Shown: one piece after another, positions 1 through 39,311 of the stretch
Layout: each line of letters begins with the position of its first letter
How positions within the stretch are numbered: the first letter of the stretch is position 1
Virus record (IMG/VR): IMGVR_UViG_3300047472_000454
Location: 1 to 39,311 of that record
DNA from: a virus
Strand: one strand, 5' to 3'
DNA length: 39,311 nt
The notes under the pieces: model-generated
The model's input: only the letters and a program-made list of their open reading frames with translations
The model's database searches: none
What the model was told of the DNA's origin: nothing
Made by a program: the position numbers and the translations under genes

Positions 1-573
1 GCCGGCTTCGGCGCGGATGCGGGCGTTGGTGCGCGCCATGACGTAGATCGTCTGGTAGGTCGGGGCCAGTTCCGGCCGCGAGTACAGTTGCCCCGGCATC
101 AGCATCAGGCGCGCGGCCGTGCCGGCGCCGATCTCGTAGCCGTAGTCGGACAGCAGGATGTCGGCTACCGTGCTCGCCGCCGTGCCAGGTCGGGTCGCCA
201 CGCGCATTACTATCGCGCCGTCGACGCTCTCGGCGGGAGTCGGGTACAAGGTAAAGGTGTTGCCGGCCGACTGGCGCAGCGCGAACGGGGCGTGGCCGCC
301 CTCGCGCGCGTCATCGTCGCGGCGCAGCACCTGCATGCGCTGGTTCTGGTAATAGGCCTCCAGGATCAACGTGACGTTGACGCCATACAGGAGGTCGATG
401 TCGTACTCCGCCTGCCCGGCGACGACGTTGATCGGGTCCAGCACTTCCTGGACCACCGGCGCATAGCTGCAAAAGTCGAGGAGCACGCCGCGCAGCGTCA
501 TTTCAGCCACCGGCGCCGGGCAGCCTGGCACCAGCGGCAGCACCTGCGGCATGAAGTCGGACAGGTGGGCCAT
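1..573 (-). CDS. Head-tail adaptor (connector) protein, C-terminus cut by window edge
   Basis: This reading frame stays open for 191 codons from the ATG at 573 to base 1 and continues beyond the window. It begins MAHLSDFMPQVLPLVPGCPA. The middle contains VAGQAEYDIDLLYGV and TFTLYPTPAESVDG, and the far end has RLMLMPGQLYSRPELAPTY. This pattern (a helical start, a beta-rich core with 'AGQAEYDL' and 'LxPxP', then 'MPxxPWSxPxLAxxY') is what I know from podovirus head-tail adaptor proteins of the P22 gp4 type. Its position right after the capsid and two small head genes fits. It starts 3 bases after the stop of the preceding gene, so the two are probably translationally coupled. The family call is from memory, not a search. 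Confidence 0.6.
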   Translation of the reverse strand, partial: MAHLSDFMPQVLPLVPGCPAPVAEMTLRGVLLDFCSYAPVVQEVLDPINVVAGQAEYDIDLLYGVNVTLILEAYYQNQRMQVLRRDDDAREGGHAPFALRQSAGNTFTLYPTPAESVDGAIVMRVATRPGTAASTVADILLSDYGYEIGAGTAARLMLMPGQLYSRPELAPTYQTIYVMARTNARIRAEAG

Positions 574-576
574 CGC

Positions 577-924
577 TCAAGCCACGGCGCGCGAGTTGTA
601 CGAGAAGCGCTGCACCTCGCGCGCGCGGACGGCGGCGCCGGCGGCCTCGTAGATCAGCGGCTTGGCATCGTTCAGGATGCCCACCAGCTCGGCCGGCACG
701 TTGACCGGGATGCCGCGTGGGATCTGGTAGCCGGTGCCGTTCAAGCCGATGAACACCGGGTCGCGCCCATTCTCGCCTTCGCCCGGGTGGATGGTCAGCT
801 CGACGCGTTCGCCCGAGAGGTTGTCGCCCTCGTCGCTGCCGCGCAGGACAACGGCCGCCGGGATGTCGACATGTTTCGGTGCGTCGTCGATCGTGGTAAC
901 GCTGGATTCGTTGGCCTTGGCCAT
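577..924 (-). CDS. Small conserved phage head protein
   Basis: This is a 115-residue protein starting MAKANESSVTTIDDAPKHVD. The ATG at 924 follows a clear AGGAG at the right distance; a longer upstream extension of the frame has no such site and reads through the terminator at 948-971. The central part, GLNGTGYQIPRGIPVNVPAE followed by LVGILNDAKPLIYEA, resembles a short conserved protein often seen just after the capsid gene in phages with N4-gp56-type capsids. Its role is not known to me; head completion or decoration is possible. It lies between the putative decoration gene and the adaptor gene. Confidence 0.7.
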   Translation of the reverse strand: MAKANESSVTTIDDAPKHVDIPAAVVLRGSDEGDNLSGERVELTIHPGEGENGRDPVFIGLNGTGYQIPRGIPVNVPAELVGILNDAKPLIYEAAGAAVRAREVQRFSYNSRAVA

Positions 925-947
925 GGTGGACTCCTGAAGTTGGTCGC

Positions 948-971
948 AAAAAAACCCGCCGCAGCGGGTTG
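948..971 (-). terminator. Rho-independent terminator after the capsid/decoration genes
   Basis: Read on the minus strand, the arms AACCCGC and GCGGGTT enclose a short loop and are followed by a run of T. It lies between the stop of the 165-residue gene and the start of the 115-residue gene, so it would reduce transcription from the capsid genes into the adaptor. Its stem is the same as that of the terminator at 4162-4187. Confidence 0.8.
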
Positions 972-988
972 TGGGCGGGTGGCCGCGC

Positions 989-1486
989 TTACGGCGCGAC
1001 GGACGGCAGCACGGACACGTCGTAGAACGTGCTCGTGACGCCGGCCGCGTCGAGCGCGGTCGTGCCCGGGGTGAAGGCGGCACTGGTGGTGGCGACCTTG
1101 ATCAGGCCGACCGCAGTGACGTTGACCGGCACGTCAGCGATGTTGCTCGCCACGCTGGACGCCGGCTGGCCGTTGGCCAGGGCCTCGGCGATCTGGTTGT
1201 TCGACGGTGCCGTGCCCTGGTAAGTCGACACCGTGCCGGCCGCGTCCAGGCCTACCGTGTAGTACAGGGTCTGGCCGACCGGCTGGATTGCATGGCCGGC
1301 GCTGAAGGCCTGGGCCGCGAGCGCCGCCTTCGCCTTGAAGACGCCGTCGACCAGGTAGGCATAGGCGCCGGTGGTCTTGAAGGTGGCGGCGCCGCCGGCG
1401 TTGATCGCCAGCGCTGCCGCGCTCAGGTTGCGGTAGCCTTCCAGCCTGCGGGTGATGCTCGAGTTGCTGTCTTTGAGTGTGGTCAT
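989..1486 (-). CDS. Putative capsid decoration/structural protein
   Basis: This 165-residue protein starts MTTLKDSNSSITRRLEGY at an ATG preceded by AAGGA. It is rich in Ala, Gly, Thr and Val and is predicted by eye to be mostly beta strand (for example TFKTTGAYAYLVDG and GQTLYYTVGLDAAGTVSTY). It has no signal peptide, membrane segment or catalytic motif. It lies directly downstream of the capsid gene and upstream of a strong terminator, the usual position for a head decoration protein. That role is inferred from position and composition only. Confidence 0.65.
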   Translation of the reverse strand: MTTLKDSNSSITRRLEGYRNLSAAALAINAGGAATFKTTGAYAYLVDGVFKAKAALAAQAFSAGHAIQPVGQTLYYTVGLDAAGTVSTYQGTAPSNNQIAEALANGQPASSVASNIADVPVNVTAVGLIKVATTSAAFTPGTTALDAAGVTSTFYDVSVLPSVAP

Positions 1487-1558
1487 GGTGGTCCTTGATG
1501 GGTTGCGTCAAACGAGCGGCGCACCACGGCGCGCCGCCACGTGCTGGCCGGAGGGGGC

Positions 1559-2560
1559 TTACGCCGTTACGGCAAATTCCCCGCGCACCATCCAGCTGTC
1601 GTTGAGGATGACTGCGCTTTGCATTGTCTTAAAGCCAATAAAACCGCGCTGGGCCAGCGGGTCGGCGCTCGACGGTTTCGGGTTGACGACCATCGGGGTC
1701 AACGCAAACATCCCTTTCAGGGCGACGATGCCGTAGGCGTTCTGCGCCACGAACAGCGTGGTGTAGACGTCCGCGTTGGTGCCGTCCGTGGAGGTCATCA
1801 AGCCCTTGGCGCCGCCGACGCTCAGGAACGGCGCGAAGATCGTGGACGACAGGTAGCGCACGTCCTCGACCTTGCCGATCTCGTTTTCATACGGGGTCAG
1901 GCTGCCGTACTTCTCGACCGGCACGAACACCGATTTGCCATCGGCGCCCAGCATGTTGCGGATGTCCGATTCCTGGTCCGGGTGGATCAGGCCGATGAAG
2001 GCCTTGGCCACCGGCTCGGTGCCGTAGGCGGCGGTGCTCTTGACCACCTTGGTGATCTGCTCGGCGTTCTGGCGTTTCAGGGCCTTGGTAATGCGGCGCT
2101 GGGCGGCCAGGGTGATCGGCGTGTTGACAGCGCTGCGGCTGGCGCCGTTCGCGTAGACGACGTTGGTGCCGGCGCGCAGGATGCCGAAGCGCATGCGCTC
2201 GACCATCTGCGCTGCCTGCTCGCCCAGCAGCTCGATCGCCTCGTTCAGGACGTTGTCCTCGTGCGTGTCCATCACGATGTCGCTGATCTGGATCAGGCCG
2301 CCGTATTGGGTCAGCAGGCAGGGCACGTCGGTCGCCGTCAGTTGCTGGGCGCCGGGCGTCACGCCTTCGACCAGGGCGGTCGGGGTCGTGTCGAGCGCGT
2401 TGTAGCGCCGGAACACGATGGTCTTGCTGGAGTTCGACGGCAGCGCCTTCGACTGGCCGAATTTTTCCAGCACCATGAATGGGATGGCGCGGGTCAGGAG
2501 CTGCTTTTCCGCGTAGGCCGCGGTCCGTGGCGAGATGTCGCCGTAGTTGGTTGCTGCCAT
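1559..2560 (-). CDS. Major capsid protein, N4-gp56 family
   Basis: This 333-residue protein starts MAATNYGDISPRTAAYAEKQ. Features I recognise from the N4-gp56 major capsid family are an N-terminal region with 'ISPRTAAYAEKQLLTRA', then 'LPSNSSKTIVFRRYNAL', 'LVEGVTPGAQQLT', 'QYGGLIQISDIVMDTHED', a mid-protein 'FIGLIHPDQESDIR' and a C-terminal 'DPLAQRGFIGFKTMQSA'. It would form the icosahedral shell. The ATG at 2560 follows AAGGAACT. The gene sits between a Gp49-family gene and a putative decoration gene, with a 237-base untranslated stretch upstream that is unusually long for this compact operon. Confidence 0.9.
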   Translation of the reverse strand: MAATNYGDISPRTAAYAEKQLLTRAIPFMVLEKFGQSKALPSNSSKTIVFRRYNALDTTPTALVEGVTPGAQQLTATDVPCLLTQYGGLIQISDIVMDTHEDNVLNEAIELLGEQAAQMVERMRFGILRAGTNVVYANGASRSAVNTPITLAAQRRITKALKRQNAEQITKVVKSTAAYGTEPVAKAFIGLIHPDQESDIRNMLGADGKSVFVPVEKYGSLTPYENEIGKVEDVRYLSSTIFAPFLSVGGAKGLMTSTDGTNADVYTTLFVAQNAYGIVALKGMFALTPMVVNPKPSSADPLAQRGFIGFKTMQSAVILNDSWMVRGEFAVTA

Positions 2561-2797
2561 GGTGGTAGTTCCTTTGAGTGAACGGTAAATCGATGGGGTG
2601 ATGGGTCAGCGATTTGCGAACGCTCGTAGGGGGCTAAGCCTGTCCTGCGATGCGTGCTATCAACGGGTGCGCGCGTGCGGCGGCATGGCTGGCGGCGCCT
2701 TGTGGCGTGTCGCTGGCCGTGCCGCTTTTGCGGCGGGTGCGTTGGCTTGGGGTCTGTTCAGGCGCGAACAGCAGCGTGCTAGGGTTGAATCTGTCGG
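2561..2797 (-). other. Untranslated leader upstream of the capsid gene
   Basis: No reading frame here has a convincing start or family resemblance on either strand. It contains two small perfect inverted repeats: GCCGC/GCGGC around TTTT at 2721-2734, and CTGTTC/GAACAG around 2754-2771. It may hold a promoter or mRNA structure that sets the high level of capsid synthesis, but I cannot point to a convincing -35/-10 pair. Confidence 0.4.
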
Positions 2798-3184
2798 TTA
2801 CGCGTCGGCTGGCGGCGGCGTATCGGGCAAGGGTGGGCGCCCGGTGAAGGTGCTGCCGTCGCAGTAGGTCCTGGTGACGACCGTGGCCGGCGCGCGCGCA
2901 AGGAGCTCGGTCAGCGCATGGACCATCAGCGGCCATATCTTGCGGGCGGCGTCGTCGCGGGCTATCAGGCCCTCGTCGTCCTCGTCGTACAGCGCCTTGT
3001 CATGGCAGGTGCTGCGCCCGATGGCCAGGATGCCGTTGTGCAGGGTCAGGATGCAAAAGGTCTGCGTGACGCCTGGCGTATCGCCGGCGGCGGTCACGTA
3101 GTGCTCGCGCGCGACGTCGGCGCCGATCGCCTCGAGCGTGAGCGGCTGCGCTTGCAGTGCGTTGGCGATGGTGTCCATGCTCAT
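2798..3184 (-). CDS. Gp49-family protein (phage N4 gp49 / Sf6 gene 66 type)
   Basis: This 128-residue protein has the signature of the Gp49/Sf6 gp66 family: a strand pair 'TFCILTLHNGILAIGRST', an acidic stretch 'DEDDEGLIARDDAARKIWPL', and then a helix. The part ARDDAARKIWPL matches the family's conserved 'AREDAxxKIWPL'. The first about 40 residues are a helical lead-in, and the last 25 are Pro-rich. The function of the family is unknown. Its start overlaps the stop of the scaffold-like gene by 4 bases (ATGA), so it is probably co-translated with it. Confidence 0.8.
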   Translation of the reverse strand: MSMDTIANALQAQPLTLEAIGADVAREHYVTAAGDTPGVTQTFCILTLHNGILAIGRSTCHDKALYDEDDEGLIARDDAARKIWPLMVHALTELLARAPATVVTRTYCDGSTFTGRPPLPDTPPPADA

Positions 3185-4125
3185 GCCTCGTTCCAGGCTT
3201 TGGCGAAGTCGTCGCTGGCGGTCGGCTCGGACGGCAGCGACAGGCCCGACGAGCGCACGCCTTCAGCCGCATCCAGCGCATCCTCGGTGTCGTCGCCAGC
3301 GGCGCTGCCGGCATTCCCGGCCGCCTTGAATCGCGTCAGCATGTCGACAATCTGGCGCGCGCTGCCGCCGTCGATGGTCGCCTGCAGCTGTTCCTGGTCG
3401 GCCTGGGCCGCCTTCCAGGCCGAGAATTCGGGCGATTCAACGACGTCCATGAAGTCGGCGTGGGTCTCGGCAATCTTGCTGAAGTGGTTTTGCAGGCGCT
3501 CGTTCTGGAGGTCCGCGATCACCTGGTCGACGGTCGCGCTGACGCCGCCGATCGATTCGCCGGCCACCTGCTTGATCAACTCCTTGAGTTGGGTCACGAA
3601 GTCGGCGCCGAAGTCCTCGGCCAGCACGGCGGCCGGGTCGGTGCCAGCACCTGCACCGGCGTCCGCATCCGCGCCGGCATCGCCCTCACCCTCGGCGGCG
3701 CCCTCGGCTGCCCCCTCGCCTGCTCCGGCCTCGTCGTCCAGCGGCATGCTGGCCTGTTCCTCGTTGGCGTTGGAGGTGGTCATCGCGGCCTCGCGCGCGT
3801 CCAGCTCGGCCTGGCGGGCTTTCAGGCGCCCTTCCCAGGATTTCAGGCGCTGCTCCTGGTCGACCGGCGCCGCGGCGGCGTCGGCGCCTGCCTCGGCGGG
3901 CGCTTGCGCCCCTGCCTCATCGCCGCCGGTCGGTTGTTCGCCGTGCGGCGCGTCTTCGGTGGCGCCCCCGTCCGGCGCTTCGGTGGTGGCCGTTGCCTCG
4001 GCTGCCGGCTCGCTCAGGCCGAAGGCTTCCTCTTCGCTCATCTGGGTCGGTTGCTTGTCGGGCTGGCCGAACTCGTCCGCGTAGTCGGCGGCGCTCGCGT
4101 CCTGGTCGTCCTTGGTTACTTGCAT
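3181..4125 (-). CDS. Putative head scaffolding protein
   Basis: This 314-residue, very acidic protein starts MQVTKDDQDASAADYADEFG. Residues 30-190 are of low complexity, rich in Ala, Glu, Asp and Gly, with one coiled-coil stretch (QEQRLKSWEGRLKARQAE). A second helical region carries 'DFVTQLKELIKQVAGES' and 'LQNHFSKIAETHADFMDVV', and the C-terminus has 'SDDFAKAWNEA'. An acidic helical protein encoded between portal and capsid is the usual arrangement for a scaffold. There is no sequence signature that proves the role. A good RBS (AGGAG) lies before the ATG at 4125. Confidence 0.65.
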   Translation of the reverse strand: MQVTKDDQDASAADYADEFGQPDKQPTQMSEEEAFGLSEPAAEATATTEAPDGGATEDAPHGEQPTGGDEAGAQAPAEAGADAAAAPVDQEQRLKSWEGRLKARQAELDAREAAMTTSNANEEQASMPLDDEAGAGEGAAEGAAEGEGDAGADADAGAGAGTDPAAVLAEDFGADFVTQLKELIKQVAGESIGGVSATVDQVIADLQNERLQNHFSKIAETHADFMDVVESPEFSAWKAAQADQEQLQATIDGGSARQIVDMLTRFKAAGNAGSAAGDDTEDALDAAEGVRSSGLSLPSEPTASDDFAKAWNEA

Positions 4126-4161
4126 TGGGTAGCTCCTGGTAGGGTTAAACGCGGGTAGATG

Positions 4162-4187
4162 AAAAAACCCGCGTTCAGCGGGTTCGG
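4162..4187 (-). terminator. Rho-independent terminator before the scaffold-capsid genes
   Basis: On the minus strand AACCCGC, a five-base loop and GCGGGTT are followed by six T. It ends the small-gene cluster downstream of the portal. The stem is identical to the one at 948-971, so the scaffold-to-decoration block is bracketed by matching terminators. This implies a promoter between 4125 and 4160 or regulated readthrough. Confidence 0.8.
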
Positions 4188-4207
4188 TGCTTGGGTTCCG
4201 TGGTGCG

Positions 4208-4669
4208 CTACGCCATGCCGTAAAAGGCGGCCAGCACCGGGTCCGGTGCCGGGAACCGGCCCTTGCTCGATAGGAGCGGCCAGCGGCTGTCGTCCGGGAG
4301 GCGGTGGATGCGACAGGCCGGGTCGTCCGGTGGAACGATGCAGCTTGGCTGCGGCGGTGGGGGCGGCGGCAGCGCGATCACGCGCAGGTAGTCGTCCACC
4401 CGCTCCCCGTTGGCAATCAGGCGAAAGACCAGGTGCCCGGGCGAAGTGCAGGTCGGCCACAGGTCGCGTTCTACCTCGATCACTTCGGCCGCGCGCAGGA
4501 TGGCCAGGTACCTGTTGATCCCCGATCGGCTGACGCCGAGCAGGTCGCGCAGGGCGTCGCGCCGCATCGGGCCGTCGCGCAGCGCGCCTAGGATCATGCG
4601 CAGCCTGGCGTCGCGGTGCCGGGTAGCGGCGGTCGCGCGGATCCGCGTGTTGGGGTTGGCGGGGGTCAT
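4208..4669 (-). CDS. Winged-helix DNA-binding protein
   Basis: This 153-residue protein has a helix-turn-helix region at about residues 22-65 (LGALRDGPMRRDALRDLLGV followed by SRSGINRYLAILRAAEVIEV), which reads like the wing-type regulators that choose between alternative strand states. A Pro-rich segment (seven Pro in a row at about 101) precedes a C-terminal tail with 'CRIHRLPDDSRWPLL'. It is encoded in the late operon, two genes after the portal, so it may regulate late transcription or bind phage DNA during packaging. Neither is shown by the sequence. Confidence 0.6.
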   Translation of the reverse strand: MTPANPNTRIRATAATRHRDARLRMILGALRDGPMRRDALRDLLGVSRSGINRYLAILRAAEVIEVERDLWPTCTSPGHLVFRLIANGERVDDYLRVIALPPPPPPQPSCIVPPDDPACRIHRLPDDSRWPLLSSKGRFPAPDPVLAAFYGMA

Positions 4670-4670
4670 G

Positions 4671-4916
4671 TCAGGCCTTCGGCGAGAGGTGCGGGTTATC
4701 GTCCAACAAAACCGCGCGCAAGGCTTGCAGCTGGCGGATCGCGCCCTGCTTGAAGCGCAGGCGCTCGGGGTCGATGCTCGCCAGGTCAGCCAGGTGCGCG
4801 TCGACCACTACATCGATCACGGTAATCAACTGCTTCATGGGTAGCGTGGCGCGCAGCATCTGCAATTCCGCCGTTTCAAGGGCAATCGCCGCGCGCAGCT
4901 GTTCGCTATCGCGCAT
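4671..4916 (-). CDS. Small helical protein of unknown function
   Basis: This 81-residue protein (MRDSEQLRAAIALETAELQM...) appears to be helical throughout and has no recognisable motif. Its stop lies one base before the start of the next gene and its start overlaps the previous gene by 11 bases, so it belongs to the portal-side operon. I do not recognise the family. Confidence 0.6.
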   Translation of the reverse strand: MRDSEQLRAAIALETAELQMLRATLPMKQLITVIDVVVDAHLADLASIDPERLRFKQGAIRQLQALRAVLLDDNPHLSPKA

Positions 4917-5139
4917 CGCGCACCCGGGCCAGCGACTTGGCCAGCTTGACGGCGTCGGCCAGCTCGTGGCGGGCGCGTTTGAGCTTCCAGGCGACGTGGT
5001 CGCGGTGTTCGGTTTCCTGCTCCGTCACGGCGACGTCGTAGCCCAGGCAATCGGCACCGACCGTGCGGCGCATCGAGTAGATGGTGCCGAAGTCGCGGCG
5101 CTGTTTGCTGTTGCTGATGCGTTTGGTGCGGATATTCAT
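4906..5139 (-). CDS. Small basic protein of unknown function
   Basis: This 77-residue protein starts MNIRTKRISNSKQRRDFGTI. The N-terminus is basic and the second half is a helix with heptad-like spacing (WKLKRARHELADAVKLAKSL). Its ATG overlaps the portal stop by 4 bases, which is good support for translation. The function is unknown; a head or tail assembly accessory role would be a guess from position only. Confidence 0.6.
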   Translation of the reverse strand: MNIRTKRISNSKQRRDFGTIYSMRRTVGADCLGYDVAVTEQETEHRDHVAWKLKRARHELADAVKLAKSLARVRDAR

Positions 5140-7430
5140 GGCTGCGGTACTCCGTCCATCTGTGCGGTTTCGATGCCCTGCTGCTCGCCCACGCCGGCGC
5201 CTACCGTGCCGCCTTGCGGGTCGCGGCCGGGGACCGGTGGCTGCGGCGCGGGTGGCGTTGGCGTCACCGGCTGACCGGGCGCGCCGATCGGCACGCCGGT
5301 GGGGGTAGGTCCGGACGCCGGTGCATCCTGCGGGGTGTGGTCGATGTAGCCGGCCGAGCGCAGCACGGCGTCGCCGGCTACTGCAACGTCGGCGCTTTGC
5401 GCCGCCACGCCGCCGGCCTGCATGCCGGCATAGGCCGCGTCCACGTTGGTCTTGGTGGCGATCGCCTGCAGCCGCTCCACGTCGGCCGCCAGGCGCGCCA
5501 CCTCGGCCTCGGTTTTCTTGACGGTCAGCTGCGCGCTCTCCATCTGCAGCTGCTGCATCTGCTGCGCCATGGCGGCGGCGGCCTTGGCCTGGTCGGTGTC
5601 CTGTTCGGCCGCTACTTCTTCCTCGGTCTTGATGATCGAGGACAGGTCATGCGCCTCGGCCCTCTGGCGCAACAACTCTTCGCGCTTGAGGTAGGGCGCG
5701 TCTTCCGGGGTCAGGGTGGTGGCGAAGTTGTCGAGCTGCTGGGCGCGCAGCTCCTTGGCCATCAGGGAGGCCGCGCCGCGCGCCTTGACGTTGAAGTCGC
5801 CTTTCACGCTGTCGTCGGGATTGAACTGCATGTTCCATTTGTACAAACTCTCGATGAAGGTGCGCGTCACGCTGTCGTAGTTGGTCAGCAGGTCCTTCAT
5901 CACGATGCTGGCGGAGGCCATCAGCATCGACATGCCCGAGGCGGTGCCGGCCGCGCCCTGGGTCGCGTTTTCACCCTGCATGTAGCGCGGGATCGCGGTC
6001 ACGTCGTCGCTGTTGCGTTTGAACATTTCGACAACGGGCATCAGGTATTCCAGGCCATTGGGCACCGTCAGCACCCGCACGGCCGGGCTGGCCGGGTCCT
6101 GCCCGTTCCTCGCCCAGATTTTGAACGGGTGCATGTCCTCGGCGCGCTCGCTCGGCGCGAGCAAGGCCATGTTGACCTCGAATTGCGGGCCAGCAGTGAG
6201 AGCGCCGTTGTCCAGGACCATCCGGGTGGCGGCGTTGATCATGGTCTGGTCGTCGCGCATGATCGAAGCGAAGCCGTCCGCGAAGATCGACGTTTCATCC
6301 TTGTCCACATAGTAGATGTGGTAGGGCCAGGTCACGCCGTTGATCGGCTGCAGGGCCACCTTGATGACTTCGCCGTTTGGCAGGAGCCAGACGTTACTAA
6401 AGAAGGTCTCGTGCATGCGCGCGGGCGGCACGTCGACGCCGGCGGCGGCCAGCACGTCGCCATCGAGCCAGCCCCAGCGTTCAAGGATCTCGTAATTGCC
6501 GTCGTCCTTCTGGTTCGCGCCGGTACGCTCGCCGATCGCGCGGATTTCGGTGTCGAAGTAGCGCGGCGTTTGCGCGCCCTTGGGGTTGGCCAGGATGTAG
6601 TCGCGGATCAGCTTGCCCTTGAACGACTTCTTGCGCGCGAGGCTAGCCAGCTTGGCGCGCGTCATCAGGTGCAGCTCGAAGACGAAGCGGCATTCATCGA
6701 GGCAGGTCGCGGCCATGTCGGGATACCACCGCCACACCGGCACCTGGTCGACGAACGGCACGACATACGACTCCGTCTTCATCACCCACTTGCCATGCTG
6801 GACGATGAATTTCGAGCGGGTCTTGCGTTCGACCAGCGGCGCTTTCAGGATCCCGGTGCCGTACAGGTGGCCAGAGTGCAGCACGCGCCGCGCTACGCTG
6901 GCGTAGTCGGCTTCCGCCAGCTGGTCGTCAATCACCTGCACCATCTTCTTTGCCGCCTGCTCGGCCACCTTGCGCACGCCGGTGTCCACTTCCTGCGGCG
7001 TCGGCTGGCGTTGCAGCGCCTGCTGCAGCACCTGCACGATCTGGCCCTTGGTTTGCCGGTCAAGGCTAGGCGCCGGTGTCGGCTCGGCGGTCCAGGTGCG
7101 TTCGCTCCCGGTCGGGAACAGCAAGTCGGCCACGCGGGCGTCCACCGTTTTGACTTTCACGCGGGTGGCGCGCACGAAGGCCTTCGAGCGCGCCGCGCCG
7201 ATCGCGGCCAGTACGTCAGGGTCGTAGATGCCGCGGTACTGGCGCAGGTCGCGCAGCCAGCGTTCTTCGGTATCGCGGCGCGCGTTCTCGGCCTGGGTGA
7301 ACTCCGCCAGGAGCAGGTTGCCCAGCGCGTCGGCCGGCGTATAGGCGCAATCGTCGTCGCGCTCCATGCCTGCGGCGGCGGCGCGCGCGTATTCCTGCTC
7401 CGCCTGGAGCGCCTGGTCGTCTTGGGTCAT
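5136..7430 (-). CDS. Portal protein
   Basis: At 764 residues this is in the size range of podovirus portals. It starts MTQDDQALQAEQEYARAAAA. The N-terminal part holds 'YDPDVLAAIGAARSKAFVRA' and 'KVKTVDARVADLLFPTGSER'. The middle has 'VPVWRWYPDMAATCLDECRF' and 'ITWPYHIYYVDKD'-like strands. At about 480-520 is 'IPRYMQGENATQGAAGTASG', a segment typical of large portals. A long coiled-coil at about 620-680 (QMESAQLTVKKTEAEVARLA) and a Pro/Gly-rich tail end the protein. It would form the ring through which DNA enters the head. It is the next gene after terL. No clear RBS precedes the ATG at 7430. Confidence 0.85.
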   Translation of the reverse strand: MTQDDQALQAEQEYARAAAAGMERDDDCAYTPADALGNLLLAEFTQAENARRDTEERWLRDLRQYRGIYDPDVLAAIGAARSKAFVRATRVKVKTVDARVADLLFPTGSERTWTAEPTPAPSLDRQTKGQIVQVLQQALQRQPTPQEVDTGVRKVAEQAAKKMVQVIDDQLAEADYASVARRVLHSGHLYGTGILKAPLVERKTRSKFIVQHGKWVMKTESYVVPFVDQVPVWRWYPDMAATCLDECRFVFELHLMTRAKLASLARKKSFKGKLIRDYILANPKGAQTPRYFDTEIRAIGERTGANQKDDGNYEILERWGWLDGDVLAAAGVDVPPARMHETFFSNVWLLPNGEVIKVALQPINGVTWPYHIYYVDKDETSIFADGFASIMRDDQTMINAATRMVLDNGALTAGPQFEVNMALLAPSERAEDMHPFKIWARNGQDPASPAVRVLTVPNGLEYLMPVVEMFKRNSDDVTAIPRYMQGENATQGAAGTASGMSMLMASASIVMKDLLTNYDSVTRTFIESLYKWNMQFNPDDSVKGDFNVKARGAASLMAKELRAQQLDNFATTLTPEDAPYLKREELLRQRAEAHDLSSIIKTEEEVAAEQDTDQAKAAAAMAQQMQQLQMESAQLTVKKTEAEVARLAADVERLQAIATKTNVDAAYAGMQAGGVAAQSADVAVAGDAVLRSAGYIDHTPQDAPASGPTPTGVPIGAPGQPVTPTPPAPQPPVPGRDPQGGTVGAGVGEQQGIETAQMDGVPQP

Positions 7431-7448
7431 GGGGTGTGCGGGTAGAGG

Positions 7449-8966
7449 TTAATAGCCGGCGCTGCTCGGCGCGGCGCGGGTCGAGGTCATGCCCATCTCG
7501 TCGCGCAAAGCGCGCGGCACGACCGGCTCGGCGAAGGTGAGTGCGAGGGCGTCGGCGCCATCCGGCGAGCGCACCTGGCGCTTGCGCATGTCGTCTTTCG
7601 ACTCGATCAGGCGGCTGCCATTGGAGTGGTACTTGTAGCTGGGTGCCGACAGGTCGGCGATCAGGGCCGCGTCGTTCGGCAGGCGGTTCGGGCTGTCCTC
7701 GATCCATTCCTTCATCCGATACCACATTTCAGCCCTGCGGTTGTAGAACCGTTCCGGGTCGGCCGGGCGCGTTGCGGAGTTAATGCCGATCACCGGCACA
7801 TTCAGTTCCTTCAGCCGGTCCACGATGCCGGACCCGATCCCGATCTTGTCCACGAACAGCGCGTCCGGCTGGTAGGTGCGCCAGTACTCGGCCAGCATGC
7901 CAGCCGTTTCCATGGTGCCCTTCTTGTTGTGGTACTCGATGCGGTAGGCGGTGCGGCCGTGCCTGAATACGATCGAGGTGCGGTCGTCGCCATATTCGGC
8001 CGGGTCGCAGGCGATGATGAAGGCGCCGGAGCGTTCGCGGTACTCGCTGTTCACCGCCGCCATCACGCTGGTGGGGGAGATCAGCGGGTCGCTGGTCGCG
8101 CTCCTGAAAGCCAGTGCCGGGGTGCTGGGGTACTCCTGGTCGAACAGCCACTCGAAACCCTGGCCGTAGGTCTGGATCTTGTTCGCGCGCCAGGCCATTT
8201 GCGCGTGGTCGAGGCCGTAGGTATCCGCATACTGCTGGTCGGCGCTTGAGAGCGTGAAGCCCGGCGGCACAGTAGCGCGGTACTCGTCCTGCCAGAACCA
8301 GGGTACAAAAATGGCGATGAACTCGCCAATGCCTGCCTCGGCGTCCTGCCAGAGCTGGTGGAATTTGTTGCCCACGCCATTGGCGGTGGACTCGATGACG
8401 ATCTCGGTGCCGACGTTCTCGCTGATCGCGTTGCCCAGGCCCGCCAGGTGCATCTCGGCCGAGTCCCAGAACGCGAACTCCGACAGGTGCCCGAGCTGCG
8501 CCGTGTTGCCGCGCCCGACATCCTTGCTGCCGGCCGTGGCCAGCTTGTAGCCGCCGTCCAGGACGTTGAACACCAGTTCTTTCGCGTTGGTCGCACTGGT
8601 CGACGGCGCGAGCGGGTTGTGCTCGTGGAAGCGCTTGACCATCTTGAACAGGTTGTCGGTGGCCTTTTGTTCGTGCGCGACGATCATGGCGGTGCGGCCA
8701 AAATGCGTGCTGGCGATGCAGTAGAAGCGCGCGCCAATGTAGGTCGATGCGCCCTGCTGCCGGCCCTTCAGGATGATCGCGCGGACCTTGCCGGTGCGCT
8801 TCTTCTGTTCCTCGACGCGCTGGTGGATGTAGCGCTGCGCGCGATTGAGCCGCAGCGGCACCTTGCGGCCGTCCTTGTCCAGGACATACATGCAGGTTTC
8901 GCAGTGGAGCGGGATGTCGTCCATCAGGATCGACAACGTCGCGTCGAGTGCTTTTGCGTCAGCCAT
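7449..8966 (-). CDS. terL: Terminase large subunit (packaging ATPase-nuclease)
   Basis: The protein is 505 residues from the ATG at 8966, which follows GGGAG. A TTG at 9038 in the same frame would add 24 residues but has no good RBS. The ATPase half shows a Walker-A-like KGRQQGAST at about 67-75, a Walker-B-like region HLSEFAFWD at 160-168 and a coupling motif ESTANG at 192-197. The nuclease half has the three acidic sites expected: ACDPAEYGDD near 321, LFVDKIGIGSG near 373 and SPDGADALAL near 469-472. It packages DNA into the prohead through the portal. It is unusually separated from terS by about 1 kb that carries two genes on the other strand. Confidence 0.9.
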   Translation of the reverse strand: MADAKALDATLSILMDDIPLHCETCMYVLDKDGRKVPLRLNRAQRYIHQRVEEQKKRTGKVRAIILKGRQQGASTYIGARFYCIASTHFGRTAMIVAHEQKATDNLFKMVKRFHEHNPLAPSTSATNAKELVFNVLDGGYKLATAGSKDVGRGNTAQLGHLSEFAFWDSAEMHLAGLGNAISENVGTEIVIESTANGVGNKFHQLWQDAEAGIGEFIAIFVPWFWQDEYRATVPPGFTLSSADQQYADTYGLDHAQMAWRANKIQTYGQGFEWLFDQEYPSTPALAFRSATSDPLISPTSVMAAVNSEYRERSGAFIIACDPAEYGDDRTSIVFRHGRTAYRIEYHNKKGTMETAGMLAEYWRTYQPDALFVDKIGIGSGIVDRLKELNVPVIGINSATRPADPERFYNRRAEMWYRMKEWIEDSPNRLPNDAALIADLSAPSYKYHSNGSRLIESKDDMRKRQVRSPDGADALALTFAEPVVPRALRDEMGMTSTRAAPSSAGY

Positions 8967-9047
8967 GGGCGCGAATACTCCCGCCAACTCGGCGCGCAAC
9001 CAGGTGACTGGCGCGGCGAACGAAAGCTGTCGGCGCAATGAGTAGCA

Positions 9048-9128
9048 TCAAAGGCAGGTAATCAGGTGTGTATATGATCTGTGTATGGGCTGCGCGTTGG
9101 GCGCGGCATACGCAAAAGGAGCAAGCAA
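9048..9128 (+). promoter_or_regulatory. Promoter region of accessory cassette A
   Basis: A candidate -10 box TATGAT (9073-9078) lies 17 bases after AAAGGC (9050-9055). The same two elements at the same spacing appear at 10635-10663, within about 75 bases of clear similarity (shared TCAAAGGCA, AGGTGTGTATA and GGGCGCGGC). AAAGGC is a poor -35 box for the main sigma factor, so an activator may be needed. An AAGGAG ribosome site ends the region. Confidence 0.6.
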
Positions 9129-9344
9129 ATGAAGTGGATACAATCCCCCTCGCAACGTATCGCCGCGCGCAGGAATGGCGGCTTCATTGTTGGGCAGCAG
9201 CACCTCATCGCGGAATTGGATGATGAATTCTTCGAGTTCTGTTGCGAGGAAACGCAGGCGTTTCGCCGCGCTTACGGCCCGCTTCAAACCTACCCGGGCG
9301 GCGGCAGTAGTGGCCCAGAGCTCGCGGTGTTTTGCGGCCTGTGA
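9129..9344 (+). CDS. Accessory (moron) protein of unknown function
   Basis: This 71-residue protein starts MKWIQSPSQRIAARRNGGFI at an ATG preceded by AAAAGGAG. It contains an acidic, Phe/Cys-rich stretch (AELDDEFFEFCCEETQAF) and ends in AVFCGL. It has no signal peptide or membrane segment and I do not recognise it. It is the first gene of a two-gene plus-strand cassette lying between terS and terL, opposite to the direction of the late genes, with its own promoter region and a terminator after the second gene. This is the arrangement of a moron, often expressed from the prophage. Confidence 0.6.
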   Translation: MKWIQSPSQRIAARRNGGFIVGQQHLIAELDDEFFEFCCEETQAFRRAYGPLQTYPGGGSSGPELAVFCGL

Positions 9345-9353
9345 TACCAACCC

Positions 9354-9373
9354 GCGCCCGCTTCGGTGGGCGC
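9354..9373 (+). ncRNA. Intercistronic RNA hairpin with UUCG tetraloop
   Basis: GCGCCCGC and GTGGGCGC pair over eight positions (one G-U) around a UUCG loop closed by C-G, the most stable tetraloop type. No T-run follows, so it is probably not a simple terminator; mRNA stability or differential expression of the second gene is more likely. The same hairpin recurs at 10876-10895. Confidence 0.65.
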
Positions 9374-9389
9374 TCACCTGGAGAACACC

Positions 9390-9722
9390 ATGCGAACCAT
9401 CCTGATATGCGCCGCCCTGACCATGACCATCGGCGCAGCAAGTGCGGCTGACCAGTGTAAGGGGCTGGCGGAGCTGGCCAGCGAGATCGCCGACGCCAAA
9501 GCTGCCGGCATCCCGCAAGTCTCGGTAGCGAGCAGCCTGCGCGCGCAGTACCGCGAGGACACCGAACAAGCGCGCAACCAGAACGCGCTGGTGGAGCGTG
9601 TCATTCCGGCCGTCTACGCGTCGAACGAGGCACCGCAGGATCTGCGCAATACGATCTACCTGAAATGCACGCGTGGCGAGCTGTCACCGAAGCGCCCCAT
9701 TCCAGGAGCGCCGCAGCGATAG
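9390..9722 (+). CDS. Exported accessory protein with signal peptide
   Basis: This 110-residue protein starts MRTILICAALTMTIGAASAA at an ATG with a close GGAGA. The first 19 residues form a good Sec signal peptide with an Ala-Ser-Ala cleavage site, so it should reach the periplasm. The mature part is about 90 residues with two Cys (ADQCKGLAEL and YLKCTRGEL), which could form one disulfide, and a helical core (LAELASEIADAKAAGIPQVS). It is encoded right after the UUCG hairpin and before a terminator. A secreted product expressed from a prophage could alter the host envelope; that function is inference. Confidence 0.7.
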   Translation: MRTILICAALTMTIGAASAADQCKGLAELASEIADAKAAGIPQVSVASSLRAQYREDTEQARNQNALVERVIPAVYASNEAPQDLRNTIYLKCTRGELSPKRPIPGAPQR

Positions 9723-9742
9723 CGTTTGTCTGCTTACCTACC

Positions 9743-9770
9743 GGCCCGCCTCGCGCGGGCCTTGTTGTTT
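9743..9770 (+). terminator. Rho-independent terminator of cassette A
   Basis: GGCCCGC, a five-base loop and GCGGGCC are followed by TTGTTGTTT. It lies 20 bases after the stop of the exported protein gene and overlaps the 3' end of the convergent 64-residue gene. Confidence 0.75.
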
Positions 9771-9963
9771 ATACCTTGCGCAGGATGACCGACTGGTGCA
9801 GGAAATGCTCCATATCGGCGATGCGGCGATCCAGCACGGCCAGGTGTTCGGCCAGACGCGCGTTCTTCGCCTCGCTGGCCTTGAGCATCCCGCGCACCGT
9901 CGCCAGTTCCTCGTTGCGGTTGCCAGCTTCACGCCATTGGTCTTTGATCCAGTTCAGCATCAT
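9769..9963 (-). CDS. Small coiled-coil protein, late operon
   Basis: This 64-residue protein starts MMLNWIKDQWREAGNRNEEL. After a short amphipathic start it is a single predicted coiled coil (LATVRGMLKASEAKNARLAE then HLAVLDRRIADMEHFLHQSV). The start overlaps the terS stop by 4 bases and is preceded by AGGGGG. Its length and helix make a role in terminase assembly or packaging possible, but I do not recognise the family. Confidence 0.6.
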   Translation of the reverse strand: MMLNWIKDQWREAGNRNEELATVRGMLKASEAKNARLAEHLAVLDRRIADMEHFLHQSVILRKV

Positions 9964-10583
9964 TCCCCCTGTCGTTGCATCACACGCTTGATGACGGACT
10001 CGATGCCGCCGTCGCCGGTCGCCTCGCGTTCGTCCACGCCGAAGGCCTGGCGCTCCAGCGCGATCAGGGTCTTGAGCGAGTCCGCCAAGCCCTTCATCGT
10101 GCCGGTGCGGCTCGACAGGCTCATCGCCTTGTTGAACAGTTCCAGGCGCTTGTCCTGGCCCTTCTCGTCTGGTTGTGCCAGTAGTTCGCCCAGCTGCTCG
10201 TACAGCTCGACGTGATCGACCTGGTGTTCCAACTCAGCCAACAGCGACATGGTCAGCTTGCGGGAGCGCTGGATATCCGAGCGGTGCGCCAGGATGATGC
10301 CGCTCTGCAGGGTCGCGTTGGCCTCGATGACCTGCTGCTGGTTAGCGTGGGTTTGGGCGCTAACCTCGGCACTAACCGCGCTGGCACTAACTTTCGCTTC
10401 GGCCTTGGCGCGGATCTTGGCCCCCAAGTCGCGGGTCCAGCCTTTGGCCTTGGCTCGCTTGATGATGCCCGCGTCGGAGACGCCGTATTCGGCGCCGATC
10501 ACCTTCAGGGACTTGATGTTGGCGCGGTATTCAAGCTCCACCATTTCCCAATCGATGGGGGCGCGCTTCGGGGTGTCGGTCAT
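9960..10583 (-). CDS. terS: Terminase small subunit
   Basis: This 207-residue protein starts MTDTPKRAPIDWEMVELEYR. An N-terminal helix-turn-helix at about 20-50 (YRANIKSLKVIGAEYGVSDA then GIIKRAKAKGW) fits the DNA-recognition domain of small terminase subunits. A long helical core follows (LTMSLLAELEHQVDHVELYE), and the C-terminus contains LKTLIALERQAFGVDE, a segment common in this family. It selects phage DNA for packaging. It is first in the late operon but separated from terL by an inverted cassette. The gene contains three GG(C)RCTAAC repeats described separately, which could be the packaging site. Confidence 0.75.
   Translation of the reverse strand: MTDTPKRAPIDWEMVELEYRANIKSLKVIGAEYGVSDAGIIKRAKAKGWTRDLGAKIRAKAEAKVSASAVSAEVSAQTHANQQQVIEANATLQSGIILAHRSDIQRSRKLTMSLLAELEHQVDHVELYEQLGELLAQPDEKGQDKRLELFNKAMSLSSRTGTMKGLADSLKTLIALERQAFGVDEREATGDGGIESVIKRVMQRQGE
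10341..10391 (-). repeat. Repeats inside terS, candidate packaging (pac) site
   Basis: On the plus strand GGCGCTAAC (10356), GGCACTAAC (10368) and GGCACTAAC (10383) are direct repeats spaced 12 and 15 bases apart, and GTTAGCG at 10341 is an inverted copy. They encode a Val-Ser-Ala-rich linker (KVSASAVSAEVSA). Pac sites of several headful phages lie within the terS gene, so binding by TerS is plausible but unproved. Confidence 0.45.
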
Positions 10584-10633
10584 GGCGGTGCTTTCCGGCC
10601 TGCGTGTGTGTTTACGCTGGCCTTGCGCCCGGT

Positions 10634-10712
10634 CAAAGGCAAGCGATTAGGTGTGTATAGAATGGTGTGTAGGCGGCGCACAGGGCGCGGCGAATACTGA
10701 AAGGGCAGGGTC
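10634..10712 (+). promoter_or_regulatory. Promoter region of accessory cassette B
   Basis: AAAGGC (10635-10640) and TAGAAT (10658-10663) are 17 bases apart, exactly as in the region at 9048-9128, with extended similarity around them. It is divergent from terS, so elements for the late promoter may also lie here, although I cannot pick them out. Confidence 0.6.
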
Positions 10713-10865
10713 ATGGACAGCTACCAAACCGAACAGATCGCAGAATTCGTGAAACGCACCGAAAACGGGAATCGGAACACCGCGCAAGGTTATCTGGAAC
10801 TGAACGGCTGGTGTCTGTCCGAAGCAGTCCGCGATTACAGCGCCGACATGCGCGGCCAAGACTAA
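10713..10865 (+). CDS. 50-residue UBA-like domain protein
   Basis: The 50-residue product starts MDSYQTEQIAEFVKRTENG. It has the three-helix pattern of UBA/TAP-C-like domains: EQIAEFVKRT, then NTAQGYLELNGW, then SEAVRDYSAD, with the typical 'A..YLE..GW.L.EAV..Y' spacing. Such domains bind ubiquitin or peptides in eukaryotes, and also occur in bacterial EF-Ts. In a phage it may serve as a protein-binding module. An AAGGGCAGG lies 5' of the ATG. It is too short for many gene finders. The domain call is by eye. Confidence 0.65.
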   Translation: MDSYQTEQIAEFVKRTENGNRNTAQGYLELNGWCLSEAVRDYSADMRGQD

Positions 10866-10875
10866 ACACCAACCC

Positions 10876-10895
10876 GCGCCCGCTACGGTGGGCGC
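10876..10895 (+). ncRNA. Intercistronic RNA hairpin with UACG tetraloop
   Basis: The stem is identical in both arms to the hairpin at 9354-9373. The loop is UACG instead of UUCG, so it stays in the stable UNCG class. The flanking ACCAACCC is also conserved. It again lies between the first and second gene of a plus-strand cassette. Confidence 0.65.
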
Positions 10896-10920
10896 CAACC
10901 TGATAAACCGAGGAGAAAAC

Positions 10921-11367
10921 ATGCACAACGATTCGGAAGCACTGACATCCGCTGTTGCTATTGCCGCTGGTATGGGCTTGGGTGTCGATCACAACGCTGT
11001 CTACGATTGGGCCGAGCAGAACGGCTGGGGCGCCAGTGATCTGTACTGCGAAGTCGGACAACTGGCGGCACTGTCGGCTGCGCTGGCGAGCAGGATCGCA
11101 CTGTGCCCGGAATTCGTCATCGGCGGCTTCCCCGGCGTGTACACCTACGAGGTCGATGAACTGCTTGGCGCCGCCGTGCGGGAAATGATGCAGGGCGGAG
11201 TGATCAAGGCCGGCTTTGCCGGACCGGATTCACTGCTCCTCGATCCCGTCAAACTCCGCCTTGGCGAGTTGGCGGCCGACTGCTTTTCCAGGGCGGGCAA
11301 GCCGATCCCGGTTGCTCTGGCCATCATCCGCGAAATGACAGGCTATACAAGGGGCGCAGCCAGCTGA
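10921..11367 (+). CDS. Accessory protein of unknown function, cassette B
   Basis: This 148-residue protein starts MHNDSEALTSAVAIAAGMGL at an ATG with GAGGAG six bases upstream; an in-frame upstream ATG at 10888 overlaps the hairpin and lacks an RBS. The first half is helical (HNAVYDWAEQNGWGASDLYC). A region with 'PEFVIGGFPGVYTYEVDELL' and 'LLLDPVKLRLGELAADCFSR' follows. No membrane segment or catalytic signature is visible. It follows the UBA-like gene and precedes a hairpin terminator. Confidence 0.7.
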   Translation: MHNDSEALTSAVAIAAGMGLGVDHNAVYDWAEQNGWGASDLYCEVGQLAALSAALASRIALCPEFVIGGFPGVYTYEVDELLGAAVREMMQGGVIKAGFAGPDSLLLDPVKLRLGELAADCFSRAGKPIPVALAIIREMTGYTRGAAS

Positions 11368-11388
11368 TAGCGCGCCGCCACACCCCGA

Positions 11389-11416
11389 GACAAGCCCGCC
11401 AAGAGCGGGCTTTGTC
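11389..11416 (+). terminator. Hairpin after the 148-residue gene
   Basis: GACAAGCCCGC and GCGGGCTTTGTC pair with one bulge around a five-base loop. Only three T lie in the stem and none follow it, so termination may be partial. It separates the first two cassette B genes from the downstream small genes. Confidence 0.5.
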
Positions 11417-11431
11417 AGTAGGAGGTCCACC

Positions 11432-11623
11432 ATGCCGCACTACACCTACACCGTTCTGTATTGCGATGCCGAAGTCGCGTGCTGCGAGGGCGCGACGTTT
11501 GAGTACTGCCGCGAGACCGCGCTGGCCGAGGTGCCGGCGATGTATCCGCGCGAAGACCTGATGTTTGAATCCACCTGCGACAGCGGCGTGCTGTATGCGG
11601 TCAGTGGCCCCTGCTACCCATAA
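11432..11623 (+). CDS. Small Cys-rich protein of unknown function
   Basis: This 63-residue protein starts MPHYTYTVLYCDAEVACCEG at an ATG preceded by TAGGAGG. It has six Cys in 63 residues (C11, C17, C18, C26, C49, C61) but not in a classical zinc-finger arrangement. No signal peptide is present. I do not recognise it. Confidence 0.6.
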   Translation: MPHYTYTVLYCDAEVACCEGATFEYCRETALAEVPAMYPREDLMFESTCDSGVLYAVSGPCYP

Positions 11624-11643
11624 CCTCACCTTTCGGGAAATTT

Positions 11644-11847
11644 ATGGTTGACATAGTTTACATTCTGTACTTTCTGGGCATGTGTGGTTGCTTCTTCGTT
11701 CTCACCATGATCAGGGCAGGCCCCTCAGCATTCCTGTCCATTACGGTGATCCTGACGGCTGCGTTTTTGGTATGCAGTTCGCAATGGAGCCCCATTGATA
11801 TCCACAAGGTGATCGCATGCCAAAGTACGCAGTCATCATCGCCGTAA
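11644..11847 (+). CDS. Small two-helix membrane protein
   Basis: This 67-residue protein has two hydrophobic stretches: VDIVYILYFLGMCGCFFVL at about 2-22 and FLSITVILTAAFLVCS at about 30-46. It should span the inner membrane twice with a short loop. The upstream CGGGAAA is a weak ribosome site. The 3' end overlaps the next gene by 31 bases in another frame. No lysis-specific signature is visible; a small prophage membrane protein is the safest reading. Confidence 0.5.
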   Translation: MVDIVYILYFLGMCGCFFVLTMIRAGPSAFLSITVILTAAFLVCSSQWSPIDIHKVIACQSTQSSSP

Positions 11848-12158
11848 CCGGCAGTGCCGCGCCGGGCAAGGTGTTAAGCACCCACCGCAGCGCGCGCACT
11901 GCCGAAGCGAACCGGCCGGTATTGCCCGATGCGTATGTTGCGCGTGGCAAGCCTGGCGGCGAATGGGAGACGCAGGATGAAGTGCGGGAGCGTCTCGCCA
12001 CGCGGGCGCCGCGGGGGGCAAAGCGCAGGCTGACGGGCGGTGCGCGCCACAACGTCTACCTGGATGACGCCACGCTGGTGGGCGCCTTGGCCATGGGCGG
12101 CGGCGAGCTGAGTGCCGGCTTGCGGCTGGCGGTCAAGAAAGCGAGGGGTGAGCAATGA
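11817..12158 (+). CDS. Basic protein of unknown function
   Basis: This 113-residue protein starts MPKYAVIIAVTGSAAPGKVL. A first beta-rich section is followed by an Arg-rich middle (RERLATRAPRGAKRRLTGGA) and a helical end (GGELSAGLRLAVKKARGEQ). No known family comes to mind. Its stop overlaps the start of the next gene by 4 bases. Confidence 0.6.
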   Translation: MPKYAVIIAVTGSAAPGKVLSTHRSARTAEANRPVLPDAYVARGKPGGEWETQDEVRERLATRAPRGAKRRLTGGARHNVYLDDATLVGALAMGGGELSAGLRLAVKKARGEQ

Positions 12159-12334
12159 AGCCCAATGATCTGGTGGAGTTCCAAACCGCTGCGGGTTCAT
12201 TCGGGACCGGGCGCGTCGTGGAGTATGACGAGGAAACCGAGGTAGTTACGGTGCGCGATGTGGACGATGGTTCACTGTGGCGCGGCCCGGAGGAAATGAC
12301 CTCGCCAGCTGGCGGGCAAGCCGAGGAATCGTAG
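12155..12334 (+). CDS. Small acidic SH3-like protein
   Basis: This 59-residue protein starts MKPNDLVEFQTAAGSFGTGR. The pattern 'DLVEF....GTGRVVEYDEET then EVVTVRDVDDGSLWRGP' suggests a small beta-barrel of the SH3/KOW type. The start overlaps the previous stop (ATGA). Function is unknown. About 240 bases without a gene follow. Confidence 0.55.
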   Translation: MKPNDLVEFQTAAGSFGTGRVVEYDEETEVVTVRDVDDGSLWRGPEEMTSPAGGQAEES

Positions 12335-12576
12335 GGCGAGCGGGAGCCGAACAAGGGAGGACGGGGTAGGTGACTGTTTTCCCGACCGGACCCGCGCGAG
12401 CAGGAAGTACGCTGGGGAAAAGACTGTAGGGCGCCGGTCTTGCCGGGCACCCGTTCCGCTGGCTGGCGGCACGATTGTCCTACGGTTGGATTTCGGCAAT
12501 GATACGCAACTGTTTTGCGGGTGGCAATTCACGCTCGTTTGTGATCGTTCGGTTTCACAACAATTGGAGGTAACAC

Positions 12577-13266
12577 ATGGAAACCCAGAAAGACGGGAAA
12601 ACGTCGGCGCAGGTGCTGGTGGCGCTTGGCGCAACGCGCTCGCATGAATATGCCCCGGTGCTGGTCAATGGCGCGGAGTGGACATTTCACCAGTGGCATA
12701 CGGGCGACGAGCCGCCGTACCTGTCGCGCAGGGCGGCGGGCGGCAATGCTGCGGTCCACGCGGTACGGGAGGGTGGTTTTCGGCTTCACATGCAGGCCCG
12801 GCCGTACGAGCGCTGCTTGATCGAATCTAGCAGCACGCACGACAGTCTCGAAGCGGCGGCGGCGGCGGCTGAGTCTTTCCAATGGAAGACGGTCGAGCAC
12901 GTTGGCCGAACCTGGTATGTCACGGAACGTCCCAGCAGCACCGACTGGACTACCTGTCTCGGGCCGGGGCAGATGGCGAAGATCACCAGGCATGCGAAGC
13001 ATGGGGACGGTGGTTTTTCGCCGTCGCGGGAGATCACCCCCCAGCATGGCGAAACGTACGAGATCAATTGCCTATTCTATCGTTCGGGTGACAGTGGTGG
13101 GCGCTTCCTCTCGAGCTTCGAGGAGGCCGCGGCTGTCGCACTCACCCTGCCGGTATTTGTCGCCGCCATGATGACCCAAGGCGAGGAATCGGCATGGCCA
13201 GCCGTTGCCGGTCCACTCGCGGTGCCGCCCGATGTGCCGCTGGCCACCGCTCACCCGGCTGAATAG
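12577..13266 (+). CDS. Protein of unknown function, last gene of the plus-strand island
   Basis: This 229-residue protein starts METQKDGKTSAQVLVALGAT at an ATG with TTGGAGG upstream. It contains 'WTFHQWHTGDEPPYLSRRAA', a helical 'HDSLEAAAAAAESFQW', and two possible strand-rich modules. The C-terminus is Ala/Pro-rich. No motif reveals a function. It converges with the Q-like gene, the two stops being adjacent at 13266/13267 with no intergenic space. Confidence 0.65.
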   Translation: METQKDGKTSAQVLVALGATRSHEYAPVLVNGAEWTFHQWHTGDEPPYLSRRAAGGNAAVHAVREGGFRLHMQARPYERCLIESSSTHDSLEAAAAAAESFQWKTVEHVGRTWYVTERPSSTDWTTCLGPGQMAKITRHAKHGDGGFSPSREITPQHGETYEINCLFYRSGDSGGRFLSSFEEAAAVALTLPVFVAAMMTQGEESAWPAVAGPLAVPPDVPLATAHPAE

Positions 13267-13815
13267 TCAGCCCGCGCGCCTGCGCATGATGCGGCTGGCG
13301 CGGTCGTTGTGCGCCTGCACCATGCCTTCGAGTTCGCTCACCATGTCCGCGATCAGCTCGCGCTCAAGGCGGGGAATGGTAGTGGACAGTTCGGCCCGGC
13401 CGTTGCCCTTGCACCCCCCGCACAGGCGGCGGTTCGGCAGCTGGCCGGCGCCGTGGCAGGCGTTGCAACGGTTGTCGATCCAGTAGGCCAGGGACCCCAT
13501 CGCCACGCGACGGAACAGCGCCTGCCGAGCCAGAGCGTCCCATTCGGTACGCGCCGGCAGCCAGTTACGCCTGGTGCCTTTATCGGTTACACACTGCAGC
13601 CAGATCGCCAGCAAGCGCGCCAGGTTGTTGGACCCGGCCGCGAATGCCTCCTGCGGCGTGCCGTCGCCGTACTTCACGCGTGCCAGCAAAGCCCCTAGGC
13701 CGGAGCCGGTCTTGCTGGCGATCGCGGCGGCGAACAATGCTTCGGTCGACGTATGCTGGCTGTCGTCGCGCAAGTCGGACGATTGTAACGATCTGGCATA
13801 GCGCTCGGCAAACAT
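13267..13815 (-). CDS. Q-like antitermination protein with zinc finger
   Basis: This 182-residue protein starts MFAERYARSLQSSDLRDDSQ. The ATG at 13815 follows AGGAGGAAG; an ATG 33 bases further upstream has no such site. The middle has 'LARLLAIWLQCVTDKGTRRN'. A zinc finger of the DnaJ type, CNACHGAGQLPNRRLCGGCK, follows at about 116-136. The last 50 residues are helical and basic. This matches Q proteins of several temperate phages, which modify RNA polymerase at the late promoter. It is the last gene of the lytic early operon, where Q is normally found. Confidence 0.65.
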   Translation of the reverse strand: MFAERYARSLQSSDLRDDSQHTSTEALFAAAIASKTGSGLGALLARVKYGDGTPQEAFAAGSNNLARLLAIWLQCVTDKGTRRNWLPARTEWDALARQALFRRVAMGSLAYWIDNRCNACHGAGQLPNRRLCGGCKGNGRAELSTTIPRLERELIADMVSELEGMVQAHNDRASRIMRRRAG

Positions 13816-13862
13816 GGGCTTCCTCCTGGTTGGAAGAAACTCTATCACGGCTGTAATGCGTC

Positions 13863-13876
13863 CTCACATACGGGAG
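13863..13876. promoter_or_regulatory. Repressor-like operator upstream of the Q-like gene
   Basis: CTCACATACGGGAG differs from the perfect palindrome between the Cro-like and CI-like genes (CTCACATATGTGAG) at only two positions. It lies 47 bases upstream of the Q-like start codon, so CI or Cro may directly control late activation. This is a sequence match only. Confidence 0.45.
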
Positions 13877-13918
13877 TTTCCGTGTTGCATTGGCGCGAAC
13901 CGACTGCAAGTGCGGCGA

Positions 13919-15037
13919 TCACGCCGCTTGCGGCGCGGCCTGGCGCACCAGCGCCTTGAGGTCGAGCCCCAGCGGTTTCTGCCCACGCGGCTCGATCGGC
14001 GGCGGCGCAACGCTACGGTTTCCAGGTGGAGGCAAGCTGGCGGGGTTGTCGAGCTTCGCCTGGATCCGCCCTTTGAACACCTGCATGGTCTCGCCGGCGC
14101 GCGGCGCAAGTGCGAGTTCGGCGCCCTTGGCCAGAATTGCGTGGTCGGTCGCCCACCAGGCGCCGGCCGCAGGTTTTGGCGCACCGGTGCCGGCCAGATC
14201 CAGCTTGTCGGCCTCGGCCTTCCAGCGCCTGAGCACGCCCAGCACGTAGCCGATGCTGATCGAGTCCTTGGGCCGGGTGCGCTTGGCCTCCTCGCAGGCC
14301 GCTTTCACGGTTTCCGGGGTGATGCCCTGCGCGGCCAGCGCAACGAGTTGCGGCTGGCCGCTGCCGGCGTTGATGCCGAACGCTTGCAGCACGGTGGCCA
14401 ATTGCGCAGCGTTCACGAGTTCCCCCCCCACCCCTGCAGGCGTGGGCGGGGCGGCGGGGTCCGGTGGCGCTGCGGGCGGCGGTGGGGTGTTTACGGTTCC
14501 TGTTCCTGTTCCTGTTCCTGATTCGGGCAAGCCTTCGGGGAAGGCTTCCGGCAAGGCTTCGAGAAAAGGCTTCGACGCAGGCGCGGGCGCCGCGCCGCCC
14601 AATGCTTCGGCGAATGCTTGCAGGTAGGACGGTCCCATGTCGGCCAGCGCCTGGCGCAAGTGGGCGATCGCCTCGCGTTTCAGCGCGCACTCGGGCAGCA
14701 GGTCGAGCTCGGTGCGCCACGAGCGCACCACGTTCGGGCTTTCCGGCTTGTTGTGCTTGATGGCGTTCGGCAGCCACACCAGGCGCGCTTTCCAGTCGGC
14801 CTTGGCCATACTGCGCGCCTCCAGCTCGGTGAACTTGTCATAGAAGGCATCCAGCGGCCATTCCAGTTCCTCGGCCATCGCGGCGCGACCGGCGCGGTAC
14901 AGGCCGGGGATCGGGCCGGTTTGGGGGCCGGTCAGCAAATAAAACCAGAGTGCCTGGCCGGATGGCTGCAGCGGCGACAGTTCGCGAAAACTTTCGTCGG
15001 ACCAGGTGCGGACTTCAATCTTGCGGTAGCGGCTCAT
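13919..15037 (-). CDS. Phage replication protein (O-like, winged-helix N-terminus)
   Basis: This 372-residue protein starts MSRYRKIEVRTWSDESFREL. The first 130 residues match the N-terminal domain of many phage replication proteins (QALWFYLLTGPQTGPIPGLY, then VWLPNAIKHNKPESPNVVRS, with a WSDESF start). A long Pro/Ala/Gly linker follows, containing four Gly-Thr pairs encoded by the TTCCTG repeat. A second helical region has 'ITPETVKAACEEAKRTRPKD'. In relatives the N-terminal part binds an origin and the rest recruits a helicase. No phage helicase gene is visible here, so the host DnaB is probably used. Its start lacks a strong RBS. Confidence 0.65.
   Translation of the reverse strand: MSRYRKIEVRTWSDESFRELSPLQPSGQALWFYLLTGPQTGPIPGLYRAGRAAMAEELEWPLDAFYDKFTELEARSMAKADWKARLVWLPNAIKHNKPESPNVVRSWRTELDLLPECALKREAIAHLRQALADMGPSYLQAFAEALGGAAPAPASKPFLEALPEAFPEGLPESGTGTGTGTVNTPPPPAAPPDPAAPPTPAGVGGELVNAAQLATVLQAFGINAGSGQPQLVALAAQGITPETVKAACEEAKRTRPKDSISIGYVLGVLRRWKAEADKLDLAGTGAPKPAAGAWWATDHAILAKGAELALAPRAGETMQVFKGRIQAKLDNPASLPPPGNRSVAPPPIEPRGQKPLGLDLKALVRQAAPQAA
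14497..14520 (-). repeat. Four TTCCTG repeats in the replication gene
   Basis: Four perfect copies of the hexamer TTCCTG encode alternating Gly and Thr in the linker. Because the unit is two codons, slipped-strand changes would alter linker length without a frameshift. Confidence 0.85.
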
Positions 15038-15070
15038 GTCATGCTCGGCGTCGGATGGTGCGGGATGGGG

Positions 15071-16630
15071 TTATGCGGCGGTGTCGGCGAACAGGTCGAA
15101 TTGGGCGGCGGCGATCGCGGCGTTCTCGGCGGCGGCGGCCACTTGGGTCAGTTCGTGCTCGATGCGGGCGGCGGCAATGTCCAGGTAGCCGAGCGGGTCG
15201 CCTTGTTCGTCGGCGTCCTTGTCGATGCCGATGAACTGGAAGCCGCCGCGCATGCAGGCCTTGCCAGTGGTGCCGCTGCCCATGTAGGGGTCGAGTACCA
15301 CGCCGCCGGGGGGTGTTACCAGGCGCACCAGATAGAGCATAAGTTCGCACGGTTTTACGGTTGGGTGGTGGTTGCCTTGCGGCTTGGCTTCATAGCCCTC
15401 GTCGCGGCGCGTGATGTGCTGGCCGCTGTTGTTGCTGGTCATGCCGCCGGTTTTCTGCGGCAGGTTTTCCGTGCCCTCGCTGCGGTCGGCGTTGCTGGCC
15501 TTGGCGCAGTAGAAGAACCGCGCCGCGCTGCCGGTGTCTCCTTGAAAGGTGCTGCCGGCTTCGTCAATGTTGCCGGCGAAGGTGCTGTAACTGTTGCGGA
15601 ACTTGCAACCGTTGCGCTTGTAGACCGGCGCTGCGGCTCCTGCCTGGGCTGGGAACAGGGCCACTACTTCGGGGCTGCCGTCGTGGATCAGGTTTGCGGG
15701 GAACCGGCCGGCAGGGTCACCACCGCGAACGCCCGGCGTGGCCGCGAAGTTGGTGCCGCCCGCTTCGGTGTAGCGGCGCTCTTGTGATGCCTCGCCGATT
15801 CTTTCCCGGCTTTCTCCGGTCGACTCCACGCGGCACGCGTCGATATTCAACGCGCCAGTCCCGAACTGCAATACATTTGCTGCCACAGTTCCCTGCAGCG
15901 GCTTGCGGGCGACACAGATGGGTTCATGGGCAGGTTTTAGGGCCGTGCCAAAGCCTGCCCACTGGCGGGCGGCGTCGGTTGTGGGCACCGTAACCTCTTT
16001 CCATTTTGCCGCCTCGATAGACACACTCCCTACCAGTTCGGTGCCACCACGCGCTGCCCGGCATCCGGCGCGCAAAGTCTCGCCGGTACCGTCGCGCTCC
16101 ACCCCCGCCGCCTTGTCGATCGCCTTGCTCACGTCCATGCTTTTCGGGAACCCCGAGCCATACGCCCAGCTCATGCGCGCGTCGCCCTGGTCCTGCAGGC
16201 GCAGGAAGGCGTCGCGCTGGGTGGGGTCGAGCGAATCAAGGAACAGGTTCATGTCCTCGGCGCCGTCATACCAGCGATCGATGCTGTCGCGGATCTCGAA
16301 GCCGGCCAGGCGTATGGCCAGCGTGCCGATGTCCTGGGTGCGGGTGCCGAAGAACGCGAGCAAGTGGCCGCCCGGTTTCAGGACGCGCAGCGCCTCGCGC
16401 CAGATCGCCGGACCGGGCACGAAGCTGTCCCAGCTCTTGCCCATGAAGCCGCCGCCCTTGTGGTGGTAGTCGTCGCCGGCCAGCCAGTGGCGCAGCACTT
16501 CGGTCATGTCGGGTTCTTTCGAGAGGCCATAGGGCGGGTCGCACACGATCGCGTCGACGGAGTTATCGGCCATCGTGCGCAGCACTTCCAGGCTGTCGCC
16601 ACGGTGCAGGGCGTAGGGTTTGGTGGTCAT
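15071..16630 (-). CDS. DNA methyltransferase, N4/N6 beta class
   Basis: This 519-residue protein starts MTTKPYALHRGDSLEVLRTM. The catalytic motif DPPYGLS is at about 31-37 and the cofactor motif DPYMGSGTTGKACMRG at about 447-462, with a 'FIGIDKD' strand after it. The order (DPPY first, GSGTT last) places it in the beta class, which methylates the exocyclic amine of adenine or cytosine using S-adenosylmethionine. A variable target region of about 300 residues lies between (including PVYKRNGCKFRNSYSTF). No matching restriction enzyme is present, so it probably protects phage DNA. It overlaps the next upstream gene by 4 bases. Confidence 0.9.
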   Translation of the reverse strand: MTTKPYALHRGDSLEVLRTMADNSVDAIVCDPPYGLSKEPDMTEVLRHWLAGDDYHHKGGGFMGKSWDSFVPGPAIWREALRVLKPGGHLLAFFGTRTQDIGTLAIRLAGFEIRDSIDRWYDGAEDMNLFLDSLDPTQRDAFLRLQDQGDARMSWAYGSGFPKSMDVSKAIDKAAGVERDGTGETLRAGCRAARGGTELVGSVSIEAAKWKEVTVPTTDAARQWAGFGTALKPAHEPICVARKPLQGTVAANVLQFGTGALNIDACRVESTGESRERIGEASQERRYTEAGGTNFAATPGVRGGDPAGRFPANLIHDGSPEVVALFPAQAGAAAPVYKRNGCKFRNSYSTFAGNIDEAGSTFQGDTGSAARFFYCAKASNADRSEGTENLPQKTGGMTSNNSGQHITRRDEGYEAKPQGNHHPTVKPCELMLYLVRLVTPPGGVVLDPYMGSGTTGKACMRGGFQFIGIDKDADEQGDPLGYLDIAAARIEHELTQVAAAAENAAIAAAQFDLFADTAA

Positions 16631-17199
16631 GCGTGCTTCCTGCGTTCGGCTTCCCTGCGTTCGGCCTGGTCCTCTTGCGCAACCAGGTGTTCATACGTTT
16701 CGCTCCACTCGTGCGGCGTGATGGTGACGATGTGCGTGCGCATCCAGGTTAGCGTGGTGCGGGCGTCGGCCATGTCGGAGGCGAACAGCATCATGTCGGC
16801 GCCGAGCTTGGCGCCCATGCGGCGCAGGCCATCTGGCACTGGTCCCCAGCCGAAGCGCTCGGCCAGGGCCGTGAACATCGTGTGCTGGCTGATGAATGCC
16901 TGCGCGGCCGGGATCAAGGTCTGGTCAAGCGGGTCGCGCACCGCCGCCTCGCCGCGCGCCGTTACCAGGGATTCGCCGGTCTGCTCCATGTCGGTCAGGT
17001 AGCCCTCGATCGCGCCGAAGACGAGTTCGATCTTGTGGGCGTGCTCCGGGTGGCCCAGTGGCAGGCCGTTGGTAATGCGGCGGATGCGGTCCTCGTTGAC
17101 GGCGATCTCCCGGGCGCGGGTCCACTTGCTGTCTTCGGCGCGCTGGTGGGCGCTGCGACGGTCCTTGCCGACGCGGCGGTTTTTCTTGTTACCCGGCAT
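16627..17199 (-). CDS. Conserved phage protein of unknown function
   Basis: This 190-residue protein starts MPGNKKNRRVGKDRRSAHQR. The N-terminus is strongly basic. The remainder is helical, with 'KIELVFGAIEGYLTDMEQTG', 'AAQAFISQHTMFTALAERFG' and a Trp-containing segment 'TLTWMRTHIVTITPHEWSET'. It starts after an AAGGGAAG ribosome site and overlaps the methyltransferase start by 4 bases, so the two are probably co-translated. I do not recognise a family. Confidence 0.6.
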   Translation of the reverse strand: MPGNKKNRRVGKDRRSAHQRAEDSKWTRAREIAVNEDRIRRITNGLPLGHPEHAHKIELVFGAIEGYLTDMEQTGESLVTARGEAAVRDPLDQTLIPAAQAFISQHTMFTALAERFGWGPVPDGLRRMGAKLGADMMLFASDMADARTTLTWMRTHIVTITPHEWSETYEHLVAQEDQAERREAERRKHA

Positions 17200-17223
17200 G
17201 GCTTGCTTCCCTTGTCTGGTCGG

Positions 17224-17781
17224 TCATGCTGTCGCTTCTTCCATGTCTGGTTCCGTCATCAGCGTGATGCCGCTTTCGGGCGCGCCCTGCTGCGCCTGTG
17301 CCTCGATCAGTTCCCGCGTCGCTGCCAGCAGCGCGTACTCGCTGCCATAGGCGGCGGTAAAGCGGGCGCGGTGGGGGTGGCGGCTGATTTCGGCGCGGTC
17401 GGGCGAGTTCTGGTGGTGGCCAGGGTCGCACAGGCCTATCGTGTACATGTGACCCAGGCGCCGGCCACCCTCCACAATGTGATGCACGGCGCACGGCACG
17501 TAGCCGCGGCCCTGGCGGCGGCACACGATGCACCCCAGCTTGGCCACGGCGTCCATCCAGCGGCGCTCGGCGGCGTTCGGCGGGATCTTCTTTGCGCGCA
17601 GCGTGGTGCGCGGCACCTTGCGCGGGGCCGGCGGCGTCGGTGTTTCCGCCACGGCCGGCGTGTCCGGGTGGCGCGCGCGCAGGGTGTCCATGCCGGCGCG
17701 GTTGATCGGGGTTTTACTGGCGCGCAGGGGGGTGCCGCGCTGCATGGGTGTGGTGCCTGGTTTGATGGCGGTTCTTTTCAT
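17224..17781 (-). CDS. Ref-like RecA-dependent HNH nuclease
   Basis: This 185-residue protein starts MKRTAIKPGTTPMQRGTPLR, close in length to the 186 residues of phage P1 Ref. The first 70 residues are basic and disordered-looking, as in Ref. The globular part has GCIVCRRQGRG (Cys 84 and 87), VHHIVEGGRRLGHMYTIGL (His 100 and 101) and CDPGHHQNSP (Cys 118, His 122 and 123), the HNH/zinc pattern of the Ref family. P1 Ref cuts DNA where RecA forms displacement loops. The ATG at 17781 follows CGGAG; a frame extension to 17802 overlaps the previous gene and is less likely. Confidence 0.8.
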   Translation of the reverse strand: MKRTAIKPGTTPMQRGTPLRASKTPINRAGMDTLRARHPDTPAVAETPTPPAPRKVPRTTLRAKKIPPNAAERRWMDAVAKLGCIVCRRQGRGYVPCAVHHIVEGGRRLGHMYTIGLCDPGHHQNSPDRAEISRHPHRARFTAAYGSEYALLAATRELIEAQAQQGAPESGITLMTEPDMEEATA

Positions 17782-17783
17782 GT

Positions 17784-18878
17784 CTAATCTCCGCAGAAGC
17801 ATTCGATATCCGGCTCGTCCTGCAGGGCGCTCATGTCGTAGGTGTTCGGGAACATATCGGATTGATTTACCGCGGAGTCGTACATGGCCTGATACGACGG
17901 CCGGTCATTGCGGAACGCTGCGCCGCCTGGCTTGGAACTCAGGCCCACCGCCTCCTGCTTTGCCCACCAGATTGCCCGGTCGGGCTTCGCACGGATGAGG
18001 GTCATCACCTTGCGCGGCCCCTTCAGGAAACACAGGTCGCAGTTTCCTTCTGCTGTCGTACCGTCGCGCGTGCGCAGACCCAGGTTGAACGGCTGCTGCT
18101 CCCAGAATGCTCCAACCTCCTTTTTGGTGATCCCGGCCTCGGCCAGCGGCATAGTCATCGTCTCGAGGACGGTTTCGGTCGACGGCCGCGCCCTGATCTT
18201 GGCGACGCGGCCCGGCTCGTCGGCACGGATGCCGACCATCTGATCCCAACCGTCGTCATCATCCTTCCAGCCACACAACGCCAAGTACTTGTGCATGGTG
18301 CGGATCTTCAGCTCGACCGTGCAAAACCGTGTTACTGGATTGGGCAGGTACTGCCGCTGGCGGATGATGGCCTCGAACGGCTCGCCGTTGCGGCTCGCGG
18401 TGTCGAAGTCGACCGCGGCGAACCCGTCCCCGTCGGCGCGGTATTCCAACCAGTGGATCTCGACGCCCCAATGCAGCCCGCAGTCGCGCACGAATTCCAG
18501 CGTTTCCTCTCGTTCCTTCCCGGTATTGGCGAAGCAAACCACAACATCCGGCGGCATCTGGCCGCCATGCGCCTGCAGTACGCGCCACAGCATGTACGCA
18601 GACGTGCGCCCGCCACTGAAACTGATCGCCGTGCGGTCCCTGATCTTGAATGGATCGCGGGTGCCCGTACTCGGCGGCGCGGCAGTTACCGCGTTGGCGG
18701 CCTTGTTCCGTTTGGCCGGTTGGCCGCGCATCAGCTTCAGCAACGTTTTTTTGTGGCCGTCCTTCTGCCTCCAACGAGTGAACGCCTTTGTCACCCATTC
18801 GTCGGTCAGATCCACCTGCGCGGTCAGGCGCATCATTTCATCCAGGGACTCGAAGCCCAGATCGTCAGCGTTACTCAT
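17784..18878 (-). CDS. PAPS-reductase-like PP-loop enzyme
   Basis: This 364-residue protein has the PP-loop SFSGGRTSAYML at about 86-97, followed by 'CFANTGKEREETLEF' and, later, 'PVTRFCTVELKIRTMHKYL' and 'GIRADEP', which are typical of the phosphoadenosine-phosphosulfate reductase family. A Cys pair in NCDLCFLKG and a C-terminal ECFCGD could hold a metal or an Fe-S cluster. PP-loop enzymes activate a substrate with ATP; relatives include the sulfur-transfer protein DndC. The true substrate here is unknown. An N-terminal extension of about 80 residues is helical. It lies between DNA-modification and nuclease genes, which hints at nucleic-acid chemistry. Confidence 0.75.
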   Translation of the reverse strand: MSNADDLGFESLDEMMRLTAQVDLTDEWVTKAFTRWRQKDGHKKTLLKLMRGQPAKRNKAANAVTAAPPSTGTRDPFKIRDRTAISFSGGRTSAYMLWRVLQAHGGQMPPDVVVCFANTGKEREETLEFVRDCGLHWGVEIHWLEYRADGDGFAAVDFDTASRNGEPFEAIIRQRQYLPNPVTRFCTVELKIRTMHKYLALCGWKDDDDGWDQMVGIRADEPGRVAKIRARPSTETVLETMTMPLAEAGITKKEVGAFWEQQPFNLGLRTRDGTTAEGNCDLCFLKGPRKVMTLIRAKPDRAIWWAKQEAVGLSSKPGGAAFRNDRPSYQAMYDSAVNQSDMFPNTYDMSALQDEPDIECFCGD

Positions 18879-19339
18879 CGTGTGTATGCCATGGTCTGCG
18901 CGAGCACGTTATCGAGGTCGGCGCGTGTATAGCCCCGCAGGATTCGGGTCAGCACCACGTCTATCACGGCGCTGAACAGCGCTTCGCGCTCGCTGTGCCC
19001 CATGGTCGAGAAATTCAGGCTGCGCGCCACCGTGCGTACCCGGCCGCGGATGTCGACGTACACATCGTAGTAGCCGGCCAGGATCGTCACGTCTTTCCGA
19101 AACTGGTCGAAGTTCTTGCGCACCAGCTGGTCCAGGTAGTACACGTCGACCGGCTCCCATACGTTGAATGCGTGCTGGAACAGCGACATCAGCTTGCGGT
19201 GGAAGGCGGGGTTGTTGTACTCGCGCACGTGCGCCTTGAAACCGGCATCGAGCGCGAAGCCCTGGATATAGTCAGCCGATGGCTGGTCGATCGGCACCAG
19301 GATGCCGCCGGCGGCCTTGGCCAGGTACAGGTCAGGCAT
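18875..19339 (-). CDS. DUF1367-like protein (lambda nin-region type)
   Basis: This 154-residue protein starts MPDLYLAKAAGGILVPIDQP. It matches the pattern of the DUF1367 family, in particular 'NPAFHRKLMSLFQHAFNVWE' and the C-terminal 'LNFSTMGHSEREALFSAVID'. Members are common in the nin-like regions of temperate phages; their function is unknown, perhaps in recombination. The start ATG overlaps the end of the methyltransferase gene by 8 bases; a longer frame beginning further upstream is less likely. It overlaps the next gene by 4 bases. Confidence 0.75.
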   Translation of the reverse strand: MPDLYLAKAAGGILVPIDQPSADYIQGFALDAGFKAHVREYNNPAFHRKLMSLFQHAFNVWEPVDVYYLDQLVRKNFDQFRKDVTILAGYYDVYVDIRGRVRTVARSLNFSTMGHSEREALFSAVIDVVLTRILRGYTRADLDNVLAQTMAYTR

Positions 19340-21098
19340 GGGCCACCCCCACGGCGCACGGTTCGTTGGCCGGTTCGGCAATGGCCGCGTGGATGCGGGC
19401 GCCGATCCGGCGCACTACAGGGATCGCCCAGCTGTTGCCGAGCGCCTTGTAACGCGGGCCATCTGCAGCGGCGCGGCATACCTGGTCAAATGTCATCACG
19501 CCACCGCGCAGGAGGTACTTGATCCAGTCCTGCTCGAGCTTTTCCATGCGAACGGCGCGGCCGAACGGGATCAGTGTGTAATCGTCGGGGAAGCCCTGCA
19601 GGCGCTCGCACTCCCGCGGCGTCAAACGGCGCACGGCCATGCCGCCAGGCGCCACATACGTTGTCTGCTTCATGCCCGGCTGCGCCGCCAGGGCGCCCGA
19701 TACCTCGCCGTCACCGCCAACAAGTCGCACCTCGTCTCGGCTGTTCTGCGCGAAAGCGAACGAGGCCACAATCGGCTGCCCGCGCCCGGTTCCGTCCTCG
19801 CTGGCGTCAAACCCTTCGGCCTTGAGGGTGTGGGTGACGTCGCCGGTAATGCACACCGCCAGTTGCCCGCCCGCGTTGGCGTGGCTCCCCTGATGCCCCA
19901 TGGCGCGCATTGCCGGTGCCAGTTCCACCGATGCATCGGCGCCGTAGTCCTTGCAACTGAACGCGACCGCCTGCACTTCGGCGCGTGCTTCCAGCGTATA
20001 GGCGATGTATTCCTGCACGCCGACGCCGTCCGGGCCGCTGGCCGGGTTGGTGCGCAGCGCGCCGGCCTGGATGGCGTAGCTGGTCGGAATCAGGTGGCTA
20101 TGGTTGTGCGTCATGTCTTGGCCGCTGCATCCCTGCAGGCGGCCATAGCTGGCGTCCAGGGTGGCGGCGACAGGTTGCACCAGGAAGGTTTCGCTCTCAA
20201 AATCGAGCCTGCCGCTGCCGCTGCTGCATGCGTTGCGCGCGGTCGCTACGTCAATAGGGCCGGACTGGTTGTTTCCTCCGTAGGCGACGGGCTGAAGGTG
20301 TCCGCCTCGTGCGTGGTCGACGTCGCTACCTCCATCAGTGCTTCGTAGAGTGCCGGCGGGAGCGTCTTGCCCCGTTTGTCGGCGCGGCGCAGTATCCCGG
20401 CGCACGCCGTCGAACTCAAAAAGTACCGCCGCGGGATCGAACCCCGCTCGAGCACTTGCGACAACGAACACACGCTTGCGTCGTTGGGCCACTCCGAAAT
20501 ATTGGGCATCGAGGATCCGCCATGCGACTGCTCGCTGGGGTCCAATGACAACACCAGACTTCGGCCAACCGAGTGCGTGCTGGCCGGTCTTCTTGTCCCA
20601 CTTCCAGTAGCGTCCAGACTTGCCAGCAGCGGGGCAAGGCTCGGGCACCAGTGCTTCATCCTCACCTGCCAGTCCCGCGAGAAAGCAGCCGAACGCGTTA
20701 TCTTTGGTGGTGAGTACGCCGGGGACGTTCTCCCATTTGATGACGCAAGGAGGAAGTCCATTTGCTGCTCGTTGGATGTCGATTTCATCGGCGATCTCGC
20801 AGAAGGTCATGGAAAGGTTGCCGCGCGCATCGTTGAGCGAATTGCGCAGGCCGGCGATGGAAAACGCCTGGCAGGGGGTGCCACCAGTGAACACGTCGGG
20901 AGCGAACAGGGTGCCGTTGCGCAGCAGTCGCGGGATATCCAGCATGTTGCCCAGGTTCGGCATATCAGGATAGTGGTAGGCCAGCAGTGCGCAGGGGAAC
21001 GGTTCGATCTCGGACGCCCACACACCCTTCCAGCCGAGCGGGTTCCATGCGACGCTGGCCGCGTCGATACCGGAGCAAACAGACCCGAACGTAATCAT
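19332..21098 (-). CDS. C5-cytosine DNA methyltransferase with large target region
   Basis: This 588-residue protein carries the C5 methyltransferase motifs in order: SVCSGIDAAS (I) at 6-15, TGGTPCQAFS (IV) with the catalytic Cys at 76, WENVPG (VI) at 122-127, QRRKRVFVVA (VIII) at 205-214, and near the end LTPRECERLQGFPDDYT (IX) and ALGNSWAIPV (X). About 265 residues lie between VIII and IX, far more than in a single-specificity enzyme. They contain recurring short patterns such as PAGTLRST, VAATLDAS, IAYTLEAR and VTHTLKAE, each followed by an 'IVA'-like strand, suggesting several target-recognition modules. It probably protects phage DNA from host restriction. Confidence 0.9.
   Translation of the reverse strand: MITFGSVCSGIDAASVAWNPLGWKGVWASEIEPFPCALLAYHYPDMPNLGNMLDIPRLLRNGTLFAPDVFTGGTPCQAFSIAGLRNSLNDARGNLSMTFCEIADEIDIQRAANGLPPCVIKWENVPGVLTTKDNAFGCFLAGLAGEDEALVPEPCPAAGKSGRYWKWDKKTGQHALGWPKSGVVIGPQRAVAWRILDAQYFGVAQRRKRVFVVASARAGFDPAAVLFEFDGVRRDTAPRRQTGQDAPAGTLRSTDGGSDVDHARGGHLQPVAYGGNNQSGPIDVATARNACSSGSGRLDFESETFLVQPVAATLDASYGRLQGCSGQDMTHNHSHLIPTSYAIQAGALRTNPASGPDGVGVQEYIAYTLEARAEVQAVAFSCKDYGADASVELAPAMRAMGHQGSHANAGGQLAVCITGDVTHTLKAEGFDASEDGTGRGQPIVASFAFAQNSRDEVRLVGGDGEVSGALAAQPGMKQTTYVAPGGMAVRRLTPRECERLQGFPDDYTLIPFGRAVRMEKLEQDWIKYLLRGGVMTFDQVCRAAADGPRYKALGNSWAIPVVRRIGARIHAAIAEPANEPCAVGVAHA
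20246..20788 (-). CDS. Nested alternate-frame ORF inside the C5 methyltransferase gene
   Basis: A 180-codon frame on the same strand, shifted one base from the methyltransferase, starts MKSTSNEQQMDFLLASSNGR. It is not random-looking: SPAYSPPKITRSAAFSRDWQ, EWPNDASVCSLSQVLERG and PRRYFLSSTACAGILRRADK resemble a protein I have repeatedly seen annotated overlapping phage cytosine methyltransferases. The first start has only a weak ribosome site; Met10 is an alternative. It could be a true second protein, or a by-product of conserved methyltransferase codons. Confidence 0.5.
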   Translation of the reverse strand: MKSTSNEQQMDFLLASSNGRTSPAYSPPKITRSAAFSRDWQVRMKHWCPSLAPLLASLDATGSGTRRPASTHSVGRSLVLSLDPSEQSHGGSSMPNISEWPNDASVCSLSQVLERGSIPRRYFLSSTACAGILRRADKRGKTLPPALYEALMEVATSTTHEADTFSPSPTEETTSPALLT

Positions 21099-21111
21099 GT
21101 CGCCGCTTCCG

Positions 21112-21546
21112 TCATGGCGAGCCCTTCCCGGCCGGCCCGAACAGGGCCGCCACCAGGTCCATGCGCTGCACCGGCGGCGCCGGCTTGAGCACCGTCCGCG
21201 CGTCCTTCTTGCGAAACGGCGCCGGGTTGGCCGCCGGGGCAGCGCCCGATGCCGGGGCCGGCTGGTAGGTGTCCGGTCCCGATCCGTAGATGTTCGCGCG
21301 GTGCTTGATCGCCACGACCTTGCCGGTCGCGCGCAGGGCCAGCGTGTAGCCGTTCAGGGTGGTCATCGGCAGACCGAGGGCGGCACCGATCCTGGCAGCG
21401 GCGCAGCCGGGGTGCGCCACGATATAGGCCAGCACGCGCTCGAGCGCTTCCTGCTTCCTGGCCGTGGCCTTGCTGGTGTGCCGACCGCGGCTCGAGCAGC
21501 GTGCAGCGAAGTTGGCGAAGACTGGCGCGGCTGGGTCGTCGGTCAT
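21112..21546 (-). CDS. Winged-helix protein of the early operon
   Basis: This 144-residue protein starts MTDDPAAPVFANFAARCSSR. A winged-helix region occupies about 35-85 (RKQEALERVLAYIVAHPGCA then AARIGAALGLPMTTLNGYTL), followed by a Pro/Ala-rich tail ending in VAALFGPAGKGSP. It is the second gene of the minus-strand early operon after the Cro-like gene, so it is likely an early regulator. The chosen ATG is preceded by GCGAGA; a long upstream extension of the frame runs across the Cro-like gene and is rejected. Confidence 0.6.
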   Translation of the reverse strand: MTDDPAAPVFANFAARCSSRGRHTSKATARKQEALERVLAYIVAHPGCAAARIGAALGLPMTTLNGYTLALRATGKVVAIKHRANIYGSGPDTYQPAPASGAAPAANPAPFRKKDARTVLKPAPPVQRMDLVAALFGPAGKGSP

Positions 21547-21563
21547 GCTGGTCTCGCGGTGGG

Positions 21564-21767
21564 TTAAACGGCCGGGGTGGTGTCGGCAGTACGCAGCTGC
21601 CGCGCCAGTTCGCGCAGGCGGCTTTCGATCAGGTACGAGGTCTGCTTGCCGCGCGCGCCGGTGGCCAGCATCGCGATCGTACTGGTCGAGCACGGCACCA
21701 TGCCGGCCAGGTCCTCTTGCCTGCGTGTTGCCAGGAGGGTTCGTACAATTGTTTGCAGGTCGTCCAT
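21564..21767 (-). CDS. Cro-like repressor
   Basis: This 67-residue protein starts MDDLQTIVRTLLATRRQEDL, with GTGAGG upstream of the ATG. A helix-turn-helix is visible in 'RRQEDLAGMVPCSTSTIAML'. The size, position and orientation (first gene of the minus-strand early operon, divergent from a CI-like gene) are those of Cro. It would act at the palindromes in the 125-base region upstream. A TTG start 9 bases earlier is possible but less likely. Confidence 0.7.
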   Translation of the reverse strand: MDDLQTIVRTLLATRRQEDLAGMVPCSTSTIAMLATGARGKQTSYLIESRLRELARQLRTADTTPAV

Positions 21768-21778
21768 ACAGTACAATC

Positions 21779-21792
21779 CTCACATATGTGAG
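21779..21792. promoter_or_regulatory. Operator between cro-like and cI-like genes
   Basis: CTCACATATGTGAG is a perfect 14-base palindrome just upstream of the Cro-like start. A related half site, CTCACGTATC, begins at 21811 in the same intergenic region. Both are expected targets for the CI-like and Cro-like proteins. Confidence 0.7.
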
Positions 21793-21810
21793 CCACCAAC
21801 GCAAGCATTC

Positions 21811-21824
21811 CTCACGTATCATTG
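21811..21824. promoter_or_regulatory. Second operator half site in the immunity region
   Basis: CTCACGTATCATTG keeps one arm of the operator (CTCAC) but the second arm is degenerate. It lies 18 bases from the perfect palindrome, on the CI-like side. It may be a weak binding site used at high repressor level. Confidence 0.4.
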
Positions 21825-21891
21825 GCAAAGAAAGTTGTTGTTGCCGTACATCATTGCAGCACCACTGATGACTATTTCACCGGACCAAGCC

Positions 21892-22299
21892 ATGCCACAC
21901 ACCGAGACCATTGGCGACCGCTGCCGCCAGGCGCGCCACAAACGGGGGTACTCCCAGAAAGAACTGTCGGTCCGTGCCGGTGTGTCGGAAAGCGTGATCG
22001 GCAATGTCGAGACCGGCATACGCCACTCGATCCGCAAGCTGACGGCCGTGGCCAATGCCCTGCAGGTCAACCCACACTGGCTGGCAACGGGCGAGGGCAG
22101 CGCGGCGGCGGACGTCGACGCCCCAGCACAGGTCGATCCTGGCCAGTTGAGCCAGGCCAGCGGCAGCGCGCAGGAGATCCGCATGGTGCTCGCATGGCTG
22201 GCGATCTGGCATGGCGCCGATGCGGCGCACCGCTCCCTGATCGAGAGCGCGTTCGCGGTTGCGTCGAGCGCCGCCATCCCCCATCGTCTGAGCGCTTAA
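21892..22299 (+). CDS. CI-like prophage repressor without peptidase domain
   Basis: This 135-residue protein starts MPHTETIGDRCRQARHKRGY. An XRE-type helix-turn-helix spans about 7-65 (YSQKELSVRAGVSESVIGNV then ETGIRHSIRKLTAVANALQV, 'NPHWLATGEG'). The C-terminal 60 residues are helical and lack the Ser/Lys peptidase domain of LexA-like repressors, so induction cannot rely on RecA-driven self-cleavage within this protein. An ATG 24 bases upstream is an alternative start; neither has a strong RBS. It is divergent from the Cro-like gene and its stop overlaps that of the next convergent gene. Confidence 0.75.
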   Translation: MPHTETIGDRCRQARHKRGYSQKELSVRAGVSESVIGNVETGIRHSIRKLTAVANALQVNPHWLATGEGSAAADVDAPAQVDPGQLSQASGSAQEIRMVLAWLAIWHGADAAHRSLIESAFAVASSAAIPHRLSA

Positions 22300-22478
22300 G
22301 CCTGCACCAGGCGCAGCGCGCGCGGCGCCGGCTGGTTCGGGTGGCGCGCGCTCAGCTCGCGCGCGAGCGCCACCACCATGTGCCGGTACTGTGGCGCGAT
22401 CGCAGCGATGACCGCCTGCAGTTCGTCGTCCCTGTCAGGCGTGCTTGCCGCGCTATGGTGGTTCTGGATCACGTTCAT
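22296..22478 (-). CDS. Small protein of unknown function, convergent with cI-like gene
   Basis: This 60-residue protein starts MNVIQNHHSAASTPDRDDEL at an ATG with GGGAGAG upstream. The second half is one helix (QYRHMVVALARELSARHPNQ). The stop overlaps the end of the CI-like gene. A short upstream extension exists but has no RBS. Function unknown. Confidence 0.55.
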   Translation of the reverse strand: MNVIQNHHSAASTPDRDDELQAVIAAIAPQYRHMVVALARELSARHPNQPAPRALRLVQA

Positions 22479-22708
22479 GCGTTGCTCTCCCGGCTTGCGC
22501 GGAGGGTTAAAGAGGCCAGCGGACAACACCGGGACTGTTCCGCCGTCAATACTGCGGTGTAGGATTGATCCTACTATGTCGGCGGGACTTGCGCCACGTT
22601 GCTGTCCGGTAAGCGTCCCAACATTGCGCTAGATCAAACTTCCACCCCCTGCCGCGTTGGTCCCACGCCGGGCGCAACCGTGCGCGCGCATTCGTATGTG
22701 CTCGACAA

Positions 22709-22737
22709 TCTTGACTCCCACCCTCACTTACGTGAGG
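22709..22737 (+). promoter_or_regulatory. Promoter with repressor operator upstream of the recombination operon
   Basis: TTGACT (22709-22714) is a good -35 box. The operator CTCACTTACGTGAG (22721-22734) fills the spacer up to a weak -10 (GAGGAT). The operator has the same CTCAC/GTGAG arms as the immunity-region palindrome, so the plus-strand operon from 22825 is likely repressed in the prophage. The rest of 22479-22824 shows no gene. Confidence 0.55.
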
Positions 22738-22824
22738 ATTTTGGGCAGCAGCCGCGTGTCCTGCCTGATCCTGCGACCGGGCGCATCCGGCCCATTCCAG
22801 GCCGCAGGCCATCAAGAGAGCACC

Positions 22825-23277
22825 ATGCCCGAACCCGCTACCGCCGCCACCCCGTCCGACTACCTGCGCGAGATCCTCGAGGACGAGGTCGCGTTAGCCC
22901 GCCTGCTGGGCTACGGGCACATCGAGCGGCCCGCCCAACTGGTGCCCAACTTCTGGCTGTGGGGCAGCCACCCCGGCGAAGCCGGCACCATGGCGCGCCT
23001 GGCCCGCCACTTCCTGCCGCGCTGGCGCCGTTACTGGTCCGGTGCCGGCGAGCTGGTCGCGCGCTGCCACCTGAACCTCCAGCAGGGCGAGACCACGGTG
23101 GCCGTGGCCGCGCGCCGCGGTACGCCTGTCATCGCCGCCATCGCCGATTTCCCCAGCCGCGACGACGCGATTTTCTACGCCCTGTGCAAGGCTGCGATAG
23201 CCTGCCTGCAGGCCGAGAAGGCGGACCGTGACACGGCGTGGGCCGCCGCGCGCGCACGGGTCGGCGGGGCCGCCTGA
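22825..23277 (+). CDS. Phage protein of unknown function (possible ABA-sandwich fold)
   Basis: This 150-residue protein starts MPEPATAATPSDYLREILED, with AGAGAG just upstream of the ATG. The pattern 'VPNFWLWGSHPGEAGTMARL' and 'GTPVIAAIADFPSRDDAIFY' recalls phage ABA-sandwich proteins of the DUF2591 type, but the match is loose. It is first in the operon that continues with the recombination genes. No catalytic residues are evident. Confidence 0.5.
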   Translation: MPEPATAATPSDYLREILEDEVALARLLGYGHIERPAQLVPNFWLWGSHPGEAGTMARLARHFLPRWRRYWSGAGELVARCHLNLQQGETTVAVAARRGTPVIAAIADFPSRDDAIFYALCKAAIACLQAEKADRDTAWAAARARVGGAA

Positions 23278-23280
23278 CCC

Positions 23281-23775
23281 ATGACCGGCACGAAACTCAC
23301 CCACTGGCGGCAACTGGTCGACCCGCACTATATCGGCGCCTATGCCCTGCCGAACGGGGCCGACCTGACCGTAACGATCGAGCGCGTGCAGCGCGAGGAA
23401 ATCACGCTGGCCGGCAAGCAGGAGTCCCACACGGTCATGTACCTCAAGGGGCACAAGCCGATGATCCTCAACGCCACCAACTCCAGGTCGATCCAGCAGC
23501 TCTATGGCCCGTATATCGAGCAATGGGCCGGCAAGCGACTCACGCTGTACGCCAGCACGGCGCGCCTGGACGGCGAGCTGGTGGAGTGCCTGCGTATCCG
23601 TCCGGCGGTGCCGGCACCATCGAAGAAAGGCATTAGCGCGGCGCGCCTGGCGCGGGCGCTCGAGCAGGTGGCGGCCGGCAGCTACACGCTAGCCAAGCTG
23701 CGCGCCGGTTTCAGGCTGACCCCGCCCCAGCGCGCCCAGGTAGCCGCATTCGAGGAGGCCCTGCCCCATGCCTGA
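23281..23775 (+). CDS. Conserved phage protein, probable recombination partner
   Basis: This 164-residue protein starts MTGTKLTHWRQLVDPHYIGA. It belongs to a recognisable but uncharacterised family with 'HWRQLVDPHYIGAYALPNGA', 'KPMILNATNSRSIQQLYGPY' and 'QWAGKRLTLYAS'. Members usually sit next to phage exonucleases, as here, and the beta-rich core would suit a single-strand-binding or accessory role. The C-terminal 50 residues are helical. The gene begins 3 bases after the previous stop, and the exonuclease gene overlaps its end by 8 bases. Confidence 0.65.
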   Translation: MTGTKLTHWRQLVDPHYIGAYALPNGADLTVTIERVQREEITLAGKQESHTVMYLKGHKPMILNATNSRSIQQLYGPYIEQWAGKRLTLYASTARLDGELVECLRIRPAVPAPSKKGISAARLARALEQVAAGSYTLAKLRAGFRLTPPQRAQVAAFEEALPHA

Positions 23776-24508
23776 TTTCCACTTCCGCTGCTCCTCGCTG
23801 GGCCTTATCATGACCGATGCGCAGTCGATCGATGACCAATATGTCACCGACGAGATCGCCGCGATCCAGAAGAAGAAGGTGCGCACCGACGACGAGAAGG
23901 CGCTGCTGCAGGCGGCGAAAGACAAGAGTTTGTCGGCTGGTGCCAAGACCTTCATCGAGAGCCTGGCCAAGGAATATGTCTATGGCTTTCACGAAGTCGT
24001 CAGCACCAAGTACATGGAGAAGGGCCTGTTGGTCGAGGACCAGGCTATCGCGCTGTACAACGCCGTATTCTTTACCGATTACAGGAAGAACACCGCGCGC
24101 CTGACCGATGCATACATCACCGGCGAGTGCGACATCATCGTTCCCGGCGTAAAGGGGATCGACATCAAATCGTCCTGGTCGAAGGCCACCTTCCCGGCCA
24201 CGGCCGCAGCTGGCGCCGACAAGCTCTATGAGTGGCAAATGCGGGGGTATATGCGGCTCTGGGACGTGCCCGAGTGGGAAGTAGCCTACTGCCTGGTCAA
24301 TACGCCAGATGAGCTGATCCGCTACGAGCAGGCGGATTTGCACTACGTTGACAACGTCGATGAATGCCTGCGCGTGACGCTCGTGCGCTACCAGCGTGAC
24401 CTCGAGCTGGAGGCGAAGATCGTCGCCAAGGTGGAAGCGGCACGTCGCTATCTCGACCATATCGTGGGCGAGATCCACCGTCAGCACGCGGTGCTGGTGG
24501 AGAACTAG
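23768..24508 (+). CDS. PD-(D/E)XK (YqaJ/lambda-exonuclease-like) exonuclease
   Basis: This 246-residue protein starts MPDFHFRCSSLGLIMTDAQS, with GAGGAGG eight bases upstream. The nuclease core is visible: KGLLVEDQAI (acidic residue near 90), GECDIIVPG (Asp 122) and GIDIKSSWS (Asp 132-x-Lys 134), followed by 'LYEWQMRGYM', the Gln-containing helix seen in this fold. A lambda-type enzyme would resect double-strand ends for annealing recombination. A long helical insert (AIQKKKVRTDDEKALLQAAK) sits near the start. It ends 16 bases before the first repeat of the replicon. Confidence 0.75.
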   Translation: MPDFHFRCSSLGLIMTDAQSIDDQYVTDEIAAIQKKKVRTDDEKALLQAAKDKSLSAGAKTFIESLAKEYVYGFHEVVSTKYMEKGLLVEDQAIALYNAVFFTDYRKNTARLTDAYITGECDIIVPGVKGIDIKSSWSKATFPATAAAGADKLYEWQMRGYMRLWDVPEWEVAYCLVNTPDELIRYEQADLHYVDNVDECLRVTLVRYQRDLELEAKIVAKVEAARRYLDHIVGEIHRQHAVLVEN

Positions 24509-24524
24509 ACAGGCCGGGTATGCA

Positions 24525-24834
24525 AATAGGGTTCTGGCGGAGCCCTGTTGCCGCACCGCCAGGCCGCGGGCAATATCGGGCAGGCCACGCGGTCTTATCA
24601 CGGCGCCCTACCTAGCAATACGAATAGGGTCCTGGTGGAACCCTGTTGTCGCAAACAGGCGCGGAAAAATAAGCGGCGACTTGACTTCGTGGATGATTTT
24701 CCTGCGGATTCGACTGCGGGGCGCCCGATAGGGTTCTGGCAGGACCCTGTTGGTGGGTATCGGTGAGAATGCAAGAACAGCATTCCCGTCAGGTAACGCG
24801 CCGTGCTGCCAATGGTCCTGCCAGAGCCCTGTTG
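24525..24834 (+). repeat. Upstream iteron-like repeats (four copies)
   Basis: Four 26-base copies begin at 24525, 24623, 24727 and 24809. Most start with AATAGGG or GATAGGG and all end with CCCTGTTG. Each is an imperfect inverted repeat, with arms like AGGGTTCT and GGAGCCCT. Spacing is about 98, 104 and 82 bases. Together with three copies after the next gene they flank a Rep-like protein, the arrangement of an iteron-controlled replicon. No gene is seen in 24509-24889. Confidence 0.85.
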
Positions 24835-24879
24835 TGGGTCTGTGAGGGCCAAGGCTATAATTCCGGGTTTCTACACCCG
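24832..24879 (+). promoter_or_regulatory. Promoter of the rep-like gene, overlapped by a repeat
   Basis: A perfect TATAAT (24856-24861) lies 18 bases after TTGTGG (24832-24837). The -35 box overlaps the last bases of the fourth repeat, so a repeat-binding protein would block transcription. A small dyad, CGGGT/ACCCG, follows at 24864-24879 near the expected start site. Confidence 0.65.
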
Positions 24880-24889
24880 AAAGCCTGCG

Positions 24890-25510
24890 ATGCCTAGCCG
24901 TCAAGAAGACCAGCTCAACGCTGAAACGACCTGGTTCCACACCTTCCGCACGATGTTCACCAGTGGCGACGTGAAGAAGATCGGGCCGTATGCGTTCACC
25001 GTCTACAGCGCGATCAAGTCATACACCAATTTCAGGTCCGGCGAATCCTTCCCCAAGATCGAAACCCTGATGGACGTCACCGGCGTCTCCAGGTCGCAGG
25101 TAAAGCGGGTGCTGGTCGATCTCGCAAAGCTCGGCTATTTGTCGGTGACGAAGAAGGGTCGGCAAAACCATTACACCTTGCGCGAGAAAGTCGTTATCCA
25201 GGACGCGCACGGCCGCCCGACCGCAGTAGCCACCTGGGATTATTTACCAAGCAGCGTGCAGGAGTCGGTGGCCGAGATTAAGAACGTGCTCGTGACGGGT
25301 GATTTTAATGGCGCCAAGATTGTGAGTATCCAGCACCTGACCGTGAACGTGAATAACGGCAATGGCACGCAGGTGAATATCGATATGTCCAGGGCGACCG
25401 ATGAGGCTACAAGGGACGAGATCAAGTCGATCATCAGGCAAGCCGCCCAGCAATCGGCCGAGATCGTGGTGATTCATGACCCGGATGAGCATGGCCAATT
25501 CCAGCAATAG
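24890..25510 (+). CDS. Plasmid-type replication initiator (winged helix)
   Basis: This 206-residue protein starts MPSRQEDQLNAETTWFHTFR. A winged helix-turn-helix occupies about 30-100: 'IGPYAFTVYSAIKSYTNFRS', 'FPKIETLMDVTGVSRSQVKR' and 'LAKLGYLSVTKKGRQNHYTL'. The C-terminal half has a strand-rich section (VSIQHLTVNVNNGNG) and a helix (TRDEIKSIIRQAAQQS). Because the gene is surrounded by seven 26-base repeats and is followed by an AT-rich region, a Rep role is the best reading, but a repeat-binding regulator is also possible. No Shine-Dalgarno sequence is evident before the ATG. Confidence 0.65.
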   Translation: MPSRQEDQLNAETTWFHTFRTMFTSGDVKKIGPYAFTVYSAIKSYTNFRSGESFPKIETLMDVTGVSRSQVKRVLVDLAKLGYLSVTKKGRQNHYTLREKVVIQDAHGRPTAVATWDYLPSSVQESVAEIKNVLVTGDFNGAKIVSIQHLTVNVNNGNGTQVNIDMSRATDEATRDEIKSIIRQAAQQSAEIVVIHDPDEHGQFQQ

Positions 25511-25518
25511 GGTGGCTC

Positions 25519-25610
25519 GAAAGGGTCCAGGGGGAGCCCTATCGGCCGGCAATCGGGTTCTGGCTGAGCCCTATCATGGTTGGCAATAGGGTTCTCCCAG
25601 AACCCCTAAC
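25519..25610 (+). repeat. Downstream iteron-like repeats (three copies)
   Basis: Copies begin at 25519, 25551 and 25585, spaced 32 and 34 bases (about three helical turns). The last has near-perfect arms, AGGGTTCT and AGAACCCC. The ends are CCCTATC or CCCTAAC instead of the CCCTGTTG of the upstream set. The close, phased spacing here fits cooperative initiator binding. Confidence 0.85.
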
Positions 25611-26079
25611 TATAGTAAACCTTAGTTAACGAGAGCGCTCCCCGCCTGCTGACGCGCGGCGAGCGGAACGAGACAACCCCGGACACGCCAACGCGACACC
25701 TGCCCGCGCTCCCGCTTGGGTTGCGACCGATTTGCTTCGCAAATCGTCACGCCTGCTTTTTTTTGCCTGCGAGTTGAAGGTTAATATTTAAAGGCGACGT
25801 TACTCAACGTTAGTCGGGGATTGCCGGGGACCCGTAATGCAGCTTAATTCTATTCCCCCGAATTGGATGGTTGCCTGCTAAGTGACAGGCTCACGCTGGG
25901 TGAGTATTTGTGACAATCGTATGTTTGCGCGTTTGTTATGTGAAGCGACGCTGGGCTAATTTTACAAACTTTGTTTGGCTTTAATGCGCAGTGGATAATT
26001 ACGGCGGCGATGTATTGCGAAATCTCAAAATGTTGTTAGAATCACGTTCGTGAGCGCAATTTACCGGACAAGGACTGCC
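25611..26079. other. Probable origin of replication, non-coding
   Basis: No reading frame is supported in this region, which is visibly more AT-rich than its surroundings. It contains TTAATATTTAAA (25781-25792) as a candidate melting element, a T-run at 25757-25764, and a near-match to the DnaA box (TTATCCACT on the minus strand, 25990-25998). It follows the three phased repeats. An operator-like CTCAC-N5-GTGAG lies at 25890-25904. These features fit a plasmid origin. Confidence 0.6.
25728..25746 (+). repeat. Perfect hairpin in the origin region
   Basis: CGATTTGC and GCAAATCG form an eight-base stem around TTC. Eight T occur ten bases further on, so it could end rep transcription weakly or act as a structured single-strand site during replication. 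Confidence 0.6.
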
Positions 26080-26499
26080 ATGCTGAACAACTTTGAACGC
26101 CAGTCGCAGATTCAGGCGCTGCGCACAGAACTGAAGACAGAGCTTGCCAACCTTGAGCGACGATACAAGGAAGATGCTGCAGCGCTTGAGAGGAATTGCA
26201 GGCAGCGTATCACCGCGATCGAGCGCGAGATCAGCGCGAACGCAGCGCAGGAAATCAGGGAAGCGCGCGAGGCAATACGGCGCGTGCTGGAGAGCTGTAG
26301 CGTCGACGCCGCAGTGGTCCTCGCCAGCCTGCCAACCCAGCCGAATAGAGCTGCGGGAAGCGCGCCCCGGAAGATGCGGGCTTCCACCGTGCTCCATCAC
26401 GGCCCGGATGGCAAGTGCTGGAATGGGCGCGGGCGGGTCCCTCTGTGGTTCAAGGCGGCGCAGCTGTCCTCGGGGGCTGCAACAGCTCCGTCCCACTAA
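26080..26499 (+). CDS. H-NS-like DNA-binding protein
   Basis: This 139-residue protein starts MLNNFERQSQIQALRTELKT, with AAGGA upstream of the ATG. The first 75 residues form a coiled coil, as in H-NS dimerisation domains. The C-terminal motif HHGPDGKCWNGRGRVPLWF (106-124) matches the H-NS DNA-binding loop, where the Gly-Arg-Gly-Arg enters the AT-rich minor groove. Such proteins on mobile elements can silence AT-rich DNA and lower fitness cost. It is encoded beside the AT-rich origin region. A short C-terminal tail of about 15 residues is extra compared with H-NS. Confidence 0.75.
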   Translation: MLNNFERQSQIQALRTELKTELANLERRYKEDAAALERNCRQRITAIEREISANAAQEIREAREAIRRVLESCSVDAAVVLASLPTQPNRAAGSAPRKMRASTVLHHGPDGKCWNGRGRVPLWFKAAQLSSGAATAPSH

Positions 26500-26513
26500 G
26501 CCGATTGGCCAGC

Positions 26514-26801
26514 ATGAATCGCGCTACCCACACGATGCCGCAGGCGGCATGCCCGCTCTGCCAGGTTGCGCTGAGGTGTGCTACCAACGTGGAAGACAAG
26601 CTTGACGCCACGGCGCCGCGTCCGGGCGATCTCACCGTCTGCATTCATTGCGCCGCCATCCTGCGCTTCGATGACGAGCTGATCCCGGTACGGCTGGCGG
26701 CGGCCGATCTGGCAGCGCTCGATGCTGACACCAGCACGGTGCTGCTGCGCACCGTGCGTGCCACGACGCTCGCCATGCGCGCCCGCAGGAGCGCCGGGTG
26801 A
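26514..26801 (+). CDS. Zinc-ribbon-like small protein
   Basis: This 95-residue protein starts MNRATHTMPQAACPLCQVAL; Met8 is another possible start. CPLC and CIHC, about 30 residues apart, form a probable zinc ribbon, and 'RPGDLTVCIHCAAILRFDDE' is a pattern I know from small phage and plasmid proteins. The second half is helical (LAAADLAALDADTSTVLLRT). Function unknown. The following gene starts with a GTG that overlaps its stop. Confidence 0.6.
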   Translation: MNRATHTMPQAACPLCQVALRCATNVEDKLDATAPRPGDLTVCIHCAAILRFDDELIPVRLAAADLAALDADTSTVLLRTVRATTLAMRARRSAG

Positions 26802-27409
26802 GCAACCTTGCCAAGATCCGCCAGCGTGAATGTGACCCCGCGATGGAGGCGCATGCGCGCCAGACCGGCGAGAAGATCATCGCCCGCGTCGACTTCCAGC
26901 GCGTCGGGGTGTTTGGCCAGATGGCGCGGCGCATGCACGGCGCCGCCGGCAAGGTCGACATGGTGCGCCGCATGGCAGACGAACTGGCCAGCGCCGCGCG
27001 TGGGCTGGTGCCCTGCTCGCGCGGCTGTTCCAGGTGCTGTCACATGCCCACCCTGATCATCGCCGAGGAAGCGGCGGTCATTGCAGCCGAGACCGGGGCC
27101 CGCCTGGCGCAGCCGGCGCAGTGGTTCAGCGGCGAGGACGCCGAAGCATCGCCGCATAAGGGCGTGTCCTGCACTTTCCTGTCCAATGGCTTGTGTGGTA
27201 TCTATGCGCAGCGCCCGTTCGCCTGCCGGGTGCATGTTCACATCGACCGCGACAATACTCTGTGCGAGATCGTGCCGGGCGAGTCGATCCGGGTGCCGCG
27301 CATCGACACCATGCAGTTCGATCTCCACTATGCGCAGGCCTTCGGGTCGGTCATGGAAGCGAAGTTCGCGGACGTCCGCGCATTCTTCCCGCAGGGGCTG
27401 GCACGGTGA
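26798..27409 (+). CDS. YkgJ-family cysteine-cluster protein
   Basis: This 203-residue protein begins with a GTG at 26798, seven bases after AGGAG. The YkgJ-type cluster is clear: PCSRGCSRCCHMPTLIIAEE at about 72-91 and, later, SCTFLSNGLCGIYAQRPFAC. These Cys probably bind zinc or an iron-sulfur cluster. A helical region precedes it. The biochemical role of the family is not established. It is part of the overlapping gene chain after the H-NS-like gene. Confidence 0.7.
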   Translation: MSNLAKIRQRECDPAMEAHARQTGEKIIARVDFQRVGVFGQMARRMHGAAGKVDMVRRMADELASAARGLVPCSRGCSRCCHMPTLIIAEEAAVIAAETGARLAQPAQWFSGEDAEASPHKGVSCTFLSNGLCGIYAQRPFACRVHVHIDRDNTLCEIVPGESIRVPRIDTMQFDLHYAQAFGSVMEAKFADVRAFFPQGLAR

Positions 27410-27546
27410 TGACCTACACCATCGTCGCCGGTGGCCAGGCAATCCGCTGCGACGTGTGCGGGGCCACTTCGTGGAACCGCAACGACGTCAAGTTCCTCTA
27501 TTGCGGGCGCTGCAACAGGTTCCACGAGGACAGGCCGGTGTCATGA
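27409..27546 (+). CDS. 45-residue zinc-ribbon protein
   Basis: The protein starts MTYTIVAGGQAIRCDVCGAT and has two Cys pairs, CDVC and CGRC, with 'FLYCGRCNRFHEDRPV' at its end, which is a complete small zinc ribbon. A GTG at 27406 would add one residue. It overlaps both neighbours by a few bases, which supports translation. Confidence 0.6.
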   Translation: MTYTIVAGGQAIRCDVCGATSWNRNDVKFLYCGRCNRFHEDRPVS

Positions 27547-27932
27547 CGCGCTACTATACCCTGAGCCCGGACCGGCTGCCGATCCCCTGCTTCAATGTGC
27601 TGGCGTGGGCGATATGGTTCGATGACGCCGAGCGGACCGTGGCCGTCGACCACTATGGTGACGGCCAGTACGCGGTGTCGACGGTCTTTCTGGCCCTGGA
27701 CCATAATTTTTCGAAGAGCGGCGATCCCTTGCTGTTTGAGACCGCGCTGTTCGGGCCTGACGGCGTCGACGTGGTCGAGCGCTATCGCACCTGGGGCGAA
27801 GCGGCGGCGGGCCACGAGTTGGTGCGCTCGATCGCCACCCATGAATATACGCAAGCGAGCCGCCTGAGCGGCGCCCTGTTGAAGCGCCTACTTGCCGGGC
27901 GGCAGGCTACTGTACCGCCCGAGAAGGCGTAG
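27543..27932 (+). CDS. Conserved small protein of unknown function
   Basis: This 129-residue protein starts MTRYYTLSPDRLPIPCFNVL. It contains 'WAIWFDDAERTVAVDHYGDG', 'VSTVFLALDHNFSKSGDPLL' and 'FETALFGPDG', followed by a helical C-terminus. The pattern 'STVFLGLDH.F..G.P.LFET' is one I recognise from many phage proteins of unknown function. Start and stop overlap their neighbours on the upstream side (ATGA). The chain then pauses for about 80 bases. Confidence 0.65.
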   Translation: MTRYYTLSPDRLPIPCFNVLAWAIWFDDAERTVAVDHYGDGQYAVSTVFLALDHNFSKSGDPLLFETALFGPDGVDVVERYRTWGEAAAGHELVRSIATHEYTQASRLSGALLKRLLAGRQATVPPEKA

Positions 27933-28014
27933 GCAGCAAGAGCCCGCAGAGACAGGCGCGAGAGTACATCCACTATGTCATTGGCTTTCCCCGTATTTTT
28001 TTTGAGGTGTTTTT

Positions 28015-29397
28015 ATGGAACAAAACGTAAAGCCGCACGTCTTTTGGGATGACCAGGAATGGGAGGACTTCGCCACTCTGCTGCACGAGGACAACCCGAC
28101 CGTCCGTTACCTGCAGTCGCCTGACCTGGCCACGCTGACGACGCGCGACCTGAACAACGCGGCGGCGCAGATGCGGCGCCCGCGCCACTTCGTCGCGCTC
28201 GGCGCCCCACGCAAGAAGCTGCTCGAAGCGTTCGCCCGGTTGCGCGAGCAGGCGAACCCCGGCCCCGGCGCGGACGCCCGTTTCCACCGCGCCCCGCCCC
28301 CTGCCGAACCGCCTTCGCCGCTCAAGCTCGATGACAAGGGCCGCCCGATCGCGCCGCCGGCTGGCCAGGCCGCGAAGGACGAATCGGCGCCCGAACCGTT
28401 CGCCGCCCTGACCTGGGACCGCAATGAATGGCTGGCGATCGCCACCGAAATCGACCGCACCTACCCGCAAAGCAACTACCCCGAGAACGACAAGCTGCCA
28501 GGCCTGACCTCTAACGACGTCGCCTTCGCCCAGCGCATCTTGCCGGTCGCGCGCCAGATCCGGCACATCAAGGTTGCCTCGTTCTCCACGCTACGGCCGG
28601 CGCTGCAGGACGCGTTCCGCGAGATCAAGCGCAACCGCGCTGCCTGCGAAGTCGAGCAGGCGGTGCTGGCCAAGGCCGAGGATGACGCCAGGCGCGCTCT
28701 CAGCAAGGCAGCATCGCCGGCGCAGGGCGCCGCAGTACAGGGCGCACCTGCTCCCGCGCCCGCCCCTGAACCCATGCCGCTCCCGGCCCCGTTGCCGCTG
28801 GCAGTGGCGCCCGCGCCCCCGGCCTTGCCGCTGGTCGAGCCCGCACCGGCAGCGCGCAATCCCTGGGAGGCGGCGTTCGCGCCACTGGTCGACCAGATGA
28901 TTGGCATGCTGACCGCGCGCCTGGCGCCGATGATCGCCGAGATGATCGACCGCGCCTTGCTCGCGCCACCGGCACCAGACGAGGCGCCACGCGTGGCGGC
29001 ACCGGTCGCGCCGGCGGTTGCGCTCAGGGCGGCACCAGCCCAGCCGGGCGCCGCGCCCGCTGCGGCCAAGGCCGCGCCAGAGCGGCGCCTGCGTCTCGGG
29101 CTGGTCGGCGGGCGCAAGGGCAATATCGTCAGCACGCTCGCGCACGATTTCCCGACCGTTGAGTTCCGCTGGATCGACAGCAAGAAGGAGGCCGATTCCG
29201 TCAAGAACTGCGACCGCGTGATCCTCATGACCCGCTTCTGCAGCCACCCGCTGCGCGACCAGGTGCGCAAGCTGATCACGGCCGAGCAGTACACGCCCGT
29301 TAATGGCGCCTTGAGTGATATTCGCCGGGTCGTTACCGGCCTGCTGAACGATCGGCAGGCCGTGCCACAGGCCGGCGTCGCCGCCCTGGCCGCATAA
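28015..29397 (+). CDS. Two-repeat protein with a DUF2325-like C-terminus
   Basis: This 460-residue protein starts MEQNVKPHVFWDDQEWEDFA, with GAGGTG before the ATG. Residues about 8-78 and 130-207 look like a duplicated domain: FWDDQEWEDFATLLHEDNP and TWDRNEWLAIATEIDRTYP, each followed by a 'DL/LPGLTxxD' turn, an 'RH' and a helix ending in EAF or DAF. A Pro/Ala-rich linker (about 225-345) contains one amphipathic helix. The C-terminal GLVGGRKGNIVSTLAHDFP and later NCDRVILMTRFCSHPLRD resemble DUF2325. Function unknown; no ATPase motif is visible. It is the largest gene of this arm and begins a new transcription unit. Confidence 0.6.
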   Translation: MEQNVKPHVFWDDQEWEDFATLLHEDNPTVRYLQSPDLATLTTRDLNNAAAQMRRPRHFVALGAPRKKLLEAFARLREQANPGPGADARFHRAPPPAEPPSPLKLDDKGRPIAPPAGQAAKDESAPEPFAALTWDRNEWLAIATEIDRTYPQSNYPENDKLPGLTSNDVAFAQRILPVARQIRHIKVASFSTLRPALQDAFREIKRNRAACEVEQAVLAKAEDDARRALSKAASPAQGAAVQGAPAPAPAPEPMPLPAPLPLAVAPAPPALPLVEPAPAARNPWEAAFAPLVDQMIGMLTARLAPMIAEMIDRALLAPPAPDEAPRVAAPVAPAVALRAAPAQPGAAPAAAKAAPERRLRLGLVGGRKGNIVSTLAHDFPTVEFRWIDSKKEADSVKNCDRVILMTRFCSHPLRDQVRKLITAEQYTPVNGALSDIRRVVTGLLNDRQAVPQAGVAALAA

Positions 29398-29406
29398 AGG
29401 GGTCGC

Positions 29407-29868
29407 ATGAGCGAGCCGGAAACCACCGTCACGGCGCAAGTGGAAGCGATGGCTGAGCGCGTGGCGCATGTCATCCGCCTGCTGGACGAAGGCGATCGCT
29501 TGGCAGCCGAGGCGCGGCGCTTGTCGGACCCGCGCCGCTTCATCCTGCTGCGCATGCGCGATGCCGGGCGCATCCGCCGCCTGCTGCATCAGGCCGATGC
29601 GTGCCTGGGAGAAGTAGCGCGCCTGGCCGGTGCGACGCACCATCCACTCCCGCGGTTCTCGGTAGCTTTACCGGGGCATCCGCTGGCGTGGTGGTCGCTG
29701 CAAGCCGTTACCGGCGTGAGCAATGCCACCAGTGCCGTGCGCTGCGCCCTTGACGGCGAGTGGCGGTTTGCCGTGGTGTCCCTGCTCCTGGTAGCCATGT
29801 GTGCGGCGTGGCACATTCCGCCCCTGCGCCTTGCCTGGCAGGGAAAGTGGGAGGAGGACCATGCTTGA
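29407..29868 (+). CDS. Protein with C-terminal membrane segment
   Basis: This 153-residue protein starts MSEPETTVTAQVEAMAERVA. The first 80 residues are helical and Arg-rich (LAAEARRLSDPRRFILLRMR). A hydrophobic stretch near the end (FAVVSLLLVAMCAAWHIPP) is probably a transmembrane helix, and 'WWSLQAVTGVSNATSAVRCA' may be a weaker one. An AGGGG lies upstream of the ATG. Function is unknown. Confidence 0.55.
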   Translation: MSEPETTVTAQVEAMAERVAHVIRLLDEGDRLAAEARRLSDPRRFILLRMRDAGRIRRLLHQADACLGEVARLAGATHHPLPRFSVALPGHPLAWWSLQAVTGVSNATSAVRCALDGEWRFAVVSLLLVAMCAAWHIPPLRLAWQGKWEEDHA

Positions 29869-29944
29869 GCAGATCGGCAATGGCATGTCAACGACCGGAG
29901 GCGTGGTAGCGCGTCCGGCAAAAAGAGGAGTCCAACACCAATGA
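29861..29944 (+). CDS. 27-residue small ORF overlapping both neighbours
   Basis: The frame starts MLEQIGNGMSTTGGVVAR and ends with an ATGA overlap with the next gene. A strong GGGAGGAGG stands just before its ATG, which itself overlaps the previous stop. The otherwise unexplained 72-base gap and the strong ribosome site suggest it is translated, perhaps to couple translation into the next gene. Confidence 0.45.
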   Translation: MLEQIGNGMSTTGGVVARPAKRGVQHQ

Positions 29945-30417
29945 GCGACGCCATGATCGTGTCGCGCCTGATTATCGGCGCCCGTTGCAGCGAGGCGACC
30001 GCGCGCGCGTTGGGTCCGCCGCCCGAGGGTGCCGTCCATTCCTTCTGCGTGTTCCAGACGACAGCCTCGCGCGGTGATCGCGTGCGGCGCGTGCTGTGTT
30101 GCTGGTCCGGCGGGCGCATCGCCGCCGACCCGGAGTTCACGCCGGTCGGGCTGGCCGCCTTCGAGGCGCTGATGCGCTTGCCGTCCTGCATGGACGATCA
30201 CCCGGCGGTCCCGCCGATCCCTGTCATCCAGCAGTTAATCGTCGGGCGCACGCCGCTGCGTGACAAGATCATCGACGCCGTGCTGGAGGCGCCGCCTGGC
30301 GCGCGCCTGTGCTTCCTCGGGGACCTGGCCGGGGAGCTGGACGGGCTGATGTCGCCGGCCTTCAATTTTGCCGACTCCGAGCCTATTACCCTTGACGACG
30401 ATGGACGACCAGCATGA
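29941..30417 (+). CDS. Protein of unknown function
   Basis: This 158-residue protein starts MSDAMIVSRLIIGARCSEAT, with AAAGAGGAG upstream of the ATG. It contains 'VHSFCVFQTTASRGDRVRRV', a strand-like 'CCWSGGRIAADPEFTPVGLA' and an acidic end (ADSEPITLDDDGRPA). I do not recognise the family. It overlaps the next gene by 4 bases. Confidence 0.6.
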   Translation: MSDAMIVSRLIIGARCSEATARALGPPPEGAVHSFCVFQTTASRGDRVRRVLCCWSGGRIAADPEFTPVGLAAFEALMRLPSCMDDHPAVPPIPVIQQLIVGRTPLRDKIIDAVLEAPPGARLCFLGDLAGELDGLMSPAFNFADSEPITLDDDGRPA

Positions 30418-31037
30418 CCTCTCAACACACCCCCCACACCACGGTGGAACTAGCGCACGAGTTCCTGACAGCCGTGTCCAGCCTGGCCAACCAGCTCGCG
30501 CTGGAGCCTGCCCTGGTACTCAGCTTGCTCGGCTTGTTCGCCAAGCAGATAATCGACACCGACATTGAGGCCGGCCGGCCGGCTGGTGAAGCGCGGGCCG
30601 CGCGCTTGCACCAGTTCACGCATGGCCTGAATTACGTGCCTGGCGACGAGGCGGCGGCGGACGCAGGTGGCGAGCCCGGCGCGTCGAACGACGATGAGAC
30701 CCGGGTGGACCGGGTTCGGGAGCTGGCCGCTTCGCTGACTCGCATGCATCTTGAGGCCGAAGCCCATTTCGGGCAGTTCGGTCTGAGCTGGAAGGACATT
30801 GCGTTCGCTGCCGCGCTCTCGCTGCGCAGCCTGTCCGCGCTGAAAACCGGGGACCAGGCAGAGGCCGACGCGGTCCTGCGAATGATCATTGACAGTGCCA
30901 TGACGCAGGTGCTGATCGCCAAGCGCTTCAAGAACCACGCGGAGTTCGATGCCTGGGCCGAGGCGGAGGCCATCGATCCGGCCTCGGTCGTAGCCGTGGA
31001 ACAGGGCGCGCCCGAAGCGCGCGGGCCGCTGCATTGA
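30414..31037 (+). CDS. Helical protein of unknown function
   Basis: This 207-residue protein starts MTSQHTPHTTVELAHEFLTA. It appears to be helical throughout, with a hydrophobic helix (ALEPALVLSLLGLFAKQIID), an acidic linker (PGDEAAADAGGEPGASNDDE) and a second helical domain (LSWKDIAFAAALSLRSLSAL). It is not a clear membrane protein. The start overlaps the previous stop. Function unknown. Confidence 0.6.
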   Translation: MTSQHTPHTTVELAHEFLTAVSSLANQLALEPALVLSLLGLFAKQIIDTDIEAGRPAGEARAARLHQFTHGLNYVPGDEAAADAGGEPGASNDDETRVDRVRELAASLTRMHLEAEAHFGQFGLSWKDIAFAAALSLRSLSALKTGDQAEADAVLRMIIDSAMTQVLIAKRFKNHAEFDAWAEAEAIDPASVVAVEQGAPEARGPLH

Positions 31038-31064
31038 CGGCGCCGATGGAACCAGGAGAACCGC

Positions 31065-31325
31065 ATGCTGACTAATCCCCTGCGTGTCACCGCGCACGAC
31101 ACGTCGCTATGGACGATCTACGATCACCCGGCCGACTACCCTGACGTGTTCGTTGCAAGGCTGTGGCACATGATCACCGGGAAGCCGGTCGCGGAGGCGC
31201 CCGTCCTGACGGCCGCCACCCTCGACCAGCTGCGCGCGGACGTGCAGCACGCTACCGACTATGTCCTCGTCTGCAGGGCGCGCCAACCGGAGGATGACCC
31301 GGTCATCGTGGAGACGTGGCTATGA
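31065..31325 (+). CDS. Conserved small phage protein
   Basis: This 86-residue protein starts MLTNPLRVTAHDTSLWTIYD, with AGGAGA before the ATG. 'WTIYDHPADYPDVFVARLWH' is a pattern I recognise from small phage proteins that occur near recombination and replication genes. Function unknown. Its stop overlaps the start of the next gene. Confidence 0.65.
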   Translation: MLTNPLRVTAHDTSLWTIYDHPADYPDVFVARLWHMITGKPVAEAPVLTAATLDQLRADVQHATDYVLVCRARQPEDDPVIVETWL

Positions 31326-31579
31326 GCGCCGCCCTCTGCTCCTGGTGCGCCGAAGCGTTCGCTCCGGGCGAGTCGATCGAACCCGGCCACGTCCATTACG
31401 AGTGCGGCCTGCGCTCGGTGCTTGGCTCCGTGGGGCACCAGCGCGGCCTTTGCTCCTGCTATGGCGGCACTGAGGAGGATCCGCCACACATGACCCGCCG
31501 CCAGGCTGCACAGGCCGCTGCCGGCTACTTCCACTTGGGCACGCTGCCTGCGCCCGTCGCAGACAAGGAGGCAACATGA
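31322..31579 (+). CDS. Cys-rich zinc-binding small protein
   Basis: This 85-residue protein starts MSAALCSWCAEAFAPGESIE. CSWC, then 'HVHYECGLRSVLGSVGHQRG' and CSCYGG give a likely zinc site. The end has a helical 'TRRQAAQAAAGYF'. It overlaps its neighbours at both ends. Relatives of this layout occur in phages; function unknown. Confidence 0.65.
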   Translation: MSAALCSWCAEAFAPGESIEPGHVHYECGLRSVLGSVGHQRGLCSCYGGTEEDPPHMTRRQAAQAAAGYFHLGTLPAPVADKEAT

Positions 31580-31953
31580 CGTTCCAGGTGCCCAACAAGC
31601 ATCGCGTCCGTATCGGCAAGTTCGGGAGCAAGGACGCGCTCGGCAATAACGGCGCGTTCCTCATCCCGCAACGCGGTGGCGCCATGCCGCTGCGCGTGAT
31701 CGCGTCCGACGAAGGCATGCCCGGCGGCCCTGCATGGGAGCACGTCAGCGTGTCGCGGCCGGACCGCTGCCCGAGCTGGGCGGAGATGTGCCTGGTCAAG
31801 GACTTGTTCTGGTCGCCAGAGGACACCGTGGTGCAGTACCACCCGCCAAAGTCCGACTACGTGAACAACCACCCGTATTGCCTGCACCTGTGGCGCCCGG
31901 TCGGTATAGAGCTGCCGCGGCCACCTGCATCCATGGTAGGGGTGCCGGGATGA
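31576..31953 (+). CDS. Conserved phage protein (possible DUF7694)
   Basis: This 125-residue protein starts MTFQVPNKHRVRIGKFGSKD. The section 'WEHVSVSRPDRCPSWAEMCL' followed by 'VKDLFWSPEDTVVQYHPPKS' and 'DYVNNHPYCLHLWRP' is highly conserved across phages and plasmids in my memory; I believe the family is DUF7694 but cannot verify it. The conserved His, Trp, Glu and Asp residues suggest an enzyme or a nucleotide-binding protein; this is inference. Confidence 0.7.
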   Translation: MTFQVPNKHRVRIGKFGSKDALGNNGAFLIPQRGGAMPLRVIASDEGMPGGPAWEHVSVSRPDRCPSWAEMCLVKDLFWSPEDTVVQYHPPKSDYVNNHPYCLHLWRPVGIELPRPPASMVGVPG

Positions 31954-32183
31954 ATACCGAGGACCAACTAGCCGCGCTGCTGGCCAAGATCCTCGACGGC
32001 ACCATGAGCTACGAGGATACTGCCGACCTGTTCATGTTGACCACGGTGGGCCAGTCCACCGGCGTCTCGCGCGCCGAGGTTCTGGCCAAGCTGCACGCGC
32101 ACTTCCAGGACCTGAAGGCGCTCAACGGCTACCTGCAGGACGCCTACGGCCGCTTCGCGGTCGTGGCGCACGGCTGCGCATGA
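31950..32183 (+). CDS. Small helical protein of unknown function
   Basis: This 77-residue protein starts MNTEDQLAALLAKILDGTMS. It is helical, with a mid-section 'TVGQSTGVSRAEVLAKLHAH' that could be a helix-turn-helix but is short. It overlaps its neighbours at both ends (ATGA), which supports translation. Confidence 0.6.
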   Translation: MNTEDQLAALLAKILDGTMSYEDTADLFMLTTVGQSTGVSRAEVLAKLHAHFQDLKALNGYLQDAYGRFAVVAHGCA

Positions 32184-32404
32184 GTGGCGTCTACAGCGTG
32201 GCGCGCTTGCGTGGCTGCGTGGTCATCACCGGCGCGGTGCCGGTTGATGAGTTCTGCGCCCTGGTGGGCGTCTGGCAACGGCTCGAGGAGCACGGCAAGG
32301 AGTGGATTGTGGATGCGCGGCTGGCGTCCAGTGTTGGCGCCAATTTCGTGATCGGCCCCAAAGCGGCTTGCATGGCGTGGCGGGTGGAACTCGGCCTGGA
32401 GTGA
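32180..32404 (+). CDS. Small protein of unknown function, last of the plus operon
   Basis: This 74-residue protein starts MSGVYSVARLRGCVVITGAV and seems to have an alpha/beta fold (VPVDEFCALVGVWQRLEEHG, then EWIVDARLASSVGANFVIGP). The start overlaps the previous stop, and a GC-rich hairpin follows the gene. Function unknown. Confidence 0.6.
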   Translation: MSGVYSVARLRGCVVITGAVPVDEFCALVGVWQRLEEHGKEWIVDARLASSVGANFVIGPKAACMAWRVELGLE

Positions 32405-32406
32405 AG

Positions 32407-32436
32407 CGGGAGGCGTGTTGCTAAGCGCGCCTCCCG
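32407..32436. terminator. Hairpin between convergent operons
   Basis: CGGGAGGCG and CGCCTCCCG make a nine-base perfect stem around a 12-base loop. There is no T-run on either side. It lies between two convergent genes, so it may slow polymerase or protect the 3' ends of both mRNAs. Confidence 0.55.
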
Positions 32437-32454
32437 GCGCTGCTGCCAGCGCGT

Positions 32455-32763
32455 CTAGCCGATCTGGCGGAACCTGCGGATCAAGGGCGCGCCGCGCACC
32501 ATGTCCAGCTCTTCGCGCTCGCCATGCAAAGGCGGCGGCAGGTCGGTGGCGTCGTGGATCGAATAGCCGACCTCCCCCGGCTTCAGGGCGGGGGTCGGCG
32601 TGAAGCTCATGCCGGCCAGGTGGCCGCGCTCGCTAGTGGCCCGCGCCGTGAACTCGCACGCGCGCTCAAGGCTTTGCGCCTTGCTCACGTACCAGATCGT
32701 TTCGGTCAGGTTGTCGATCAGGGCCAGCACCCGGTCGGCGGTTTCCTGTGTCATGTTTAGCAT
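32455..32763 (-). CDS. Small protein of unknown function next to ssb
   Basis: This 102-residue protein starts MLNMTQETADRVLALIDNLT, with AAGGAAG seven bases upstream of the ATG. The first half is helical (LTETIWYVSKAQSLERACEF); the second half contains 'PALKPGEVGYSIHDATDLPP'. It is encoded 27 bases after ssb and is probably co-transcribed. I do not recognise it. Confidence 0.55.
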   Translation of the reverse strand: MLNMTQETADRVLALIDNLTETIWYVSKAQSLERACEFTARATSERGHLAGMSFTPTPALKPGEVGYSIHDATDLPPPLHGEREELDMVRGAPLIRRFRQIG

Positions 32764-32790
32764 GGTCGCTTCCTTCAAGGCAGGTCAGAA

Positions 32791-33252
32791 TTAGAACGGG
32801 ATGTCATCGTCCAGATCCGCCAGGTTCGGCGCCGGGCGCTGCTGCGGGCGGGCGGCGGGCGCCGGGGCGGTCGGGTGGCTGGCCGGGGCGGCGTAGCCAT
32901 CGGCTCCAGCGTCGCCAGGACGGCCGCCCAGCATCTGCATGTTCTCGGCGACGATGTCGGTTGCGTAGCGCTCGATGCCGTCTTTATCCGTGTACTTGCG
33001 GGTCTGCAGGCGGCCCTCGACGTAGACCGACGACCCTTTTTTCAGGTACTGGCCGACGATCTCGGCCAAGCGGCCGAAGAAGGAAATGCGGTGCCATTCG
33101 GTCAGCTCTTTCTGCTCGCCGGTGTTCTTGTCCTTCGACTTGAACGAGGTGGCGACCGCGATGTTCGCGATGGCGTCGCCGCTCGGCATGTAGCGGATTT
33201 CCGGATCGCGGCCGAGGTTGCCGACGATGATGACCTTGTTAACTGATGCCAT
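32791..33252 (-). CDS. ssb: Single-stranded DNA-binding protein
   Basis: This 153-residue protein starts [20 protein letters not shown], with AAGGAGG before the ATG. The OB-fold runs to about residue 112 ([40 protein letters not shown]). A Pro/Ala/Gly-rich linker leads to the acidic tip DLDDDIPF, the conserved partner-binding tail of bacterial SSB. It coats single-stranded DNA in phage replication and recombination. Its promoter region includes a TATAAT overlapping a TAGGGC-N5-GCCCTA palindrome, so it is likely repressed by a regulator of the element. Confidence 0.92.
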
Positions 33253-33318
33253 GGTGTGATTCCTCCTTGATCGTCCTGGGACCGCCAGGCCGGATTCCTT
33301 GTCCTTACTGCTGAACTG

Positions 33319-33339
33319 ATTATAGGGCACAATGCCCTA
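33319..33339 (-). promoter_or_regulatory. Operator-promoter upstream of ssb
   Basis: TAGGGC (33323-33328) and GCCCTA (33334-33339) form a palindrome around ACAAT. A TATAAT box for the minus strand (33319-33324) overlaps its edge, so a bound protein would block ssb transcription. Two further palindromes with the same arms and spacing stand at 37689-37743. Confidence 0.6.
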
Positions 33340-33351
33340 CTCCCGTTTACG

Positions 33352-33615
33352 CTACCTCATGTTTTTGCGGGGTTGCGACGGGCGTTTCGGCGGGCGTACC
33401 AGCCCGGCCTCGAGCAGCAGCAGCCGCCAGGCTGGGTAGTCGATGGTGGCGTGGGTTTTCGTCGTTGGGGCGGCCAGCCAGCGGCGCACCGTGCGCCCGT
33501 TCGCCGCGCCGACCAGTTCCGCCACCTGGTTGGCGGTCATGCCGAGAAGCTTCACCACTACGCGAACGTCGTCGGGTGTCGGCGCCTTGTAGGCGCCGCT
33601 GGCGTACAGCTGCAT
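33352..33615 (-). CDS. Small HTH regulator
   Basis: From the ATG at 33615 this is an 87-residue protein starting MQLYASGAYKAPTPDDVRVV. A helix-turn-helix spans about 12-50: LLGMTANQVAELVGAANGRT followed by VRRWLAAP. The section 'YPAWRLLLLEAGLV' at the end is typical of small regulators of phages and plasmids. A GTG at 33639 would add eight residues and overlap the upstream gene. Its position directly before the ssb operator makes it a candidate binder of the TAGGGC palindromes. Confidence 0.6.
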   Translation of the reverse strand: MQLYASGAYKAPTPDDVRVVVKLLGMTANQVAELVGAANGRTVRRWLAAPTTKTHATIDYPAWRLLLLEAGLVRPPKRPSQPRKNMR

Positions 33616-33635
33616 GGATTCCGGCGCGGGCAGGG

Positions 33636-34304
33636 TCACGCGCCATCCCTTCCGCGTGCCGGCCCCATCCCGGGCTTGAACGTGACCACCCAAACCCATG
33701 GGTTAGCATCCCAACTGCCGGCGCCGTGGATGTGGTTCCAGAGCATCGCGTAGGCTGCTCGCGCCGTGGTGCCGGAGCCGTTAATGCCGGGCACCGAATG
33801 CCAGCCGGCGGGCTGCTTATGAATGCCTTCGGCGATCGCGTCTGCCTCGCGGATGTCCTGCAGCCGCTCGGCGCGCACGCTGGCCACCTCCAGCAGGAGG
33901 CGGCTGTATTCGCGGCGCATGAACATCGGCGGGATCCACTTCACCGGCGCGCCGATCTCGTCGCCCAGCCGCGCCCACTTCTCGCGCGGGTCGGCCTGGT
34001 AGTCGACGCCAATCAGGCCGCAGCTCTGGCCGAAGATCGGCCGGTGCGTCTCGCGCACCCACAGGCGGTCGCCAGCCTGGCCGTAGGGGGAGTTGAGCGG
34101 ATATTCCATGTTGTCGACGTTCGCACTTTCGCCGTCTTCGCTGCGGTACGGCCACCAGCCGTCGCCGTGGTCGAGCAACGCGAACGCATCGTCGCTCCGG
34201 TGCGGTTTTATCAGGCGCCGGGTCTGCGTCTTGCTGCCGGCCAGCAGCGCGCGCACCATGGGCGCGGTGAACGGGATCGGCCGTTCTTTCGGTGCCAGGT
34301 TCAT
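33636..34304 (-). CDS. ASCH-like phage protein
   Basis: This 222-residue protein starts MNLAPKERPIPFTAPMVRAL, with AGGAG seven bases upstream of the ATG. 'IPFTAPMVRALLAGSKTQTR' at the start, 'SPYGQAGDRLWVRETHRPIF', 'RLLLEVASVRAERLQDIREA' and the end 'WDANPWVWVVTFKPG' give a family found in many temperate phages, with an ASCH/PUA-type fold that may bind RNA. It is sometimes annotated as a morphogenetic protein, which I doubt for this position. It is in an overlapping chain with the next zinc-ribbon gene. Confidence 0.75.
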   Translation of the reverse strand: MNLAPKERPIPFTAPMVRALLAGSKTQTRRLIKPHRSDDAFALLDHGDGWWPYRSEDGESANVDNMEYPLNSPYGQAGDRLWVRETHRPIFGQSCGLIGVDYQADPREKWARLGDEIGAPVKWIPPMFMRREYSRLLLEVASVRAERLQDIREADAIAEGIHKQPAGWHSVPGINGSGTTARAAYAMLWNHIHGAGSWDANPWVWVVTFKPGMGPARGRDGA

Positions 34305-34519
34305 GCCGCGCTCCTGGTGGTATGTTTGCCGGTGGCCGGCTGGGTGGCGCGCGCGGCGCCGGGGTTCCCGCCTGCGAGCGGGGCCGCATCGAAGGCGATC
34401 ACCGTTTCCTGCGTCGTGGCACGCTTGCCACAGTCGCATTTATAGCGGCGGCGCACACCCTTGTCGGCCGGGCGGGTTTCCAGGCAAGTCATGCGCTTGC
34501 CGCATTGGCAGTAGATCAT
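34301..34519 (-). CDS. NrdR-like zinc-ribbon protein
   Basis: This 72-residue protein starts MIYCQCGKRMTCLETRPADK. The two Cys pairs (CQC and CDC), 'CLETRP' and 'VRRRYKCDCGKRATTQETVI' match the N-terminal zinc ribbon of the NrdR regulator, with no ATP-cone domain following. It may bind DNA or a phage protein. It overlaps both neighbours by 4 bases. Confidence 0.65.
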   Translation of the reverse strand: MIYCQCGKRMTCLETRPADKGVRRRYKCDCGKRATTQETVIAFDAAPLAGGNPGAARATQPATGKHTTRSAA

Positions 34520-34791
34520 GGGGTCCTTTCTGCGCCTGTCGGCGACGAATCAGTGTGATGGCCATGGGCGCCCCTGCCACGGAACGCCACCAGCCAGACC
34601 AGCAGGCCGAGATACACAAGCGCCAGTACGGCCAACGTGGCGCGAACGGTGATTACCTCAGGGCGGGCGTCGGCATAGTCGCCGATCCAAAGCAGTGTCG
34701 CCCTGGCGGTGGCGGTCAGCCACGCCCACTGGAGCAGCCCGAGCAGGGCCGCCATTACCGCAATAATCACCAGCCGTTTTTTAGCGTGCAT
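34516..34791 (-). CDS. Small two-helix membrane protein
   Basis: This 91-residue protein starts MHAKKRLVIIAVMAALLGLL. Two transmembrane helices are clear, at about 7-27 (LVIIAVMAALLGLLQWAWLT) and 50-69 (ATLAVLALVYLGLLVWLVAF). The N-terminus is basic and should be in the cytoplasm. The tail is polar. It overlaps the HNH gene by 11 bases. Its function is unknown; a holin is possible but no lysozyme gene lies beside it. Confidence 0.6.
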   Translation of the reverse strand: MHAKKRLVIIAVMAALLGLLQWAWLTATARATLLWIGDYADARPEVITVRATLAVLALVYLGLLVWLVAFRGRGAHGHHTDSSPTGAERTP

Positions 34792-35254
34792 GAGAGACTC
34801 CCTTGGTTTCGGATTCGATAGCCGTGATAGCGGCGCCGTTGTTCGCGCTCATGCTGTCGCCTTCTTGGCGCACGCGCTCGAAATGGAATACGATCGGCGC
34901 CGGCTTTTCTTCCAGCATCCCAAAGCGCAGGGCGTGCCGGTAGGTTGGGTTGTTTCGTCTGAGTACGTCTAGCGTGCGCGCCAGCTTCTCGCGCCAGGCT
35001 TCCAACGGCATCGCGTGCTTGTCGATGTTGCAGGGCGGGCAGGAGGGCATGAAGTTGTCGATCCGGTTGCTCTCCGGCTTGTGAAACTCGCCAGTAGCAA
35101 CCAGGCGATGACTCTTCCGGTCGTAGGTCAGCTTCCGCTCGCATGGTTCAACGTGATCTGCATGCCACAGAACGCCCAGCTCGGCGCCGCAATACGCGCA
35201 ACGCCCGTCGAACATCGCACGCAGGGCGGCGCGCTGTGCCTTGGTAAGTTTCAT
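34781..35254 (-). CDS. HNH endonuclease
   Basis: This 157-residue protein starts MKLTKAQRAALRAMFDGRCA, with AAGGGG upstream of the ATG. The HNH core is clear: CAYCGAELGVLWHADHVEPC (zinc Cys pair and the His-Asp-His catalytic motif) and then 'NRIDNFMPSCPPCNIDKHAM' (Asn and the second Cys pair). It could be a homing-type or defence-related nuclease; its C-terminal part (VFHFERVRQEGDSMSANNGA) is variable. It is not next to a terminase, so a packaging role is unlikely. Confidence 0.8.
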   Translation of the reverse strand: MKLTKAQRAALRAMFDGRCAYCGAELGVLWHADHVEPCERKLTYDRKSHRLVATGEFHKPESNRIDNFMPSCPPCNIDKHAMPLEAWREKLARTLDVLRRNNPTYRHALRFGMLEEKPAPIVFHFERVRQEGDSMSANNGAAITAIESETKGVSHAR

Positions 35255-35448
35255 GGTTCTGCCCCTTCTCCGCCTACCGGCGTTTCCGCTTTCGTGAATG
35301 GGTGGAATGTCTCGCACGGCTGGCCTGCATCGCGGCATGGATGGCAGCAGAACCAGACTTCCCAGCCGTCTTCGCTCTCCAGGTCGCCCGTTTCAACAGG
35401 CTCGCTGTGCCCATCGGTGCCGAAGCAGAACTGGCATGCATAGCTCAT
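35251..35448 (-). CDS. Small zinc-binding protein
   Basis: This 65-residue protein starts MSYACQFCFGTDGHSEPVET. Two pairs, CQFC and CCHPC, around 'GWEVWFCCHPCRDAG' suggest a zinc ribbon. It overlaps its neighbours at both ends (4 bases each). Function unknown. Confidence 0.6.
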   Translation of the reverse strand: MSYACQFCFGTDGHSEPVETGDLESEDGWEVWFCCHPCRDAGQPCETFHPFTKAETPVGGEGAEP

Positions 35449-36113
35449 GCTCCCTCGGGTGCGGCTGGCTTGACGCCTTCGGGTGCCGGGTCGATCAGAT
35501 CGATCAGTTCTTCGACTAGGCTGTCGCGCCACGCCAATGAGCAGGGCTTGCGGATTTCCCCGATCAGCCGCGTGACTTCTTCGCCGAAATTGTCGGGCCG
35601 TTCAGGTGCGGCCTTGCCTGCGGTAGCGCGGCGAGCGTCCACCCATGTGTCGATTTCGCTCTCTGGCTGACCTTCAAGGAAGTAGTAGTCCAGGTTATTG
35701 TCAGCCAGTAATGTGCGCATCGTTCTGTAGCGGTCAGCGTCGATGCTTTCGCCGCTCGGGGCGCGCTCTGCCAGTCTCGCATCACGCAGGCACCCGGGCT
35801 TGCCTTCGCCGGGGTAGGCGCAAGGCGCTTCACGGTCGTTGCCGCCGCACGCCGCACAGGTGGCGCGCTCTGCACCGTCGACCATGAAGCTGCAAGGCGC
35901 AACGCCGGTTTTAGGGTTCGGCCTCGTCCACCATGCGTCAAATGCTTTCTGGAGGTGCGCCATCGCGGCCTCAAGATTTGCCTGCTCAGGGTCCAGGGAT
36001 GGCTGCGAGGCAGGGGTAGGGTCGAGCGCCCACTTTTTCCCCGTTTCCAGGCACCCGCCGATAGTAAAGCAAGCCGCTGCCGACTTGCACATTCCGGATG
36101 ATTTGCAGCTCAC
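35445..36113 (-). CDS. Cys-rich protein of unknown function
   Basis: This 222-residue protein begins with a GTG at 36113 that overlaps the stop of the previous gene; the frame continues MSCKSSGMCKSAAACFTIGG. Several Cys occur early (CKSSGMC, CFTIGGC) and in a second cluster, 'CAACGGNDREAPC'. A helical region (TRLIGEIRKPCSLAWRDSLV) ends the protein. No recognisable enzyme motif is present. Confidence 0.6.
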   Translation of the reverse strand: MSCKSSGMCKSAAACFTIGGCLETGKKWALDPTPASQPSLDPEQANLEAAMAHLQKAFDAWWTRPNPKTGVAPCSFMVDGAERATCAACGGNDREAPCAYPGEGKPGCLRDARLAERAPSGESIDADRYRTMRTLLADNNLDYYFLEGQPESEIDTWVDARRATAGKAAPERPDNFGEEVTRLIGEIRKPCSLAWRDSLVEELIDLIDPAPEGVKPAAPEGA

Positions 36114-37210
36114 GATTTCTCTCCTTGTTCGGCTTTCCCTGTAGGCCGGGCGGCGCGGTCCAGGCGCTCGATGTCGGCAAGGATCAGGGCAGCGGCTTTG
36201 ACGAGGTTGCGGCGCGGGTCGGAAGGCTTAAACCAAGCCCACTCCCACGGCCACCGCGCTTGTCCCGATGTGGCGCCGAGCGGCCAGATATAGCAGACTG
36301 CGGCTTGCACCAGTTCGCCTTGGTGGTAGTTATCGTCGCGCTCGGGCGTCCAGCCTTCCGCTTCGACCTGGCGGCGGCGCTCGGCCAGCACATCGCGCGC
36401 GGCTTGGGTATGCTCGTCTGCCGGTGCCGCTGCGCTCCCGTAGCCCACAGCGGCCAGCATCTTCATTGTCAGGTTGGAAGCCGCCCCGAGCGCGGCGCTG
36501 AATCCGCGCTTGTATTCGCCGCTTTGGCGGCGGTCGCAACCGATCTCCATGATTTTTTTCGTTACGGCCAGAATCGCTTTCCCCTGCGGCGAGGACGCAT
36601 GAATTTCGTCAGGTGCCGCGGCGCTCTCGGTAGGGGCGGCCCGGCGCTTTGCTGCGTGTTCGAGCAATTCCGAATAGGTGTCGGCGTGGTCTTCGTCCGC
36701 GAAAATGAGAATGCCAGTTTGAGTATCCATGCTGCCGAACTCGCGGGCAAAGTCCGCGGCCTTTTTCTCCGTGAATTGCGCAACGGTCTCGTTCTGCTCG
36801 GCCTTCGCTACCAGTGTGCCGGCCGCAGGCTCGGCGGGATGGGTGGCAGCAGGTCGCGGCATGAAGTGGCGGGCGAATGCGACAACGGTTTGCAGGAACG
36901 GCACGCCCTTCGCTTTGCCCGGCAGGTAGTGGCGGTCCCACTCCTCCATGATTTCGCGGTTGGTCATTTCTGCCACATTGGCGGCGGGATGGGTGGCGAT
37001 ATAGTCGATGATCGAGCGCCAGTAGGCATCACGGCGCGTTGCGACAGCGTCATCCTCCACCCAGTCGGGGAAGTTGTGCGCCCAGGTCGCCACCATCGTG
37101 CGGAATACTTGCTCGTTGAACCTCGGCGTTTGCACTGCGCTGCCAGCCACCTCGACAGGGTTGGCGGTAATGGTGGCGGCGATCTCGCCTCTTTTTTGGG
37201 TGTCGGTCAT
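36110..37210 (-). CDS. Phage protein with conserved C-terminal domain (Ea22-like)
   Basis: This 366-residue protein starts MTDTQKRGEIAATITANPVE, with GAGGA upstream of the ATG; a longer frame exists but is less likely. The last about 85 residues (AERRRQVEAEGWTPERDDNY, then HQGELVQAAVCYIWP and WWKPS-like 'WFKPSDPRRNLVKAAALILA') form a domain shared by many phage early proteins, sometimes annotated ead/Ea22-like. It may be nucleotide-related, as 'AEGW..E.DD' recalls MazG-type folds, but this is uncertain. The N-terminal two thirds look modular and are not recognised. Confidence 0.6.
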   Translation of the reverse strand: MTDTQKRGEIAATITANPVEVAGSAVQTPRFNEQVFRTMVATWAHNFPDWVEDDAVATRRDAYWRSIIDYIATHPAANVAEMTNREIMEEWDRHYLPGKAKGVPFLQTVVAFARHFMPRPAATHPAEPAAGTLVAKAEQNETVAQFTEKKAADFAREFGSMDTQTGILIFADEDHADTYSELLEHAAKRRAAPTESAAAPDEIHASSPQGKAILAVTKKIMEIGCDRRQSGEYKRGFSAALGAASNLTMKMLAAVGYGSAAAPADEHTQAARDVLAERRRQVEAEGWTPERDDNYHQGELVQAAVCYIWPLGATSGQARWPWEWAWFKPSDPRRNLVKAAALILADIERLDRAARPTGKAEQGEKS

Positions 37211-37281
37211 GATCGTCAGTCCTCGCAGGGTGGGTGGTAGGTAGATGGTTGCCAGCGACATGCTGGCAGGAGGGTGTTCGT

Positions 37282-37644
37282 CTAGCGTTCGCCGCTGGCA
37301 AGCGTAGGCAGCGGCGCGCTGGTCGCCTCACGGATTGCGTGAATCGCGTCGATGTTGACCTCGCTGAGCGGCAGTTGCGTCACCTCGCGTGCGCGGCCGG
37401 CGGGCCGCAGGGCGGTGTCGATCTCGATCATGCGGCGTGCGAGCAGAGTCAGGCAGTTGACGGCGTGCCCGGTGCCGCGCTCCAGTTCGCAGCCGCAAAT
37501 GTCGCAGAGCACGATCCCGCGGTCGAGGGACGCGAAACCCTGCGCGACAGCCTGCATGCACTCGCGCCAGCCTTGCACCGCCAGCTCCAGGCGCAGCGGG
37601 ACCAGCGGTGCTCCGCTGGCGGATACGGGGAAATTAGTGGCCAT
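37282..37644 (-). CDS. Small Cys-containing protein, first gene of the right-arm operon
   Basis: This 120-residue protein starts MATNFPVSASGAPLVPLRLE, with AGGAGA before the ATG. 'LCDICGCELERGTGHAVNCL' carries four Cys and a His that could bind zinc. The rest is helical. It lies just downstream of two TAGGGC-N5-GCCCTA palindromes and is probably the first gene of the operon they control. Function unknown. Confidence 0.6.
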   Translation of the reverse strand: MATNFPVSASGAPLVPLRLELAVQGWRECMQAVAQGFASLDRGIVLCDICGCELERGTGHAVNCLTLLARRMIEIDTALRPAGRAREVTQLPLSEVNIDAIHAIREATSAPLPTLASGER

Positions 37645-37688
37645 GGAAACTCTCCTGTGTACCCCGCCGGATGGCTGGGATCACATTC

Positions 37689-37743
37689 ATAATAGGGCGT
37701 TATGCCCTATTATCGCTTGCGGTAGATCAGGGCATTATGCCCT
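37689..37743. promoter_or_regulatory. Two palindromic operators upstream of the right-arm operon
   Basis: The first site (37689-37713) has perfect 10-base arms, ATAATAGGGC and GCCCTATTAT, around GTTAT. The second (37729-37743) has AGGGC and GCCCT around ATTAT. Their spacing is about 35 bases between centres. The same architecture occurs upstream of ssb. A TATTAT on the minus strand beside the first site is a candidate -10 box. Confidence 0.65.
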
Positions 37744-37745
37744 AT

Positions 37746-38180
37746 CTATCGCACGAGCCAGTAGACGATGCCGCCGGTCAGGAGCGCCGCCAGGCTGGCC
37801 GCGCACACGATTTCAGCGATGCGTGGCCAGAGCGACCGCGGTGGCCGCGCCTCGTAGACGGCGCTCGACGTCACCGTCTCCGCCAGCACCCTGGACAACA
37901 GCGCGCGCAGCTCCTGGTCGTGACGCTCCAGCATCTGGGTGCTGACCTCGCCAGCCCTGCGCTCGAGGTAGCTGCTCACCTGTTCCTTGGCCTGCTCGGT
38001 AAATGCCTGCACGACTGTCCGGTAACGCTCGCCAGCTGCGTCCAGGATGGCTGCGCTGGCGAGCATGCGCGCCTGCAGCGTCGCCACCTGGGGCGGCAGC
38101 GCCTCGATGCGCGCCAGCACCTGGTCGATCTCGCCCAGCATTTCAGCGAGCAGGGCGTCACGGGTAGTGCGCGATCCCAT
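37746..38180 (-). CDS. Coiled-coil membrane protein of the stability operon (StbC-like)
   Basis: This 144-residue protein starts MGSRTTRDALLAEMLGEIDQ. A long coiled coil (VLARIEALPPQVATLQARML) occupies about 15-100, and a transmembrane helix is near the C-terminus (IAEIVCAASLAALLTGGIVY). It comes two bases after the stop of the StbB-like gene. In stb operons, a third protein of unclear function follows StbB; a membrane-anchored partner would be consistent. The name is by position and architecture only. Confidence 0.55.
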   Translation of the reverse strand: MGSRTTRDALLAEMLGEIDQVLARIEALPPQVATLQARMLASAAILDAAGERYRTVVQAFTEQAKEQVSSYLERRAGEVSTQMLERHDQELRALLSRVLAETVTSSAVYEARPPRSLWPRIAEIVCAASLAALLTGGIVYWLVR

Positions 38181-38181
38181 A

Positions 38182-38907
38182 TCAGGTGAACAGGGTGGCG
38201 AACACCGCATCCAGGTTGCGGTTCGTTGGAATCGCCGCGCGCTGAATCGAAATCATGCGCGCGCAGGCTTCCCGCTGGGCCGGGTCCGTCAACTGGCGCA
38301 GCTGCTCGCGGTAGTTGGTCTGGTCGGCCATTATGTCACCCACCGTCTTGCCGAGTGGTTTCAGGAGCGTGAACACTTCGCTGGCATAAATCACTGCATC
38401 CGGGTTCAGGACGAACGACTTTTCCGTTTTCGCCAGGCCGAACAGCGCGTGGAAATCCTCGTCGACGGATTCATCCACATCCACCCTGTTAAACACCAGC
38501 CGGATCTTCGATTTCGGCACGCCCATTTTGGAAAGCGCGCGAATCGTATTTACCGTGTCGCCCTGCTGTTTGCGGTCCGGCACGACCGGGACCACATAAA
38601 AGTCGATTTCCTCATGCGAACCCTCGAACTGCGCCATCCGCAACAGGAATTCCTCCACGTTGGCGGCGCCGACATCGATAATCGCGTTATCGACCTGCAT
38701 CAGTTCCTCCAGCATCGAGCGGAAATGCTTGCCCTTCACTTTCTCGACATCGACGCCATCGGCCGAGGCGTCGATATTGACCGTGTCGTATGAAAAGATG
38801 CGGTCGACGTCCATCCGCGGCTTTAGCATGTGCGCGGCGATCATCGTCTTGCCGACGTTGCCCGAGTAGTTAATGGTGGCGACTTTCTTTGCGCGAGGGA
38901 CTTTCAT
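38182..38907 (-). CDS. stbB: StbB/TraL-like plasmid stability ATPase
   Basis: This 241-residue protein starts MKVPRAKKVATINYSGNVGK, with AAGGAG upstream of the ATG. The ATP-binding loop NYSGNVGKT at about 13-21 is the variant seen in StbB proteins instead of the usual KGGVGKS of ParA. Later features are 'DNAIIDVGAANVEEFLLRMA' (Walker-B-like Asp) and 'EIDFYVVPVVPDRKQQGDTV'. StbB-type ATPases affect positioning and maintenance of plasmids that lack a classical ParAB pair. Its start overlaps the upstream gene by 4 bases. Confidence 0.7.
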   Translation of the reverse strand: MKVPRAKKVATINYSGNVGKTMIAAHMLKPRMDVDRIFSYDTVNIDASADGVDVEKVKGKHFRSMLEELMQVDNAIIDVGAANVEEFLLRMAQFEGSHEEIDFYVVPVVPDRKQQGDTVNTIRALSKMGVPKSKIRLVFNRVDVDESVDEDFHALFGLAKTEKSFVLNPDAVIYASEVFTLLKPLGKTVGDIMADQTNYREQLRQLTDPAQREACARMISIQRAAIPTNRNLDAVFATLFT

Positions 38908-39311
38908 TCTTGGCTCCTTTGTTTTCCATGTTTAATTAGCTGATCCAGGTCAGTCGGCGCGGGTGGCGGCTCGTTCCACGGCCGCGGGCCTGGTGGCACC
39001 GTCACGGCCGGGCGCGCCGCGCCTGGCGCCGCCGTCATCGGTGCTGGCTCATCCGCCATCGCTGGCTGGGACGGCAGCGCGTTTTTCCCGGCACGGCGCA
39101 GGCGCTCCAGTGTCTTGCCGAAGACGGCCACCGTCATGTCCAGGCCGAAGGCACGCAGCTTCTCCACCACCTCGGCATGGGTCGCACCCGCAGCCAGGGC
39201 GGCCTCCACCTCCGGCAGCAGCGCGCGCAACCGGCCCGTCTTGGTGGGCGGATCCTTCGCCTTCGTCTCCGCCAGTGCGCGCAGCTCGGCGGAGAGTGCT
39301 TCTCTGTCCAT
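38904..39311 (-). CDS. StbA/TraK-like DNA-binding protein, at window edge
   Basis: This frame of 135 residues starts MDREALSAELRALAETKAKD at the last base of the window, so a further upstream start cannot be excluded. Residues 26-72 (LLPEVEAALAAGATHAEVVE then KLRAFGLDMTVAVFGKTLER) resemble the helix-turn-helix of small plasmid proteins of the StbA/KfrB type, followed by a Pro/Ala-rich linker and a short tail (LDQLIKHGKQRSQE). It would bind repeats near the stb promoter, beyond the window. It overlaps StbB by 4 bases. Confidence 0.55.
   Translation of the reverse strand: MDREALSAELRALAETKAKDPPTKTGRLRALLPEVEAALAAGATHAEVVEKLRAFGLDMTVAVFGKTLERLRRAGKNALPSQPAMADEPAPMTAAPGAARPAVTVPPGPRPWNEPPPAPTDLDQLIKHGKQRSQE

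Follow-up and report, generated by a model that had tools for sequence, protein, structure and literature searches.

A conserved gene nested in the +1 frame of phage C5 cytosine methyltransferase genes

Does a long open frame inside a phage cytosine methyltransferase gene encode a second protein, and if so, what might that protein do? The question is raised by the window (the whole stretch of 39,311 nucleotides that was analysed, an IMG/VR virus record), in which a C5 cytosine methyltransferase gene of 588 amino acids (19332-21098, minus strand) matches PF00145 (E=4.6e-32) and PHROG 116 (E=1.2e-80) and keeps motif IX, as RRLTPRECERLQGFPDDYT, and motif X in its own frame. The original prediction held that an ORF nested in this gene is a real overlapping gene and placed it exactly: it runs on the minus strand from an ATG at 20788 to 20246 (180 codons plus stop), in frame +1 relative to the methyltransferase, is uninterrupted, and contains both of the peptides that had been quoted from it. 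The predicted span of motifs VI to VIII was right as far as it went, since the ORF lies over methyltransferase codons ~104-284, from ENV of motif VI through QRRKR of motif VIII (residues 205-209; 20472-20486, minus strand), but it continues into the start of the variable region, and the strongest constraint falls on 48 codons (20324-20467, minus strand) directly after motif VIII. These codons form the conserved core of the nested protein (amino acids 108-155, SLSQVLERGSIPRRYFLSSTACAGILRRADKRGKTLPPALYEALMEVA), which is predicted to be helical with pLDDT 88-97 across most of its length.

The length of the ORF is itself within chance, as 7.7% of 5000 synonymous shuffles gave an alternative-frame ORF at least as long, and it was discarded as evidence; because such a length is unremarkable in a GC-rich gene, the case was built on comparison. 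Antisense open frames also cross the methyltransferase gene in the window (19302-20348, plus strand, 348 amino acids; 20367-21188, plus strand, 273 amino acids) and are likely a GC effect. The downstream neighbours are a NinB/Orf-like recombination mediator (18875-19381, minus strand; PHROG 319), which overlaps the methyltransferase end, and a PAPS-reductase-like protein (17784-18878, minus strand; PHROG 424).

Distribution and annotation of the nested frame

A tblastn search with the nested peptide matched 149 phage records, and a search with the core alone returned 140 records from phages and 533 from plasmids. The plasmids are mostly from E. coli, and the annotation at their core matches is mainly Dam-family methyltransferase. 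The phage matches include phages of Vibrio, Pectobacterium, Pseudomonas, Aeromonas, Mycobacterium, Streptococcus, Ruminococcus, and Faecalibacterium. With hundreds of further loci from scans of IMG/VR and GTDB genomes, the nested gene extends over phages and prophages of Proteobacteria, Firmicutes, Actinobacteria, and Acidobacteria, and over P1-like plasmids of E. coli. All 337 nested-core hits sit inside a C5 methyltransferase gene or its remnant, and no core outside such a gene or remnant was found among these hits and six whole bacterial genomes. Motif VIII lies just upstream in the expected frame, by a simple pattern, in 329 of the 337 loci; in the remaining eight, motif VIII is of a variant form, the sequence contains a run of N, or the methyltransferase has undergone deletion or rearrangement. 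In the median locus the nested frame is open for ~79 codons ahead of the aligned core and stops a few codons past it, and the protein is about 130-200 amino acids long in relatives.

The bifunctional methyltransferase gene dmt of phage P1 carries a homologue of 157 amino acids in the same +1 frame (AF234172.1, about 66728-67198), with peptides such as YFLSSKACAGILR in its predicted product, but the record annotates Dmt alone there and leaves the nested ORF unannotated. The original prediction had also pointed to separately annotated proteins overlapping phage cytosine methyltransferases. This point needs refinement: separate annotation of the nested product is rare at most, and the phage records that were opened have no CDS of its own for it, although PHROG 16143 does contain such sequences, matching 59 of the 78 family members and covering the core in those examined. 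That family is named 'DNA methyltransferase' after the enzyme, whereas the matched stretch is the nested peptide, and the name was probably inherited from the annotation of the host gene. Genome annotation drops the nested gene because it overlaps a known one. A literature search found no paper on a nested overlap in phage methyltransferases, and there are few DNA phages in which comparison decisively supports a long nested gene.

Several single loci depart from the common arrangement. An Oscillibacter locus (L446) has a stop inside the core in the methyltransferase frame and an intact nested frame, and in locus L449 the nested match was reported with one internal TAA. In Vibrio phage 1.088.O (L014:2413-3027) the methyltransferase has an internal deletion that spares the segment following motif VIII and part of the nested core. 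The +1 frame of a Pseudobacteroides C5 methyltransferase (L451) contains STLSLIDILETKVPEKYFLSPEA, which is like the nested core, and the variable region in its methyltransferase frame looks to be of another type.

Selection and translation start in the nested frame

The first sets of loci were picked through the nested peptide and were therefore biased, so the key tests were repeated on loci collected by the methyltransferase N-terminus alone, and the downstream tests were run on the locus sequences themselves rather than on the alignment that had located them. The nested core is kept in all 102 unbiased loci that reach motif VIII, a count that covers related sequences rather than independent events and so overstates independence; four other loci run into a contig edge or are interrupted ahead of motif VIII. 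After dereplication to 82 loci, the core is open in every one (against 53% of shuffles), and 123 nested codons are open in 99% of them (against 12%). The score against the nested-core HMM has a median of 102 bits in these loci, compared with a median of 12 and a maximum of 53 after shuffling.

The core follows the pattern SLSQVLE..IPxRYFLSxxACxGILRRAxxRGKxLPxxLxxALxxVA, with near-invariant L, S, L, YFLS, AC, GILRRA, R, LP, L, and AL across 335 loci, and this peptide is conserved across phyla where the underlying DNA is not. Nucleotide entropy in the core is lowest (0.70) at nested position 2, which is the methyltransferase wobble base, and highest (1.37) at nested position 3, which is methyltransferase position 1; over motif VIII, just upstream, the usual methyltransferase order holds, with a wobble entropy of 1.29. 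Mean entropy in the core is 1.21 bits in the nested frame and 2.00 bits in the methyltransferase frame. Along the gene, methyltransferase synonymous divergence stands at ~0.7-0.9 of its maximum, falls close to where the nested ORF begins, is down to about 0.07-0.4 within the core, and rises again past the nested stop in the lineages examined.

Substitution rates per site were obtained from independent nearest pairs for four classes, named by their effect on the methyltransferase and then on the nested protein (S, silent; N, changing). The rates were SS 0.534, SN 0.102, NS 0.224, and NN 0.064 in the core; SS 0.508, SN 0.247, NS 0.111, and NN 0.068 in the upstream overlap; and SS 0.397, SN 0.467, NS 0.080, and NN 0.068 in the N-terminus, which served as control. 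Relative to the control, methyltransferase-synonymous changes are thus 4.6-fold lower in the core, and changes that are silent in the nested frame and alter the methyltransferase are 2.8-fold higher. These rates give a nested-frame dN/dS of about 0.2-0.3 in the core, a sign of purifying selection on the nested protein, compared with 0.5-0.6 in the upstream overlap and about 0.85-1.2 in the control. For the methyltransferase, constraint is looser within the core, with 0.4-0.6 there against 0.15-0.2. Since constraint weakens upstream of the core, conservation of the N-terminal half of the nested protein is partly imposed by the methyltransferase. The per-frame comparison of synonymous constraint across homologous loci, which the original prediction had proposed, thus came out in favour of dual coding: core substitutions are explained better by the nested frame than by the methyltransferase frame, and none of the 82 dereplicated loci has a stop in the core.

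The start of the nested gene leaves its own trace in the methyltransferase codons. Methyltransferase residues A-[N/D]-x-I-D make the nested ATG in the lineage that includes the window and P1. Their N/D codon takes the form AAT or GAT in 58 of 60 loci, compared with 36% and 41% for these residues outside the overlap. The Clostridia lineage forms the ATG through a biased methyltransferase codon in 43 of 43 loci, and the third lineage, in which the nested start lies ahead of motif IV, uses GAT in 22 of 22 (against 35% elsewhere); across the three lineages, the needed codon accounts for only about 35-55% of the same residues elsewhere. The Shine-Dalgarno sequence of the Clostridia lineage (GAGG) is supplied by an Arg codon, which is AGG in 61 of 61 loci, against 12% elsewhere, and AAGGA precedes the start at the usual distance in several examples shown from the third lineage. 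The window itself has the conserved ATG (20786-20788, minus strand) and a weak Shine-Dalgarno-like GAG (20796-20798, minus strand) seven bases 5' of it, in the sequence GCGAGATCGCCGATG. Judged by this codon usage, the nested gene has its own conserved start codon. Internal initiation on the methyltransferase mRNA would result in both proteins being made together.

Three readings that do without an independently started gene can be weighed against these data. One takes the frame as a by-product of a long open stretch in a GC-rich gene, its peptide conservation mirroring that of the methyltransferase; the chance-compatible ORF length agrees with this, as does the fact that some N-terminal peptide similarity follows from motifs VI-VIII, but shuffles that preserve the methyltransferase protein lose the core and the core is the more conserved in the nested frame, which leaves this reading scarcely credible. 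A nucleotide-level element (RNA structure, regulatory or recombination site) would account for the strong suppression of methyltransferase-silent changes and is nevertheless very improbable, because the suppression is unequal and nested-silent changes are frequent (NS 0.224 and SS 0.534 against SN 0.102 and NN 0.064); nested third positions vary most, and it is the peptide, not the DNA, that is conserved across phyla. The high rates at nested-silent sites exclude a purely nucleotide-level element. Somewhat less improbable, though still a poor prospect, is expression of the alternative frame as a frameshift product in which motifs I-VIII would run on into the nested core, giving the enzyme a different C-terminus. 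Such an arrangement is seen in Faecalibacterium phage FP_Toutatis (L008:2078-2683), where the N-terminal part of the methyltransferase is in frame with the nested core and the whole is annotated as one 'DNA methyltransferase', but this locus may represent a frameshift, a broken or decayed gene, or a sequencing error, and the conserved ATG, the Shine-Dalgarno sequences, and the onset of synonymous constraint at the beginning of the nested ORF favour internal initiation over frameshifting. The number and breadth of the lineages make chance untenable. The nested ORF is thus almost certainly a real, widespread, and unannotated gene, as originally predicted, and on this comparative evidence two proteins, each subject to selection, are encoded by the same DNA.

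Nature and possible role of the nested protein

In the AlphaFold2 prediction the N-terminal half is disordered, whereas the core forms helices with high confidence (residues 121-160, pLDDT 88-97). Foldseek and VIA-align returned only helical-hairpin matches to this model, the best (Z 4.7) being to sigma factor domain 2, and these were set aside as a common arrangement. No sequence match to the nested protein of the window was found in Pfam, NCBIfam, or the PDB, and one relative had a marginal Pfam match to DUF4699. The core does resemble the segment LKDFLExxVDEKYYISQEK that follows motif VIII in another group of phage C5 methyltransferases (hhalign score 37, P 1.7e-5; 200 column permutations gave 10.6 +/- 1.9 with a maximum of 17.6, and the reversed control 8.3). 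This segment, as LKDFLExxVDEKYYIS, aligns with M.HhaI at ~196-208, also after motif VIII. The model of the window methyltransferase, built from a shallow alignment, is mostly confident to about residue 228 and lacks confident structure over residues 229-489, so that much of the core lies opposite poorly structured methyltransferase sequence.

The N-terminus of some family members carries a second recognizable feature. The sliding clamp (DnaN) is bound through a consensus Q-phi-x-[L/M]-[F/L] or a hexameric form (after PMC11139829). An N-terminal motif of the Q[LMI]x[LIM]F type occurs in 58 of 291 dereplicated loci, where synonymous shuffles predict 0.15, and it is encoded over 34 different methyltransferase hexapeptides in forms such as QLTMF, QLSIF, QLDLF, QLGLF, or similar; mycobacteriophage Lucky2013 has a member with QLDLF. 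The published consensus is present in 24 of 60 loci of the window/P1 lineage (0.4 expected), in 2 of 22 of the third lineage, and in none of 43 of the Clostridia lineage. The window protein falls below this consensus, having only the degenerate form QMDFL (20750-20764, minus strand). The motif may tether some members to the replication clamp and is not a feature of the whole family.

The frequency of this motif would suit a real nested gene with a product that works independently of the methyltransferase, for example by binding DnaN and so steering or blocking replication of the host; sharing a locus would then only couple expression. We regard this as unlikely, because conservation peaks in the C-terminal core, a part similar to a methyltransferase segment, because the clamp motif is missing from an entire lineage and degenerate in the window, and because none of the 337 hits showed a nested core without a methyltransferase gene or remnant. 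The co-occurrence, the shared coding DNA, the methyltransferase-like core, and the precedent of M.EcoHK31I together suggest instead that the nested protein likely serves the methyltransferase in whose gene it lies as a small partner subunit. In other C5 methyltransferases the catalytic and target-recognition domains are linked by a segment that the core resembles; here the nested protein would provide such a segment in trans, and the two proteins would work in the manner of the two-polypeptide M.EcoHK31I. Some family members may, in addition, be attached to the sliding clamp of the host through a Q-L-x-[LIM]-F peptide at the N-terminus of the nested protein. Counting against a subunit role, the window methyltransferase has no obvious missing catalytic motif, and the N-terminal half of the nested protein is predicted to be disordered.

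If the nested protein is a methyltransferase subunit, cloned phage C5 methyltransferases that were recoded (codon-optimised) have lost it, and this loss could explain inactive or altered enzymes. A broader proposal, which we put forward tentatively, is that large classes of phage C5 methyltransferases, P1 Dmt included, might be two-protein enzymes encoded by one DNA in two frames, the nested protein contributing in trans part of the half that recognizes DNA and, in many lineages, bearing a clamp-binding peptide as well, through which methylation would be directed to the replication fork.

Relation to known two-polypeptide methyltransferases

The small-subunit gene of M.EcoHK31I is reportedly located inside the large-subunit gene in the other frame, an arrangement credited to Lee, Kam and Shaw in 1995. 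As for a second polypeptide encoded at the locus of the large subunit, all 337 nested-core hits lie within a C5 methyltransferase gene or its remnant. M.EcoHK31I (YGGCCR) is a C5 methyltransferase of one large and one small polypeptide, in which motif IX is present in the small subunit only and missing from the large one (PMC3404938). In contrast, the window methyltransferase keeps motifs IX and X in frame, and the nested core resembles the segment after motif VIII; the class of the window is therefore not a member of the M.EcoHK31I type and is similar to it in manner only. M.AquI is a split C5 methyltransferase whose two polypeptides share the target-recognition region (PMC3404938). It differs in that motifs I-VIII are split from IX-X, each motif being in one polypeptide, whereas the methyltransferase frame of the window has I-VIII, IX, and X.

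A second class of phage C5 methyltransferases (L453, L564-L643) also contains a long nested ORF in the +1 frame, which belongs to PHROG 1008 and has an N-terminal QLTLF; in L453 it occupies 1495-2298 (minus strand) within a methyltransferase gene at 1436-2536 (minus strand). The overlap in this class is constrained as well (SN 0.269 against 0.562). Unlike the nested proteins of the window class, those of PHROG 1008 lack the SLSQILE..YFLS core and end in a motif-IX-like NPxWVEWLMGFPxGWTDL. Of 48 complete loci whose methyltransferase frame contains motif X, 47 have motif-IX-like sequence in the nested frame alone, and this second class accordingly has the pattern of M.EcoHK31I, with motif IX in the nested, small-subunit frame and absent from that of the methyltransferase.
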